64,000 nt of DNA from the NCBI GenBank assembly GCA_963281255.1, contig OY725491.1, positions 5,816,857-5,880,856 of the forward strand. Direction: 5' to 3'. The notes beneath the pieces are model-generated. The model searched no databases. It was not told where the DNA came from and saw nothing but the letters and a program-made list of their open reading frames with translations. The first letter of the stretch is position 1. Every line of letters begins with the position of its first letter. The position numbers and the translations under genes are program-made. The stretch is from Aphrocallistes beatrix. Taxonomy: Eukaryota; Porifera; Hexactinellida; Sceptrulophora; Aphrocallistidae. Below, piece by piece: positions 1 through 64,000 of this stretch.

Positions 1-34
1 TGATATTACAAAATGTAATTGAAGATCTACTAAC

Positions 35-3000
35 CTGGGCGATTGCACTGGACTTGTACGACGGTATCCGATGAACATGTAGCTTGCTCAGAAGCACAAT
101 CACACAGTGTGACTTCATCACCATTACAATCGAAATCTTTCTGTAGTATTGGGAGGAAGGAAGTAGTGATATTAGTTATAGGAACAGTTGTAACGCTTAA
201 AGCTGTAGTCCCATCGTTTTCTCTACACACTACATCTGCATTTTCTTGAGTAAAGTCATCTCCGCAAAGATAATACCATCCATTTTCGAAATAGCGCACA
301 ATTTGAGGATAGGAAACAGCATTAGGGGCATATGACTGGCATCCATCTGCAAAAGAGATAGGTTAAATTGTCTCGTCTAGCTTTCAGTTACAAAGTATAT
401 ATATTATTTATACTTACCAGCACTACATGTTAACAGGACGATGTAGTTGCTAGAACAGAATGTCCCCACATGAAAATCACATTCCAACAGTTCAGTTTCG
501 TTCCCGAGGCATATAACATCACTAATTACAGAATCTGAGTAGTAAGGGTATCTAAACCGGTATGCTCTTTCAGATGATACTGCAAATCTGTAACCAAGCT
601 GTCTACAGGCTACGTCACTATCTGAGAAATCCCATCTCTCAAAACAGATGTCACTCCACTCAGTGTAATAAACTTGGAGCTTATCATCTGATAGCAACCT
701 CAGTTGTCCAAGTTCTACAAAAGTTTTTATAAAAAGCTGAAAATCCTATCAAGAATAAATGTAAGATTTAAAGCTGTTTTTATAAGTACCTGTCGGCTTG
801 CATTGTACAAGTACGATGTCCTCACTATTACATGTTTGAGGAGAAGATGAACAGATGCATAGAGACCTCTCATTGCCATTACAATCGAACACGCTATCGA
901 ATATTGGATAATTCACTCCAGTGTTATTTCGAGACGTATCACTAATTGTTAGGACTTCTCCATATCCACTCTCACGACAGACAACTCTCGCTGTCTCCAT
1001 TGTAAATCCTTGCTTACAGATGTAGAAGTTGGCATGTCCATCGAAATATCTAACCGGCGTCAGTGCTTGGTCTCCATTGGCCAAAATTGACTCGCACTCT
1101 CCTATTAATGTTTCATAATCAATAAATATTAATAAAGGAATCGGAGTTTATTATTAAAAAACTTACTTATTTCACATATCAGTTTGACTTTGTAAAAACA
1201 GCTCGTAGTTGATACGAAGGGACAATCGAAGAGATTCAGCTCATTGCCTGTGCATTTCAAATACCGATTCCAATAAGTTTGATCATCTCTGAAGATGTCC
1301 CACGTTCGGAATGTTCTATATCCTTGTTGCTTGCATGCTACTAAGGCATCTTCGCGGGTGAAACTGCTTCCACAAACATATCTCCAACCATCAGAGTATA
1401 TTTCTAGATACTTTCCAATGCTAGTGCTGCGGAGTATGCCATTTGCTATAAAAAAAATATATTATGTATATCAATCTTTTTTCTCATTTTAAATTCACAA
1501 CTATCTGATGTGAGTAATTACCTGGTTGTCCGCATTGTACTTCTACGACTGATCCACTACTACAGGTTTGCTGGTATACTGAACAGTTGCAAAGAGATGG
1601 TTCATTTCCATAGCAAGAGTACTGGAGGGGATATATCTCTGTGTTAGGAGGTAATTCTAGATCGCTAACACTTCTATGAGCGATAGACATAGTATTGGAT
1701 GTCTCCCTACACACTACATCTGCATTCTCAGGAGTAAAACCATCGGCACAGAGGTAGAAACGCTTTTGGGCAATAAATAACTCAACAATGTCATAGTCTT
1801 CTGTTGCAGACTGAGCATGGACTTCACAGTCTCCTAAAAATTAAAAAATTTAAAACACGAAAATCAGAATGATTTAAGCTTCAATTAATATTTCATTGTA
1901 CAAACTAACCTCTGTTACAGAATAGTGTCACTTTTCCATAATCTCTGTAATAATGGAAATAGTTATGATTATACTTGTAATGGCATTTCGTAACGCTGTA
2001 ACTACACTCAATAAGACTGGCTTCACTGCCTGTGCATTTAACTTCTCCAAAATCGGTCGGGAATGATGTAGCAATCTGTGTAGAGGTGGTGTATGAGGAA
2101 TAACTAACGCTAGTGTAACCTAGCTGTTTACAGGCGATATCTGAGTCTACTTGATCCCAATTGAATCGACAGATATGGCTCCATCCACCGTTATAGTATA
2201 TCTCAAGCAAATTAGGAAACTGATTACTGTAGCGGAGACTTCCCTCATCTAGAAATGTTAGAAATAATACAATCATGCATTATCCAATGTATAGATAGAC
2301 TTCTTTCTAAATTTGCCAACTTAATCTATGTACTCTTGAACTATGAATTAAAATGTAGACTAATTTACCTGGAGCTTTGCATTTAATTGCAACAACGTAG
2401 TCACTATTGCATTGTTTCAATATGTGCGTGCAATCACATAAACTCTTTTCATCTCCCACACAGTTCACTTTGTAAGGATAGATTTGGTAACCAACAGCTA
2501 GTTGAGGTCTGTAGACAGATACCACTGATTCTGCTCCGTTCTTATACCCATTTTCACGACATATGACATTTGCATCAACGATATCAATAAATTCGTGGCA
2601 GAGATAGTACCAGTTCACATTGTTGTAAATCCTAGCTGGTTGATTCGTTGTGTGTCCATCTGGTACATACGATTGGCAACCCTCTATATTGAAGAAAAAG
2701 TATAAATATACATAAGAAATAAAACAAATTATAAAAGTTTGGGATTGAACAAACCTAATCTGCAAGATATATGGATGTTGTAATCACAGTTTTGGATTAT
2801 GCTATGTTGGCATTCTAAGATATTTGACTCATCCCCAAGGCACAAAATGTTCGAGAGATAACCACCCATTGATTCGCGGTATCCATGATACACACGGTTA
2901 TAACTCAATGCATCTCGGTACCCCAAGTATCTACAGACGACGTCAGAAGCTGCTTTGTTCCAATTGTAATCACAGACATCCTTCCAACCATCTTTATATA

Positions 3001-6000
3001 CTTCCAATGTGCCAGATGTCTTGTTGCTAAGGCGTACATGTCCATTATCTATAAATGTGTATCAGATAAAATTTAAGATTCTTTGAAAGAAGTATTTTGC
3101 ACTAAGCAATAATCTTACCTGGACTTTTGCATTGAATATGCACAATTTGATTCGAAGAACAAGTCTGTTGAAATTCTCTGCAGGCACATACTGAATGCTC
3201 AGTTCCATCACATTGGTAATAATATGGATAGATAGGATAATCCGACGGTTGATAGTTGACATACGAATAAGTGTAAGCCTGGCTATCATGATTCTCTTTA
3301 CAAATAATGTTGGCAGTTTCCTGTGTGAATTGGTCTGCACAGAGTGAGTACCATTTATTGACGTAGAGGCGTACAGGTTGGAGTGTTTCAGGGTAGATTA
3401 GCCTAGTTTCACAGCCACCTAAACACATTTCAATTTAAAATGTATAGTCAGTAGTGCACAGAGATCAGAAAAGGTAACAAGTTATCAAATTACCTCTTTC
3501 ACACTTGACATAGCTTGAGTATTTGCAGGTTGTAGTGTTCACATGCATACAATCCAGTAAATTTGTTTCATTTCCAGCGCAGTAAACATCTCCAATACCC
3601 GGAGAATGATAGCTCTTGTAATGGTAGTAATAGTAGTAGTAGTGGTAGTGCTCATAGTAGTAAGCGTATTGGTAGTGGTACTGAGTGGAGTAGGTAATAG
3701 CTCCTCTGTACCCAGCACTGATGCAAGCGATATCAGCATCGTAGCGATTCCACGAGTAATCGCAGACATACCTCCAGTCTCCGTTGTATACTTGCACCTT
3801 ACCATAATAGTCGTTACTTAAACGGATGCTTCCATGTTCTAAATGATCGGAGATAACTGATAAAGAAACTTTACTCAAAAAGTCTATCGTTAATTTTAGT
3901 AAACTAATAATATCACAAATATGTCATTTATTCTTAATAAATACATTTTTTTGGAAAATATTATGTCTGGATTTTTTAATCAAAATGATCAGCTGATATT
4001 CGAAGCGAATATCTTTAATACTATATTTGTATATTTCAATTATTTTATATAATTTATAGGATCATCATATTTCATCTAATTACCTCAGCAATGTTACAGT
4101 GATTTATTTGATTCAACTCTCAGATGAACTCTCTGGAATATATCCAATTACTGGTTATAATTAGACCTGAAATTTAATCTTAAAAATGCTGTGCTTAGAT
4201 TTACACTACAAATCAAGGGTCAACTACGTAATTCGGATTCATTAAGATGATAGTTCTTATTATTCCAGACTTGATTGGAATAAACATGTGAGTTGTAACA
4301 TTATAATGAAAGTGTTCAGAAATAAGATATCAATTACAAGTAGTAATTTCTCCTTTTTCTCTTATAACAAGCAGTATTTAGAATTGAGCTTTGAAATTTT
4401 ATTATAAATCTCCTACTTAAATTATTGTAATAAAGTATGGTATATTAGTTATTAGTTAACTTACTTGGCTTATCACAGAGGACTGATACAACTGAATTCG
4501 AAGTACATATTTCTGATTGTGTTGGACATTTGCAAAGTGAAGATTCTGTTCCCAAACAACTATAATAGTATGGGTAGATCGGACGCTGTATGGTAATGCT
4601 TCCAGCTGCGATATGGTTGTAAGATAGTGCATTTGAGAGTTCTGTCTCTTGACAGAGAACATTAGCGGCAATGTCCGTGAATCCTTCATAACAGATGTAG
4701 AACCAGGTTTTGTCTCTGTATGTCTGTGCGAGTTTATACGAAGGTTGTGACTTGTTTGTAAATACCTCACAGCCCTCTGCAATTGAAAAAAATATAAAAT
4801 AAAATATTAAACTCCTTTACATTTTAAGTGTCATAAATGTTTACCTGTTTCGCAAGTTAGAGATATCCTGTAGTTGCAATGCATTGACAGGTGGGCATAT
4901 TTACAATCGGCGATTCTTGCATCATAACCGTTGCACGTGCCAAGTATCAAACTATACTTAGCTTGAGAGGTTGAGTAGGTGACTCCTGAAATTCGGTGGA
5001 AAGACTTCGCACGGGCATATCCAAGTTCCCGACATGCAATGTCCATCGTATCAGAGAAATGAATGTCGAAGTTGTAATAGTAATAGTTAGTGCACACATA
5101 TGTCCATCCAGAATCAGTGTAAGCTTGAACTACTCCTGATGTCCTATTTGTCAGTCTTAAAGCACCATGTACTATGAGGAGAGAAATGATAAATGGAGAG
5201 TAGTATTTAGTAATGAGTTCTATTGAAAACATAAATACCTGGACTTTTGCACTGCACTGCAACTGCTTCCTGAGAATAACAAGTCTGGCTGACTTGTGGA
5301 CAGTTACAGAGACTCGCTTCGCTACCTGTACATTTATGTTGGTATGGATAGAAGGGGTACCCAAATGTGAGGAGGTCTCTGTGAGAATACGTGTACTGCA
5401 CTGCCTCAGTACCATAATTCTCATAACATATTACGTCGGCATTCTTCTCAGAAAAGTTGTCACTGCAAATGTAGAACCAACTCTCTCCACTGAAATACTG
5501 TACTATTTGAGTTGAATAGTCAGTATTGCGGAGATAAGATTCACATTTATCTATAAGAAAAATAGTTTTTCAAAAGATTCCCTATATTATTAAATATAGT
5601 GCCTACGTATTAGGAAATGGAAAGTTTCAAAATTAATGCATTGGATTATTTGTAATTAATAGAACTTACCTAGACTACAGTCTAAATAGATGTGTTCATG
5701 GGACTTGCAGAGTTCAATTTCTTGCGTGAAGGCACAATTTAAGAGATTGTCCTCATCTCCAGTACAATTAACTTTATTTATTTTGAACTCTGAAGTCAGG
5801 TTGGGATGATGTTGATGTATCCTATAGGTATTGGCCCTTCCAAATCCTAGACTTCTGCAAGCGACATTTGAATCTTTAATGTCCCAATAGTCATCACAGA
5901 TGTAGCCCCATCCTCCGTAGTATATTTCCAATAGCCCTTCATGGCCAAGGCTAAGTCTGAGGTCTCCGTCTTCTATAAGTATAAAACTCGTTAAATACTA

Positions 6001-6385
6001 AGTTTCTACTCTACATATTGAAGTATCTTATCAAATGTGTACATACTTACTCGATTTATACATTCAACTATCACTATTTATCAACTTTTCAATTTATGTA
6101 TTAATCATGTACTAATTTGGAGAAACATTTTTTATCTCAAAATAATCATTTAGTAAGATACATATTAAAATTAAACATAAACTTTCACAATGCCAGGACC
6201 TAAAGTACATATATGGAAGTGTTAGATAGTAAGAGTAATTAATTATTAGTTCGATTAGACTTATTTAATTCATAAACTAATATTAATTTTATGTTATATT
6301 CATTATGTATTAACTTACGTTGAGCACATGTTGATAGAAAATGTGCTAGAGAACACAGAATTGCGAAGAAGTGACTGTATTTCAT
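35..6385 (-). CDS. SRCR-repeat protein, 5' part (signal peptide plus 14 alternating SRCR-type modules); continues beyond the left edge
   Basis: Exons on the minus strand: 6385-6319 (ATG at 6385; hydrophobic leader beginning MKYSHFFAILCSLAHF), then 5972-5670, 5550-5239, 5171-4845, 4776-4465, 3838-3494, 3418-3119, 3048-2755, 2683-2369, 2248-1910, 1833-1522, 1445-1167, 1101-790, 714-418 and 346-35. Every exon is one module and every intron is phase 1 with GT/AG ends. Odd modules (A type, first at 5972-5670) are six-cysteine scavenger-receptor domains with motifs such as WGYICDDYWD and VACRSLGF. Even modules (B type) have eight cysteines, with an N-terminal Cys, (F/Y)xxLC, ADVVCREN, SLCxC, QTC and VQC. 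The order is strictly A-B seven times. SRCR domains are extracellular disulfide-bonded ligand-binding modules, so the product is secreted or the ectodomain of a receptor; any membrane anchor would lie off the window. The intron 3839-4464 (626 bp) holds nothing I recognise. The exon plan is very consistent; the ligand is unknown. Confidence 0.9.
3605..3690 (-). repeat. Tyr/His-rich codon expansion inside one SRCR exon
   Basis: Within exon 3838-3494 a run of TAG/TGG-type triplets (plus-strand view) encodes a loop made almost wholly of Tyr and His, including a stretch of six tyrosines. It makes this A-type exon the longest (345 nt against 279-339 nt for the other A exons). The reading frame stays open and the flanking SRCR cysteines are intact. 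Confidence 0.75.
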
Positions 6386-6475
6386 GGCGAAATACAGCTC
6401 TCTCTCTTTTCTCCTTTAATTTATCTCCAGTGTCAATTAAGAAGTTAAATAATACAAAACTTTAACTTAAATCAG

Positions 6476-6486
6476 CCTTTTTATAG
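6476..6486 (-). promoter_or_regulatory. Probable TATA box of the SRCR gene
   Basis: On the minus strand the sequence reads CTATAAAAAGG, about 95 bases upstream of the ATG at 6385. The spacing is close to that of the TATA-like site upstream of the gene at 12533. Confidence 0.45.
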
Positions 6487-7125
6487 TTTACAAGGCGGTC
6501 TGTTTACTAGCATTTATTAATTTACCAAATTGTTACAACAATTTGGTTGCTAATTAGCTTTGAATCAATCGTGTAGTTAGAAGATTACATGCGTGGTAAG
6601 ATTGCTGGATTAGCATAATTTAAAGTACATCTCATTTAATGACAATAACTTGGTAAATAATTGTTTTTCATTAATGGTTAATTCTAACAACATTACAGAA
6701 AATGAATTAAGTAATCTATCCCCCACAATTTAGGAAATTGAGTTAGGAATTGAGTTTCAGAATCATAATTTGATTTCATCGTGAAAACCCAGTAGTGGAC
6801 AACTTTATCTACCAATCCAAGCTAACATTCAATTATTTCTGAGCTAATTAAACCTTAGTTGCAATTATATCAGAAAAGCAGGATTGAATCTTGGAATTCT
6901 GGAACAAGTTGACATGTCGTATTTTCTGAGTTGTAAGTTTGATATCGATGTTAATCAATAATGATTAATTGATTGGTGTGTCATTCATTGCAATCTATAC
7001 GCTTTGTAATCGGGTAGTTTTGCCTTCATGTAAATATTTTGTCGATTTTTTATACTTTTTCGTTTGCTGCTAAACCTTTTCATTTCTAAATATTAACTAA
7101 AATTAATTGTTGTGCAAACTTGATT

Positions 7126-7281
7126 TACAGTTAACTCCGCTTAATCAGAGAAGTCTCCAGGAACAGAATGGTTCTCATACATAGAAACTAATACTAAATT
7201 TCATCGGTTAATCGGGAATTCCGCTTTATCGGGATAAAATATCCGAGACTAAAGTGTCTCGAGTAAGCGGAGTCACTTGTA
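7126..7281. mobile_element. Small inverted-repeat element (pogo/mariner-like MITE)
   Basis: Begins TACAGTTAACTCCGCTTA and ends with the near inverse TAAGCGGAGTCACTTGTA; the shared core is ACTCCGCTTA. It is about 156 bp with no coding capacity. TA at both ends fits TA-targeting elements. A related but diverged copy lies at 49947-50084. Confidence 0.6.
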
Positions 7282-8094
7282 TTTTCGAAATAATTACATT
7301 GTCTTTTTTCAGAACAAATAATTGATAACTATGTATAAAAATATTTGTATTTCATTGTCATAAGATTTTCTTTGTAAACAACCGTTTTTAGCACAACTCC
7401 AATAGAGAAATATCCTTGTGGCATGGATGTCATACTTGTACCATGTCCGTCTCTACGCGAAATCCTGTGAAGTCTAAATTTCCGATTCTTGCTAAATGTT
7501 CACATATCGACCGACATATTTTGATAGTTTTCTCAAAGTATTACCTCAGAAATAACCTGTTAATTTGTGTTTATTCTATTGTTTGAATATTATTATCAAA
7601 TGTCTTTCAGTCACGCAATGGATATGCAAATTAGACTTTCTCCAATTGATTTTTTACATTATACATATTTATGGCTATATTTTGAAATAACTCCAATATA
7701 TCATGATTCAAGGCTGGCACGAGATAATCAGTTAAAGTCAGTCAATATTTACTCTTTATTTTCGTAACTATGCAAATCGAAATTACGTTGAATGATTATT
7801 TCCGGGGAATATTTATTGCTACTCCCTTTTGATAAGTATAATTAACTTTTCTCTTCAGATCACATTTATTTCATCTTTATAAACCTAATTTCTAACATAG
7901 TTTGCTCTACCAGTATAATTGACTGGAATTTCATTAATGTAAAATGAGGAAAAATGAGAGGTATTAATCTAACAGCTGTTTAGGATCAAAATAGGTACAT
8001 ATACAAGAACCCTCAATTATAGTCTAGATGCATTTTAATATAATTTATGTATATCCATATATTTGCAAACTTTGCATAAACCTACATTTTAAGA

Positions 8095-8233
8095 CAGTGA
8101 TTTTCAACCCTTTTTGGACATGGACCAATTATTCTACATTATGTGGACCCCCTTCCATTAACCATAAGACAAAACTTTCGAATTCAGTGGAACCTCTGAT
8201 ATATGATGCAGACTCTAGTGTTAAAAATCACTG
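8095..8233. mobile_element. hAT-like MITE with 8-bp target duplication
   Basis: About 139 bp with ends CAGTGATTTTCAA and TTAAAAATCACTG. Flanks are TTTTAAGA (8087-8094) and TTTTAAGG (8234-8241), a 7/8 match expected for an old 8-bp hAT target-site duplication. It has no transposase and is non-autonomous. Confidence 0.65.
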
Positions 8234-9611
8234 TTTTAAGGTATAAACTACACTCTATTAAATGAAATGGCCATCCAAATACCAATATACATGTTCTTCA
8301 ATTGTCGCACTTAGGAAATCTAATATTTCATTTCTCAAAACATAATATATGCATTTTTTCATAGTGATAGCTCGTCTTCTCTGGAGTTCTATGATTCTTT
8401 AAAACTATCTTTAAAAGATAGATTTAAGCAACCATTAATTACTAATAGGATTAAAGTATATTGAATAAGAACTTATTACGGTGAACTTTTGGCTTAGAAT
8501 AGTGCTTATTTGTCTATTCTCATCATTTTCTAGGTACGAATGTTCATGATATTCATGAATTAAATTTCAAAAATTATATACACTTCCTGGTAACAGAGAA
8601 CTTTCTAATCGAACTTTAACAGTCAATCCAAGTTCCATTTCAAGTGTTTCTGGTGAAATTAAACCATGGTTTTAATTATACGAGAATAGCCTTGGTGAAA
8701 ATTTGAGTTGACCTATTCTAATTGTAAGATTGTAAACCGAGTGTGTAGGAGTATAAGCTCTCTCTGACATTGGTATCATGCAAAAGTCAACATAATTGTA
8801 TCCACCAGTTCTTAATTTACTGAGAATTGCTTTATTCAAAGGTGCAAATAATATAGCATTCGAAGCAAAATCTCGATAGTGAACGATCCTCAATTCTTGG
8901 AGTTGTCTATTTATCTTCTCTACCAAAACATAGGAAACCTTCAGTATTATTGAAAATTTGAATAATTCGTTACAAGAGCTATTACATCAAGACAATAAAT
9001 GTGACTGAGGGACATGAATAACGCCTAAAATCTAAGATATCCAGTGCAATTTAAAATTACTTTCACTGACGTATGTGAACTGCGACAGTAATATGCACTG
9101 CTTTAATCATTAAGAAGAGCGAAAATGCAATATTTACGATTTATTGTGTACTACTATCCAAGAGCTAGAAAAATTATACTATATCAAAAATAGTTGTGTA
9201 TAATCTAAGCATTGCTACAATAATATGGAGATTATAATCAATATTATTATCTACATCTTCACTTTATTTTATGAAGATCAGATTTGAACATTTGAAACAT
9301 TCACTGTATTCCGGGGTCACAAAAAGGGTTAGAGTGGTACCATTTGTTCCAGAAGTCGCCTTTTTGTCCGATCAGTTGAATTTAAGAATATAATAATTCA
9401 TTAGGAGATTTGAAGAACAATGGTTTAATCAAATGTGGATTTTAATTTTAAGAGCATCCTTATTTCATTCATTATTGTGACCAATTTCTATCGTTTATTC
9501 CTCATACAGACATGCTTAGTACTAATTAGTTTTTCTAAACTATTCATTATTTAAGAAATTGTGAGCTTTTGGTACCTCTATTTTTTATACTTGTGTCTTT
9601 TTTTCATCTCA

Positions 9612-10130
9612 TCCTTACTATTAAAACTCGATTATTGTATATATATATATATCTGTAACGAATTGATTGAAGAAACTGCCGGGCGCAGAAGGCTGATTTT
9701 TGGCATGTGGGAGTTTTTTGGCTATGGCTCCAGTAAGTTCTGAGCTTAGAGCAAAATGTCGACTCATCATGGAATTATGACGTCATTGTCACATTTTTTA
9801 AGTTAAGCAACAAAGTTATTTGAGGATAACTCAGCCATTATAGGAGATAAAAGGCTGAAATTTTAATAGAACCTGTATACTAACATACCTCAAATATGCT
9901 GCAACTATCATCAAAAAATGATCACTCATCACTTTGTTATGACGTCATCATTACTCATCAAAAATATAAAATTGACAAATTTGGTGATTTTTCGAGTGAG
10001 ATCGATTTTACAACTACTAAGGGCGTTCAAAAAGTTTACATCACTTGCTTCTTGCTAGAAAAGTAATGCATGTAATGTGAAACGAAGTGTCCGCCAGCCG
10101 CGCAGCGCAAGCAAGCGAAGCGCGCTTGTA
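9612..10130 (+). repeat. Interspersed repeat family R1, full-length copy
   Basis: Starts TCCTTACTATTAAAACTCGA, followed by an AT microsatellite and the block CTGTAACGAATTGATTGAAG, and ends in a GC-rich tail with CCGCGCAGCGCAAGCAAGCG and the palindrome AAGCGCGCTT. Further copies lie at 21777-22315, 24207-24606, 33970-34365 (inverted), 51078-51465 (inverted) and 53251-53830, with a tail fragment at 49357-49436. No inverted terminal repeats join the two ends. The asymmetric ends with a 3' palindrome recall Helitron/Helentron-type non-autonomous elements, but the class is not proven. Confidence 0.75.
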
Positions 10131-12435
10131 TCTTCTAAATCACAAATTATTTCCATCATTAATGTCTATATACTCATACATGTATTAATTGCCCACCAAG
10201 GACTCTATATCTTTGTATAATGAGACAACAATAATGTTAACATTTTGATGTAATCATCCGTTGTTTCCGAATAGTGCAATTATAATCATCTTTCCATTGT
10301 TTTGACTATGTAAATAAATGACTGTTTCATATGATCACTTTCAAATTATTTTTTAAACTGAAAAATATTGTGATAAAAACAATTTCAACTGTAGCAATAC
10401 AACATATAAGAGCTGTAGGAACAGCTGTAGAGTCGTCGGGCACCAAGTCTGGCAGTAGGCATTAAATCAGTAATTATGTTGATTCGAATAAATATATCAT
10501 TTTGTCCATTGTCCAGCTAATAGATAACTCAATATGTTAGCTGACTAAAGCGTCCACGTAATTCTTATTCTCAATCAGAATCATATTATGTCAATAAATC
10601 TTAAGCATTTTTTGGCAAATAATTATTTTCAAATCCAAAATAATCGAATGGAATAACCATCGTTAGCATGATAAATCAGAGAAGATATTCTTTCATAACA
10701 TCTTGAATATTTATACAAAATCTATTGATATTGTGTTTTGTGAAACGTTCGTTTTATGACGTAAATAACTTGATTTCATCGACTAATCAAGGTCAATCAT
10801 TAATGCATACTTATAAAACGCAACAATCGTAATTGTATCAGCTAAATTACCTTAAAAAACTAATTAACTATACGAACATGTTCTGTGATCGTTCTATATG
10901 GCTAAATACGCTATGTATCTACGTAGATTATGATACGAGCGCCTCTTCTGATCCATTTATTTGGATGTCGAAAGCGCATGTTAGTTTTGATCAACGAGGA
11001 TAGGGAAGAAGTAAATGTTCACTACTCGATTCCATTAACACACAAAACTATACTAAAATTACACCAAAGACAAAACAACATTATGATGCAATATGATACT
11101 ATGCTAATTGCCTATATAGCAAGCTAATCAAATCCAGCTTATTTATTCAATTAAATTATAAAATGGAAATGAACGAACTATACAGTAAAAGTCATTGAGA
11201 ACATTCAAGATACAAATTCCACTAAGTGGTCGATCTATTCCATGGATGATATTTACAGAACCGGTGTTCATAAAATTTCTGCAGAAAAAATCAAGCTTAC
11301 ACCCAAATCAATGAAGGAACCTCCATTCTAAATTGCTTAGATCGTATCAGCATCCTAAATGAGGTACAGAAGTGCGTAGCAATCATCCTTAAGGACAATA
11401 CTCAGAAAGAATTTAATTAAAAATATATGGTAATGAGCTTACCTATTAGCTATTATGATGGCACAGCAAAATCTATATCATTCTTGTATACTACCACTTA
11501 CACATGTAGTTAAATGTCTTTACAAGATTATTGAGATGAATATTTATGAATATATCCATCTACAGAGATTAGTTTCAAATAATCTTTTGGCCAATATCAT
11601 ATTTTAAATTTTAGGCGAAAGTATTTCGAGTTGTAATTAAAAAGGTTAATTGAGTCAATCTTCAAAAATGCTCTCTGCATGCAAATTAAAATAATTGAAA
11701 GAGAAAATTTCAGTACATTGCTGAATTGGATTTTTGAGAGTTTAATCCATTAAATATATCTCCATTTGAAGTGTCTTCAGGTTAAAATAAAACACAACAG
11801 ACAATATTCAACAACAAATACTCAGGATTTTATCTAGGCACTTAGTAAATTATAATAATTGAAATGTATGCAAAACAATAACAATTTTTACAACTTTTTC
11901 GAACTCCTTCCTAGGCTTGAGTGTGAAAATATGATATGACAGCTATTGGGTGATTATATTGTATGACTGCACTCTCTAATTGATTATTGCGGTTTCTGAA
12001 ACTTCTTAAATCATGAACAAAGTTGCAACATATTAAAACATTAAAATGAACACTCTAATTTACTACATTTCTTCGTACTCTATCTACAAATGACTACACT
12101 AAAGTTTCAATTAATGTTTGATTTGTTAAAGGTTAGTTTACACCTGCTATCTCCAAAAACTCACATACTTTCAATGATAATGCTTTTCCACCCGCAGAAG
12201 TTAATAGTGACGATAACTTCAAAGCTACTTAAGTTAATTAACAACTGTAGGCTGGTAGCCACTCTGAAACATGATCTACAAATAAGTGCAGGGATACTGT
12301 ACAATTTGCACATTAATTATTATCCAATCCACCACATAAGAGAGATAACATTTTGAAACAATAATGTGGCTACCTTTTTCAGTTCTTTATATCATGAATA
12401 AAAATGATCAATTAGATGTACACACCATGCTAGAA

Positions 12436-12443
12436 TATAAAAG
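12436..12443 (+). promoter_or_regulatory. Probable TATA box of the first adhesion GPCR gene
   Basis: TATAAAAG lies about 97 bases upstream of the ATG at 12533, in a position that would place transcription start near 12465-12470. Confidence 0.45.
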
Positions 12444-12532
12444 CAAGCTTTGTTAATAAATCTTGCAAATATACACTCATCAATAATCGTGGTAGGAAGT
12501 ATTAGATTCAAAGACTGAAGTTAAAGACAACA

Positions 12533-15500
12533 ATGTACTGTTGTGGAAATTATCTCAAAATTAAAGTTATCACAGAAAACAACTTTGTTCAAATAATATG
12601 CTTAATTATCTTCATCGTAACTGGACTTAGAGGTAATTCAATGTATAGTTAGTATCTTTTTACTTGGAGTGTATCATAATTACGAAGTAAATATACTTAA
12701 TTGTGTAACTTAAATGTTCGTTTGAGTGAAATAGCTCAGGATGTCATTTATCTATTATACCTCGTCATCTTCATACTATAGAATAATGTGCATTACAAGA
12801 TGAAATATTGATAATTTTAAATCTTTTAGTCGTTACAAGTGATGCAAGTTGTTTCTCTAAACAAAATTGTGACCTTAAAATTGGAAGTAAGTGCTATGTT
12901 TACATAAATGAGAGTGTCAATTGGTTTGATGCAGAAGATTGTTGTGTTGAATGGGGAGGTCATCTGGCTAGCCCAGAGGATGACGATGTAGTATATGAAT
13001 GTGATATGCTAGCTTCGATTCGTAACAATGAAATATACACCTGGATTGGACTCAGTAGTATAACAGGAAACCTTGAATGGACTGATGGAACACCTTATGT
13101 TGATGAATTGAAATGCTCTGATTTTCAAGACACTGTGGGAAAGTGCATAGCTCTCAATCCAACGGAATTACCCAATTTTGAATTTACTCAATGTAATGCA
13201 ACTGTCATTAATGGAAAACAAACTTCATACATCTGTGAAAAGAGTGGTGAGTTTAATTAGAAAAATGAAAAAATTTCAGTTCACATAGTTATAATATTGC
13301 TCTTTTATTATTTTTAAATTCGTGATAAAACACAAAGGCATTACTACACTTTGTCCTTTAGAATCGAAATATGAAAGGCGAAAGAAACAATTTGCATTCT
13401 AAGCAATTAATTTGATTAATCTATGACATTGAATGATATTCTTAGCTTAATTAGAATGAACATCAGTAACAGCATTAATTTATAATTATCATCGGCACAA
13501 CTAGGTTCCGGTCGCTGGGTGGGTACATGCTTCCAAAACAGCCCTAGTTGTCCCTATTGCTTGTATAAAAATTAGGAAATACAATAAAACTTCAATCAAA
13601 ATAGCTGTCACACATATTTATGATACGAGGGTCACTCAATATGTTTTGAGCCTGAAGTAGTTGCTTCCGTTTGATTTTGTTGAAAATTTCTAGGATTATT
13701 CATCTACCTATTATTATCTTTGACTTTGAGTTTGATTTCAATCGGACAAGTTTCTAAAATATTGTGATGAAGAATTTATCTAAGATATTTTGTATTAGCA
13801 TATATGAAAACACAACCACAAGTGTTGAATTGGGATATCTTTGAACATTTATTTATGTTTTGCAAACGAAATTTAAATATGATAATCATAGAATCCCCCC
13901 GGATTGTGAATACAGTGGAATTTGCTTATTAGTAACTCCCTTATTAGCAATATTGCTCTATTAGCAACCAATCTTCAGGTTCCAGGTGAAGATTTTGTAT
14001 TAATTCTGTTCCCTTATTAGCAACTTCGCGTATTAGCAACCATTTTATGAGCAAAACTCGAGTTGCTAATAAGCGAATTCCACTGTATATCGCATCATTG
14101 ATAATATTGAATTATCAAAAGTTTGTTCCCAACTATCATTTTTCCATAAAGAGAATAAATAAAATTCCATAGGAAATGGCTTGCAAATGTGTCGGAGTCA
14201 ACAAGGACACTCCATTATATGTGGCATAATATTTAGAAACTTTTGTCCAATCTAACTCAAAGCCAAAGTACAAGTAATAATAGGTAGATGAATAATCCTA
14301 GGTATTTTCAACACAATCAAATGGAAGCAACTACTCCAGGCTCAAAACTTATCTAGTGACCCTCGTATAACAACTCGAGTCATATATATATTTTGATTTG
14401 AGTTTATTTTTCCAATAAACATTAGTTTTAAGATTTGAGAACATAAAATAACTATTCTAAACTTCTCCAGACACACCTAACACACAGATCCTAACTCCTA
14501 CTTCCATTCGTGTGAGCTGGTACCCTCTCCTCCAAAGAGACCAGAATGGAAACTTTACAATGTACAACATAAGTTACACTGGACAGTTATTCAACACTAG
14601 TACACAATATGTTCGTGTTGACGTGGCAGCCGACATGTACACATCTCCTGTCTCTGTCGATATTTCAGAGTTAGAGGAATATACGAACTATACTATCAGT
14701 GTTAGTGCTATCAACGAAGTAGGAGATGTTGTAATTTCAGCCGAAGTAACTCGAATGACAAATATTTCTGGTATGATCCTACGTTATTTTGATATTTATT
14801 CTTTATCAGTACTGTATACAACTGTCAAGATACTAGTATGTCTCCGTCGAGTATCTCAATATTCTCTTTTAGCCAAGATTTCTAATAATATACAACATTT
14901 TCCTTTTAGCTTCACTTCCTCAGAATGTTATTGTAAGGAGTACTAATAACGCGACTTCAATCAGAATATGCTTCTCTCCTCCTCCTGAAAGCTATCAGAA
15001 TGGTCCAATCAACTCATTCAGCATTTACTCTCAAGGAACGCCGTTCGATATATCAAAAAGAACTCACATTTTACAAGTCAATCCAAACTGTCCTTTGAAT
15101 GGGAATTTTTGTACAAACCTCACTAATCTAGAAGAATATAACAACTACACTATAACAGTGAGTGCTGTTAATGCTGCTGGAACAGGACCTGAAAGTTCTC
15201 CCATCACACACTTAACAAATCAAGCAGGTATAATTATATCGATATAGCTTCATATATAATTAATTATAATGACGGTCTGATGTTAGTAATGTGCACTATT
15301 ATTTAGCTCCTTCTACACCTCCATTAAACCTTACCGTTACGACAGTGAATAATTCAGCTATTAAAGCAGAATGGAATGCACCAAATCTGATTCATCAAAA
15401 CGGAATTCTAACAGAATATCAAATTGATTATTATAAAATGGATGAAAGTACACCAAATATATCGATCAACCTTCTTGCAGATACTCACTCTAAAGTAATA

Positions 15501-18500
15501 ACGAATCTCGATATTAATGTAAACTACTGTGTAACGATCAGAGTTGCTACAATTGCAGGTTTCAGCACCACAAGTTCACCAGTGTGTGCAACTACCCATG
15601 AACCTGGTAAGTTACAGATATTAATTGAGATTGTAGATGTCTATTACAGTACACCCTCGCTAATCCGAACAGCCCTGTGCCAATGATCGAAAAGATCGTT
15701 CGGATTAGTGAATTTGTTCCGATTAATGAAATAACACTAATTGAATGGGGCATTAACTATAATAAATTTGAATTGTTAGAATAGTAAAGATAATATTATA
15801 TGATTGCTTTTTTTAACGAGATTTCTCAATCCTATTGAAAGATATAATATTACAAACGTTTTATTTAAAGAATAGAGGCGAATAAGATTATATCTTGGGT
15901 GTTTTCAGATTGTAAGAATGGAGTGTTCGGATTAGCGAGGGTGTACTGTATACATTTTCAGATTGCCTTAAATCAACCTAAAGGAGCAGCTCGCGCTTCT
16001 AGGTGATTCCTTTGTTTCATCATTACTTATATATTTGTAGATGCATTAGCTGTATTAGAAAGACTAATAGAGCAACTGAATATGGCTGAATTCATATCTG
16101 GAGAGACCACAGAGCAAATGATATCTTTAATAGAAACAATAATCAATTCAACTCTTGGTGAAGATGAGAGCGAAATACTAGAGAGTGCTGTTAAAGTGGT
16201 AGAATTGATCATTCAAAAATCAAATACACTCAGTAATTCTACTACAAGCAGGATTACTCAAATATTGAGTTATGTCATAGAGAGAGCTGTTAGCTCTGAA
16301 GATCAAGTTCAAGATATAGTAAGTTCAATCTTACCCAATTTTAGCAACTAATCATATATTCTTTCACATAGTTATTTGGTTTCAAAACCAGCGATATGCT
16401 TGAAGCTAGTTCATTAATTTAAAAGTCAATAGTATTCCAAGATTCAATGGTCTATAGAACAACATTAATTCAATGTAATTTTCAGGAAATTGAAGTACAA
16501 TCAATTGTAGCTACTGCATCTACTTTATTAGTCTCCACACTCACTGCATTAGAAACCTTTTCAACACGGCTTATTGAAGAGTTAGAGAGAAGCAGTAGCA
16601 ATATTCTCATAGTGAACTCGGAACGCATTACAATCATAGTGCAAAAAGTTCAGCTATGCCAAATGTCTGGGAGTGATAGTGTTCCTGGAATAACTATACC
16701 AAAAAGAACATCTGATGATGCGGACTATTCAGTTTCACTTCTATTACCATTTGAATCTGTCGGTTCACAATGTAATCTAACAGTGAGTTCACTCTTAATA
16801 GGTTATTGTATCCATTCCCTAATTTGAGGTGCATATGATTTTGAAATTTTAGGATTTATATACTATGTGCATTCCATACTATTGAAATTTATTTACTTCT
16901 TTGTTTTTGCTAGATTGCCACTTCTTTTGTGAGAATGGCTAGGAATGAAACAAGAAAATCAGAGATTCCAATTCTAGGAAGTGATATATTCACAGTAACT
17001 CTACCAAATAGATCAAGACACACTTATTTAGATAAAGAGGTTCGTATTTGTATTTACACATCAAGTTTATTTATCGTATCTAAATGTGCACATACAGTAT
17101 ATAAGTTACTAGTTAGCAAAATGAAGTTTTGACAGCTATTATCTTCTAGGTAACATTTTTATTCGATATGTATTCTGACACATTGTTTGAGAGTATATGC
17201 GTATTTCTGAATGGTACAAATTGGATAAGGGACAATCTTACAACGTTAGTAAAGAGCACCAAGCAAACCAAATGCATATCTCCACATCTGACAAGCTTTG
17301 CAGTGTTTGTAACTCCTCACAAGAATAGAGTTAATAAGATGGAACTCTCCATCATCAGCTATGTATTTGTTGGCATCTCATTCCTCTCTTTGGTGGTATC
17401 TCTCATTCTCTTCCTTTATGCGGGAAAACCATTTTTCAAAAGGGAAACCAATATCATCTACTTCAACTACTGCCTATCCATGCTGCTAGCTACTGGGCTA
17501 TTCTTGTTCGGGATACAGGTGGGGACATTTGACATTGTGTTATGCAAGGCAATCGCGTTCTTACTGCACTACTCCTGGCTGGCGGTGTTTAGCTGGACTC
17601 TGTGTCTGACAGGATATATCATATACAAGCTTTTCACTATTAGTAAGTTTCCGTTTGTTTTGATATTGTGGATATTCAAAACTTCAAAAAATTAAGTTGA
17701 TAACTTCTAAAACAGGAGTTCTTAAACTAGGGGGCGTAAGGATATTGTAAGGGGGGCATAATACCGGATGAAAATGTGAAGAAACTTGTTGAAAAGAAAC
17801 AGTTACATCCTTCACATTGATAGATTTGTTTGATTTAAATAGATATTCTTAATTATATTAGAAAGTAGGCGTGTTCTCCGAGTTTGGTAGTCTGAAAAAG
17901 TGTAGGTGTAGCCGCGTAGGGGGCGTGATAATTCACAGATTGGCCAAGGGCGTGGGGTCAAAAAGTTTAAGAACCCCTGTTCTAAAACAATCACTGCATT
18001 TTCAAATTCCCTATCAATATGTTTTTAACACCAAAAACCAGCACTGAATATTAATTCACTTCTTTAGATCCAGCGATTAATATGAAACTCTGTTTATTCC
18101 TGATTCTCTTTGGATGGGGCTTTCCAATCATCATTCCTGTAATTACAATTGCGGTTACCAGAGACTATTATGTAGATGCAAGTAACCATTGCTTTCTTAA
18201 TACTGAACGAGGCGTCATTTGGACCTTCATTGTACCGATTCTAACCATGCTTGCTATCAATACTCTATCCCTGATAATTGCGATAGTTCGAATTATACAA
18301 GTTAGGTCCTCAGATGATCAAAACATAAAAAAGTTAAAAAATAATATGAAAAGCGCACTCATCACAGGATTGACATTGACACCTGTGCTTGGAATACCTT
18401 GGTTAATTCTAATATTCAATATCGCGATTGATAACACCATTCTTGATTGGATTTTTATCATTATTAATGGTCTAATGGGATTAGTCTTCTTCGTTCTGGT

Positions 18501-18624
18501 AGTCATCAGAAACAAGCAAGTACAGGGAAAGTTTCAACGGATTAGAGAAAGTTATACTTTGAAACAACAAAATCTACAAGTAGTTAAGAATGTGAATGAA
18601 CTTGGTCTAAAACCTATATCTTAA
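12533..18624 (+). CDS. Adhesion-GPCR-like receptor 1: signal peptide, CTLD, three FN3, GAIN/GPS, 7TM
   Basis: Exons 12533-12632, 12830-13246, 14471-14770, 14910-15227, 15307-15606, 16041-16318, 16486-16782, 16914-17039, 17150-17642 and 18068-18624 join in frame (3186 nt, 1061 residues). Residues 1-33 are a leader; 34-172 a C-type lectin fold (motifs CCVEWGGHLAS, WIGL) lacking EPN/WND; 173-272, 273-378 and 379-478 are FN3 domains; 479-712 the GAIN domain; the GPS lies in the next exon with Cys 729 and 754 and the cleavage motif HLT at 758-760. TM1-3 precede the last intron; TM4-7 (FGWGFPIIIPVIT, TPVLGIPWLI) are in the last exon, with a short tail. It has GAIN subtype a and 7TM subtype I. There is no Ig exon, unlike receptors 2 and 5. 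Introns 13247-14470, 15607-16040 and 17643-18067 each carry a transposon. Surface location is inferred; the ligand is unknown. Confidence 0.9.
13624..14367. mobile_element. Mariner-like element with long terminal inverted repeats, non-autonomous
   Basis: The ends are TACGAGGGTCACT and AGTGACCCTCGTA, and about 130-140 bp of each arm can be aligned in inverse orientation (for example GATTATTCATCTACCTATTA at 13696 against its inverse near 14280). TA flanks fit a mariner target. The interior lacks an open transposase and contains another element at 13911-14087. It lies in the intron between the CTLD and first FN3 exons of receptor 1. Confidence 0.75.
13911..14087. mobile_element. pogo/Tc1-like MITE nested in the mariner-like element
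   Basis: A 177-bp element with nearly perfect inverted ends: TACAGTGGAATTTGCTTATT at the left, and at the right a segment whose inverse reads TACAGTGGAATTCGCTTATT. The interior repeats the phrase TTATTAGCAAC several times. It has no coding capacity. Confidence 0.75.
15645..15950. mobile_element. pogo-like MITE in an intron of receptor 1
   Basis: A 306-bp element whose ends are perfect inverse copies over at least 26 bases, beginning TACAGTACACCCTCGCTAAT and ending ATTAGCGAGGGTGTACTGTA. It sits just 3' of the third FN3 exon (ends 15606) and does not touch splice sites. Confidence 0.8.
17713..17979. mobile_element. hAT-like MITE with exact 8-bp target duplication
   Basis: Ends CAGGAGTTCTTAAACT and AGTTTAAGAACCCCTG are inverse with one mismatch. 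The direct flanking repeat TTCTAAAA occurs at 17705-17712 and 17980-17987. It is 267 bp, in the intron that separates TM3 from TM4 in receptor 1. An open frame on its minus strand is a by-product of the element. Confidence 0.85.
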
Positions 18625-18738
18625 AATAATTCATTTGTATTTTCAAGTTTGGAAAGAACTCTTAATACTTAACCCAATTACTACAGTTTTGTTATAATAT
18701 TTAGTATTTTGGTTTTGTGATCTGTTTTGTAAATTGAT

Positions 18739-18744
18739 AATAAA
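18739..18744 (+). terminator. Candidate polyadenylation signal of receptor 1
   Basis: AATAAA lies 115 bases after the stop codon at 18624, with a second AATAAA about 20 bases further on. It is the first such hexamer after the stop. Confidence 0.45.
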
Positions 18745-19339
18745 TGAATTAAGAAGCATTTAATAAATGGGACCAGTATGCAAATTCACTGACACTGAAA
18801 CCTTACAAAACATGCTTATTGGACATAATTCTGGATTGGACAAGCAAGTAGTAATAATTCACCATAGACATTTAACCCAATTTAAATTCGTATATACTCG
18901 TATACTTTCCAGAAAGTGATGTAATAATTTACCTTTTGTAGATCAAAATTTGCATAGATTCCATAGAGGATGAATTCCAAGCCTAGACTAGAATAAAATG
19001 ATTAAATGAATAAATTATGATCAAGTGCGAGTACTTAATGATAATCTCTTCATTAAAGTATATTTTCATTTTAGTTAACTTCTCATGAAACACAAAATTA
19101 CAAATACATCAGATTGAATTCTATTAACATCCTAGACAATGCAATTTTTCTTACAATATTTGCTTCCAGAATTAGCAATTCTTCACTACGATGCAGCTTC
19201 TTGCTACGTATGATGTATTAATAAAAAAAAGATCATTTTAATTTGTAATGCATTATTTAGTTAGTGTCTAATTTATGTATATTTTCCTGTTTTCGAAGGC
19301 TAGAATTTTTTAAAATATATCTTCATCTCCGCCAATCTA

Positions 19340-22300
19340 ATGCAAAGAGTAGCCTTCATCATTATCACCATTACACTTGGAGGTTAGTTTTAACTTGCAA
19401 TACGTATGTGATTTTAGCATATTTAAGATATATCCCACATATTTGGTTCCATACTCCCTAGATTAACATTACATTAACTACAGAAATTCATAATTATACA
19501 CTCTAAAATGAGAGAAAATAAATCAGTACCACCTGAAATCTCTTGTAAATAGTATTATACATATAAATACTCTTCTAGTGGTGTCAAGTGATGCTAACTG
19601 TTTTTCAAAACCGAATTGCGATTTTAAAAATGGAAGCAAGTGCATTGTTTACATTGATGAGAGTGTCAATTGGAATGCTGCAGAAGAATGCTGTGTAGCA
19701 TGGGGAGGTCATCTGGCTAGCATACACTCGGAAGAAGAAAGCAACATGCTCAACTCACTCCGTAACAGAAGTACATTCACTTGGATTGGATTAAGAAATA
19801 CCTCAGGTAATATGGACTTTGAGTGGATTGATGGGACACCTTATGATTTCAATAACTTTGCGCCAGGAGAACCAAGCGGAGATGGAGACTGTTGCCATAT
19901 ATATAATCAAGGTAGAGAGGAGGAGACTTGGAATGATCTACCATGTGGTAGCACTAGATTCGGAGACATGACCAAGAATTATTATTCTTACATTTGTCAA
20001 AAGAAGGGTTCGTTGAATAATCAATTAAGCATTTCACTAAATCTCTCAAAATTGCTTTTCCTATGCTTGTATGTAGTTAGGTTCTGAAAATTATCATAGA
20101 GTCAATGTGAGGGTTCTACAATTGTCATATTTACATTTTACATGAACATTCTTGAACTTAATATTTAATCAATATTTTTCCATAAACATTCAGTACGAGT
20201 GGGTATGTGTTATATTCCTAGTAGATAAGAAAATATTCTCCACCTAGAGTAGTGGCAGCGCATGACTTTAGTTTGTATTTGGGCTGTGTAAATACTAAAA
20301 ATGGGTCAGCAAAAGAGAAATTTTGGATCATTTTTGGTCCGAGTTACTTAAATAGTTGGACTGGATTAAATATATCGGACGTTTATAGTCCTGGATTATA
20401 TTTGATCCACCCAAGCCAAATTTTATACGAATCAATTATTTCTCGACGAACCGCCACTACCCATACTTCAGTAAAAAAACTTAAATTTGATACTCATCTA
20501 CACACCCAGCAACACTGGTCATAAATGTGCTGCTGCTAAGGTTACATAGTGGTTACAGCTCTTACGTAATAACCGGGAATTATTGGACACGATGTCAATC
20601 AGTATTTTTGTTATGCTATCAAAGGTATCTCTGTAATCTTTTATATCATATTATTGCAAGAACTAGGATCTAAATAGATCTCATATTCATTACACGTCCT
20701 GCATTTACATCGTAGAATTGCTATAAAACTTAGTTTAAATCAAACTTACTTCCGTTTAGAACCTGTAGAGATGTTAACAACAGACACTGTAACTGCCACT
20801 TCATTCCGTTTGGAATGGTTTCATCTTCATACGTCAGATCAGAATGGAGCCCTGGTCGTATATAATATCAGTTACAGAGGACAAATGTTTGACACTATCA
20901 CACAATATTTTATCATTAACAGAACCATTTTGTCAGCTCCTGTGACTGTCAATATTACAGGCCTACAAGAGTACACTAATTATTCCATCAAAATTAGTTC
21001 TATAGATGGAGTAATAGAAGCAAATAAATTCTCAGTTGAAATATCACAGATGACTGAGAGCGCAGGTAATTTCAACATTTCTTCGTATCAGATCAGCTGA
21101 TCTTATCCATTGATCAACTTTATATAATATTAGAATTCTCAAAATAGCAATCTAGAAATATTGATGTATTATTATTTAACTCTACCCTCCACTCTATCAT
21201 TAAGCATCAATCTAAAATTTGGTTCATCAAATAAATATTTTCTATCTCGAAAACGATTATGTATTAGTATTTAACATAAATTATTTATCAACAACTTAAA
21301 CCCAAGGGGCAGTATAGCTCATCGCTATATGAATAATCCGAATTGTTTCATATGACCAAATATTCAGATTTCTTCTCAAGATTATCCATTTATCTTTTTA
21401 GTCTCAGATGCTCCTCCTCAAAACCTAACTTCTAAATATATTACATCGAATTCAATCGAGATATGTTTCTATCCTCCACCTAGTATCAACCAGAATGGTC
21501 CAATCAGCTCATTCAATATTTCTTATCAAGGAATGACATTTGATGTATCAAAAAAGAATTATACTTTGAAAATATGTATCATTTATCCTTTGAAGGGAAA
21601 TTTCTGTACAAATCTCACTAATCTACAAGAATATAACAACTACACTATAACAGTGAGTGCTGTTAATGCTGCTGGAACAGGACCTGAAAGTAGACCTATC
21701 ACACGTTTAACAAAACAAGCAGGTATGTTTATTATTTCGAAACCCATATTCTAACATGAGTGAATTCATCAGAGCATCCTTACTATTAAAACTCGATGAT
21801 TGTATATATATATATATATATATATATCTGTAACGAATTGATTGAAGAAACTGCCGGGCGCAGAAGGCTGATTTTTGGCATGTGGGAGTCTTTTGGCTAT
21901 GGCTTCAGTAAGTTCTGAGTTCAGAGCAAAATGTCGACTCATCATGGAATTATGACGTCATTGTCACATTTTTAAAAGTTAAGCAACACAGTTATTCGGG
22001 CATAACTCAGCCATTATAGGAGATAGAAGGCTGAAATTTTAATAGAATCTGTATACTAACATACCTCACATATGATGCAAAAAAAGATGACTCATCACTT
22101 TGTTATGACGTCATCATTACGCATCAAAAATTTTAAAATTGACAAATTTGGTGATTTTTCGAGTGAAATCGGTTTTAAAACACTAAGATGGACATTTTTA
22201 GAGACGTTATCTCCCTTATAATTAACCAATGTCACCTCCAGGCGACCGAAGGGAGCCTCCGGTGGACACGAAGTGTCCGACAGCCGCGCAGCGCAAGCAA

Positions 22301-25300
22301 GCGGAGCGCGCTTGTATTAGTTAAGTTGGTTTGTAAATGCTAGAAAGTCAGAATATTTAAGTATTTGTGACATTTTGTGGCAGGGTACTTTTAGAGATAC
22401 TGTTAACTACACTAAATCGATACACATGTACATAAATATGTCAGCTAACATCAATCTATTCTTATCTAGCTCCCTCTACTCCACCATTAAACATCAGTAT
22501 CGAATCATTGAACAGTTCAGCTATAAGAATATATTGGAAACCTCCAAAACCGATTCATCAAAATGGAATTCTAACGGAATATGAAATTCAATATTATGGA
22601 ATGCACCAAAACACAACGATCAAAGCAATCAACAACTCTGCAAATAAACTCTTCGAAGTAATAACAAATCTTGATTCAGGTGTAAGCTACTGTGTGGCAA
22701 CTAGAGTTGCTACAATAGCAGGTGTTAGTGAAAGGAGTTCTCCTGTTTGTACATTCACAGGTATGTATGTGATATTATTCTTGACTTGTGTCTAGCTCCG
22801 AATCTGAAATGTGAAAAATTAGATTGAGAATTAGACTTAAAAATTAGCTCAATAATAATCAACAACAAATAACATAAAAACTCTTGTATTGCCATTGGTC
22901 AGAATGTTTTTACTTAGTTTATCAATAAACATCACTCTGTTAATATGACACTCCATTTAAAATTTATCATTTTCATAGACTCCTTCCCCAAAATAATCAC
23001 TCCAAGCGCAAACAGGACTGAAATCATAGATGTTTTGGGGACAGAGATTAGAAGCATTAGATGTGTTGCCACTGGAAAACCAACTCCAGAAGTTTACTGG
23101 ACACAAAATCTAGAGACAAGATTGACTGATTCTGACACTCTACACGTAGACATTGTAGACGTGATAAGAGGTGATAATAAGGTGTTCTTCTGTGTCGCGA
23201 AAAATAAGTTGGGACGAGATGTTGTCTCTATAACGTATAAGATTAAGAAATCAGCGAATGATTTTAAAGATGGATTAGAAAAGCTAATAAGTGAACTAAA
23301 TAATGCAAAGTTTATTTCTGAAGAAACAACTCAGAAAAATCTAGTCATACTAGAACTAATTGATTCAATTTTTGTTGATCTCAGTATCGAGGATGAAATT
23401 GTACGTCAGATATTGGAAAGTGCTGTTGAGGTAATAAAGTTGATGATAGAAAAGGGGAACGAGATTCTCAGTAATCAATCAATAAATTCGATTACTAACT
23501 CACTGAGTAGAATTGTAGAGAGAAATGCTATATTAGAAGATCGGAACCAAACAGAAGGTGTAAGTTTCTATTATTCTACATATAATATATTTATGTTTAA
23601 GGTAGTTAAAAAGTTGATGATACAGTCGAAGCCGTATTTTCCTATTTCGTTACAAGTTTAAAAAGTGAGAACAAAACAATGAAAATTAGTTAGAAACTGT
23701 ATGATTAGTAAAAAACGAAAATAAGATTTAACTGGTTTTAAATATATTTGGTTTCTAATAATGAACAAATAAGTAGTTTAAATTGTCTGTCCTGAGTTTA
23801 TTTTCATTGATACTTAATTTACTGTAGAGTTGTATGGGCAAAATGTAAAAGCATACTTCATAGATTATATAACAATTAGATCTTTTTAAATTTAGATGCC
23901 TGAAGAACAATCAACTACGGTTGCTACAATATCCACATTACTAGCCTCTACACTCAATGCAACAGAAATATTTCTAATACGACTAAGTGAAGAACGGAAT
24001 ATGAACGATAGTGATGTTCTAATCATAAATTCAGAGTTAATTACGATTGTAGTTCAAACTGTCAGGTTCCAAAATGATGATGTTGCTCACATAACTATAC
24101 CAGATAGAACATCAACTAATATGGAGTATTCAGTATCACTTCAATTACCAATCAATGCGATAGGATCTCAAGATAATGTATCGGTATGTTAATTCTATGT
24201 GACTGCTGCCTTTTGGATATGGCTCCACTAGGTTCTGAGCTCAGACGAAAATGTCGACTCATCATGGAATTATGGCGTCATTGTCACCTTTTTGTAATTT
24301 GAAATCTCAGTTTCACTATAACTCATTCTTTTTAGGTGATAAAAGACTGAAATTATAATAGAATGTGTATATTAACATATCTTACATATGATACCATCAA
24401 AAATGATGACTGATCACTCTGTTATGACGTCAACATTACGCAAAGATTTGACAATTTTAGTCATTTTTCGAGTGATATTGATTATAACAGTAAGATAGAA
24501 GTATTTAGAGATGCTTCCTACCTTATAAATCATCAATGTGAGCCTAGGTGTCTAAAGAACGCCTCTGGCGGACACAAAGCGTCCGCCAGCCGCGAAGCGC
24601 GCTTGTTATATCAAAAGTAGTAACTTATTTAATATTCATTTTTTGGAGAAATGTTATTCTCAACTTTCTAGATTCCAGTTGCGATTATAAAAAATACTCG
24701 GAGAAAAATGACATCATCAACTGCACCTGTACAAGGCAGTGACATAGTCGTAATAGCTTTGCCAGGAAAGTCAGGACGAGTGTATCTGGATAAAGAGGTG
24801 AATATTTAACTTTCTTGGACTTAGTTGAATATCGGAGAAAACTGAGTAATTAAATTGGGTTTGGTTCAAAATAGTTAATTCCAGTCTAAAACCCTAGAGT
24901 AATGGTGAATGAGAGCATTGTTCATGATATTCTCACCTAAGAATATCATCTAGTCCTGAATATGTATATGTATATAGATATTGATTAAAATTTTCTAGGT
25001 GACAATTTCATTCAATGTATCCTCTGATACACCTTCAGAGAGTACTTGCGTATTCTTGAATGGTACAAGCTGGCTCAGTGAAGGCCTCACTACAATTGAA
25101 ATCAGTTCCAACCGGACCAGCTGCATATCTCCACATCTGACAAGCTTCGCAGTTCTCGTAACTCCTCAAAAGTCGGGTTCTACAACTAACATTGAGCTCT
25201 CTATCATCAGCTATGTAATTGTTGGCATCTCATTCCTCGCTCTGTCAGTTTCTCTCATTCTCTTCCTTTATGCGGGAAAACCATTTTTCAAAGTAGAAAT

Positions 25301-26302
25301 CAACATAATCTACTTCAACTACTGCCTATCTATGTTGCTAGCTACTGGGTTGTTCATATTTGGTATACAAGTTGGGACATTCCACATTGTGCTATGCAAG
25401 GCTGTTGCATTTCTACTTCACTACTCCTGGTTAGCAGTATTCACTTGGACTTTGTGCTTAGGAATGTACATAATGTACAAGATCATTATAGGTATGTTGC
25501 CAATAATTATAGTTTTTAAATTTATGCACTTTTAACATGTATATTTTATTCAACTTTTTGATGCTACAATCATTCAGATAAACGAAACAGCCTAAATGTT
25601 ATTTTCTATCTTTTAGATGTAAGAGCCATCAAGAAAATATATCCTTACTTACTTCTCTTCGGATGGGGATTTCCAATAATCATTCCAGTGATTACAATTG
25701 CGGTTACGAGAGACTATTATGTAAACGCAAGCAGCCATTGCTTTCTTAAAGCTGAAGGAGGTGTCGTTTGGGCCTTCATTGGACCGATTCTAGTAATCCT
25801 TACAATCAACGCACTATTCTTGATAATTGCAATCATTCGAATTCTCCAAATTAGATCCTCAAACAAAGACAATATCGTAGGAAATATGAAGAGTGCTGCC
25901 ATCACGGGATTAACTTTGGCACCAGTGCTTGGGTTACCTTGGTTAATTCTTGTATTCAACATCGCTATTCATAATGAAATTCTTGAGTGGATTTTCATAA
26001 TCGTCAATGGTCTATTGGGATTAGTGTTCTTCGTCTTAATAGCAATCAGAAACAAACAAGTATTGGCTAAGTTTAGAAAGAATAGACGCGTGTATAATGT
26101 GAAACCACAACCGAAGGAACCTGTAGTGAAAACTCAGTCTGGTAAAGTTGATTCTCCTCATAAATCTACAAACGGCCAATTCAGAAAAAAGGTAGATGAA
26201 CGCGCTGTTATTGATGGAAAATACATCCAAACTAATTTAAACATACAAAGTTCGATATATCAACATTCTGCTAAAGGAATAGAAACACAGTCTTATTTAT
26301 GA
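19340..26302 (+). CDS. Adhesion-GPCR-like receptor 2: CTLD, three FN3, Ig, GAIN/GPS, 7TM
   Basis: Exons 19340-19382, 19579-20007, 20760-21065, 21402-21722, 22470-22760, 22979-23559, 23896-24183, 24672-24797, 24999-25491 and 25617-26302 give 3564 nt (1187 residues). Residues 1-14 start a short hydrophobic leader (MQRVAFIIITITLGG); 15-157 are a CTLD with EPS in place of EPN and an intact WND; three FN3 follow to 463. One exon encodes an Ig domain (RCVATGKPTPEVYWTQN, VFFCVAKN) together with the GAIN helical part. GPS cleavage motif HLT is at 841-843, then TM1-3, and TM4-7 with a basic cytoplasmic tail of about 75 residues. It has GAIN subtype b and 7TM subtype I and is the fullest module set in the window. 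The CTLD donor GTTCGT is non-consensus but also used in receptors 3 and 4. Repeat copies sit in the introns at 21777 and 24207. Introns 20008-20759 and 23560-23895 show nothing else clear. Confidence 0.9.
21777..22315 (+). repeat. Repeat family R1 copy in an intron of receptor 2
   Basis: Same start (TCCTTACTATTAAAACTCGA), AT microsatellite and GC-rich end as the copy at 9612-10130, and readily aligned along its whole length. It lies between the second and third FN3 exons. Confidence 0.75.
24207..24606 (+). repeat. Repeat family R1, 5'-truncated copy
   Basis: Begins inside the family (TTTTGGATATGGCTCCA region) and runs to the GC-rich tail GCCAGCCGCGAAGCGCGCTT. It is more diverged than the 9612 and 21777 copies. 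It lies in the intron between exons 23896-24183 and 24672-24797 of receptor 2. Confidence 0.7.
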
Positions 26303-27219
26303 ATATTTGCATTTTCGACTGATTTTGATCCTATAAGTCATTTTCATGTGCCAATGGAAAACTCGTATAACAAATATGCAAATAATTGATTCAGCTCTTG
26401 ATGTGTTTTGCATTTTTCGATGTGGCTTGATTAATTCATGACTCTGAACTTATTTCTGATCGTTGTATTTATTCCCTTGTTATTTATGAACTACTCTATT
26501 ATTATAATTAGGAGATGAATTAAAACACCGAATAATGTCAAATTGCATTTTCTACCCTAGATTACTGTATATAAATCAAAATAAGCTAAGAATGAGATTT
26601 TGAACACATAGTATTCAAACGAATGCAACAAATGGATTTTATTCCAGACATGATGTTTGGATGTTTGAAAATCAGTTAATAAAAGAATTAGTTGAAACTG
26701 GTAACAATTATCCCAGCTACCCCAGCTGTATTTGAAGATCAATAGCAATGCACACCCACACATTGTTAGTCAGCTGTAATCATCAAAAAATGTCATAAAA
26801 AATGGAATAATTGGAAAAAAGGAAAGGCTTGTTTTAGCCGATATTTTAAGATTCTACGTATCGTGTTACCCCTGGTTGCAAATTTTTAATTAAGAATATG
26901 AAACTTTCTTAACTTTAGGCCCCACCACATGGGAAAAATCCCACCATTTGTCGATCGCCAGCGTCCCCCTCCCTGCAAACCTTTGGTATCTGCATAAGAG
27001 AGTTGTCATATAGCTTAGTTGGTGCGTCTATATTTCTACCTGTGGCGTGCCACCAAAATGTGTCGCGAAATTTGTTTTTGAAAAAAGATCGGTTTAGGGT
27101 AACTTTTTCGTAGAATCCGAATTCGGTGCCTTTTGTGCATAAGAACAACTTAAACTTTTGGATTTAGTATGACCTTAAGCATATATTACCAGCATATATA
27201 GAAATGATCTTAAAGTGCG
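26303..27219. other. 3' flank of receptor 2, no recognisable feature
   Basis: AT-rich sequence after the receptor 2 stop. Minus-strand open frames at 26557-26763 and 26915-27148 have no domain and no paralogue here. A degenerate mobile element cannot be excluded for 26820-27170, whose base composition is less AT-rich. Confidence 0.4.
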
Positions 27220-28297
27220 AATTGGCGAAATGATGATAAATCATCATATTGTTGCACAATAAGCTATATATAAAACGAATTAGAGAAATTTCTAATGTAT
27301 ATTAAAGGGACTTTAAGTTTATTTCTGATTGATTTTCGGATAGAATCAAGATATAGACGAATTGATCTCAAAAATTTAAAAATTTCCACTGGGAAGTAGG
27401 TCTCTGATATAATCCAAAACGTTTATACGTAGATATACGCTATACTTTTCTATCTTTCAACTTTCATGTTATTGGTAATCAATCTTGTAATGTTGTCCAA
27501 CAGATGTGTTTAAGAATAAAGTGATTTCGTTTAAATTGTTTAGAGGAAGTTGAAATTGTGTGGGAATAAATTGATTACAGCTGCGCACTAAAGACAAATA
27601 CCAATGTAGAATACAAAGATTGTAGTTTACTATTACATATATTTGGTAAACCTAAACATCCACTCGATTGAACTTTCATGTCCTAATAATGTTACAACAT
27701 ATTTTTGGAAAGGTTCATCTGCTTCGGTTTTCTTGGATCATCAGCAGAAAAAAGTTCTAGGTAATTGAGAAATCCAAAAATGATCATTTAAGGAATTATC
27801 TGGAATCTATCGTTATTGACCATAACTCAGATAGTTAAAAAAATGAATATTGATGAACTAATTGCCTCTATTTAATAGAATCTTTAGCATATTTGCACAT
27901 CTGAAATATGCTAAAATTATAAGCGATTCCTTTTAAAGTGGTGAGGATGTCCATATTTCTTTAATCGGCGGCTTGGCCCATTATTCTATCATTTTCTAGA
28001 TTAATTGAAGCCTCCAATAGTTGATAATTTTCAACTACGGATCGTACCTTTTACAGAATTAAATTTTGGTAACGTAGAAATGCTTGAGCTATTCAATGTT
28101 TCCACTCCGCTAGCGAATATTGACTTCTTGATCTTTCATTTAGTATTGCTTTTAACAGTTTCCAATCAGGTCGGATCTGGTCCATGTGAATGGAGAGGGT
28201 ACATATCGGCTTTATTGCAGGGTTTAGCAACAGTTCACTCATTAGTTATTAGACGGGCTTTGTAAATTCCACGACTTCCGCAAACTCAATGTGAGTC
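27220..28297 (+). repeat. Duplicated intergenic block D, copy 1
   Basis: Aligns with 40425-41520 and 47527-48615, starting with the GAAATGATGATAAAT region and sharing phrases such as GATAGAATCAAGATATAGA and TTTAAGGAATTATCTGGAAT. In the other two copies the block is followed by the start of a receptor gene. Here it stops at about 28297 and joins directly to the middle of a GAIN exon. Confidence 0.75.
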
Positions 28298-30816
28298 TAT
28301 CTACTTTATTAGTCTCCACACTCACTGCATTAGAAACCTTTTCAACACGGCTTATTGAAGAGTTAGAGAGAAACAGTAGCGATATTCTCATAGTGAACTC
28401 TGAACGCATTACAATCATAGTGCAAAAAGTTCAGCTATGCCAAATGTTTGGGAGTGATAGTGTTCCTGGAATAATTTTACCAAAAAGAACATCTGATGAT
28501 GCGGACTATTCAGTTTCACTTCTATTACCATTTGAATATGTGGGTTCACAATGTAATCTGACAGTAAGTTCACTCTTAATAGGTTATTGTATCCATAGGC
28601 GCCAAGTGTGGGTACCTGGGAGGGGCACCCCCTCAAGGTTTGGGGCCTGTGGGGGCCGTGGTGCTGGACAATGGAGAAGTAGAGGAAACTGTGGTATGGC
28701 AGGACTCCACACAAACTTATAGGTTACAACTAAACCCCAAAATTATGTTAATTGAGTCTACATATATAGCCTAATTACATTTTTCTTCCACTATAGTCCG
28801 ACAACAATAGCTGTATATCGATATTTGAGCATCTAAGATTTAAAATAATTTCTGGGGGATAAGATCCCAGACCCTCCCTTACTGTCGCTCGCTTCGCTCG
28901 ATCTTGGCCCCCAGGTTTTATTCTATTTTCCAAAACTTGGTGCCTATGATTGTATCCATTCCCTAATTTGAGATGTATATGATTTTGAAATTTTAGGATT
29001 TATATATGTGCATTCCATACTACTAAAATTAATTACTTTCCTTGTTTTTGCTAGATTGCCACTTCTTTTGTGAGAACGGCTAGGAATGAAACAAGAAAAT
29101 CTGATAATCCAATTCTAGGAAGTAATATATTCACAGTAACTCTACCAAATAGATCAAGACACACTAATTTAGATAAAGAGGTTTGTATTTGTATTTACTC
29201 ATATTTGTATTAAAAAATAAAAATAGCAAATGGATGTGTACGTGCGAGTTTGTTTATCTTATCTAAATATGCACATACAGTATATTGGTTAGCAGCTAGC
29301 AAAATAAAGTCTTGACAGCTATTATTTTCTAGGTAACATTCTTATTCGATGTATATTCTAACACATTGTTTGAGAGTATATGCGTATTTCTGAATGGTAC
29401 AAATTGGATAATGGACAGTCTTACAACGTTAGTAAACAGCACGAAGCAGACCAAATGCATATCTCCACATCTGACAAGCTTTGCGGTTTTTGTTACGCCT
29501 CGAAGGTTAGGAGGTAGTGATGATTTACAGAGAGTGGCGTCAATTGTCAGTTATATCGTTGTTTCGATTTCATTTCTGGCATTACTTCTCTCGTTAATTC
29601 TGTTTATATACGTATACCGGAAAAAGTTTCTTCAAAGTAGAAGCGAATATTGTATACTTCAACTACTGTTTGTCACTGACATTAGCTTTTGGGACGTTCC
29701 TTTTTTGAATCGAGACAGCGACATTCAATGGAATTTCATGCAAAGTTATTGCGTTTCTTCTCCATTATATCTGGCTGACTGTGTTTGTGTGGACACTCTG
29801 CAATGGAATTCTGATTCTCTACAAACTGACGTGGGGTAAGGAACTTTGTGGCTTAAATTATCAGTACAAACTTTATGAATATACTGTATCATGTACTAGT
29901 CTGTCTTTTATCAACTCAGTCCCTTAATTTAGGAATTTGGAATAAACACAAGATATACATCTACTTGATCGTGTTTGGTTGGTGCTTCCCAATCATCATA
30001 CCTATCATTACCATAGCGATTAAGCATGGGAACTATGTTAAAACTGATGAATACTGCTTTCTGACTCATGAAGATGGGATAATTTGGGCTTTCGTTGGTC
30101 CAATCATCTTCATTTTATTGATAAACATTACAATACTCATCATATCAGTCGTGCGTATCTCTACAACTAAATCTAGCTCTGAAAGACTACAAAAAAGACA
30201 GGTTATCAAGAATGCACTCATTTCTTCAATAATCCTGACACCGATACTCGGCATTCCTTGGATTCTGCTTCTGCTTAATATTTTAATCAAGCATCCTATA
30301 ATTCAATTGTCTTTCATTTTAACTAACGGACCCCTGGGAGTGTTCTATTTCTTCGCTGTTACAATGAGAAATGAAGAAGTGAAGCAAAAATTTAGAAAAC
30401 CAAAGATATATAATGATATGTCCAACACTCTTTCTAGCAACAAAAAGTCAACAGGAGCTTGTAACAAATTCCACTCCACTACATCTAGCTCAAGTTATTC
30501 AAATTCAGGTGATATGAATTAGTAAAGTAATCATTGAAGCATTCACCTTAATGTTTATGTATTTAATTGTTCATTATCTGCTATATTTTAACATTTTCAT
30601 TTACCTCTCTTGTGTTTAGATTCATCGAGAAGTGCTCCAATTCAATCTGTAAACCAGAGACCCAATAACGATCTTCCTAAATTCCTTCCAAGAGCCATAA
30701 AACCAAATAAAAAGATTGATAATCAGGACAGAAAATCGAAAGATGATACATCCTGCCCCAAAAAGGAACCTTTTGAAACTCTCACGCCTAAGGATGAAGT
30801 CTACTCAAATTTGTAA
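28298..30816 (+). pseudogene. 5'-truncated, frameshifted adhesion-GPCR pseudogene (GAIN end, GPS, 7TM, tail)
   Basis: Remaining exon equivalents are 28298-28563 (lacks its start and acceptor), 29055-29180, 29333-29835, 29933-30508 and 30620-30816. The signal peptide, CTLD, FN3, Ig and GAIN helical exons are missing. The TM1-3 exon is 503 nt against 499 nt in intact paralogues because of a 4-nt insertion in the TM1 end (near 29612), and a G-to-T change makes an in-frame TGA in the original frame near 29707. The GAIN and GPS parts match receptor 1 (subtype a), whereas everything after the GPS matches receptors 3-5 (7TM subtype II), so it is a mosaic. A MITE lies in its first intron. The last two exons and 3' flank are almost identical to those of receptor 3. 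A transcribed 7TM-only product from 29933 onward is possible but unsupported. Confidence 0.85.
28594..28948. mobile_element. hAT-like MITE with 8-bp target duplication and paralogous empty site
   Basis: Ends CATAGGCGCCAAGT and ACTTGGTGCCTATG are inverse copies. ATTGTATC flanks both sides (28586-28593, 28949-28956). The homologous intron of receptor 1 near 16804-16820 has the uninterrupted site with one ATTGTATC, so the insertion is directly visible. The GC-rich interior contrasts with its surroundings. Confidence 0.85.
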
Positions 30817-31270
30817 CCATGATGATCTGTGAGAAACTGGAAGAAATGGAAACAAAACTCTAATCTTGAACTGATTTACATATTTAAATTTTCCAAATGT
30901 TCTTCCTTTGATCTGTATGCGTATCACTGTTACAGGTGTATATGCAAACTAATTGTGTATTTTGTACCCCTAATTATGTTTCATTTCAATTAATCTTCAC
31001 TATTAGGGTCTAGGGTGGAGAAAGGAACCGCTTTCCGTCAATACTCGAATAGTATCTGGCCTTCTAACGAATAATCATCTTCCTAAAATTACTACACCCA
31101 CATCAAGTTCCACCGTCTTTAATCGTTTAGGGGAATTTTATTAAGTAATTTGAAATATCAAATTTTAAGTTTCGAGTATTTTTGCTCTCGTTTTTTGTCA
31201 ATTGCAACTATTTCAATTCTAACTGATAGTTCCTGCTTTATTGTACTGTAGCGAATTTGATTCTTTCAAG
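30817..31270 (+). repeat. Copy of the receptor 3 type 3' flank after the pseudogene
   Basis: The sequence after the pseudogene stop is almost identical to 39920-40390 after receptor 3 (for example GGTGTATATGCAAACTAATT in both), with a few small indels. This marks a recent duplication or conversion tract that covers the last exons and the 3' flank. Confidence 0.75.
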
Positions 31271-31689
31271 TTGTTAAAAATATAAAATTGTTGCAAATTG
31301 TTGTCCCCCCAAATCGAATCAACAAATTGAAAAAAAGGGGGTCTCCCCCAAATAAAACCCTACAGTACCCAGATAATAGCAATATTCGTATCTCCTCTGT
31401 TGTGATAAGCCAATAAACTATTTAAACTCCTAAACTAGATATCAGTAGAAGGTGGGAACTCAATCACACGTAGGTATTTATATCTAGAGGAACTTTTAAA
31501 GCGAGGTTTGACAAATAAAAATATCGGTCAAAATCTCCGATAAATTGCCGATATCGATATTTTTAAAAAAATCTGCAAATATTGGAAATATCGGTGTGTA
31601 ACCGATTATTTTCCATATTTACTTGTATGTAAATATCGCATTTATCCGATGGGTTAATCCATTAGCTTACTAGGCATTTTCTATCATCT

Positions 31690-32400
31690 AGTATTTGACC
31701 ACCTTTGAGGTGTGTTTCGGACCATTAATACCCAATCATATCCATGGAATGCCTTTGCCTGTGCAAGCAAACCCAATTTCAAAATCTTGCTATAAAGATG
31801 TTCGGTCAAATTATGTTAGAAAATGATAAGAGGGAATGCTCCCATTGAAGACCATGCTGCCCAAACATGAATTTTAGGAGTGTTTAGGAATAGGGATTGA
31901 ACGATGTTTCCCTTTTAACCCAGAGCTTAACCTTTCCGCCATGTAGTCAAACTTTTGCTTCATCACTGAATACATCCTTTGTCCAGTCTCGATCGCGGTT
32001 GTTTTGAGCCCATTCAATACGTTTACATCTTTGAAAGCATGAAGGTTTGACGAGGAAATTCTTTTTTTGGATTTAATCCTTTTCAGAGTCCGCCTAACTG
32101 TGACTTTGGCACATCTGATACCAGTACGCTCAGTTACTTTTGAATGGAACTCATCTAAAATCATAGCTACAAAAGATCGCCGGATATTCTGTCTCAGGGA
32201 ATTCTCAATGGCTTTTGATTTCACTGGCTTTCACCAACCTCCTTTTTGATGTTCTAGATTTTTCCGTTTCGAATTCTTTTCAGGGTATTGTAAACTGTGG
32301 CTAATGAGACTCTAAGAATGCTCGAAACTTTCTTAGTTTTGTGTTTTGCAACTTAGAAAAGAATTCGGATCTGTTATTTCGAGGGAAAGGGAGAAACAAG
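31690..32400 (-). mobile_element. Degenerate Tc1/mariner-type transposase remnant
   Basis: On the minus strand the translation shows a helix-turn-helix-like stretch (VSLATVYNTLKRI) followed, in shifted frames, by VRRTLKRIK, then WTKDVFSDEAKV and KLWVKRE, and a segment resembling HVWAAWS. The order and spacing fit a Tc1-like transposase with its first catalytic Asp region (FSDE). Several stop codons and frameshifts interrupt it, so it is dead. I did not find terminal repeats. Confidence 0.65.
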
Positions 32401-32757
32401 CAGAATAGTGACGAGGAAAAATTTCAAGTTTTCATTTTTAGATAAAACTTGACTAAAATAGACAGAATCAAGCACATGCTATTATATTATCGGAGATAAT
32501 CATACCTGAAAGCCATAGCATTATAAATTTAAGGTTGCATAGGAGATTAGACTATCTTAAAAAATTATGATTACTAATTGCTACATGTACGAGTATGTAC
32601 TGTAGATATGGTATCGGTATATGCGTATTATATTAATTCTCAAAATTTAAATAGACTAAATTAAACCAAAGATTTGGTTTTATCTAGCTTAATACCTTGA
32701 CACGTATCTAATTTTCCGAAGAAATACTAAATAAATACAGGCAAGAATTGCCTGATA

Positions 32758-32848
32758 TAAGTGTTCTAAAAAGAAAGAAAAAGGAGCTTGGAGATAAAAT
32801 ATTTCAGATTTCCCAACCTAGAAATTTACTTTCTCAACATTCAACCTA
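32758..32848 (+). promoter_or_regulatory. Conserved 5' leader block upstream of receptor 3
   Basis: An AG-rich stretch (AAAGAAAGAAAAAGGAG) followed by AAATATTTCAG and a CCTAATG start context. The same block precedes the ATG of the genes at 41723 and 49679. It probably contains the 5' UTR and start-proximal promoter. No TATA box was seen nearby. Confidence 0.45.
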
Positions 32849-35800
32849 ATGTATAGAACACTATTTATCGTTTTCATCTCCACATTTGGAGGTAAGTTTG
32901 ACATGTTAACATTCTAGCGAGATAATATGTGTAGGTATCCCTATCATGAGTATGCAATATATTCGTAAATTTTAGAAATTACTCTAGTCTCTATAGTGTA
33001 GACATTTGGAAAGGGATAGTAATTCATAACCAAATTACAGCATAATTAGTTAAGGGATTGATCGTATGCATGAACTTTATTAAGCGAAATTAGTTCGAAA
33101 TTCTGAAGTAGGATTTTAAATTTACAAGTTAATTCTTGCAAATGTTATCATAAAATAATCAACAGTCTTCTTTTGGTCCACATTTCTAGAATTTGTCTCT
33201 TAGTTTATGATATTTGTTCAGTTGTCTAATTATTTTTTTTGTAAAAACTATTTTATATGAAAAATTTTTAACTAAAAGCCCCGATTCAAGTAAATACTAC
33301 TGAGTATTATATATATCAATAATCTTCTAGTAGTGTCAAGTGATGCAAGTTATTTTTCAAAATCGAATTGTGATCTAAAAAATGGAAGCAAGTGCATTGT
33401 TTACATTGATGAGAGTGTCAATTGGAATACAGCAGAAGATTGTTGTGTAGCATGGGGAGGTCATCTTGCTAGTATACACTCAGAAGAGGAGAACAACTTG
33501 CTCAACTCACTCCGTAACAGAAGTACATTCACTTGGATTGGATTAAGAAATACCACTGGTAATATGAACTTTGAGTGGATTGATGGGACACCTTATGATT
33601 TCAATAACTTTGGATCTAATGATCCAAGCGAAGATGGAGACTGTTGTCATATATATAATCAAGGTAGAGAGGAGGAGACTTGGAATGTTTACGGATGTGA
33701 TAACACTAGATTCGGAGATGCAATCAATATTTCCTATTCTTACTTTTGTCAAAGGAATGGTTCGTTGAATAATTAAAGTATTTCACTACATCTGTCAAAT
33801 TTAATTTTTCTTGTGCCTGTAGTTTGATTCTGAAGCATGGGTTTATCTAGGTTTTCCAGTCCAGCACTTTATTGAATATGATAAATTTTATATGGCACTC
33901 AAACAGGGGTGTGTCTTGTAATTTCAGGGGTGGTGGCAACCGGGCGCCAAGATCGAATCACACTGCAAGCACCTTCAAAAATCACAAAATTTCAATTTTT
34001 CAATTATTTTAATGCGTAACGATGACGGCATAACAGAGTGGTGAGTCATCATTTTTTATGAGAGTTGTGTCATATTTGAGATATGTTAATATATATAATC
34101 TATTAAAATTTCAGCCTTCTATCCCCTAAAATGGCTGAGTTATAGTCGAAAAACTGAAATTTCAATTTATAAAAAGGTGACAATAACGTCATAATTCCAT
34201 GATAAATAGATATTTTCGTCTGAGGTCAGAACTTAGTGGTCCTATAGTCAAAAGACTCCCACATACCAAAAATCATCTTTCTGTGCCTGGCAGTTTCTTC
34301 AATCAATTCGTTACTGAGATATAAATATATATACGTACACATTAATCGAGTTTTAATAGTAAGGATTAGCGCAAGAAATCTGAAGAAGTCTCAGATTCAT
34401 TTCATGCTCGCCATTCACATCGTAGTATCATTTCAAAACTTTCTCATTTAAATCAAATTTACTTTCGTTTAGAACCCATAGAGATGTTAACAACGGACAC
34501 TGTAACTGCCACTTCAATCCGTTTGGAATGGTTTCATCTTCATACTTCAGATCAGAATGGAGCACTGGTCGAGTATAATATCAGTTACAGAGGACAAATG
34601 TTTGACACTATCACACAATATTTTATCATTAACAGAACCATTATGTCAGCTCCTGTGACTGTCAATATTACAGAACTACAAGAGTATACAAATTATTCCA
34701 TCAAAATTTGCTCTATTGATGAAGTAGTAGAAGCGAATAAATTCTCAGTCGAAATATCACAGATGACTGAGAGCGCAGGTAATTTCAACATTTATTCGCA
34801 TCAGATCAGCTGGTGGTTAAACAATTATATTAATCATATATAATATACAGTACTGGTATCTTAGAATGAAATTTACTTGTATGCAATTATTTTCTAGCTC
34901 CTTCTACTCCACCATTAAGCATCAGCGTATCGTCAATGAACAGTTCAGCCCTGATGGTTGTTTGGAGTCCTCCTATCCCGATTCACCACAACGGAATTCT
35001 CACTGAGTATCAAATTCAATATTATGAAATACAAAACGCAACTAAAATAACAATAAATGTCCATGCAGAAACACTCATTAAGATAGTATCTGATCTTAAT
35101 TCGAATGTGAAATACTGTGTAACGATTAGAGTTGCTACAATTGCAGGATTCAGTAATGTAAGTTCCCCTGTCTGTGCAAAAACTCTTGAGGCTGATACGT
35201 TGATAATGATAGTGAATAATATAAAAAATGGATTAGAAATGCTCATGGAAAAATTGGGAAATGATGAATCTATTTCTGAAAAAGACACTCAGCAGAGTAT
35301 AGCTATAATAGGAGCACTAATGGATTCAATTATTGGTAATGACAGTCTCGAAGATGAAGTTGAGAGTGAAATATTACAAATTGCGGTTATGATAATTAAG
35401 TTGATGATTGAAAAAGGAAATGAGACTATCAGCGATCAAACAGCACAAACAATTGTTAACTTACTGAGTAGAATTGTGGAGAGAGATCATATATTGGAAG
35501 ATCAAAACCAAACTGAACTCGTAAGTTTTGTATATTGAGGATTTTTCATCATTTACTACTTGTACCACACCAATAATTTGTCAATATCCTAGTGCTTAAT
35601 TTCTGTACTGTATAGTTAAAATATACCTATTTGCTTCCGTATTTCATTCAGTCATCATCATGCGCCATACAAAGTGCCACAATACCGAGTAGGGATAGTC
35701 TGGCTGAGAAACGTATCACAATGAAAATAACTATGCATGAATATACTCACTTGGTATGACTGATAAATCTTAGATACGTCGATCTTGATAGACTATTATT

Positions 35801-38800
35801 TTAGAGAATACAAGTCATTTCGCACCTAAACCATTTCGTACTTAATTGCAATTTCGTACCTAACACAATTTCGTACCTAATACAATTTCGTACCTAACAC
35901 AATTTCGTACCTAATACAATTTCGTACTCATTACAATTTCGTACCTAACACAATTTCGTATTTATAAAAACACAGTTTCGTATTTATAAAAACACAGTTT
36001 CGTATTTATAAAAACACAGTTTCGTATTTATAAAAACACAATTTCGTATTTATAAAAACACAATTTCGTATTTATGAAAACACAATTTCGTATTTATAAA
36101 AACACAATTTCGTATTTATAAAAACACAATTTCGTTTTTATAAAAACACAATTTCGTATTTATAAAAACACAATTTCGTATTTATGAAAACACAATTTCG
36201 TATTTATAAAAACACAATTTCGTATTTATAAAAACACAATTTCGTTTTTATAAAAACACAATTTCGTGTTTATAAAAACACAAATCTGAAAGTGTATTGA
36301 GTACGAAAGAGTATTGGGTACGAAAGAGTATTGGGTACGAAAGTGTATTGGTACGAAAGTGTATTGGGTACGAAAGTGTATTGGGTACGAAAGTGTCATA
36401 ATTAAGGTACGAAAGAGTGTTGGGTACGAAGTGACCGATACCCATTTTAGATATCTGAAGAACAATCAGCTGTGGTGGCAATTGCATCTACACTACTAGC
36501 TTCTACGCTCAATACGATAGAGGAGCTTTCAATACGACTCAGCGAGGAACAAGACAGAAACAGCAACACTAGGGATGTTCTAATAATAAACTCTGAATTA
36601 ATTACAATCATAGTACAAACAATAAAGATAGCTGATACTGCAAATATTTCTGAAATAACTTTACCGAAAAGGACATCAAGTGATGAGGATTATTCAATAT
36701 TACTTCAATTACCGATCGAAAACATAGACTCTCTGTATAATTCATCGGTAAGTAACTCAAAATAAATTACTAGTGCGACAATTATTCAAATTTATAAATT
36801 TAGACATTTTAATAAATTTAATGCACTAAATTGTAGTAGTCGGGTCAAGATATTAAGCTAATACCCCACACCCAAATAAAAAATTGCAAGAAATTATTTT
36901 ATTGCATTTTCCTTAGTCTATCATGTCATAGGAATAACAAACTGAAAGTTTCCCGAAATCGGAGTATCAGAAAGTGAGATGGCACGATCCTGTTGTTGAC
37001 TCGGGTATTATCAAAATCGCCGGTACGAAAACTGACATTCAACCTTTAACAGATCATTTTTGAATTGTCATATTTGTGCCCAATATCAAATAAAAAATAT
37101 ACCTATTTGTCACTTTCTCACTTTCTGATAGTCATATTTCAGTAAACTTTTAGTATGTTGTTCCTAACATATGATACTACGGATAATAAGATAGTAATTT
37201 CCTGCAATTTTTCTGGGATCATACATCATATTGACATGACTATAATATATGATGAATGAGGAAAATACCATATACAAATTGTCTTTATTTGCAAATGGAC
37301 AAAATATTATGCTGTTTGTACTATGAAGAATAGGAATGTGGGAATACATTCCCATTCTGTCTGTGATGAGCTTTTTGCCATTTATCAAGGGCATTTGTAG
37401 TTTAATGCCAGTAAACCTCCGATACAGATCCGTAAGTATATTAATACCTAGGGCAGGAAGAATAATGAATTTTCACTGAGTATCGAGAAATATTATATTT
37501 TGATGATCCTTTGTAACATTCTCTAGATTGCCACTGCGATTGTGAAAAATGTGATTCGTAACCTCACATCATCAAATATACCTGTACAAAGAAGCGATAT
37601 ATTTGTAACAACTTTACCTGGAAAGTCAGCACACTTAAATTTAGAAAAGAAGGTAAGAGAGATATTCACTTGTACATGTGTTCGTACTGATTGAAGTGAG
37701 AAGTGGAGTGGACATACGTAGTATACTACTCAGATACTTCCTGTGTTGGAATTGGAAAATGAGGTGTAAAATTACTTTTGGTCACAAAAATTAGGGTCAT
37801 TCATGCTGAACTTGCTTTGTTAAATTGATACTCCACAGCTTCAAAGTTTTTTTGTCTCAAATTATCTAAATTATGTTTTCACTTGCTCTCTCTTCTTCTT
37901 GACCCACTTCCAAATCTCACATCTCAAAAGATTTTGTAATAGAATCTAGTGAACATTCAATGTCAACACAATACTAATATTGTAAATGCATGTTAGCTAC
38001 TTCCTATATTATAAAATAATTAAAATATCTAGATTACACTTTCATTCGATGTACATTCTACCACACCGTCAGGAAGCATCTGTGTATTTCTGAATAGCAC
38101 AATTTGGGTTAGTGGTGACATCACGACCATTGAAAAGAGTCCTCATCTAACTAACTGCATATCTCCACATCTGACAAGCTTCGCGGTGTTTACTACACCT
38201 CGAAGTTTAGGAGGCAGCGATGATTTACAGAAAGTGTTTTTAATCTTCAGGTATATCACTGTTTCGATTTCATTTCTGGCTTTACTTCTCTCGTTAATTC
38301 TGTTCATATACACCGGAAAAAGTTTCTTCAAAGTAGAAGCGAATATTGTATACTTCAACTACTGTTTGTCATTGACATTAGCTTTTGGGATGTTCCTTTT
38401 TGGAATCGAGGCGGGTACATTCAATGGATTTGTATGTACAGCTATTGCGTTTCTTCTCCATTATACCTTTCTGACTGTGTTTGCATGGGCACTCTGCAAT
38501 GGAATTTTGATTCTCTACAAACTGACGTGGGGTAAGGAATTTTGTACTAAATTAGCAATAAAACTTTATACTGTAAATACAAGCATTCTCTGCGCACTTA
38601 TGTGGGATAACAACAAATCATAATATAGACTACTCTCACTAATCCATTAATAACTTTTGTTCAATATAAATGTATATATCTATTGTAAACAAAAAGAAAT
38701 ATAATGATTTCTATTATATATGTATATTTTGTACAGCAAAAGTGTGGAAAAAAATTTTGGAAAAAAATTTTTTTGCAGAGGTGTGGATATTTGGCCTATT

Positions 38801-39919
38801 ATATCTTCGGAAACAATCGTAGATTCATCATTTAACGCCTATATACCAATTTTCATATCTCTGCAACTTACTAGTTTTTCAATCAATTTGGAAAAACAAA
38901 GAAAGAAAGAAAAAATCGGGCAAGCAAACAGATAGACAAATAAACAAACAAACCCTAGCGTTTTAATAAATAAGATACACCGTATACTACAAGTAGTCAT
39001 TTATTTATCAACAGCATTCCTCAATTTAGGAATTTGGAATAAACACAAGATATACATCTACTTGATCTTGTTTGGTTGGTGCTTCCCAATCATCATACCT
39101 ATCATTACAATGGCGATGAAGCATGAGAAATATGTTAACACTGATGTGCAATGCTTTCTGACGAGTGAAGATGGGATAATTTGGGCTTTCATTGGTCCAA
39201 TCATCTTCATTTTACTGATAAACATTATAATACTCATTATAGCAGTCGTGCGTATCTCTACAACAAAATTTGGGTCTGAAAGGCTACAAGAAAGACAGGT
39301 TATCAAGAATGCACTCATTTCTTCAATAATCTTGACACCGATACTCGGCATTCCTTGGATTCTGCTGCTGCTTAATATTTTGATCTTTAATCCTATAACC
39401 AAATGGTTTTTCAGTTTAACTAACGGACTAATGGGAGTATTCTATTTCTTCGCAGTTACAATAAGAAATGAACAAGTGAAAGAAAAATTTAGAAAATCAA
39501 AGATTTATAATGTTGAATATATGCCTAATGCTCTTTTTAACAACAAAAAGCCAACAGGAGCATGCAACAAATTCCACTCCACTACATCTAGCTCAAGCTA
39601 TTCAAATTCAGGTGATATGAAATTGCAAAGTAATCATTGAAGCATTCACCTTAATGATTATGTATTTAATTGTTCATTATCTGCTATATTTTAACATTTT
39701 CATTTACCTCTCTTGTGTTTAGATTCATCGAGACGTGCTCCGATTCAATCTGTAAACCAGAGACCCAATAACGATCTTCCTAAATTCCTTCCAAGAGCCA
39801 TAAAACCAAATAAAAAGATTGATAATCAGGACAGAAAATCGAATGATGATACATCCTGCCCCAAAAAGGAACCTTTTGAAACTCTCACGCCTAAGGATGA
39901 AGTCTACTCAAATTTGTAA
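32849..39919 (+). CDS. Adhesion-GPCR-like receptor 3: CTLD, two FN3, GAIN/GPS, 7TM, tyrosine-motif tail
   Basis: Exons 32849-32891, 33331-33759, 34473-34778, 34898-35520, 36451-36747, 37527-37652, 38033-38531, 39030-39611 and 39723-39919 give 3102 nt (1033 residues). Leader MYRTLFIVFISTFGG; CTLD 15-157 with DPS and WNV at the usual EPN/WND positions and Tyr where the paralogues have the first Cys; FN3 158-259; a second FN3 fused in one exon with the GAIN helical part (260-467), so the intron present here in receptor 1 is missing and no Ig exists. GPS HLT is at 654-656. 7TM is subtype II (SYI/RYI TM1, GKSFFKVEANIVYFNYCLSL). The last exon is a polar tail ending DEVYSNL. If the last intron is retained, the tail ends shortly after 39611 instead. 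The intron 35521-36450 is mostly a palindromic repeat array that ends about 10 bp before the next exon. Intron 38532-39029 shows only A/T-rich sequence. Confidence 0.88.
33970..34365 (-). repeat. Repeat family R1, inverted partial copy
   Basis: Inverse of the family: it contains the reversed CTGTAACGAATTGATTGAAG region and ends at 34365 with the complement of the TCCTTACTATTAAAACTCG start. The GC-rich tail is lost or strongly altered. It lies in the intron between CTLD and FN3 exons of receptor 3. Confidence 0.65.
35827..36440. repeat. Palindromic minisatellite (foldback) array in a receptor 3 intron
   Basis: The left arm repeats TTTCGTACCTAACACAA-type units; the centre has about a dozen or more 22-bp units of TTTCGTATTTATAAAAACAC type; the right arm repeats TACGAAAGTGTATTGGG, the inverse complement of the left unit. 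The outer ends TCATTTCGCACC and GGTACGAAGTGAC are also inverse-related. The open frames across it are repeat translations only. Confidence 0.85.
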
Positions 39920-40424
39920 CCATGATGATCTGTGAGAAACTGGAAGAAATGGAAACAAAACTCTGATCTTGAACTGATTTACATATTTAAATATTCCAAA
40001 TGTTCTTCCTTTGCTCTGTATGCGTATCACTGTTACAGGTGTATATGCAAACTAATTGTGTATTTTGTACCTCTAATTATGTTTCATTTCAATTCATCTT
40101 CACTATTAGGGTCTAGGGTGGAGAAAGTTAGGAACTGGTTTCCGTCAATACTCGAATAGTATCTGGCCTTCTAACGAATAATCATCTTCCTAAAATTACT
40201 ACACCCACATCAAGTTCCACCGTCTTTAATCGTTTAGGGGAATTTTATTAAGTAATTTGGAATCATCAAATTTTAAGTTTCGAGTATTTTTGCTCTCGTT
40301 TTTTGTCAATTGTAACTGTATTTCAATTCCAACTGATAGTTCCTGCTTTATTTACTGTAGCGAATTTGATTCTTTCAAGTTGTTAAGCATATATAAACGT
40401 TGTCTTACAGTACAAATATCTGTT

Positions 40425-41520
40425 GACGAAATGATGATAAATTATCATATTATTGTTCAATAAACCGTATATATAAAACGAATTATAGAAATCTATAATG
40501 TATATTAATTAAGGGTATTTAAGTTTATTTATAATTGATTTTCAGATAGAATCAAGATATAGATGAGTTGATTTCAAAACTTTAACAATTTCCAATGGAA
40601 AATTGCTTTCTGTTATAATCCAAAACATTTATAGATATATGGTACTATACTTTTCTAGTATGTTTCAACCCTCATGTTATTGGCTATCAATCTTGTAATA
40701 TTGTTCAACAGATAGATTAAAGAACAAAGTGATTTCGTTTAAATTGTTTTAGATGAAGTTGAAATTGTGTGGCAATAAATTGAGCATAGCTGTAATCTAA
40801 AGACAAATATCGATGTAGACTACAAGTATGACAGTTTACTATAACATATATTTGGTAAACCTAAACATCTACTCAATTGATACTTTCATGTTTTTCAATA
40901 ATGTCGCAACGTCTTTTTTGTTTCCTTCGGTTTTCTTGGGTCATCAGCATTAAAGTTCTAGGTAATTAGAAAATTCAAAAATGACTATTTAAGGAATTAT
41001 CTGGAATAATGTACACTATTGATCATAATTCAGATAGTTTTACACCATAAACATAATTGAGAAATGAATATTGATAAACTAATCGCTTCTATTTAAAAAA
41101 TTTTTTGCATATATCTAAAATATGCTAAACTTAATATAAGCGATTCCTTTTAAGTAGGTAAGGATGTCTCTGTTTCTATAATCGGGTACTATAATTATTC
41201 TATTATTTCTAGATTTATTGAAGCATTCAATAGTAGATAACTTTTCGACGACAGAATGTGCCATTTACAGAATTAATAAATTAAGATAACGTGGAGATGC
41301 TTGTGCTACTCACTGTTTCCACTCCACTGGCGAATATTGACCTCTTGATCTTTCATTTTAGTATTGCTTTTAATAATTTCCAATCGGGTAGGATCTGGTC
41401 CATGTGAATGGAGAGAGTATACATATATCAGCTTTGTTGCTTAGTTTGACAACAGTTCAATCATTAGTTATTAGACGGGTTTTGCAAATTCTACGTCTTT
41501 CGCAAACCAAATGTGAGAGA
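40425..41520 (+). repeat. Duplicated intergenic block D, copy 2
   Basis: Aligns with block D copies at 27220-28297 and 47527-48615 over its length. It is followed by the leader block and first exon of the gene at 41723, which is the arrangement missing in copy 1. The preceding stretch 39920-40390 is the duplicated 3' flank shared with 30817-31270. Confidence 0.75.
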
Positions 41521-41626
41521 GTAAGCATTTTCGGTTTGAAATAGAGTGAATTGAAAGTGAAATTGTTGATTTCATCTTACATGATATAACTATCTAATTT
41601 TCCAAAGAAATAGTAGGTAAATACAG

Positions 41627-41722
41627 GCAACAATGACCGAGATAAGTTTTCCAAAAAAGAAGAAAGGAGTTTGGAAGATGAAATATTTCAGGATTTCCAC
41701 CTGGAGAGTTACATTCACCCTA
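41627..41722 (+). promoter_or_regulatory. Conserved 5' leader block upstream of receptor 4
   Basis: Same AG-rich stretch, AAATATTTCAGGATTTCCACC and CTAATG start context as before 32849 and 49679, with small indels. It probably represents the 5' UTR or promoter-proximal sequence. Confidence 0.45.
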
Positions 41723-44700
41723 ATGCATAAAGTACTATTCATCATTCTCATCTTTACATTTGGAGGTAAGTTTAAAATGTTTACGTTCTAGTGAGATAGT
41801 ATGTAGTTATCCGAGACTGTATATTTTGATCAGAAAATACGTAGATAGAATTTTAATCAGAAACCAATGTAGAATTTTGATCAGAAATATGGAATTATTT
41901 GCATTGAAATTCCACATTTCTGATCAAAATTCGACATATTTTCTGATTAAAATTTATCTCAAACGTTCATACTTGCCAACTGTCCCGTTTTTGTCGGGAC
42001 GTCCCGCTGTTTCACCCTTCTCTTGACCTAATTTTCTCGAGTGTCCCGCTTTTACATGAAATTTCCCCATTATGTTCCGCTTTTTTTTACTCTATGTATA
42101 ATACTTTTCTATTGCGTCCCGCCGTGTCCCGCGAAATTCAACGCTGCGTCCCGCTTTTATCATGACTCAGGTTGGCATGTATGAACGTTACCAATTTATT
42201 TTTTTAAATTATAAATTACTCTAGTCTATAGTGTAAGCATTTCGAATGATACTAGTTCCGAACCAAATTACAGTTTAATTAGTTGAGTGATTGATCGTAC
42301 ACTTGAACCTTATTAAGCGAAATTAATTTTTGAGATAATACATTTAATTTACAAGTTAATTCTTGAAAATGTCATCCTAAAATAACAGAGTATTCTTTGA
42401 GTTCACATTTCTAGAAGTTGTCGATTAGATTGGTTTAGTTGTCTAATTTAATTTTTTGTCAAAGTTACGTTCTATGTAAATTTCAAACTATAAAGCCCGA
42501 TACAAATAAAAAGTTACATATAGTTCTCCTTTGATTAAAGTAAATATGTGAAATAACTTTAGAAAATCTGTATTATGTATATGAATAATATTCTAGTGGT
42601 GTCAAGTGATGCTAACTGTTTTTCAAAACCGAATTGTGATTTTAAAAGTGGAAGCAAGTGCATTGTTTACATTAATGAGAGTGTCAATTGGAATACTGCA
42701 GAAGATTGCTGTGTAGCATGGGGAGGTCATCTTGCTAGCATACACTCTGAAGAGGAGAGCAACATGCTCAACTCACTCCGTAACAGAAGTACATTCACTT
42801 GGATTGGATTAAGAAATACCGCAGATAATATGGACTTTGAGTGGATTGATGGGACACCTTATGATTTCAATAACTTTGGATCTAATGAACCAAGCGAAGA
42901 TGGAGACTGTTGTCATATATATAATCAAGGTAGAGAGGAGGAGACTTGGAATGGTTACGGATGTGATAACACTAGATTCGGAGATGCAATCAATATTTCC
43001 TATTCTTACTTTTGTCAAAAGAATGGTTCGTTGAATAATTAGTAAAGCATTTCACTCAATTTCAAAATTGCTTTTCCTATGCTTTATGCAGTTAGGTTCT
43101 GAATATATTCATAGGGTCAATGTGAGGATTTTGAAATTGTCATATTTACGTTTTACGTGGACATTTATTCATTTATCATTTAATCAATGATTTTTTCACA
43201 ATGATTCAGTAACAAATGGGTCTGTGTTATACTTCTAGGAGATCGTAACATCAGTATCAAATCATTGAACAGTTCAGCTATAAGAGTAGATTGGGAACCT
43301 CCAAAACCGATTCATCACAATGGAATTCTAACAGAATATGAAATTCAATATTATGAAATGCACCAAAACATAACGATCAAAACAATAAACAATTCTGCAA
43401 ATAAACTCTTCGAAGTAATAACAAATCTTGATTCAAATGTAAGCTACTGTGTGGCAATTAGAGTTGCTACAATAGCAGGTGTTAGTAAAAGGAGTTCTCC
43501 TGTTTGCACATTCACAGATATGTATGTGATATTATTCTTGACTTGTGTCTAGCTCCGAATCTGAAATGTGAATACTTAGATTGAGAATTAGACTTAAAAA
43601 TTAGCTCAATAAATAATCAACAACAAATAGCATTAAAACTCTTGTATAGCCAAATGGATAGAATGTTTTTATTTAGTTTTTCAATACATATCACTCTGTT
43701 AATATGACACTCCATTTAAAATGTATTATTTCATAGACTCCATCCCCAAAATAATCACTCCAAGCGCAAACAGGACAGAAATTACAGATGTTTTCGGGAC
43801 AAATATTGGAAGCATTAGATGTGTTGCCACTGGAAAACCAACTCCAGAAGTTTTCTGGACACAAAATCTAGAGACAAGATTGACTGATTCTGACACTCTA
43901 CAAGTAGACATTGTAGACGTGCTAATAGATGATAATAAGGTGTTCTTCTGTATCGCACAAAATAAGTTGGGAAGAGATGTTGTCTCTATAACATATAAGA
44001 TTAAGAATACAGTGAGTGATGTCAAAGATGGATTAGAAATGCAAAAGAGTGAACTAAATAATGCAAAGTTTATTTCTGATGAAACAACTCAGAAAAATCT
44101 AGTCATACTAGGGACACTAATTGATTCAATTTTTGTTGATCTCAGTATCGAAGATGAAATTGTACGTCAGATATTAGAAAGTGCTGTTGAGGTAATAAAG
44201 TTGATGATAGAAAAGGGGAACGAGACTCTCAGTAATCAATCAATAAATTCGATTACTAACTTACTGAGTAGAATTGTAGAGAGAAATGCTATATTAGAAG
44301 ATCGGAACCAAACAGAAGGTGTAAGTTTCTATTATTCTACATATGTATATATTTATGTTTACGATAGTTATAACAATTGCTCATACCGTTTTCATTATTT
44401 CTTAACAGGTTCAAATAGTGAGAACAAAACAATGGAAATTAGTTAGAAACTGCATAATATGTGCAAGACGAATTAGTAAGAAAGACTGGTTTTAACTGTT
44501 TTGTTTGCTCATAAGAACTAACTAAAACTGTAGTTTAAATTGCCTAGCTTGAGTATTATTTAAATTAATATGTAATATATTGTAGGCTTGCATAGGCAAA
44601 GTGTAAACTATATCTCGTAGATTATATAACAATTCAATTTTTTTATTTAGACACCTGAAGAACAATCAACTACGGTTGCGACAGTATCCACATTACTAGC

Positions 44701-46935
44701 CTCTACACTCAATACGACAGAAATATTTTCAATGCGACTAAGTGAAGAACGGAATATGAACGATAGTGATGTTCTAATCATAAATTCAGAGTTAATTACG
44801 ATTATAGTTCAAACGGTCAGGTTCCAAAATGATGATGTTGCTCACATAACTATACCAGATAGAACATCAACTAATATGGAGTATTCAGTCTCACTTCAAT
44901 TACCAGTCAATGCGATAGGATCTCAAGATAATGTATCGGTATGTTAATTCTATGTGACTTCTCAACTATACGAAGTGCTATTGGAACAATAAAACTTCCC
45001 TAAATTTAGATCTTATTGAAGCAGCACCAATTCCGTATTATAATACAAGAGTAACTTAAACATTTATTTTTTGGTGGAGAAATGTTATGCTCAACTTTCT
45101 AGATTCCAGTTGCGATTATAAAAAATACTTGGAGAAACATGACATCATCAACTGCACCTGTACAAGGCAGTGACGTAATCGTAGTAACTTTGTCAGGAAA
45201 GTCAGGACGAGTGTATCTGGATGAAGAGGTGAGTATTTAGCTTTCTTGGATAGCTGCAATTAAGTTGGAATTGGTTAAGAATTGTTGCTACGTAGTGCTA
45301 AAACCTTGAGGTAATTGGTAAATGAAAGCTATTATTCATGGTATCCTCACTTTAAGGACTTTCATCAAGTTCTGCTGTATCTAAGAATTAAGGATATTTC
45401 TAGGTAACAGTTTCATTCGATGTATCCTCTGACACACCTTCAGACAGTACTTGCGTATTCTTGAATGGTACAAACTGGCTTAGTGAAGGCCTCACTACGA
45501 TTGAAATCAGTTCCAAACAGACCAAATGCATTTCTCCACATCTGACAAGCTTCGCAGTGTTTGTTACGCCTCGAAGGTTAAGAGGTAGCGATGATCTACA
45601 GAGAGTGGCTTCAATTGTCAGTTATATCGTTGTTTCGATTTCATTTCTGGCATTGATTCTGTCGTTAATTCTGTTCATATACACCGGAAAAAGTTTCTTC
45701 AAAATTGAAGCGAATATTGTATACTTCAACTACTGTTTGTCACTGACATTAGCTTTTGGGACGTTCCTTTTTGGAATCGAAACAGCTACATTCAATGGAA
45801 TTTCATGCAAAGTTATTGCGTTTCTTCTCCATTATATCTGGCTGACTGTGTTTGTGTGGACACTCTGCAATGGAATTTTGATTCTCTACAAACTGACGTG
45901 GGGTAAGGAACTTTGTGATTTAAATTATCAGTACAAACTTTATGAATATACTGCATCATGTACTAGCATGTCATTCATCAACTGAATCCCTTAATTTAGG
46001 AATTTGGAATAAACACAAGATATACGTCTACTTGATCGTGTTTGGTTGGTACTTCCCAATCATCATACCTATCATTACAATGGCGATTAAGCATGGAAAA
46101 TATGTTAAAACTGATGAACACTGCTTTCTGACTCATGAAGAGGGGATACTTTGGGCTTTCATTTGTCCAATCATCTTCATTTTATTGATAAACATTACAA
46201 TACTCATCATATCAGTCGTGCGTATCTCTACAACAAAATATGGCTCTGAAAGGCTACAAGAAAGACAGATTATCAAAAATGCACTCATTTCTTCAATAAT
46301 CCTGACACCGATACTCGGCATTCCTTGGATTCTGCTTCTGCTTAATATTTTGATCACTGATCCTATAATTCAATGGTCTTTCATTTTAACTAACGGACTA
46401 ATGGGAGTATTCTATTTCTTCGCTGTTACAGTGAGAAATGAAGAAGTGAAGCAAAAATTTAGAAATCTCAGATATATAATGTTGCAAATATGTCTAACAC
46501 TCTTTCTAGTAACACCAAGTCAACAGGAGCTTGTAACAAATTCAACCCCACTACATCTAGCTCGATCTATTCAAATTCAGGTACTATGAAATTGCAGAGT
46601 ATCATTGAAGCATTAACCTTGATCATTTTGTATTTGATTGTCAGTTATTTATTATATTTTAACATTTACATTACTTCTCTTGTGTCATAGATACATTGAG
46701 GAACACTAAGACTCACGCTATAGACCAGAAATCTCATAATGATCTTCCTAAATCTCTTCCAAGGGAAATTAAACCGAATAAAACGATTGATAATCGAAAC
46801 AGAAATTCGGAAGATGATACATCCTCTCCGAAAAGGGAACCTTTTGATGCACTCGCCCCTAAGGATGAAGTCTTCTCAAATTTGGAAAGCATAATGATCT
46901 GGGAGCAACTGGAAGAAATAGAAACAAAGCTCTGA
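41723..46935 (+). CDS. Adhesion-GPCR-like receptor 4, damaged: CTLD, shortened FN3, Ig, GAIN/GPS, 7TM
   Basis: Exon equivalents are 41723-41765, 42597-43025, 43239-43517, 43737-44320, 44651-44938, 45103-45228, 45404-45902, 46000-46580 and 46691-46935. Leader MHKVLFIILIFTFGG; CTLD with EPS but WNG for WND. The first two FN3 exons and the start of the third are deleted. A new in-frame acceptor at 43237-43238 would read the remaining FN3, but its donor is mutated from G|GTATGT to G|ATATGT (43518). Skipping this exon joins two phase-1 ends and keeps the frame. The GAIN (subtype b), the GPS with HLT and the 7TM (subtype II) are open. A 1-nt deletion near 46460, just after TM7, shifts the frame, so the conserved tail in 46691-46935 cannot be read and the protein would end near 46589 if the last intron is retained. 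It may be functional with a new tail or in early decay. Confidence 0.75.
41823..41952. repeat. Short inverted repeat in the first intron of receptor 4
   Basis: ATTTTGATCAGAAAATA at the left is matched by the inverse of TATTTTCTGATTAAAAT at the right, with an inner ATTTTGATCAGAAAT facing ATTTCTGATCAAAAT. It is either a small foldback element or a local palindrome. Confidence 0.5.
41968..42183. mobile_element. Inverted-repeat MITE (CATACTTGCCAAC family)
   Basis: Ends CATACTTGCCAAC and GTTGGCATGTATG are inverse with one mismatch. AACGTT flanks both sides (41962-41967, 42184-42189), but this hexamer is itself a palindrome, so it can be target duplication or part of the ends. The interior repeats the phrase GTCCCGC many times. 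The element at 59865-60322 has similar ends. Confidence 0.7.
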
Positions 46936-47526
46936 TCCTGAACTAATTTACATACTTGAATATTTAACTTACTTTTGTTTTGAAGTATATCACTGTTACA
47001 GGTGTTTATACAAATCCATTGTGTATTTTGTACATACCTCTAATTATACTAGTTTAACTCAAATTTGTCTTTCAGTAATAGGGTCTAGAAAGTTGGGAAT
47101 TGCTTTATATACAGTATATACTTGAATAGTATCCTGCCTTCGAACGAATAATCGCCTTCCTCGAACACTCCCCTCGAAGAGAATGTATAATTTTGCCACC
47201 ACTTCGAAAAGAATTTGTTGTAATTCTTCCCCCCTACCATTTATATATTCATCTGTGAGGTTATATTCTTTGAAAAATTTCTTACATCCGAAATATTAAT
47301 TTTCATCAGGTGATGAGTGAGGCTAAAAATTAAGAATCGACTACTATTCGAAGACATATAGCGATGCATGAATTATTAAATAAATAGAACAAGACTACAG
47401 TTCGTAATGAATTAAATTGTCGTCATTGAGTAAACTTGAGTCATAAGATAAATTTACATATGCGAGCGTATGTATAGTAGACTCTGTATAATCTGGCTCT
47501 CATTTGGGAAAATTGGATGAACTACT

Positions 47527-48615
47527 ATATACAAAACTATTTAGAGAATTTCTGATGTACAGGGTGTTTCATTGATTACACACAAAAGTAAATTGCTTTC
47601 ATTTCATTTGTGATTGAGATAATTTAGTTATTTTGGTTGCTTTTGAAAGGAAATCCTTTGACATTTACGAAAAACAATGAAGCAAACCGTTGGAATAAAA
47701 GTAAATTATTTTAAAACATCATTAATATGGGATAACTCATTTCCGATTTAGTCATTTTGGGCGGGTAAACCTTAGAAGTGTGGGGTAGTCTTGAATAGGA
47801 CTGATTTTTATGGTAAAATTCTACCATCTTGATCTTGTTTTGTTTGTCATCTAGCTTGTCCATTTGGTTGTCACACAAATGTCAGAAGGTGCTAAACAGC
47901 ATAATAAAAGGGGAAGATGATTAGTAAAATATTTACTTAGTAATTTCAAATTCTTTTCGTGATACAATCGCTGAAACACCCTGTATATTAAGGGTAGTTT
48001 CAAGTTTATGTATAATTGATTTTCAGATAGAATCAAGATATAGATGAGTTGATTTCAATATTTAAAATCTCCCAATGGAAAGTAGTTATCTGATATAAAT
48101 TCCAAGACGTTTGCAGAATGAAATGCTATACTTTTCTATGTTTCAACTCTCATGCAATTAGTTATCAATCTTGTGATGTTGTTCAACAGGTGGATTTAAG
48201 AACAACGTGATTTCATTTAAATTATTTTAGAGGAAGTTGAAACTGTGTAGCAATATATTGATCCCAGCTGTGATCTAAAGATAAGAGGCAAAAGCCAGAC
48301 TACAAGTATGGGAGTACTATAGCAATATTTGGTATGCCTAAACATCCACTCAAACGAACTTTCATGTTCTTCAATAATGTTTGCAACGCCTTTTTTGGAA
48401 AGTTTAGCTGCTTCGGTTTCTTGGACCATCAGCACTAAAGTTATAGTTAATTGGAAAATTCAAAAATGACTATTTAAGGAATCATCTGGAATACATACTA
48501 GTGCTCACTATTGATCATAATTCGGATAGTATTGCATTATGCTATAACCTAATCGAGAATGAATATTGATAAACTAATGCTTCTATTCAATAGATTTTTT
48601 AGCATTTTTATCATG
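47527..48615 (+). repeat. Duplicated intergenic block D, copy 3 (interrupted)
   Basis: Aligns with 27260-28000 and 40470-41130 once the insertion at 47560-47983 is removed. It is more diverged than copies 1 and 2 and is followed by the extra sequence 48640-49580 before the next gene. Confidence 0.65.
47560..47983. mobile_element. Mariner/Tc1-like MITE with TA duplication and paralogous empty sites
   Basis: Ends CAGGGTGTTTCA and TGAAACACCCTG are exact inverses, flanked by TA on both sides. The two other copies of block D have the uninterrupted site (ATGTATATTA near 27295 and near 40498), so this is a clean insertion of 424 bp plus TA. It has no open transposase. Confidence 0.85.
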
Positions 48616-48757
48616 TTGATCATGTTGAAAGTAAATATTTCAGACAGGTGGAACAGTGAACATAATTCACTGTTACTATAAATTAATGAGGGGTGGATAA
48701 GTTATGAGTAGATGCAGCTATTTATTAACTAGTTTATTCTCGTATTGATAAAAATGT

Positions 48758-48794
48758 GATCTTCGAACTTAATCTAAGATTAAGTTCGAAGATC
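48758..48794. other. Perfect 18-bp palindrome (hairpin)
   Basis: GATCTTCGAACTTAATCT is followed by one base and then its exact inverse. No gene or element boundary is apparent around it. It could be the centre of an old foldback element. Confidence 0.7.
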
Positions 48795-49031
48795 TAAGCA
48801 AAACTTACACACCTCTGCAAAAAAATAGAAAGCATTCTTTAACACCTTTTCTATATAATACTATGTACGACTTCATTCTCACAATAGAAATTATTGTACG
48901 ATACTAAAGTAGGCTGTCATTGTTATTTATGTTTCAAAGCAATAACTTATATAAATGTCTCAATTTTATTATAGTACATAGCAATAAAAAAGGGTTCTAT
49001 ATATATTTTTCACACTTTCATATACATATTT

Positions 49032-49436
49032 TCATACTATTGGACGAATTTTGTAAAATATTCTAGAGACTAGTTTCCAACGGCCTACATGGGGTTATTA
49101 GGGGTGTAGATTTGAAATATTATATTTTCAGGTCAATATCATAAATTTCTCGCTCACTTTTGTTTACAACATATACATAAAGTAAGCAAATCTCAAAAAT
49201 ATACTAGAAACTAGCTTTCAACGATGGACATGGGTTCTGGGGGTGTAGATTTCGAATATCGCATTTTCAGATCTATATGAGAAATATTTTGTTAACTTTT
49301 GTTTACAATATTTATATAAAGTAAACAAATTCCCAAAATAGGCTAGATTAAGTAACTCCAGGCGCCTGCAGGGCGACTCTGTGGACACGAAATATCCGCA
49401 AACCGCGCAGCACAAGCAAGCAAACCGCGCTTGTAG
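49032..49436 (+). repeat. Two tandem units plus repeat R1 tail fragment
   Basis: A unit of roughly 140 bp occurs twice (CTAGTTTCCAACG near 49070 and CTAGCTTTCAACG near 49211, each followed by GGGGTGTAGATTT). It runs into 49357-49436, which is the R1 GC-rich tail (CCGCGCAGCACAAGCAAGCA then CGCGCTTGTA). This suggests a different element body sharing the same 3' end. Confidence 0.55.
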
Positions 49437-49581
49437 GTATTAATTCTCAATTTTTTAGTTTAAATAGAATATATTAAGCCAAAAATATTTAAATTCACGA
49501 GATTAGTGAAAATGTTTCCTTAATACATTACATACGTATTTAATTTTCAAAGAAACAGTATATAGATGCAATAATATCCAA

Positions 49582-49678
49582 GATAAGAGTTCTAAAAAGA
49601 AAGAAAAAGGAATTTGGAGCAAGAAAAAAATATTTCAGAATTCCCACCTGGAGATTTACTTTCACAACATTCAACCTA
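49582..49678 (+). promoter_or_regulatory. Conserved 5' leader block upstream of receptor 5
   Basis: Same AG-rich run (AAAGAAAGAAAAAGGAA), AAATATTTCAGAATTCCCACC and ACCTAATG start context as before receptors 3 and 4. Confidence 0.45.
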
Positions 49679-52600
49679 ATGCATAGAGTACTATTCATCA
49701 TTCTCATCTTTACATTTGGAGGTCAGTTTAATATTTACGTTCGAGCGAGAGAATGTGTGTAGATATCCCTATCATACGTAATCAATTCATCTTTAAATTT
49801 TAGAAATTACTTTAGTCTCTAGTAGTGGTGTGTCATTTGAAATTATTTGAAATTATTTATTACAAAATTACAGCTTAATTAGTTAAGGGAATGATTGTAC
49901 ATGAACTTTATTAAGTGAAATAATTCTTGAAAATGTTATCCTGAAATAGACTCCGCTTAATCAGAACAATTGGTCACGGATATTTTGTCTCGATTAAGCG
50001 GAATTCCCAATTAACCAATGAAATTTAGTATTAGCTATGTAAATAAACCATTCATTTCCTGGAGACTTATCCCAATTGAGCGAAGTTGATTGTATTGATC
50101 TTCTTGTAGTTTCTTGTGAGGGAAATTGCTTTTCAAGATCAAACTGTGATCTTAAGATCGGAAATAAATGCTTTGTTTACATCAAAGAGAGTGTTAACTG
50201 GTTCGATGCAGAGAATTGCTGTGTAGCATGGGAAGGTCATCTGGCTAGCATAGACTCATATACTGAAAACATGATGCTTGATATGATTCTTGATCCAGAC
50301 AGGTTTACTTGGATCGGTTTGAAGTATATTACAGGGAATAATAAGTTTGAGTGGACTGACGGGACTACAACTAGTGATTATGATAACCGTGAATCTCTAA
50401 TGGGACAAGCAGATGAGTCATGCTACTATTCTCTCGGCTCATCTGAATACTGGATTCATTCAGAATGTAATATAACAACCATTGGAAATATGAGAAGTTC
50501 ATACATCTGTAAAAATAGTAGTGAGTTTAATTAGAATAATAAAGCAACATCATTAGTAATCCGACTTGTTTTCTATGATCAAATATTCAAATTTCTCCCA
50601 AAAATTATCCATTTTATCTTTTTAGTCCCAGATGCTCCTCAAAACCTAACTGCGACAAATGTCACATCGAATTCAATTCAAATATGTTTCTATCCTCCAC
50701 CTTGTATCAACCAGAATGGTCCAATCAGTTCATTCAACATTTCCTATCAAGGAATGACGTTTGATGTATCAAAAATATATTATACTTTGAATGTAAATCC
50801 TGTATATCCTTTGAGAGAATATTTCTGTACAAATCTTACTGGTCTACAAGAATATAACAACTACACTATAACAGTGAGTACTGTTAATAGTGCTGGAACA
50901 GGATCTGAAAGTACATCTATCACACAATTAACAGAACAAGCAGGTATGTTTATGCGCTGTAAGTTTGTTTCATCAAATTAATATTATTCTCTTTTGAACA
51001 CGATTCCGTGGTAGAGTACCGGGTGTCCCAAAAAAAACCAACCCATCACGCTTTGGATTCCCTCAATTTTCTTTAAACCAAGCGTGCTTCGCTTACTTGT
51101 GCTGCGCAGCTAGTGGACACTTTGTGTCCGCCGGAGGCGCCCTACTGGCGCCTGAGGTTACATTGATTATTAATAAGGTAGATAATATCTCTAAATACGT
51201 CTGTCTTAATGCTACAAGTATAATCGATCTCGCACGAAAAATCACTAAATTTGTCAATTTTTAAAAATTTGTTGCGTAATGATGACGTCATAACAGAGTG
51301 ATGAGTCATCATTTTTTGATGATAGTCGAATTATATACGAATAATATTAATATACACATTTTGTTAAAATTTCAGCCTTCTATCACCTAAAATGGCTGAG
51401 TTATAGTGGAACCTGAAATTTCTAATAATACAAAAGGTGATAATGACGTTATAATTCCACGACGAACACTTTATTGAACAATTGTTTATCTCAAACTATT
51501 AAAATTTAAGCTCTAATAGGCATTTATCGCAAATTGCTCAGAGATCCTATGTCCGATGGATCTAGGAATGAAATAGGTTTAGAGGGCCTCATATTCACAA
51601 GTTTCTAGCTCTTCTAGTTTTTGTGCAATAAGCAAAAGAATGAAATCACAAAATGCTACGTAATGATGATGATTTAGCATATATTGAAAATCGTATGATG
51701 AGGTGCACATCTAGATATATGTACGCAGCTTTACAAAAGATTTCAGGGCGATATCTTTTAAACTCTGGTATGTGCACCACTTACCGGCTGGCCAATAGCA
51801 CTCATTTGAGTACTGTGCTACTATATTGTTATATTGAATCATAGATCCAATATAATAATATAGGAAGCACACTAAAAATCAGCATCTCAAATTGTGTGCA
51901 TCAGAAATTTTAGTAGATGTAATCCCACAGCTTGTGGTCTCTTCTGCATGGATCTCTTTAATGGGTTAACCACTGAATGCCTGACTGCGTAAATAACTCC
52001 CGGTACCTAGTCTCTTCTGCTCCGAATGACTCTGACGGGCTACAGACTTGGAGGCAAGGTTTGTAAAGTTACTCCCATTGCTAAAATTCTTGATCCAGCT
52101 AAAAATGAAAAATGATTGAATTACTGTGGGCTATAGGCAGGCCGAAACATGCATGAATAGTGCTTGAATTTGTATGATCCAATATGATCCAGTTTTGAAG
52201 TAAGTCTAGATACAAAATACTTGCTTTCTAACATTCCACTGCTTGCTTGGAAGAGTCCTGGGACATGCTGCTATCTCATTCTAAAAGATTTTTTATTTCT
52301 AAAATTCATCTGCGCAAGTGAATTAAGTTTATTTAGAAATGTTTGAAAAGTCAGAATATTCAGGTTTTTGTGACAGTTTGTGGCATGGTACTTTTAGAGA
52401 TACACTTCACTCCACTAAATAGATACACATGTACATACATATGTCAGCTAATATCAATCTATTCTTATCTAGCTCCCTCTACTCCACCATTAAACATCAG
52501 TATCGAATCATTGAACAGTTCAGCTATAAGAGTAGATTGGGAACCTCCAAAACCGATTCATCACAACGGAATTATAACAGAATATGAAATTCAATATTAT

Positions 52601-55600
52601 GAAATGCACCAAAACATTACACTCAAAATAATAAACAACTCTGCAAATAAACTCTTCGAAGTAATGACAAATCTTGATTCAAATGTTAGCTACTGTGTGG
52701 CAATTAGAGTTGCTACAATAGCAGGTGTTAGTGAAAGGAGTTCTCCTGTTTGTACATTCACAGGTATGTACTATGTATTATTCTTTAACTATCTAACTTG
52801 ACTTGTATCTTGCTCCCAATCTGAAAAGTGAAATCTTATATTTAGGGTTAGAATTCAATGTTTTTTCTGAAAGATGAGAATTTTAAAAATGTCGGTCGAC
52901 AGACCGATAGTGCAGCTCTAGGAAGTGACTCAAAGGAACATGAAATGTGAATATAAGAATACATCGGGAAATCCTCATTTTATAGCATTCTCAGGGTGAA
53001 ATTTGGAAACTAAATATTAAAATACCCTATATTAGCCGCTGAGAACTCGCTTTTAGCTTAAAATAAGATTTTTCTCAAAAGGTGTGAAAGTTGTATTATC
53101 AGTATGTTAATAACTGATAAATATTCATATTAGTACATTCAAAGCACGATAATAGGATCCTACATGGTGAAATACCCTACATTAGTCGTTGAGATCTTAC
53201 TTATATCTTTAAACAAAGCTTTGCAGTGGTGGTGTTAAAATATGAATATATCCTTAGTATTAAAACTCGATTAATGTGTATGTGTGTATATATATATATA
53301 TATCCTTACTATTAAAACTCGATTAATGTATATTTATTTATTTATTTATATATATATATATCCTTACTATTAAAACTCGATTAATGTGTATATATATGTG
53401 TATATATATATATATCTGTAACGAATTGATTGAAGAAACTGCCAGTCACAGAAAGCTGATTTTTAGCATGTGGGAGTCTTTTGGCTATGGCTCAAGTAAG
53501 TTCTGAGTTCAGACCAAAATGTCGACTCATCATGGAATTATGACGTCATTGTCACATTTTTAAAAGTTAAGCAACAGAGTTATTCGAGCATAACTCAGCC
53601 ATTATAGGAGATAGAAGGCTGAAATTTTAATAGAATCTGTATACTAACATACCTCACATATGATACAACTATCAAAAAATGATGACTCATCACTTTGTTA
53701 TGACGTAATCATTACGCATCAAAAATTGAAAAATTATACATACATACATACATACATACATACATACATACATACATACATACATACATACATACATACA
53801 TACATACATACGGACGGACGGACGGACGAGATACTCCGTCCATGCCACAAGAGCATCTCCCTATAGGAGCTGCACTAAAAATTATCTCAATTGATATAAT
53901 TAACGATAAATACAATTAACTTATATCTAGATGCACAAAATTTGCTTAGTTTACTAATGCAAATTACTCTGTTAATATGACACTCCATTTAAAATAGCTA
54001 AAATTTCTTTCCTTTATAGACTCTATCCCCAAAATAATCACTCCAAGCGCTGAAATCATAGATGTCTTGTTCATTGTGATTGAAAGCATTAGCTGTGTTG
54101 CCACTGGAAAACCAACTCCAGAAGTTTACTGGACGCAAAATCTAGAGACAAAATTGACTGATTCTGACACCCTACAAGTAGAGATTAGTGATTTAAGAGA
54201 AGGAAATAACGTGTTCTACTGTGTTGCACATAATCACTTAGGAAGGGACGTTGTCTCTGTTACATATAAACTTAGTGAAACAGCGAAAATTAATAAAGAT
54301 AGATTAGAAATGCTGACGAAGGAACTGGATGAAGTTGAATTTATAACTGAAGAGATCGCACAGCAAAGTATAGCTTTAATAGAAACAATAGTCAATTTAA
54401 CTATTGCCAATGTCGAAGGTGAAGATGAGAGTGAAATATTGGAAATTGCTGTTAATGCGATAGAATTGATCCTTAAAAAATCAAATCATACACTCGGTTA
54501 TTCTACTACAAGCAGGATTACTCATATATTGAGTTCTGTGAGAGAGAGTGCAGTTAGCGCCGAATATCAATTCCAACACGTAAGTTTAATTATTGCCCTT
54601 TTTAGCAACTCACAGCATACTTATTCTTTACTACATAGTTGTTCGGTTAGAAAACCAGCAGAATGCTTTTAAGTTAGTTTATAGAACAACTTCAAAATTC
54701 TAACCAATTCAGGCATCTCTATTACTCCCAGTATTATAAATTGCTATTTTCAGGAATCAGAAGGACAAGCGATTGTGGCTACTGCGTCTACTTTATTAGT
54801 CTCCACACTCAATACATTAGAGACCTTTTCAACACGGCTTATTGAAGAGTTAGAGGCAAACAGTGGCGAAATTCTCACAGTGAACTCTGAATTCATTACA
54901 ATCATAGTGCAAAAGTTGCAGCTATGTCAAATGTCTGGGAGTGATAGTGTTCCTGGAATAACTTTACCTAAAGGAACATCTGATGTTGCGGACTATCCTG
55001 TATCACTGCTATTGCCAGTTGAATCGGTGGGTTCACAATGTAATCAGACGGTAAGTTCACTTTTACATGTACAGAGTGACGAATACGTTCTATTACAAGC
55101 TTCATTAAGTGTAAAATTTCATCTACTCAAACAATCTTAGTTATTATGGATTTAGAGATTGTAATTCGAATATTTTCAATAATGTTAAAATATTTTCAGG
55201 TTTAAGACCTAGAAATGTGTTTGTATGGTGAGTTTTGAAGAGAAAATGTGTCCTAACACGCAGCAAAAATCGCGAATCAGGATCCACTGCTTCTGTAAAA
55301 AATGTCTTCATAATCGATGTTCCATGAGAATTTAGAATCAGATACCTTTCATTCACCATAGAAATATTCCATAAATCTACTTCATTCATTATCAAAAATG
55401 GTAGAAAGTTATACATTCGCGAGTTCAATTGAGGTACCTTTTGCAAAAACACCAAAAATTGAACTTTCCCATCATCAAAATCTGTTCCAGATGGTTCTCA
55501 AAATGCACTGATCTGAACATCCTATATATCTAAAAAATTAGAGTGTTCGAAGAAAATGCGTGAGCTAATTTTTCCTACTACTTGAAGATTCTGGAAAGGT

Positions 55601-58600
55601 AATTTGAGCAGTGGCCCCAAATTCGCGATTTTCGCTTCGTGCCAGAACACATTTTCCCCCCTCAGAACTTACCATACAAAATATAGTTCTAGGTCTTAGA
55701 TTCGAAACATCTTTTGGAATCATTGAAAAAGTCGAATGACGATTTCTAAAAATCATAATAACTAAGATCGTTAGGGTACAGGAAAGTTGTACCAAATCAA
55801 GCTAGAACAGGATTTGTCGCCATTAATTGATTATGTAGTTATTGAATCTTAGATTAATTCATTTAAAAATTTACTATTAAACGTTCATGTCTTCATAAAA
55901 CAATTGCTTTGTCTCTAGATTGCCACTTCAATTGTGAAAATGAAAAAAAATGACACAAGCACTTTAGATAAATCAACTTTAGGCAGTGATATACTGACAG
56001 TAACTCTTGCAAATAAATCAAAACATAGCGATTTAGATAAAGAGGTACGTAAGTTTAGTATTAATATTTTTGTATTTACAATCGATAATTTTACGTAGAA
56101 TATTATTGAAAGATTTATCAAGATTTATCTTATCTAATCGAGATGTACGGTTCAAAAGTATGTAGAAGTGTCATATTTGCATTTTAAGTATTGATATAGT
56201 CATTATTTTTAGGTGACATTCACATTCGATGTATATTCTAATACATTGTTTGACAGTATTTGCGTTTTTCTAAACGGTACAAGCTGGGTTAGTAATGGCC
56301 TCACTACAATTGAAGAGAGTTCTAATCTAACCAACTGCATTTCTCCACATCTGACAAGCTTCGCAGTGCTTGTTACGCCTCAAACAGTGAATATTATTAA
56401 AGATCGATTGGAAATGCTAACGGAGGAACTGGATGAAGTTGAATTTATAACTGAAGAGATCACACAACAAAGTATAGCTATAATAGAAACAATAGTCAAT
56501 TCAACTATTGCCAATGTCGAAGGTGAAGATGAGAGTGAAATATTAGAACGTGCTGTTAATGCGATTGAATTGATCCTTAAAAAATCAAATCATACACTCG
56601 GTTATTCTACTACAAGCAGGATTATTGGCATATTGAGTTCTGTGAGAGAGAGTGCAGTTAGCGTTGAATATCAATTCCAAAATGTGAGTTCAATTTTTGC
56701 CCTTTTTTGCAACTGACATATACTTATTCTTTCGACATAGTTCTCCGGTTAGAAAAGCAGTAGAATGCAATTAGCATTAATCCCAGTACTACGTATAAAT
56801 TTAGTGTTATTTTCAGGAATCAGAAGGACAAGCAATAGTGGCTACTGCGCCTACTTTATTAGTCTCCACACTCAATACATTGGAGACATTTTCAACACGA
56901 CTTTTTAAGGAGTTAGAGACAAACAGTAGCGATATTCTCATAGTGAACTCTGAATTCATTACAATCATAGTGCAAAAGGTGCAACTATGTCAAATGTCTG
57001 GGAGTGATAGTGTTCTTGGAATAACTTTACCTAAGAGAACTTCTGATGTTGCGGACTATTCAGCATCACTTCTATTACCAGTTAAATCTGTGGGTTCACA
57101 ATGTAATCTGACGGTAAGTTCACTTTTACATGTAATAGAACTTAGATTAATTATTTTAAGGTTTCACTGTGTTAAATAATCTTGTCTTTATAAAACTATT
57201 GCATTGTCTCTAGATTGCAACTTCAATTGTGAAAATGATAAAAAATGACACAAGCACATCAGATAAATCCGTTTTAGGCAGTGATATACTGACAGTAGCT
57301 TTTGAAAGTGAATCATTACATAGCTATTTAGATAAAGAGGTACGTAAGTTTAGTATTAATGTTGCAGTGCAAACGCGAGATTGGTGTACACGCGTGTACA
57401 CCAGTGTGAACGCGTGTTTCCATTAAGTTTGATAATCTCGCGTTTACACCAGTGTAAACGCGAGTACCTATATAATTAAATATTGTGGTTGATTTATTAC
57501 TCTAGAATACGATATGATGAAACGTATACTAATTACATCTTCTAATCTGATTTATTCTCGTGTGCAATTCGATTTCAATAAGTGTTATGATCTCGGTTTC
57601 TAGTTTTATTACTTAGGGAATTTTAGACACATGCATTGATATATTTGTGTATAGAAAAGGGACATTTGCGTAGAATTATCTTCGGTGCTATTGTGGGATT
57701 GTTGCAGTGTATACACTATCCACTGTGAACGCGTTCACACCGGTGTATAATTAATATAGTATAATGTTTTAACAACAATAAACAATTCATCATATCGTAT
57801 TCTAGAGTAATAAATCAACCACAATATTTAATTATATAGGTACTCACGTTTACACTGGTGTAAACGCGAGATTATCAAACTTAATGGAAACCCGGGTTTA
57901 CACCAGTGTACACGCGTGTACACCAATCTCGCGTTTGCACTGCAACATTAATATTTTTGTATTTACTAATCGATGATAAATTTGCGTAGAATATTATTGA
58001 AAGATTTATCTTATCTAATCGAGATGTATGGTTCTAAAGTATGTAGAAGTGTCATATTTGCATTTTAAGTATTGATAGAGTCATTATTTTTAGGTGACAT
58101 TCACATTCGATGTATATTCTAATACATTGTTTGACAGTATCTGCGTTTTTCTAAACGATACAAGCTGGGTTAGTAATGGCCTCACTACAATTGAAGAGAA
58201 TTCTAATCTAACCAACTGCATTTCTCCACATCTGACAAGCTTCGCAGTGCTTGTTACGCCTCGAAGGTTAGGAGGTAACGACGATTTACAGAGAGTGGCT
58301 TCAATTTTCAGTTATATCGTTGTTTCGATCTCATTTCTGGCATTACTTCTGTCGTTAATTCTGTTCATATACACCGGGAAAAGTTTCTTCAAAGTAGAAG
58401 CGAATATTGTATACTTCAATTACTGTTTGTCACTGACATTAGCTTTTGGGATGTTCCTTTTTGGAATCGAGACAGCTACATTCAATGGAATTTCGTGCAA
58501 AGTTATTGCGTTTCTTCTCCATTATATCTGGCTGACTGTGTTTGTGTGGACACTCTGCAATGGAATTTTGATTCTCTACAAACTGACTTTAGGTAAGGAA

Positions 58601-59626
58601 CTTTGTGACTTAAATTATCAGTACAAACTTTATGAATATACTGTATCATGTACTAGTCTGTCTTTTATCAACTCAGTCCCTTAATTTAGGAATTTGGAAT
58701 AAACACAAGATATACATCTACTTGATCGTGTTTGGTTGGTGCTTCCCAATCATCATACCTATCATTACCATAGCGATTAAGCATGGGAAATATGTTAAAA
58801 CTGATGAACACTGCTTTCTGACTCATGAAGATGGGATAATTTGGGCTTTCATTGGTCCAATCATCTTCATTTTACTGATAAACATTATAATACTCATCAT
58901 ATCAGTCGTGCGTATCTCTACAACAAAATATGGCTCTGAAAGACTACAAGAAAGACAGGTTATCAAGAATGCACTCATTTCTTCAATAATCCTGACACCG
59001 ATACTCGGCATTCCTTGGATTCTGCTTCTGCTTAATATTTTGATCACTGATCCTATAATTCAATTGTCTTTCATTTTAACTAACGGACTAATGGGAGTGT
59101 TCTATTTCTTCGCTGTTACAGTGAGAAATGAAGAAGTGAAGCAAAAATTTAGAAAATCAAAGATATATAATGTTGCAAATATGTCTAACACTCTTTTTAG
59201 TAACACCAAGTCAACAGGAGCTTGTAACAAATTCCACTCCACTACATCTAGCTCGATCTATTCAAATTCAGGTAATATGAAATTGCAGAGTATCATTGAA
59301 GCATTAACCTTGATCATTTTGTATTTGATTGTCAGTTGTTCATTATATTTTAACATTCTCATTACTTCTCTTGTGTCATAGATACATTGAGGAACACTAA
59401 GACTCACGCTATAGACCAGAAATCTCATAATGATCTTCCTAAATCTCTTCCAAGGGCAATTAAACCAAATAAAACGATTGGTGATCGAAACAGAAATTCG
59501 GAAGATGATGCATCCTCTCCGAAAAAGGAACCTTTTGATGCACTCGCCCCTAAGGATGAAGTCTTCTCAAATTTGGGAAGCATAATGATCTGGGAGCAAC
59601 TGGAAGAAATAGAAACAAAGCTCTGA
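49679..59626 (+). CDS. Adhesion-GPCR-like receptor 5 with two tandem GAIN-GPS units
   Basis: Exons 49679-49721, 50110-50520, 50626-50943, 52473-52763, 54020-54579, 54754-55050, 55919-56044, 56213-56683, 56817-57113, 57214-57339, 58094-58592, 58690-59271 and 59382-59626 join in frame (4266 nt, 1421 residues). Leader MHRVLFIILIFTFGG; CTLD 15-151 without EPN or WND; two FN3 (152-354); Ig plus GAIN-1 helical part in one exon; GAIN-1 beta part; GPS-1 with HLT at 728-730. The GPS-1 exon continues without an intron into a second GAIN helical part (TVNIIKDRLEM), GAIN-2 and GPS-2 with HLT at 1026-1028, then one 7TM of subtype II and a tail with DEVFSNL and an extra C-terminal segment. Introns in the two units are almost identical, so the duplication is recent. 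Long introns 50944-52472, 52764-54019 and 55051-55918 hold repeats, and 57340-58093 holds a long-armed element. No disabling change was seen. Confidence 0.88.
49947..50084. mobile_element. pogo-like MITE abutting the CTLD exon of receptor 5
   Basis: Related to 7126-7281: starts GACTCCGCTTAATCAGA and ends with an altered inverse (AATTGAGCGAAGTTGATTGTA). Receptor 4 lacks it at the corresponding intron position. Its right end lies only about 25 bases before the exon start at 50110, so the acceptor's pyrimidine tract is partly new sequence. Confidence 0.6.
51078..51465 (-). repeat. Repeat family R1, inverted copy in a receptor 5 intron
   Basis: Begins with the reversed GC-rich tail (AAGCGTGCTTCGCTTACTTG, GGACACTTTGTGTCCGCC) and runs into the reversed body (TGATGACGTCATAACAGAGT). 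It stops near 51465 without the AT microsatellite end. Confidence 0.7.
53251..53830 (+). repeat. Repeat family R1 copy with three stacked 5' ends
   Basis: The start phrase (TCCTTACTATTAAAACTCGA or a one-base variant) occurs three times, at about 53251, 53304 and 53361, each followed by a TA-rich microsatellite. Then the normal body follows. The GC-rich tail is replaced by a TACA/CGGA microsatellite. It lies between the last FN3 and Ig exons of receptor 5. Confidence 0.7.
53736..53827 (+). repeat. TACA and CGGA microsatellites
   Basis: About 18-19 units of TACA followed directly by about four units of CGGA. Open frames across it on both strands (repeating Tyr-Ile-His-Thr or Met-Tyr-Val-Cys) are microsatellite translations. 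Confidence 0.9.
55132..55769. repeat. Foldback-type inverted repeat in a GAIN-1 intron of receptor 5
   Basis: Left-arm phrases such as AATCTTAGTTATTATG, TTTAAGACCTAGAA and AAAATCGCGAAT recur in inverse order and orientation on the right (CATAATAACTAAGAT, TTCTAGGTCTTAGA, ATTCGCGATTTT). The arms are roughly 150 bp or more with moderate divergence and a centre near 55445. It has no coding capacity. Confidence 0.7.
57361..57946. mobile_element. Long-arm inverted-repeat element in a GAIN-2 intron of receptor 5
   Basis: Ends GTTGCAGTGCAAACGCGAGA and TCTCGCGTTTGCACTGCAAC are exact inverses, and the arms match for about 170 bp (for example the GATTTATTACTCTAGAATAC block and its inverse). ATTAAT flanks both sides (57355-57360, 57947-57952); TTAA with one more base in the ends fits equally well. 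The duplicated intron 56045-56212 keeps the empty site near 56059. The arms repeat GTTTACACCAGTGTAAACGC-like small palindromes. Confidence 0.85.
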
Positions 59627-59864
59627 TCCTGAACTAATTTACATACTTGAATATTAAACTTACTTTTGTTTTGGAGTATATCACTGTTACAGGTGTTTAT
59701 ACAAATCCATTGTGTATTTTGTACAATCCTATAATTATAGTTTTAATTCCAATTTGTCTTTCAGTAATAGGGTCTAGGATGGAGAAACGGTTGGAAATTG
59801 CTTTATACATATACCCAATAGTGTCCGGCCTTCAAAGAACGAATAATCGTCTTCCTCGAATACT
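59627..59864 (+). other. 3' flank of receptor 5
   Basis: Homologous to the receptor 4 flank at 46936-47170, as shown by shared phrases such as ACTGTTACAGGTGTTTATAC and TTTCAGTAATAGGGTCTAG. It includes the 3' UTR; no AATAAA was clearly placed. Confidence 0.5.
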
Positions 59865-60322
59865 CATACTTACCAACCCCTCTCGAAAATTTCCCTGGAT
59901 TTTTGGAGTGAAATCCCGGATTTCAATGGTAGGATATTACCATATTTTTAATTTTAATAACTAAATTAGCATGAATCAATAGACAGGTTAAATTTCGAAT
60001 TTCGTGATCCAGCGAAATCCCTGGATATCTAGGAAATTTCCTGGATTTTAAATAAAGGCCGAATATATGTAATTAAAGATTTCGAAAAGGACAAGTAAAC
60101 TATTTAAAGAAAAGTACATCGTATGTAATGTTATCTTGCGCGCCGAAATTCGTGAGTCCAGGAAATTTTCCAGGATCCCTGAAGACTTGCTAAATAATGA
60201 TGAACATAAAATTACAATAAATTCCATAAACTATATTCCATTAATGGAAATTATTATAGGCTAGTTGAAAGCTCAAAATCCCTAATAATAATCCAGGGAT
60301 CCCTGGTGGTTTGGTATGTATG
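59865..60322. mobile_element. Inverted-repeat MITE with 6-bp target duplication and paralogous empty site
   Basis: Ends CATACTTACCAAC and GTTTGGTATGTATG are inverse-related. AATACT flanks both sides (59859-59864, 60323-60328). The receptor 4 flank has the uninterrupted site (CCTCGAACACTCCCCTC near 47160). The interior repeats phrases like TCCCTGGAT and GGAAATTT. Confidence 0.8.
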
Positions 60323-60328
60323 AATACT

Positions 60329-61151
60329 CCCCTCAAAGAGAGTGTAAACTTTTTTGCTGTCCCTTAGATTAAAGTTTGTTGCACATTCTTCCCTCTTACT
60401 ATTTATACATTCATGCATACAGTTATATCATTGAAAAGTATCTAATGTCTGAAATATTCATTTTTCATCAGGTGGTAAGTGTGGCTAAAAATTAACAATT
60501 AACTACTGTTCGGGGATACATGGTAATGCGCGATATGTTGAATACAAATAGATTAGATTGATACTATTTGCACAGGAAATATTGGGATGTACGAATACTT
60601 TTGGTAGAGTAGCATATACTTATATTATCCGAATTCATTTTAATTAGATCTTAGCTAAATATGGAAACAATTAGCTACATGGCAATTAGCGGTCAGTAAA
60701 TATTTCGCTTCACAAATCGTCTGATTTCCTGGAATATCAATTCTGATGTCAAAGATGAATGGAAAGATATGTCTATATATGTTGAAAAAATTGTCTTTGA
60801 ACTTAAAGAAGAACATGAAAGTATCAATTGAGTGAATGTAAGATCTATTTAATACAAGTACATGCTTTGAAGATAATCTTTACTTGTAATGTACATTGTT
60901 AGTCATTATAATGCAGCTGGAACAGCTGAGATTAATGCTATCACATAGTTTCAATTCTTAATAAAATAAAATATAACAACGTTAACCACACCTTTAATTC
61001 ATCTCTTAACAATGGTACAATATTGATAAAAATGACAAAATAGTTAAAACTAAGACATAACTATACATATGCACATGGCAGTTCATATCAGATGATGCAA
61101 ATCCTTAAGAGGAAAGTAACTACAAGTATATACGTAGAGTTGAATAAAAAG
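60329..61151. other. Intergenic sequence between convergent receptors 5 and 6
   Basis: The first about 150 bp continue the flank shared with 47165-47340. The rest is AT-rich with no domain, repeat family or RNA gene that I recognise. Confidence 0.5.
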
Positions 61152-64000
61152 TTATATCTTTGTAATTATTTCATCGTTGATTGGAGGTGAATTGTAGATA
61201 GCATTGGTGTTGTGAAATCCAAGATCACCGTGCGCAAGATTACGATCGCTTGGTTTATAATTTGTGTTGCTTATTATTTTGTTATTCATTACATCTATTG
61301 CATTCACATTCTCCTCTCCTTCGATGAGTTTCTTCGTTGTAATGTCACCTAAAGGCATATGCATCATCATAGTTAACCTTCCTGAAATACTTTGCATTCG
61401 CATAGGAGGATATACATGTTGACAGAAGACATTGAAAACTCACCAATTGCAAATTCGTTCAGAAATATTTCATCTGCGGCAAAGGATTCTTCTCTTTTTT
61501 TCCTGAATTCACCAGTTGAAGATTTGCGTGCAACTTCAGGCCTACGCTTTGGAGATTTTGCTGTAGGCTTCGGTTGTGGTTTCATGCTATACTCTTCAGT
61601 ATTTCGTCTGAACTTAACCAAAACTTGCTTGTTTCTGATTGCTACTAGGACAAAGAATCCCAATCCCATTAGGCCATTGACAATGATGAAAATCCACTCA
61701 AGAACAACATTATGGAAAATGATGTTGAATATGAGAATTAACCAAGGTAGTCCAAGCACAGGTGTCAGTATCAATCCTGTGATCAATGCACTCTTCACAT
61801 TGCTCACGATATTGTTATCCTTGCTAGAAGACCTAATGTGGATAATTCGAATAATCGCGATTATTAGGAGTAGAGTATTGATGGTTAGGATGAGTAGAAT
61901 CGGTCCAATGAAGGTCCAAATGACACCTCCTTCAGGTGTAAGAAAACAATGGCGACTTTCATTCACATAATTGTCATTTTTAATACCCAATGTAATCACT
62001 GGGATGATGATTGGAAATCCCCAACCAAAGCAAATGAGAAATGGATATATCTTTCTGTTGGATATTACACCTAAAATAGAGAGGCAGTAACATTCAGGTT
62101 ATTATAATATTGTCAAGGGAAATGCATGACTGTATAAGTTAAAATGAGTTATAAGGTGATAACTATAGCATTTACCTATGACGATCTTGTACATTATGTA
62201 CATTCCTAAGCACAAGGTCCAAGTGAATACTGCTAACCAGGAGTAGTGAAGTAGAAATGCAACAGTCTTGCATAGCACAATGTGGAATGTCCCCACTTGT
62301 ATACCAAATATGAACAACCCAGTAGCTAGCAACATAGACAGGCAGTAGTTGAAGTAGATTATGTTGATTTCTACTTTGAAAAATGGTTTTCTCGCATAAA
62401 GGAAGAGAATGAGAGAAACTGACAGAGCGAGGAATGAGATGCCAACAATTACATAGCTGATGACGGAGAGCTCAATACTAGTTGTAGAACCCGACTTTTG
62501 AGGAGTTACGAGAACTGCAAAGCTTGTCAGATGTGGAGATATGCAGGTAGTTCGGTTGGAACTGATTTCAACTGTAGTGAGGCCTTCACTGAGCCAGCTT
62601 GTACCATTCAAGAATACGCAAGTACTCTCTGAAGGTGTGTCAGAGAATACATCGAATGAAATTGTCACCTAGAAATATCCTTAATTCCTTGATACACTAG
62701 AACTAGGTTTGTACTCAGCTTACTTCCGTACAAGGTCAACACAAACAATGTTATTACTTTTTCCGTTTGGTAAGCAATCCTCAAAATCTACCAATAGTAG
62801 TATGACTGGTCTTCACTGATATCATTTTAACCAATATCTATATACATATACATATTCAGGACTAGATGATATTCTTAGGTGAGAATATCATGAACAATGC
62901 TCTCATTCACCATTACTCTAGGGTTTTAGACGGAAATAACTATTCTGAATCAATCTCAATTTAATTACTCAGTTTTCTCCCATATTCAACTAAGTCCAAG
63001 AAAGTTAAATACTCACCTCTTCATCCAGATACACTCGTCCTGACTTTCCTGACAAAGTTACTACGATTATGTCACTGCCTTGTACAGGTACAGTTGATGA
63101 TGTCATGTTTCTTCTAGAATTCTTTATAATCGCAACTAGAATCTAGAAAGTTGAGTATAAGATTTCTCCAAAAAATAAAAGTTACTCTTGTATTACAATG
63201 CGGATTTGGTGCTGCTTCAATATGATATAAATTTAGGGAAGTTGACTGTTCCTATCACTTCCTACAGTCGAGCAGTCACATAGAATTAACATACCGATAC
63301 ATTATCTTGAGATCCTATCGCATTGACTGGTAATTGAAGTGAGACTGAATACTCCATATTAGTTGATGTTCTATCTGGTATAGCTATGTGAGCAACATCA
63401 TCATTTTGGAACCTGACAGTTTGAACTACAATCGTAATTAACTCTGAATTTATGATTAGAACATCACTATCGTTTATATTCCGTTCTTCACTTAGTCGCA
63501 TTAGAAATATTTCTATCGTATTGAGTGTAGAGGCTAGTAATGTGGATATTGTAGCAACCGTAGTTGATTGTTCTTCAGGCATCTAAATGAAAAAATTGAA
63601 TTGTTATATAATCTACTAGATAGCTATACCACTTTTCACTTTGCCAACTCAATCAAAACTCAATCAAAAAAATACTCAGGCTGACAATTTAAACTGTGTA
63701 CTGAGTTAATTCTTATGAGCAAGCAAATACAGTTAAAACCAGTTTGTTCTTATTAATTCGTCTTGTACTTATTATATAGTTTCTGACTAATTTCCATTGA
63801 TTTGTTCTCATTAATTGAACCTGTTAAGAAATACAAGTAGTAAAACGGCTTCGACTGTATCAGCAATTTTTTAACTACCTTAAACATAAATATATAATAT
63901 GTAGAATAATAGAAACTTACACCTTCTGTTTGGTTCCGATCTTCTAATATAGCATTTCTCTCTACAATTCTACTCAGTGAGTTAGTAATCGAATTTATTG
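61152..64000 (-). CDS. Adhesion-GPCR-like receptor 6, 3' part (GAIN, GPS, 7TM, tail); 5' end off the window
   Basis: Minus-strand exons: 64000-63921 (partial, end of the Ig/GAIN helical exon), 63582-63295, 63142-63017, 62668-62176, 62070-61444 and 61348-61152. Phases match receptors 2 and 1 throughout. The GAIN is subtype b, the GPS has C-I-S-P-H-L-T, and the 7TM is subtype I (GFPIIIPVITL in TM4, TPVLGLPWLILIFNI in TM6). The cytoplasmic tail is basic (KPKPTAKSPKRRPE-like region), then acidic, and differs from receptor 2; it is split by an extra intron (61349-61443). Intron sequence at 62870-62960 is nearly identical in inverse orientation to 24890-24970 of receptor 2, so the two are recent paralogues in opposite orientation. 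No stop or frameshift was seen. Confidence 0.88.

Follow-up and report, generated by a model that had tools for sequence, protein, structure and literature searches.

A sponge adhesion GPCR gene with two GAIN-GPS units in series ahead of a single 7TM region

We found an adhesion GPCR gene in which two GAIN-GPS units follow each other ahead of a single 7TM region, and we take it to be a novel form of this receptor type, with two self-cleaving joints in series. The GAIN-GPS domain is known to cut itself and to conceal the built-in activator of the receptor; one such unit per receptor is the usual adhesion GPCR layout, without being a formal criterion. The gene lies in a stretch of 64,000 nucleotides from Aphrocallistes beatrix, subsequently referred to as the window, whose numbering is used for all positions. 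TatC, taken as a marker for mitochondria of the Oscarella type, gave no match. Judged by the sequence, the double layout is very probably present in a real protein.

Gene model and domain order

The gene occupies 49679..59626, and it and all its parts lie on the forward strand (+). Its 13 exons have AG/GT borders, and when joined they can be read through from the ATG to the stop codon without internal stops, giving a product of 1,421 residues. The initial annotation had recognized the tandem GAIN-GPS layout, but the span it assigned to the gene (54020..58592) proved too short. The predicted order from N- to C-terminus is a C-type lectin domain, two FN3 domains, a weak Ig, two GAIN-GPS units and a single 7tm_2, all according to Pfam except for the GAIN parts, which were assigned on other evidence.

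Exon 1 (49679..49721) holds the start codon and a hydrophobic stretch that by eye resembles a signal peptide. It is followed by the exons of the adhesive N-terminal domains, namely exon 2 (50110..50520) with the lectin domain (Lectin_C, residues 42-136, E 9.3e-11), exon 3 (50626..50943) with the first FN3 domain (fn3, residues 154-251) and exon 4 (52473..52763) with the second of the two fn3 counted in the protein. Exon 5 (54020..54579) encodes an Ig-like part (Ig_3 / I-set, below the cut-off) and the helical part of GAIN-1, the latter recognized by homology with exon 8. GAIN-1 continues in exon 6 (54754..55050), whose encoded protein is 85.9% identical to that of exon 9, and in the joined-frame model also in exon 7 (55919..56044). 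In exon 8 (56213..56683), GPS-1 runs with no intervening intron into the helical part of GAIN-2. This link had been noted before, and at the DNA level the junction turned out to be the breakpoint of a tandem duplication. In the joined-frame model, exons 9 (56817..57113) and 10 (57214..57339) complete GAIN-2. GPS-2, Stachel-2 and the first part of the 7TM region are found in exon 11 (58094..58592), the second part of the 7TM in exon 12 (58690..59271), and the cytoplasmic tail with the stop codon in exon 13 (59382..59626).

A profile search over the joined protein returned GPS twice and 7tm_2 once (E 6.5e-32, residues 1049-1283), in agreement with the proposal of two GAIN-GPS units and one 7TM in one gene. 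The second GPS (residues 996-1033) stands directly before TM1. The HLT motifs are both intact and lie exactly where they had been placed, at residues 728 and 1026, and the Stachel segments that follow are identical over nine residues (TSFAVLVTP). Unit 1 on its own scores 30.8 bits against the Pfam GPS cut-off of 22.5, and a scan of the genome places the two GPS matches of the window at 56258-56371 and 58139-58252. Two GPS stretches in a single open joined frame thus take the place of the usual one. An erroneous joining of two genes is ruled out, as the units have no 7tm_2 match between them and are linked by exon 8.

Duplication of the unit and changes since

The two units are a direct duplication of DNA, introns included. 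Copy 1 (54278..56381) and copy 2 (56382..58265), delimited by blastn against each other, contain GAIN-GPS units 1 and 2 with their introns and are 85-93% identical in the aligned blocks. The units are sisters with 99% support. Each copy has a dispersed repeat in an intron that the other does not share: the repeat at 55114..55788 in copy 1 has inverted ends and further copies elsewhere in the genome, and the one at 57354..57953 in copy 2 has inverted ends of 168 bp (96%). Most probably, a head-to-tail duplication of about 2.1 kb, containing one GAIN-GPS unit, took place inside an adhesion GPCR gene. The exchange would have fused the end of the GPS in frame to the linker that precedes the GAIN helices, placing two units in series.

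Between the coding parts of the units, 65 of 876 nt differ and there are no indels, as against about 16 gap events over some 395 columns of the introns. The internal unit 1 has 20 nonsynonymous changes out of 28, where about 74% would be expected without selection; for unit 2 the count is 19 of 35. Internal units elsewhere in the genome gave 23/32 (C7, with 35 further sites ambiguous) and 18/29 (C17), so the nonsynonymous counts of these three genes do not show that the amino acids of the internal unit are constrained. In the same comparisons, units that adjoin the 7TM or occur singly likewise range from high (13/19, 22/26, 6/8) to lower shares (11/21, 12/24, 4/11, 19/35), and the internal units therefore do not clearly stand apart from them. 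The absence of stop codons is a weak sign of selection, since 534 of 5,000 neutral simulations left both units stop-free.

Double receptors elsewhere and the identity of the units

Two further loci, C17:797-800 kb and C7:1955-1965 kb, likewise encode two GAIN-GPS units ahead of one 7tm_2, with one uninterrupted frame at each locus. What is repeated comprises an Ig in the C17 receptor and, by eye, EGF and CCP-like parts in the C7 receptor, unlike in the window gene. The C17 receptor has the appearance of a fusion between two distinct paralogues. L024, which is closely related to the C7 gene, has a single unit. The count of double receptors should be taken as a minimum, because the C7 pair escapes the Pfam GPS scan and was recovered by the Pfam GAIN scan; five GPS matches located 480-1,123 bp ahead of their 7TM match were left out of the count.

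The Pfam GAIN model has no match in the window gene. A profile of its units matched PDB chains weakly (best ADGRL3, E 0.054), and the 7TM together with the beta part before it matched ADGRD1 (E 2.3e-31) and ADGRL3 (E 6.9e-29). For the internal unit of C17, the predicted structure is a GAIN fold, the best six PDB matches all being solved GAIN structures, and its Stachel is predicted as a strand running straight into the next domain. We call the helical part of the window units GAIN because of its position, the match of the beta part and 7TM to ADGRD1 and ADGRL3, and the fold prediction for the C17 receptor. In profile comparisons, the window units matched those of C17 in the GPS part only (probability 92.5), and the Pfam-GAIN-positive units of C7 only by a weak C-terminal match (4.9); between C17 and C7 units the figure was 89.4 over 176 columns. 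A PDB search with a single C7 unit matched no GAIN structure.

Possible working of the two units and known receptors

If both units cleave themselves at HL|T, the mature receptor would consist of three fragments held together at two non-covalent joints. From the motifs, we consider cleavage at both HLT sites about as probable as its absence, and the chances are likewise balanced for the double layout and both cuts combined. The initial annotation had described the middle part as an agonist-like segment; this was too little, since after both cuts it would comprise Stachel-1 and the entire second GAIN up to HL. Direct tethered agonism would be limited to the membrane-proximal Stachel, which adjoins TM1, while the distal unit would add another joint along the line of force that can break. 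Should the distal joint break first, as would happen in about half of the ruptures if the joints were equal, the adhesive head would be shed and the tension lost, the proximal Stachel would stay covered, and a free N-terminal TSFAVLVTP would stay on the cell. Such a series-joint function is a tentative suggestion, possible rather than probable. A fuller version, which we consider unlikely as a whole, combines cleavage of both GAINs into a three-part receptor with a distal joint in the role of a mechanical fuse or decoy, shedding the lectin/FN3/Ig head and limiting the force on the proximal Stachel. Rupture would also free a second, identical Stachel, which would form the N-terminus of the middle fragment left on the cell and could act either on the 7TM of its own receptor or on one nearby, and the layout would have arisen separately in three receptor subfamilies of the lineage.

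It is also conceivable, though we rather doubt it, that the double unit is present in the protein and that its distal GAIN is a passenger of recent origin, which folds, is perhaps uncut, adds only length between the adhesive head and a working proximal GAIN, and may be lost again. The dS between the units of only 0.14-0.15, the lack of clear constraint on the internal units, the single unit of L024 and the internal Stachel of C17 (TSFAVLE, where five aligned 7TM-adjacent copies have TSFAVLT) fit such a history. However, HLT is retained in the internal unit of all three double receptors, the coding parts are free of the indels that are frequent in the introns, and the nonsynonymous shares do not set internal units clearly apart.

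Quite unlikely, in our view, is that the exons serve mainly in one-GAIN isoforms (5-6-7-11 or 5-9-10-11), with little or none of the double protein being made. From exon 5 to exon 11, every one of the six introns is in phase 0, so that skipping exons 8-10 or 6-8 would preserve the frame and leave one HLT. Yet such isoforms would have no use for the GPS-1 part, whose HLT is intact, and the C17 and C7 receptors require no splicing between their units. Moreover, as GPS-1 and the start of GAIN-2 share exon 8, a transcript that uses one also carries the other; with halves of both units in this exon, unit 1 and unit 2 cannot serve as clean, mutually exclusive alternatives. An assembly duplication or a dead gene is extremely improbable: the gene does sit among similar receptors that are densely clustered, and the 7TM match of a neighbour (28300-30474) is split over two frames, but its own frame has no interruption between ATG and stop, and the divergence of the units (7-15% in aligned blocks) together with the different dispersed repeats in their introns speaks against an assembly duplication.

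The reading as a receptor with two joints in series bears on an open question for adhesion GPCRs, namely the way in which force on the extracellular region bares the tethered agonist. A natural two-joint receptor, with the same agonist peptide beside TM1 and far off, would separate joint breakage from 7TM activation and provide ready constructs for asking whether Stachel dissociation, position or mere exposure drives signalling. The gene also shows that GAIN-GPS units are addable as modules, by intragenic duplication here and apparently by the joining of paralogues at C17.

The arrangement had been thought unusual. This agrees with the literature searched, in which we found no tandem-GAIN receptor, but it is not unique in the genome, where two more genes share it. 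A 2026 review (PMC13197933) names GAIN as the single extracellular element present in nearly all adhesion GPCRs, and its accessible portions do not mention 'tandem' or 'second GAIN'. Amphimedon has a large sponge-specific set of adhesion GPCRs, with a GPS domain in 28 of 40, which share Ig, fn3, GPS and 7TM with the window gene (PMC4302439); the available sections of that paper contain nothing on 'two GPS' or 'tandem'. Choanoflagellate adhesion GPCRs share the GAIN/7TM module and varied N-terminal domains (PMC12716839), and 'tandem', 'two GAIN' and 'multiple GAIN' are absent from the main text as far as accessible. In the excerpts of PMC5548486 'two GPS' refers to two mutants, and none of the tandem-GAIN wording was found in PMC11697300.

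The window gene has in common with the class B2 adhesion GPCRs (ADGRL, ADGRD, ADGRB, ADGRE5) the 7tm_2 region, a GPS directly before TM1, HL|T, the Stachel and adhesive N-terminal domains, and differs from them by an extra GAIN-GPS unit ahead of the first. Polycystin-1 resembles it in having a GAIN with GPS ahead of the membrane part, but has one GAIN and a membrane region of another kind. It has been termed an atypical aGPCR (PMC13197933, in the portions accessible). In contrast to polycystin-1, the membrane family that follows GPS-2 in the window gene is 7tm_2.

Layout and origin of the tandem GAIN-GPS gene

The genome searched amounts to 100.5 Mb in 28 contigs, and the window corresponds to G000:C4:5816857-5880856 (contig C4 of assembly G000). 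When the 13 exons of the window gene (49679–59626) are joined, they encode 1,421 residues without internal stops. Pfam recognized Lectin_C, two fn3 domains, two GPS stretches and one 7tm_2 domain in this product; an Ig domain scored below the cut-off. The open joined frame and the two GPS matches ahead of one 7tm_2 bear out the initial annotation, which had proposed a single gene with two GAIN-GPS units before one 7TM and HLT motifs at residues 728 and 1026; both motifs are present in the joined product. The expectation of complete GAIN-GPS units held for the GPS part in the profile search of the joined protein, whereas the helical part of the units was not recognized by the Pfam GAIN model, either in the genome scan or in the joined protein. 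A six-sequence profile of window-type units matched PDB chains weakly (best E 0.054, ADGRL3). With the Pfam model silent and this match weak, the helical part is regarded as a putative GAIN from its position and from the predicted fold of a relative (see below). Unit 2 together with the 7TM matched the solved ADGRD1 and ADGRL3, starting at about residue 191 of the query.

The DNA copies containing unit 1 (distal, 54278–56381) and unit 2 (7TM-adjacent, 56382–58265) align across exons and introns in three blocks, with identities of 86% (795 columns), 85% (233 columns) and 93% (329 columns). The duplication breakpoint is within exon 8, at the change from GPS sequence (ACGCCTC) to GAIN sequence (AAACAG); GPS-1 therefore continues into GAIN-2 without an intron, as had been read from the sequence beforehand. 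A tree built from seven units of the family groups units 1 and 2 as sisters (99% ultrafast bootstrap); the pair stands next to L029, a paralogue with a single unit that lies 0.93 Mb away. Copy 1 alone contains a dispersed element at 55114–55788, and copy 2 a different one at 57354–57953 with 168-bp inverted ends. The copies also diverge, so a false duplication by assembly, the error that had been considered at this locus, is very unlikely. The arms of both elements have many further copies across the genome: arm 57354–57521 gave 95 matches and arm 55114–55291 at least 40 (40 scored among 1,546 candidates).

The window gene is an adhesion GPCR with a layout that we found described nowhere in the literature searched, and the observed arrangement stands. 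The initial annotation knew of no described receptor of this kind. Our searches of open-access papers found no tandem-GAIN or two-GPS receptor either. Term searches found no mention of a tandem GAIN in the GAIN numbering paper (PMC11697300) or in the available parts of a 2026 aGPCR review (PMC13197933), the choanoflagellate catalogue (PMC12716839) and the Amphimedon repertoire (PMC4302439).

Further double receptors in the genome

Pfam GPS matches numbered 69 in the genome, and 57 of them had a 7tm_2 match at most 150 bp downstream. The remaining 12 comprise two internal copies (window gene and C17), three without a nearby 7tm_2 match (C1:8577845, C1:759611 and C11:114206; possibly polycystin-like or other GAIN proteins) and seven lying 438–1,890 bp ahead of their 7tm_2 match. 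Two of these seven were examined. At C16:1318153, the GPS passes into the 7TM in a single frame; C4:5846234 belongs to a neighbour receptor within the window (28300–30474); matches to its 7TM exon are split between two frames, so it is perhaps a broken copy.

At C17:797–800 kb, an open frame of 1,088 codons has the order Ig-GAIN-GPS-Ig-GAIN-GPS-7TM (Ig judged by eye). Unit 1 of this frame shares 92% identity with two single-unit paralogues and unit 2 shares 88% with a third; between units 1 and 2 the identity is 51–52%. These values suggest a fusion of two different receptors in which the first 7TM was lost. At C7:1955–1965 kb, a frame of 3,290 codons contains two Pfam GAIN matches, an HLT ending each unit and then one 7tm_2; the units are 85% identical. 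In this receptor (L009, G000:C7:1955000-1964900), calcium-binding EGF repeats that are nearly identical to one another also form a long array (14 EGF_CA stretches). Because unit 2 of L009 is nearer to the single-unit paralogue L024 (dS 0.046) than to unit 1 of the same receptor (dS 0.188), L024 may have lost one unit. Double receptors make up at least three of the roughly and incompletely counted ~100 merged 7tm_2 loci, in three subfamilies, and one of the seven 7TM loci of the window. In two of the three (C17 and C7), no splicing question arises between the units.

Using 15 sequences, we predicted the fold of 448 residues from the C17 receptor that span one Ig, the internal GAIN-GPS and the Ig after it. 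The model (mean pLDDT 74.2, pTM 0.63) has five helices and a beta region, and its strand 353–360, right after HLT 350–352, runs straight into the next domain. The best six PDB matches were all GAIN structures (ADGRL1, ADGRL3, ADGRB3, two of ADGRE5, and ADGRG6; E 6.3e-11 to 1.3e-08, TM-score on query 0.38–0.47), followed by three axonemal chains (E 4.5e-06 to 5.2e-05). The model and its GAIN matches make an internal GAIN with another domain behind it in place of TM1 plausible.

Maintenance and possible role of the two units

The coding sequences of units 1 and 2 differ at 65 of 876 nt without any indel (dN 0.060, dS 0.144). In ~395 columns of alignable intron outside the inserts there are 35 mismatches and 16 gap events, one of them at an arbitrary cut end. 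Since coding indels are absent against these intron gaps, the reading frame is kept in both copies. A stop-free frame by itself is weak evidence for maintenance, because 534 of 5,000 simulations also lacked stops. Substitutions make a weaker case than the kept frames. With L029 as outgroup, 20 of 28 assigned changes in unit 1 and 19 of 35 in unit 2 were nonsynonymous, where ~74% would be expected without selection. The internal units of C7 and C17 gave 23/32 (plus 35 ambiguous sites) and 18/29, and units next to the 7TM or occurring singly varied widely in these comparisons (11/21, 12/24, 13/19, 22/26, 6/8 and 4/11). These counts do not demonstrate protein-level constraint on the internal units of the window gene, C7 and C17.

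In the window gene, HL↓T is kept in both units and the Stachel TSFAVLVTP is identical; only unit 2 adjoins TM1. If both units were cleaved, a pull on the head would load two non-covalent joints in series. For isolated GAIN-Stachel joints, the available part of the review gives 95–160 pN (PMC13197933). In a Bell-model sketch, with parameters chosen by us to fall in this range, the distal of two equal joints breaks first half the time, and in 75% if its off-rate is threefold higher. Distal rupture would release head and force without activating the proximal Stachel, and the distal unit would therefore determine what share of pulls leads to activation. The Stachel freed at the distal joint could act again. 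The C17 internal Stachel reads TSFAVLE and all five compared 7TM-adjacent copies read TSFAVLT, a single hint that an internal Stachel may be released from agonist duty, or decaying.

Other receptors and the mitochondrial contig

The mitochondrial contig (G000:C28, 17,996 bases) carries cox1, with TGA read as Trp 11 times. In a count by eye against the best PDB match, none of its 11 AGA codons falls at an Arg: five are at Ser, three at Gly, two at Ala and one at Asn. CGN codons, by contrast, fall at Arg in 6 of 8 cases. In the glass sponge mitochondrial code, AGR is Ser and ATA is Ile. This codon use, together with the receptor–kinase fusion described below, suggests that the DNA probably comes from a glass sponge.

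Two C17-family receptors, L014 (G000:C17:811000-816000) and L016 (G000:C17:1025000-1034000), have a long Ser/Thr-rich repetitive stretch before the 7TM and no GAIN recognizable by eye; a motif search found no HLT in them. At L020 (G000:C4:5880800-5890700, minus strand), receptor exons at 5709–6119 and 1225–5603 probably belong to a minus-strand receptor at the window's end. They comprise a C-type lectin exon, whose protein shares 93% identity with that of exon 2 of the window gene, and six FN3 matches. Domain number changes quickly in this C4 receptor cluster.

An open frame at L028 (2050–5874 of G000:C11:3540000-3546000) encodes EGF, GPS and 7tm_2, followed at the C-terminus by a tyrosine-kinase-like domain (PF07714, E 2.2e-52). 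Because this domain, inspected by eye, has HGD in place of HRD and no DFG, it is perhaps a pseudokinase. Among animals, GPCR-tyrosine kinase fusions are reported in sponges only, according to the available part of PMC12716839; L028, which combines an adhesion GPCR with a tyrosine-kinase-like domain, is the same kind of fusion as those described there.
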